Positions 1 through 6,214 of a stretch of 6,214 nucleotides of DNA are shown in pieces. Source of the DNA: a bacterium (lineage in GTDB: Bacteria > UBP15 > UBA6099 > JAJRTR01); assembly GCA_024278215.1 (NCBI GenBank), contig JAJRTR010000129.1, forward strand, positions 1-6,214. Reading direction: 5' to 3'. The notes under the pieces are model-generated. The model did no database searches. It saw only the letters and a list, made by a program, of their open reading frames with translations, and had not been told where the DNA came from. Made by a program: the position numbers and the translations under genes. Within the stretch, counting starts at the first letter, position 1. Every line of letters begins with the position of its first letter.

Positions 1-27
1 AAGCTTCATCGCGACACCCCGGCGGAA

Positions 28-1347
28 TCAGATGCTGAAAATAACATTTTCGTCATTGGAAAGATCAAGTTTGTTGCCGACGAGTTGTTCGTGTTCGGGC
101 GCGTCGGCCTCGAGCACTTTAATCACCGGTCTGAACCGGTTTGCCGATTGCAGAACTTCGGCCCGCATGACGGGTTCGGTTTTTTTGCCTTCGTATACCT
201 GTACGATTTCGCCGAAATCGAATGGGCGCAGAATGCTGAGAAAAGCGCGGACGAGTTCGCCGGAGAAAATGCGGCCCGCGCCGCGCGCCATGAATCGTAT
301 GATCGTGCTGCGGTTGAAGCGCGTCGAGTATTCGTCATAGAGGTCCACAACGCTGAGGAGTTGAGAGAAAAGGTGTAGCTCTTTTTCCTTTTTACCGTTT
401 GGGTAGCCTGAGCCGTCGATATATTCGTGATGATTTTTTATAATATTTCTGGTGAGCGGTCTTTCGTCGGCCAGGATCGAGAGTTTTTCCTTAAGAAGCT
501 GATTGGACAAGTCCATGTGTTGTTTCAGTTTATCGTCGATGTGTCCCTTGCGCGAGATGATGATTTTCGGCTCATTGCGGAAACAAATGTCGTGGAACAG
601 GGCACCGTAGAAGCCGCTGAGGACAAGACTGAGGTCACCTTTTTTCGCGGGTTCCACATCGGCGGGCGCACGGTCGCGGCCATAGTAGTCGTAGTAGACG
701 ACAAGCGATTTTGCCTGCGTGGGGCGGCCCTGGGTCAGCCGCGACACCTCCGCCTTATTCTTGAAGCGCCATGCCTCGATGCCGGCCGGAGAATTTTTTC
801 TCTGCTTATTAAGGATCGCCATGGTGGCCAGCCAATAGATCGCCGCGTTGACAAGGTGGTCGTAGTAGAAGTTGTGCGAGCGCAGGTCGGACGGTCCAAC
901 TGTGACTTCATCTATCTTTTCGGGTCCGAAAATGCCGTCGACCATTTCCACGACCATGCTTGTGATGCCCTGAATTTCCGCTTTGTAGCTGGGCTTGTCG
1001 TCCGTGTAAATCCTGACGAGATAGCGGTGAATCCGGCTGGCGTAGTAGCTGATGGTCTTCAGCGAATCGTCGTCGAGATCGTCGATGGATTCGAGTCGTT
1101 TCGTCACCCTGATTATAGTGTCTTTGCTGAGGCTCCAGCTTTCGTACAGATTGCGCACAATGGTATCCGTGAGAATGCTGCGCGGGTCAACAAGCTTGCG
1201 TTTCGTCCTGGGATCACGTAGCGCATCCACGCTGTAATAGCGTTCCTTGCTGTTTGCCAGTATCTCGTCAAGCTGCCCCAGGGGGTACTCTTCGATGGGG
1301 CTCTCTTCGACTTTTATTTTCTGATCCTGCACGGGCTCGTCCGACAT
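28..1347 (-). CDS. HD-GYP domain protein, probable cyclic-di-GMP phosphodiesterase-like metal-dependent phosphohydrolase
   Basis: A 439-residue protein. The C-terminal half carries the HD-GYP signature: H164, H252-D253, H277, H306-H307-E and DGSGYP (311-316), then D335 in VVDLYDEY, matching the usual V.DxxDA. Proteins with this domain bind a di- or tri-metal centre and hydrolyse cyclic-di-GMP. Two deviations are visible. The usual HDIGK is HDICF (252-256), so the conserved Gly and Lys are absent. About 88 residues separate H164 from H252, against about 32 in the structurally known PmGH as I remember it, so residues about 180-240 look like an insertion. Residues 378-412 resemble the small strand-rich tail that often follows HD-GYP domains. 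Residues 1-150 match no domain I know. No membrane segment, signal peptide, receiver, PAS or GAF domain is seen, so it is probably cytosolic. The ATG start is supported by AGAAAGGA (1354-1361) and a promoter just upstream. The family call is strong; activity on c-di-GMP is inference. Confidence 0.88.
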   Translation of the reverse strand: MSDEPVQDQKIKVEESPIEEYPLGQLDEILANSKERYYSVDALRDPRTKRKLVDPRSILTDTIVRNLYESWSLSKDTIIRVTKRLESIDDLDDDSLKTISYYASRIHRYLVRIYTDDKPSYKAEIQGITSMVVEMVDGIFGPEKIDEVTVGPSDLRSHNFYYDHLVNAAIYWLATMAILNKQRKNSPAGIEAWRFKNKAEVSRLTQGRPTQAKSLVVYYDYYGRDRAPADVEPAKKGDLSLVLSGFYGALFHDICFRNEPKIIISRKGHIDDKLKQHMDLSNQLLKEKLSILADERPLTRNIIKNHHEYIDGSGYPNGKKEKELHLFSQLLSVVDLYDEYSTRFNRSTIIRFMARGAGRIFSGELVRAFLSILRPFDFGEIVQVYEGKKTEPVMRAEVLQSANRFRPVIKVLEADAPEHEQLVGNKLDLSNDENVIFSI

Positions 1348-1367
1348 GGATTTTCCTTTCTGACATC

Positions 1368-1396
1368 ATCATACCGGCAGTCGGTGCTCCAGTCAA
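1368..1396 (-). promoter_or_regulatory. Sigma-70-type promoter of the HD-GYP gene
   Basis: Read on the minus strand, TTGACT (1391-1396) is followed after exactly 17 bases by TATGAT (1368-1373). Each box differs from the consensus at one position and the spacing is optimal. Transcription would start near 1361, giving a leader of only about 14 nt that begins at the Shine-Dalgarno sequence. It lies between the aldolase-like gene and the HD-GYP gene, so the latter probably has its own transcript. Confidence 0.75.
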
Positions 1397-1435
1397 TGTG
1401 TTGAGCGCACATGATTTATGACGCGACCGGCTAAC

Positions 1436-1463
1436 AGAAGGGCGCCACATATACCGCCCTCCT
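1436..1463 (-). terminator. Hairpin downstream of the aldolase-like gene, possible terminator
   Basis: On the minus strand AGGAGGGCG (1455-1463) can pair with CGCCCTTCT (1436-1444) in a 9-bp stem with one G-U pair and a 10-nt loop. It starts 26 nt after the aldolase-like stop codon and lies before the HD-GYP promoter, as expected of a terminator between two same-strand genes. No U-run follows the stem, so it would be non-canonical or simply a 3' end stabiliser. Confidence 0.5.
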
Positions 1464-1488
1464 TTCGCACTGTAACCCAGGCGCTGAA

Positions 1489-2310
1489 TTACTCGAGCAA
1501 ATCGAGAACAGCAGGATCGGGCTCGATGCCGTGCCGCGCCGCTATTGAAAGGATGTATTTTTTCGACGGTTTTGTTATATTGCCGCCACAGACCGACGTT
1601 TTCAGATATACATCAGCGGCATGTTCCACAGTTTCAATAAGAGCAAGCGCGTCGCAGGTTGTCGCACCGGAAGCGATAACCCCACGATACTGCATAAGTG
1701 CCGCCGCCTGACGCTGCATCCCTTCCGCGACAAGCGTGCCGAGGTCGTCTTCAGATGCAACTCCCGTGATCATGCCACATCCCCGCGGGAGAACCGCAAC
1801 ACTTTCCGGGTGCATCTCCCACACAAGTTTCGAGAGGCTTTTCGTGTCGAGTTCAGCGGAATAAGAAAGAGCCGTCGCGCCGGGGCAGCGGGCGTGGATA
1901 ACAATTCTTTCATCAACCATTGCTGCTTTGCGGCGGACACCGTGGCAATGAAGATGCGTCGGAAACCCGCTCATCGGTCTGCCGGTTTCCTTCATCCCCC
2001 AGATAAGCCTGAAGCTTTCCCCGGACGGGTTTATCTCGACAACACCGAGGCAGTCTTTGCGGTCGGGCGCATTGCCGTGGAAACATGCGCCGGTGCCTGC
2101 GACAAGGTAGTAGTCGCCTGCTGTTTCCGGAATCCTGACGCCTGTTTCAGTCCAGTTGCCGCCGCGAAAGAAATCTTCGTCGAGCTGTCCGGGAGTGAGC
2201 CGCGCACTGATCGTGCAAGTGTTCCTGCATGTCCAGCCCTTTTCCCACAGTTGCCGCGCAGCTTTGATTATTTCTTCGCACAATTCTCTGAATGTCGGTT
2301 CTTTTTTCAT
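1489..2310 (-). CDS. RhaD-like (rhamnulose-1-phosphate aldolase family) protein with a degenerate active site
   Basis: 273 residues from the ATG, almost the length of E. coli RhaD (274), which cleaves L-rhamnulose-1-phosphate to DHAP and L-lactaldehyde using zinc. The match is collinear from LWEKGWTCRN near the N-terminus through LGVVEINPSG, RIVIH and the LPRGCGM segment to the C-terminal ETVEHAADVYLK helix. Against E. coli RhaD as I recall it, catalytic E117 is G115, zinc ligand H141 is kept as H139, H143 is R141, H212 is R209, and E171 is kept as E169. The phosphate-loop NGGN is NTCT (30-33). Metal binding and aldolase chemistry are therefore doubtful. A THLHCH run at 118-123 offers other possible ligands. 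The frame is intact, so it is not an obvious pseudogene. A GTG at 2340 would add ten residues, but the ATG at 2310 has a better ribosome site and matches family length. No other rhamnose gene is nearby. Fold assignment is strong; function is unknown. Confidence 0.85.
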   Translation of the reverse strand: MKKEPTFRELCEEIIKAARQLWEKGWTCRNTCTISARLTPGQLDEDFFRGGNWTETGVRIPETAGDYYLVAGTGACFHGNAPDRKDCLGVVEINPSGESFRLIWGMKETGRPMSGFPTHLHCHGVRRKAAMVDERIVIHARCPGATALSYSAELDTKSLSKLVWEMHPESVAVLPRGCGMITGVASEDDLGTLVAEGMQRQAAALMQYRGVIASGATTCDALALIETVEHAADVYLKTSVCGGNITKPSKKYILSIAARHGIEPDPAVLDLLE

Positions 2311-2315
2311 TATCG

Positions 2316-2321
2316 TCACCT
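2316..2321 (-). promoter_or_regulatory. Ribosome binding site that sets the RhaD-like start
   Basis: AGGTGA on the minus strand ends 5 nt before the ATG at 2310. It lies inside the reading frame opened by the upstream GTG at 2340, and this favours the ATG as the real start. Confidence 0.65.
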
Positions 2322-2413
2322 GTCGTGGTAAGTCGAGCACGGCCTGAACTTTTGCAGATATTTTATTTTAACACATCAGTACCCCTGTTTGCGAGTATCC
2401 GTCGCCGGGATGT

Positions 2414-2532
2414 TGCAACATAAAAGTGGGTTAAAAACAACCACATTTTTAATGTGCGAAAAACAGGGACTGGTAACGCTGTTTTTTGCGGTACCTGTCC
2501 CGCTTTTCGCAAAAACCCACTTTTATGTCGCA
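2414..2532. repeat. Nested inverted-repeat element (MITE-like or REP/BIME-like)
   Basis: The outer arms are 19 bp: TGCAACATAAAAGTGGGTT (2414-2432) and its near-perfect reverse complement at 2514-2532, with one mismatch. Inside lies a second pair: GCGAAAAACAGGGACTGGTA (2456-2475) against TACCTGTCCCGCTTTTCGC (2492-2510), pairing with one extra base and a few mismatches around a short T-rich loop. The whole can fold into one long interrupted hairpin. It codes for nothing credible and sits between two divergent genes. The GGGAC-GGTACC type core resembles short repeats that I associate with REP-associated transposases in environmental bacteria; that link is inference. Possible left (CGCCGGG, 2403) and right (CGCCGGCG, 2541) extensions are weak. 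No flanking target-site duplication is evident. Confidence 0.75.
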
Positions 2533-2554
2533 CACCCTGTCGCCGGCGCGGCAT

Positions 2555-2581
2555 TTGAAAAATGGCCGTGGTTGTTATAGA
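2555..2581 (+). promoter_or_regulatory. Possible promoter of the exported-protein gene
   Basis: TTGAAA (2555-2560) is followed after 15 bases by TATAGA (2576-2581), with TG one base upstream of the -10 box (extended -10 form). The spacing is short, and the predicted start near 2587 would leave almost no leader, which fits poorly with the GGAAAG just before the ATG. A promoter within the upstream repeat cannot be excluded. Weak call. Confidence 0.25.
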
Positions 2582-2590
2582 TTGGAAAGT

Positions 2591-3712
2591 ATGAGAAAAT
2601 TCGTATTCTGTCTGTTCTTCGCTGTCGTGCTGCTTGTTATAACAAACATATCCGGCACGGTGAGTGCTCCGAATCTCGATCCGCTCGATTACAACCCGTC
2701 GGATTTTCCGCTTGACGAACCGCAACAAGTGGAAGTGCGCACACTCCTGCTTCTTGACATGAACCAGGAACTCGACCCACTCAGCATCACAGATTACAGG
2801 AACATTCTAAAGAGAGCGGCGGCGGCTATCAAGAGAGATTACGGCGTCGAACCGGTCTTTAAGATCGAGAACTATATCATGCCGCGCAAACAGTTCCTGG
2901 GTGCACGCTACCGGGACTTATGCGTCCGCGATTACGCGACACTCGCTGTGCCGAAAAGCAAGCGGGAAATAATCGACAGCTATTTCAAGGATATTCCTGA
3001 AACCGAATACTGCTATTACAATCTCGATTATTTCAAACTGCACCTGAGGCAGATTCCTGTGGATGTAACACTTACGAATTATCTTCTTCTCGACCCGTCG
3101 GCGTCCACACCCAATGATATTGTTGCCGGAGCAGATACACCTGTTTCCGCATCGAAGTTCCTCGAATCGACATTGCTTTCAGTGTTCCCGTACATCGGCA
3201 GATATAATTTTCTGGAAGACGACCCGCGCCGGCTGATCCCGGCGGAAGAACGCAAGGACAAGCTCGCGTATGAAATTGCGAGGCGGCTTTCGCGCACAAT
3301 GCTGCATCTCGGCGAAGTCGATTCCGGCAACTGTATTATGAGCAAAGATAAAGATGTCGCCTATGCCGCATTTATGGGTGATAACGGTGGAGACAAATGC
3401 AGCTCATTCACCCGCTCGCTCGACTGGGACATTACATATCTCGGCGAGTTGCTCGCGGCGCGTAAGTATGCCGCGGCTTCGAAAAAAACAGAGCGGATCA
3501 GGGAAACGAATTATGGTGATACACGCCTGGGAATAGTGCTTGACATCTTTGCTGTTGTCCTCAGTAATAAGCCCGGCGGGAAAAAAGGCATAGCGAATGA
3601 ATGCGGCGGAATAAAGAATATTTCTGATGAGAAAAAACTTGAGCGGGAATTTGCCGGAATTGAACGATATATTGAAAGTGCACGCTCGATCTGTAATAAA
3701 CAGTCGCAATGA
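2591..3712 (+). CDS. Exported protein of unknown function, possible very divergent metzincin-like fold
   Basis: 373 residues. I do not recognise the family. The N-terminus is a clear signal peptide: MRK, a hydrophobic stretch at about 4-19, and a likely cleavage site near VSA (24-26). After it come six Cys (111, 141, 248, 270, 338, 368), which suits disulphides in an extracytoplasmic protein. Several features recall metzincin proteases: an N-terminal strand-helix unit (VEVRTLLLL then a long helix, 48-84), a helix at 224-240 ending in H239, and then GEVDSGNCIMS (241-251) like a Met-turn followed by another Cys. However, there is no HExxH, so this is only a hint. The reading frame extends upstream to 2486, but those codons fall in the inverted repeat. 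The ATG at 2591 has GGAAAG (2584-2589) just before it, though the spacing is tight, and it places the signal peptide at the terminus. It is followed by a hairpin and appears monocistronic. Confidence 0.72.
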   Translation: MRKFVFCLFFAVVLLVITNISGTVSAPNLDPLDYNPSDFPLDEPQQVEVRTLLLLDMNQELDPLSITDYRNILKRAAAAIKRDYGVEPVFKIENYIMPRKQFLGARYRDLCVRDYATLAVPKSKREIIDSYFKDIPETEYCYYNLDYFKLHLRQIPVDVTLTNYLLLDPSASTPNDIVAGADTPVSASKFLESTLLSVFPYIGRYNFLEDDPRRLIPAEERKDKLAYEIARRLSRTMLHLGEVDSGNCIMSKDKDVAYAAFMGDNGGDKCSSFTRSLDWDITYLGELLAARKYAAASKKTERIRETNYGDTRLGIVLDIFAVVLSNKPGGKKGIANECGGIKNISDEKKLEREFAGIERYIESARSICNKQSQ

Positions 3713-3722
3713 AATGAATAAA

Positions 3723-3752
3723 AGTGGTTGAGCGTTTTTCCGTTCGACCACT
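3723..3752. terminator. 12-bp stem hairpin after the exported-protein gene, possible terminator
   Basis: AGTGGTTGAGCG (3723-3734) pairs with CGTTCGACCACT (3741-3752) across a 6-base T-rich loop, giving 12 consecutive pairs as RNA, two of them G-U. It begins 11 nt after the stop codon at 3712. No U-run follows on the plus strand. On the minus strand the stem is followed by TTTATT, a modest tract, but no minus-strand gene precedes it. It may be a rho-assisted terminator or an mRNA-stabilising stem. Confidence 0.5.
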
Positions 3753-3785
3753 ACTGTCATGTCAACGATGAAAAGAGTATAGACA

Positions 3786-3876
3786 AGGGCGCGGTCACCG
3801 TACCGCGCATCAACTTGTGCATGTAAAACCGTTTTCGCGAGAAATATGCTCAGGCGGAGTACGGTGCCCCCGCCCT
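3786..3876. repeat. Imperfect inverted repeat with competing local hairpins
   Basis: AGGGCGCGGTCACCGTAC (3786-3803) matches the reverse complement of 3859-3876 at 16 of 18 positions, with 55 bases between the arms. The left arm also folds on itself: GCGCGGT (3789-3795) with ACCGCGC (3802-3808), a perfect 7-bp stem. The right arm region does the same through GGCGG (3853-3857) and CCGCC (3870-3874). This is the layout of two inverted hairpin units, as in a BIME, or of mutually exclusive RNA structures. No coding sequence is apparent here. It lies 73 nt after the upstream stop and ends 142 nt before the acylase start. Confidence 0.6.
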
Positions 3877-3899
3877 ACACGCAATACGTCAATACAAAG

Positions 3900-3926
3900 T
3901 TGACACGAACACTACGTATATAAAAT
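3900..3926 (+). promoter_or_regulatory. Candidate promoter of the penicillin acylase family gene
   Basis: A perfect TTGACA (3900-3905) is followed after 15 bases by TAAAAT (3921-3926) in an AT-rich stretch that also contains TATATAAAAT. The spacing is two bases shorter than ideal. The -35 box is one half of a small inverted repeat, GTCAA (3888-3892) and TTGAC (3900-3904), which could be an operator. The leader would be about 85 nt. Confidence 0.4.
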
Positions 3927-3971
3927 CAAATAACCCCTGTTTTGTGCATAAATTGCAGTTTCTTTTTTAAT

Positions 3972-3989
3972 GTGATAGCCTTTGATCAC
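3972..3989. promoter_or_regulatory. Short inverted repeat in the putative acylase leader
   Basis: GTGAT (3972-3976) and ATCAC (3985-3989) form a perfect 5-bp inverted repeat with 8 bases between. It sits between the candidate promoter and the GGAGG ribosome site (4003-4007). It could be a regulator half-site pair or a small hairpin; the length is within what chance gives. Confidence 0.2.
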
Positions 3990-4018
3990 TTGGAGAAAAA
4001 GCGGAGGTTCCGGAAGCA

Positions 4019-6214
4019 ATGCTCGGAAAAATCATAAAGATACTTGTTGTAGCGATTTTTGTTGTTTCACTGATTATTTATATCGGAGTGCAGATGTTCA
4101 TGCGGGGCGGATTGCCGGAGTATTCGGGCAAAGTCACTGTGGATGACGGCACGCTCGGTGCCGATGTGAGGGTGATTCGGGACAAATACGGTGTCCCGCA
4201 TATAACGGGCGAAACAGAGAAGGATGTATATTTCGCACTCGGCTATGTACACGCCCAGGAACGGCTGTTCCAGATGGTGCTCACACGGCTCGTGGTGCAG
4301 GGCCGCCTGTGTGAACTTGTCGGCGATGCGCCCCTGAGCAGCAGTTTCGGCCATGCCACCATTCTCGCCCAGGACCGCTTCAACCGAATTATCGGCTTCA
4401 AGCAACTTGCTAAAGCAGGCGGCAAACTGATGTCGCCCGAGACAGTCAGTTTGCTCGACAGCTACACGGCAGGCGTTAACACTTACATCAAAACAGCGAA
4501 AAAACTGCCGCCCGAATTCACACTCCTCGGCTACGAGCCCGAACCGTGGACCCGAGAGGATACCATATCGCTCGGCAGGTTCATGGCCTGGGGGCTGTCG
4601 TCGAACTGGAAACGCGAACTCTACAGGCTTGCGGCAATTGGTGAGTTGGGACTCGAACGCGGCTGGGAGTTCCTGCCCCGGTATCCCGACCACGGCCCCT
4701 ACATCATCGAACCGGATGTGAAGAAATATGATCCGCGGGGTAAAACTATCAGAAAGAATCCGCTGCCTGTGCCGCCGGAAACACTCAAATGGCCGGTTAT
4801 TAAAGCATTGCTCGATGTAGACATACCAATCGAGGGATTGCCGATCATGAGAGGCACGGACATTGCAAGCAACAGTTGGGTCGTGTCCGGCGCGCACTCG
4901 CGGAGCGGTGCGCCGATACTTGCCAACGATCCGCATCTCGTGCATACACTCCCATCGGTTTTCTTCCAGGCCCACCTGAAAACCACCGACGGCGCTCTGG
5001 ACGCAATCGGTGTCACATTCCCCGGTATTCCCTGCATGATGCTCGGTCACAACAGGAATGTCGCATGGTCCGCCACAACAACGAGGGCCGACACACAGGA
5101 CCTCTTTGTCGAACGGGTGAATCCGGATAATCCCGACCAGTATTTCTATATGAACGGATGGCGTGATTTCGACAAGCGCGACGAGGTCATAAAGATAAAA
5201 ACGGATGACGGCTACAGAGAAGAGAAACTGGTGGTCAGGTCTACGATTCACGGCCCGGTCCTGAACGACGTGCTCGGAGTGGTGGCGGAAAACGCACCGC
5301 CTGTTGCCCTTAGATGGACGGGCCAATCCCCATCCCAGGACCTCGATGGTTTCTTTGCGATGGCACGCTCGAAAAATGCTGCCGACTACAGAAACGCAGT
5401 CGCCTATATAGGTGTGCCTGTCCAGAACTGGGTGTATGCAGACAGGGAAGGCAATATCGGATATATAGCAAGCGGTTATTACCCCCTGAGAACCCGTAGC
5501 GACGGCACTCTTCCTGTACCCGGATGGTCAGGCTTCTATGACTGGCGCGGATTCGTACCCTACAGCGAACTGCCGCGGCTTGAGAACCCGTCCAACGGCA
5601 TAATAATTACCGCCAACAACGCTGTTGTGCCCGAAAAAGACTACCCGTTCATTGTTTCGTTCAGTTACAAGTACTACCGGGCATTGCGCATAAAGGAACT
5701 ACTCGCGTCGAAGGAAAAGTTCACTGCGGACGACATGAGAAAATTCCAGGTGGATCATCTGACAAAACAGGGCGAACGATTGACACCTGTGTTTCTCACG
5801 GCTTTTGAGAATGCAGGCGATAAGAACGATAACCTCGCAGTGGAAGCGGCAAAAGCGCTTTCGAAATGGGATTTTCAGGCCGCTCCCGACAGCGTCGGAG
5901 CCGCTATTTTCCACACGGCCTATGCCGAAGCTGTAAAGTTAATGTACAGTGACGATGTGTCCCGCCCGCTCCTGAGCTACATTCTCGGCGCGAGCGGCAT
6001 CGAGCCGGCTCTGGACATCGCTTTCGAGACCGGCGAAAACAGCTTCTTCGACAAATCGGACACCGAAAAAAAAGAGACGCGCGACGACATACTTGCCGAA
6101 GCTGTTTCAGTGGCGGCGCACAGGCTCGCAAAACGGTTCGGCAACAACCTGAAGAAATGGAAATGGGGCAAAATCCATATACTCAGGCTGGCGCATCCTT
6201 TCTCGAACAGGAAG
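4019..6214 (+). CDS. Penicillin acylase (penicillin amidase) family Ntn-hydrolase precursor, 3' end outside the window
   Basis: 732 codons are open to the window edge; the last 70-100 residues of a typical member are missing. Family members cleave amide bonds of acylated substrates (beta-lactams, acyl-homoserine lactones, other N-acyl compounds) and mature by self-cleavage into two chains. The N-terminus is a basic MLGKIIK followed by a hydrophobic helix (about 4-25), an export signal or membrane anchor, so it acts in the periplasm or outside. The alpha-chain part shows RDKYGVPHI and GYVHAQERLFQM, then EPEPWTRED. The beta chain should begin at S284 in ASNSWVVSG, the usual SNxW nucleophile, followed by ILANDPHL, GHNRNVAWS, and ADTQD (357-361, calcium-site region). 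ITANN (N533/N534) corresponds to the oxyanion-hole Asn region. WKWGKIH then HPF near the edge is also typical. All key residues are present. GGAGG (4003-4007) precedes the ATG by 11 nt, rather far. Family certain; substrate not determinable. Confidence 0.93.
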   Translation, partial: MLGKIIKILVVAIFVVSLIIYIGVQMFMRGGLPEYSGKVTVDDGTLGADVRVIRDKYGVPHITGETEKDVYFALGYVHAQERLFQMVLTRLVVQGRLCELVGDAPLSSSFGHATILAQDRFNRIIGFKQLAKAGGKLMSPETVSLLDSYTAGVNTYIKTAKKLPPEFTLLGYEPEPWTREDTISLGRFMAWGLSSNWKRELYRLAAIGELGLERGWEFLPRYPDHGPYIIEPDVKKYDPRGKTIRKNPLPVPPETLKWPVIKALLDVDIPIEGLPIMRGTDIASNSWVVSGAHSRSGAPILANDPHLVHTLPSVFFQAHLKTTDGALDAIGVTFPGIPCMMLGHNRNVAWSATTTRADTQDLFVERVNPDNPDQYFYMNGWRDFDKRDEVIKIKTDDGYREEKLVVRSTIHGPVLNDVLGVVAENAPPVALRWTGQSPSQDLDGFFAMARSKNAADYRNAVAYIGVPVQNWVYADREGNIGYIASGYYPLRTRSDGTLPVPGWSGFYDWRGFVPYSELPRLENPSNGIIITANNAVVPEKDYPFIVSFSYKYYRALRIKELLASKEKFTADDMRKFQVDHLTKQGERLTPVFLTAFENAGDKNDNLAVEAAKALSKWDFQAAPDSVGAAIFHTAYAEAVKLMYSDDVSRPLLSYILGASGIEPALDIAFETGENSFFDKSDTEKKETRDDILAEAVSVAAHRLAKRFGNNLKKWKWGKIHILRLAHPFSNRK

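Follow-up and report, generated by a model that had tools for sequence, protein, structure and literature searches.

Gene content and surroundings

The window, meaning the whole 6,214-nucleotide stretch of DNA that was analyzed, is one whole contig. The following features were located in it:

28-1347, (-) strand: gene for an HD-GYP-like protein, downstream of P0001; HHE..DGSGYP is kept, and the first motif, HDICF, is without the usual Gly-Lys
1489..2310, (-) strand: P0001, a RhaD-fold protein of 273 aa; ATG at 2308-2310, with an AGGTGA Shine-Dalgarno-like sequence just upstream, as read from the sequence
2407-2538: palindromic element of ~120 bp with 19-nt terminal inverted repeats (2414-2432 / 2514-2532) and a fold z of -8.3
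2591-3712, (+) strand: predicted secreted protein of 373 aa with a signal-peptide-like start and 1.9% Cys
4019-6214, (+) strand: penicillin-acylase-family protein, cut by the contig end

Orthologues of the HD gene were found at 52-56% in all six relatives from the phylum, which indicates that the contig belongs to the genome. The HD-GYP-like protein also has a long conserved N-terminal region outside the Pfam coverage. An operon of P0001 with the HD gene was considered and is unlikely because the gap between the two genes measures 141 bp and a promoter-like site lies directly ahead of the HD gene. In the neighborhoods examined, the HD orthologues of five relatives have other neighbors, none of which is P0001. 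Pfam, NCBIfam and PHROGs gave no match to the 373-aa secreted protein. For the penicillin-acylase-family protein, a paralogue at 54% is encoded elsewhere in its own genome, and relatives occur in the phylum.

About 20 near-complete copies of the palindromic element (87-98% identical) are present elsewhere in the genome, and short direct repeats border several of them, for example gtataacgt (L150) and gtgcctgct (L151). With its inverted repeats, its ~20 copies and these flanking direct repeats, the element looks like a MITE. P0001 and the secreted-protein gene start divergently on either side of it.

The initial annotation had remarked that P0001 has no neighbor from the rhamnose pathway, and a wider search extended this observation. 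L-rhamnose isomerase (RhaA) was searched for with PF06134, for which controls from E. coli, B. subtilis and Bacteroides were all positive, and it was not found in the P0001 genome (95% complete) or in the six phylum relatives. For rhamnulokinase, the P0001 genome gave only weak generic sugar-kinase matches.

Fold and active site of P0001

The P0001 reading frame consists of 273 codons translated with no internal stop, so the earlier description of a full-length frame with a ribosome site held. The product is a single-domain protein that matches PF00596 (Class II aldolase/adducin) over residues 12-236 (61.2 bits against a cut-off of 22.2; 1.6e-16). Its best match among solved structures is E. 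coli RhaD (1gt7; 5e-34, residues 12-269), to which it aligns nearly end-to-end at 28% identity. The core of this alignment had been described as free of gaps, but short gaps were found near residues 47-62 and at 183-185. The fold was predicted with AlphaFold2 from an alignment that included 36 relatives, and the resulting model (pLDDT 88.5) bore out the retention of the RhaD fold, with a Z of 33.6 and 2.0 A over 263 residues when placed on 1GT7. The model also resembles FucA (Z 20.4), another protein of the aldolase II fold, and 8iah_1, a chain of the spectrin-actin junctional complex (Z 18.3), and the fold matches pyruvic oxime dioxygenase and the NovR/TqaM oxygenases as well.

In RhaD, Glu117 is the aldol-cleavage residue and the zinc is held by three His residues (PMC5434028). 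The corresponding positions of P0001 are as follows:

2212..2229, (-) strand: CRNTCT, residues 28-33, formerly the ERNGGN phosphate-binding motif, of which G31 and N32 are kept in all ~85 aligned relatives
2083..2094, (-) strand: loop TGAC, residues 73-76, equivalent to RhaD S75-F78; lowest model confidence by pLDDT
1966..1974, (-) strand: Met-Ser-Gly, residues 113-115, at RhaD T115-S116-E117; catalytic Glu lost
1888..1896, (-) strand: His139-Ala-Arg141, at RhaD H141-x-H143; second zinc ligand lost
1804..1806, (-) strand: Glu169, equivalent to RhaD E171; kept
1684..1686, (-) strand: Arg209, at RhaD H212; third zinc ligand lost

The replaced codons were those reported in the initial annotation, namely Gly115 in place of E117 (1966-1968), Arg141 in place of H143 (1888-1890), Arg209 in place of H212 (1684-1686), and NTCT in place of the RhaD phosphate motif N-G/A-G-N (2212-2223; G31C and N32T). 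The zinc ligands of RhaD are H141, H143 and H212, and P0001 keeps the first only. RhaD N29 and S116 are kept, as are H141 (His139) and E171 (Glu169), the latter two in agreement with the earlier account. Further losses are those of T115 (Met113), E27 (Cys28), W209 (Met206) and K233 (His230). No other His or Glu was aligned at the ligand positions of P0001, and the losses withstood the alignment check that had been proposed for them.

P0001 also changed beyond its active site (W206M, G186S and K230H), and it is rich in Cys, with ten residues (3.7%) compared to 1-7 Cys in the family and to a share of 0.2-0.3% in the neighboring HD and acylase proteins. In the alignment, C28, C32, C76 and C142 lie at or adjoin former phosphate-loop or metal-strand positions. 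The phosphate and active-site loops of P0001 have reduced model confidence. The mean pLDDT of model block 71-80 was 56 in P0001, falling under 50 at 74-76, compared to 86 in the canonical sister protein (L012), although the P0001 alignment contained no close relatives, which alone lowers model confidence. Adenine-directed hypermutation was considered as a source of the losses, several of which replace A by G at the second codon position, and was dropped because codons with A there are no more than ordinarily frequent (a share of 0.26 in P0001 and 0.245 in the sister).

It is very improbable that these changes stem from faulty assembly or sequencing of the metagenome-assembled contig, or that the contig comes from another organism. 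The contig is only 6.2 kb long and belongs to a draft genome, but several independent in-frame codon changes, some of two or three bases, would have had to occur without a frameshift, and the neighboring genes match the order well.

Relatives and sequence constraint

The comparison set comprised ~85 RhaD relatives, 80 of which came from the GTDB collection (the best 80 of 486), together with others. None of these aligned relatives is without E117, H141, H143, E171, H212, G31 or N32, and E117G, H143R, H212R, G31C and N32T are found in P0001 alone when it is compared with E. coli RhaD and the whole set. In FucA/AraD-like relatives, which are more distant, the acidic residue is present, as are the first and the third His. 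Two of them (L106 and L108, from the phylum of the Phycisphaerae bacterium genome G098) have HAQ, with Gln at the second zinc His, and keep the Glu and the third His. By these comparisons, the P0001 losses lie outside normal family variation.

The initial annotation had raised the question of whether the Gly/Arg/Arg pattern is common to a clade, and the searches found it in one sequence only. The aligned GTDB relatives, the best 80 of 486, were all canonical. The pattern was likewise absent from 392 genomes searched in the phylum of G098, from 386 relatives and from the phylum of G041, where nothing but canonical or more distant proteins turned up. The viral contigs searched contained no relative. 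Plasmids yielded 57 records, none of which reached 60% identity; among those listed, most carry a rhaD annotation, and the one plasmid relative read residue by residue (L011) was canonical. Of the seven genomes searched in the phylum of P0001, five lack a match. The nearest relative, L012 (= L002) from bacterium DeMMO6_30 of the same order, is 37-38% identical and has the canonical residues, as does the next one, L013 from the Phycisphaerae (33%). With all aligned relatives and the nearest relative canonical, the pattern has so far been seen in a single genome. That genome encodes a second class II aldolase-like protein (L009), which has GN, S-x-E, HTH and NHG motifs.

P0001, L012 and L013 form one clade in the tree, with support of 98/68 for P0001 with L012 and 90/73 with L013. 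The P0001 branch is 3.41 changes per site long compared to 1.07 for L012, a roughly threefold difference. P0001 keeps 16 of 27 invariant residues (11, or 41%, are changed), while L012 keeps 26. The catalytic invariant columns were changed only somewhat oftener than the others, and a clustering of changes at the active site was not upheld, the columns being too few for a claim of enrichment. Constraint on P0001 is loosened outside the active site too, which goes beyond what had been considered when the gene was judged to be maintained rather than decaying.

Indirect evidence speaks for that judgment. Among the 73 sites at which L012 equals L013 and P0001 is different, the replacements are conservative, with a mean BLOSUM of -0.06 compared to -0.95 +/- 0.22 when shuffled (P 0.0002). 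In its synonymous codons P0001 resembles the neighboring genes, at 0.091 per codon compared to -0.18 (SD 0.036) for a composition-only control, or ~7 SD above it. In a crude neutral simulation that used a single starting gene and no indels, 1% of genes were left without a stop at 60% identity, a level that approximates the share of invariant residues lost by P0001, 6% at 80%, and 30% at 90%. With its open frame, host-like codons and conservative replacements, the P0001 frame is probably not neutral debris.

These data bear on the possibility that P0001 is in early decay, its pathway lost with RhaA, selection on the aldolase ceased, and its frame open by chance. We consider this unlikely. The isomerase, which was found in none of the phylum genomes searched, fits such a history by its absence, as do the long branch, the spread of the invariant losses over the active site and the rest of the protein (the sister has changed 1 of 27), the insertion of the repeat element ~100 bp upstream of the P0001 start, and the lower model confidence of the active-site loops. 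Neutral change of 41% of the invariant sites, on the other hand, would leave only ~1% of genes stop-free in the simulation, and the conservative replacements and the retained codon bias also speak against decay. A shorter neutral phase, at 10% divergence, would still leave 30% of genes open, and a recent relaxation on top of an older, long constraint may have taken place.

Proposed interpretation as a pseudoenzyme

P0001 is a real, unusual single-sequence variant of a known family, and by its sequence it is probably a non-catalytic RhaD-fold protein. Under one definition, a pseudoenzyme is recognized by a missing conserved catalytic motif (PMC10211241), and such a motif is missing from P0001. 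We somewhat favor the view that P0001 is a RhaD-derived pseudoenzyme that is kept for a binding or structural role. The unique losses, retained predicted fold, open frame, conservative replacements, codon choice, lack of a detected RhaA and the adducin precedent together make this reading slightly better than an even prospect, while the single sequence, the long branch and the losses beyond the active site also fit relaxed constraint.

The proposed course of events is as follows. The ancestor of P0001 would have been a canonical class II aldolase of the RhaD type. According to the model the core fold is retained, while the catalytic Glu, two of the three zinc ligands and most of the phosphate motif are gone. 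Given the established chemistry of RhaD, P0001 would then hold no catalytic zinc, form no enediolate and cleave no rhamnulose-1-phosphate. By analogy with adducin, it may persist in a binding or scaffold role, folded and probably as an oligomer. Where the metal-bound enediolate once sat, the pair of new Arg residues could form a metal-free pocket for an anion.

P0001 resembles E. coli RhaD (PDB 1GT7) in its whole-length homology, its predicted fold and its retention of N29, S116, H141 and E171; it differs in E117G, H143R, H212R, N32T and T115M and in the lack of a detected L-rhamnose isomerase in its genome. The L012 gene, like that of P0001, stands alone outside any visible rhamnose operon and adjoins a histidine kinase gene, but all of its catalytic and metal residues are intact and its branch is one third as long.

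The head domain of adducin, which has the class II aldolase fold, is missing catalytic His residues and functions as a tetramer that binds proteins. The class II aldolase domain of adducin/Hts shares its fold with P0001 (Z 18.3 to 8iah) as well as losses of catalytic His, but it is the N-terminal domain of a larger cytoskeletal protein and is 16% identical to P0001; the His losses in the two appear to have arisen independently. In the Trichoplax adducin domain, two of the three His are diverged and no metal was taken up in models (PMC12599920).

A more specific proposal is that the zinc site was replaced by an Arg/Cys site with a new function, such as anion sensing, redox or a new reaction; an uncultured bacterial phylum would have arrived at it independently of adducin. 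This we regard as rather improbable. Doubtful to a greater degree is the reading in which P0001 is active and its site has been rebuilt, so as to carry out another reaction through His139, Glu169, Ser114 and the new Arg and Cys residues, or through a Cys-held metal. The ten Cys of P0001 are the reason to think that such an enzyme might be Cys-based, and the location of C28, C32, C76 and C142 along former phosphate-loop or metal-strand positions would suit it. The superfamily has changed its chemistry before, as in pyruvic oxime dioxygenase and NovR/TqaM, which share the class II aldolase fold; these are active iron enzymes, whereas P0001 is without two of the three His ligands. In addition, the Cys pattern is common to no relative, and the C76 region has the lowest model confidence.

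The literature search found no work combining 'pseudoenzyme' and 'rhamnulose', which is weak evidence of novelty only. If P0001 is maintained, it would parallel in a bacterium the change of adducin from an aldolase into a binding domain, as a RhaD relative that lacks the metal site and has a canonical relative from the same order available for comparison.

The scores against the RhaD family models carry a practical warning for annotation. P0001 scored 159.2 against TIGR02624, for which the cut-off is 400.95, while the NCBIfam model NF002963 accepted it by a hair (170.7 compared to a cut-off of 170 bits), and automatic annotation would therefore label P0001 a rhamnulose-1-phosphate aldolase.
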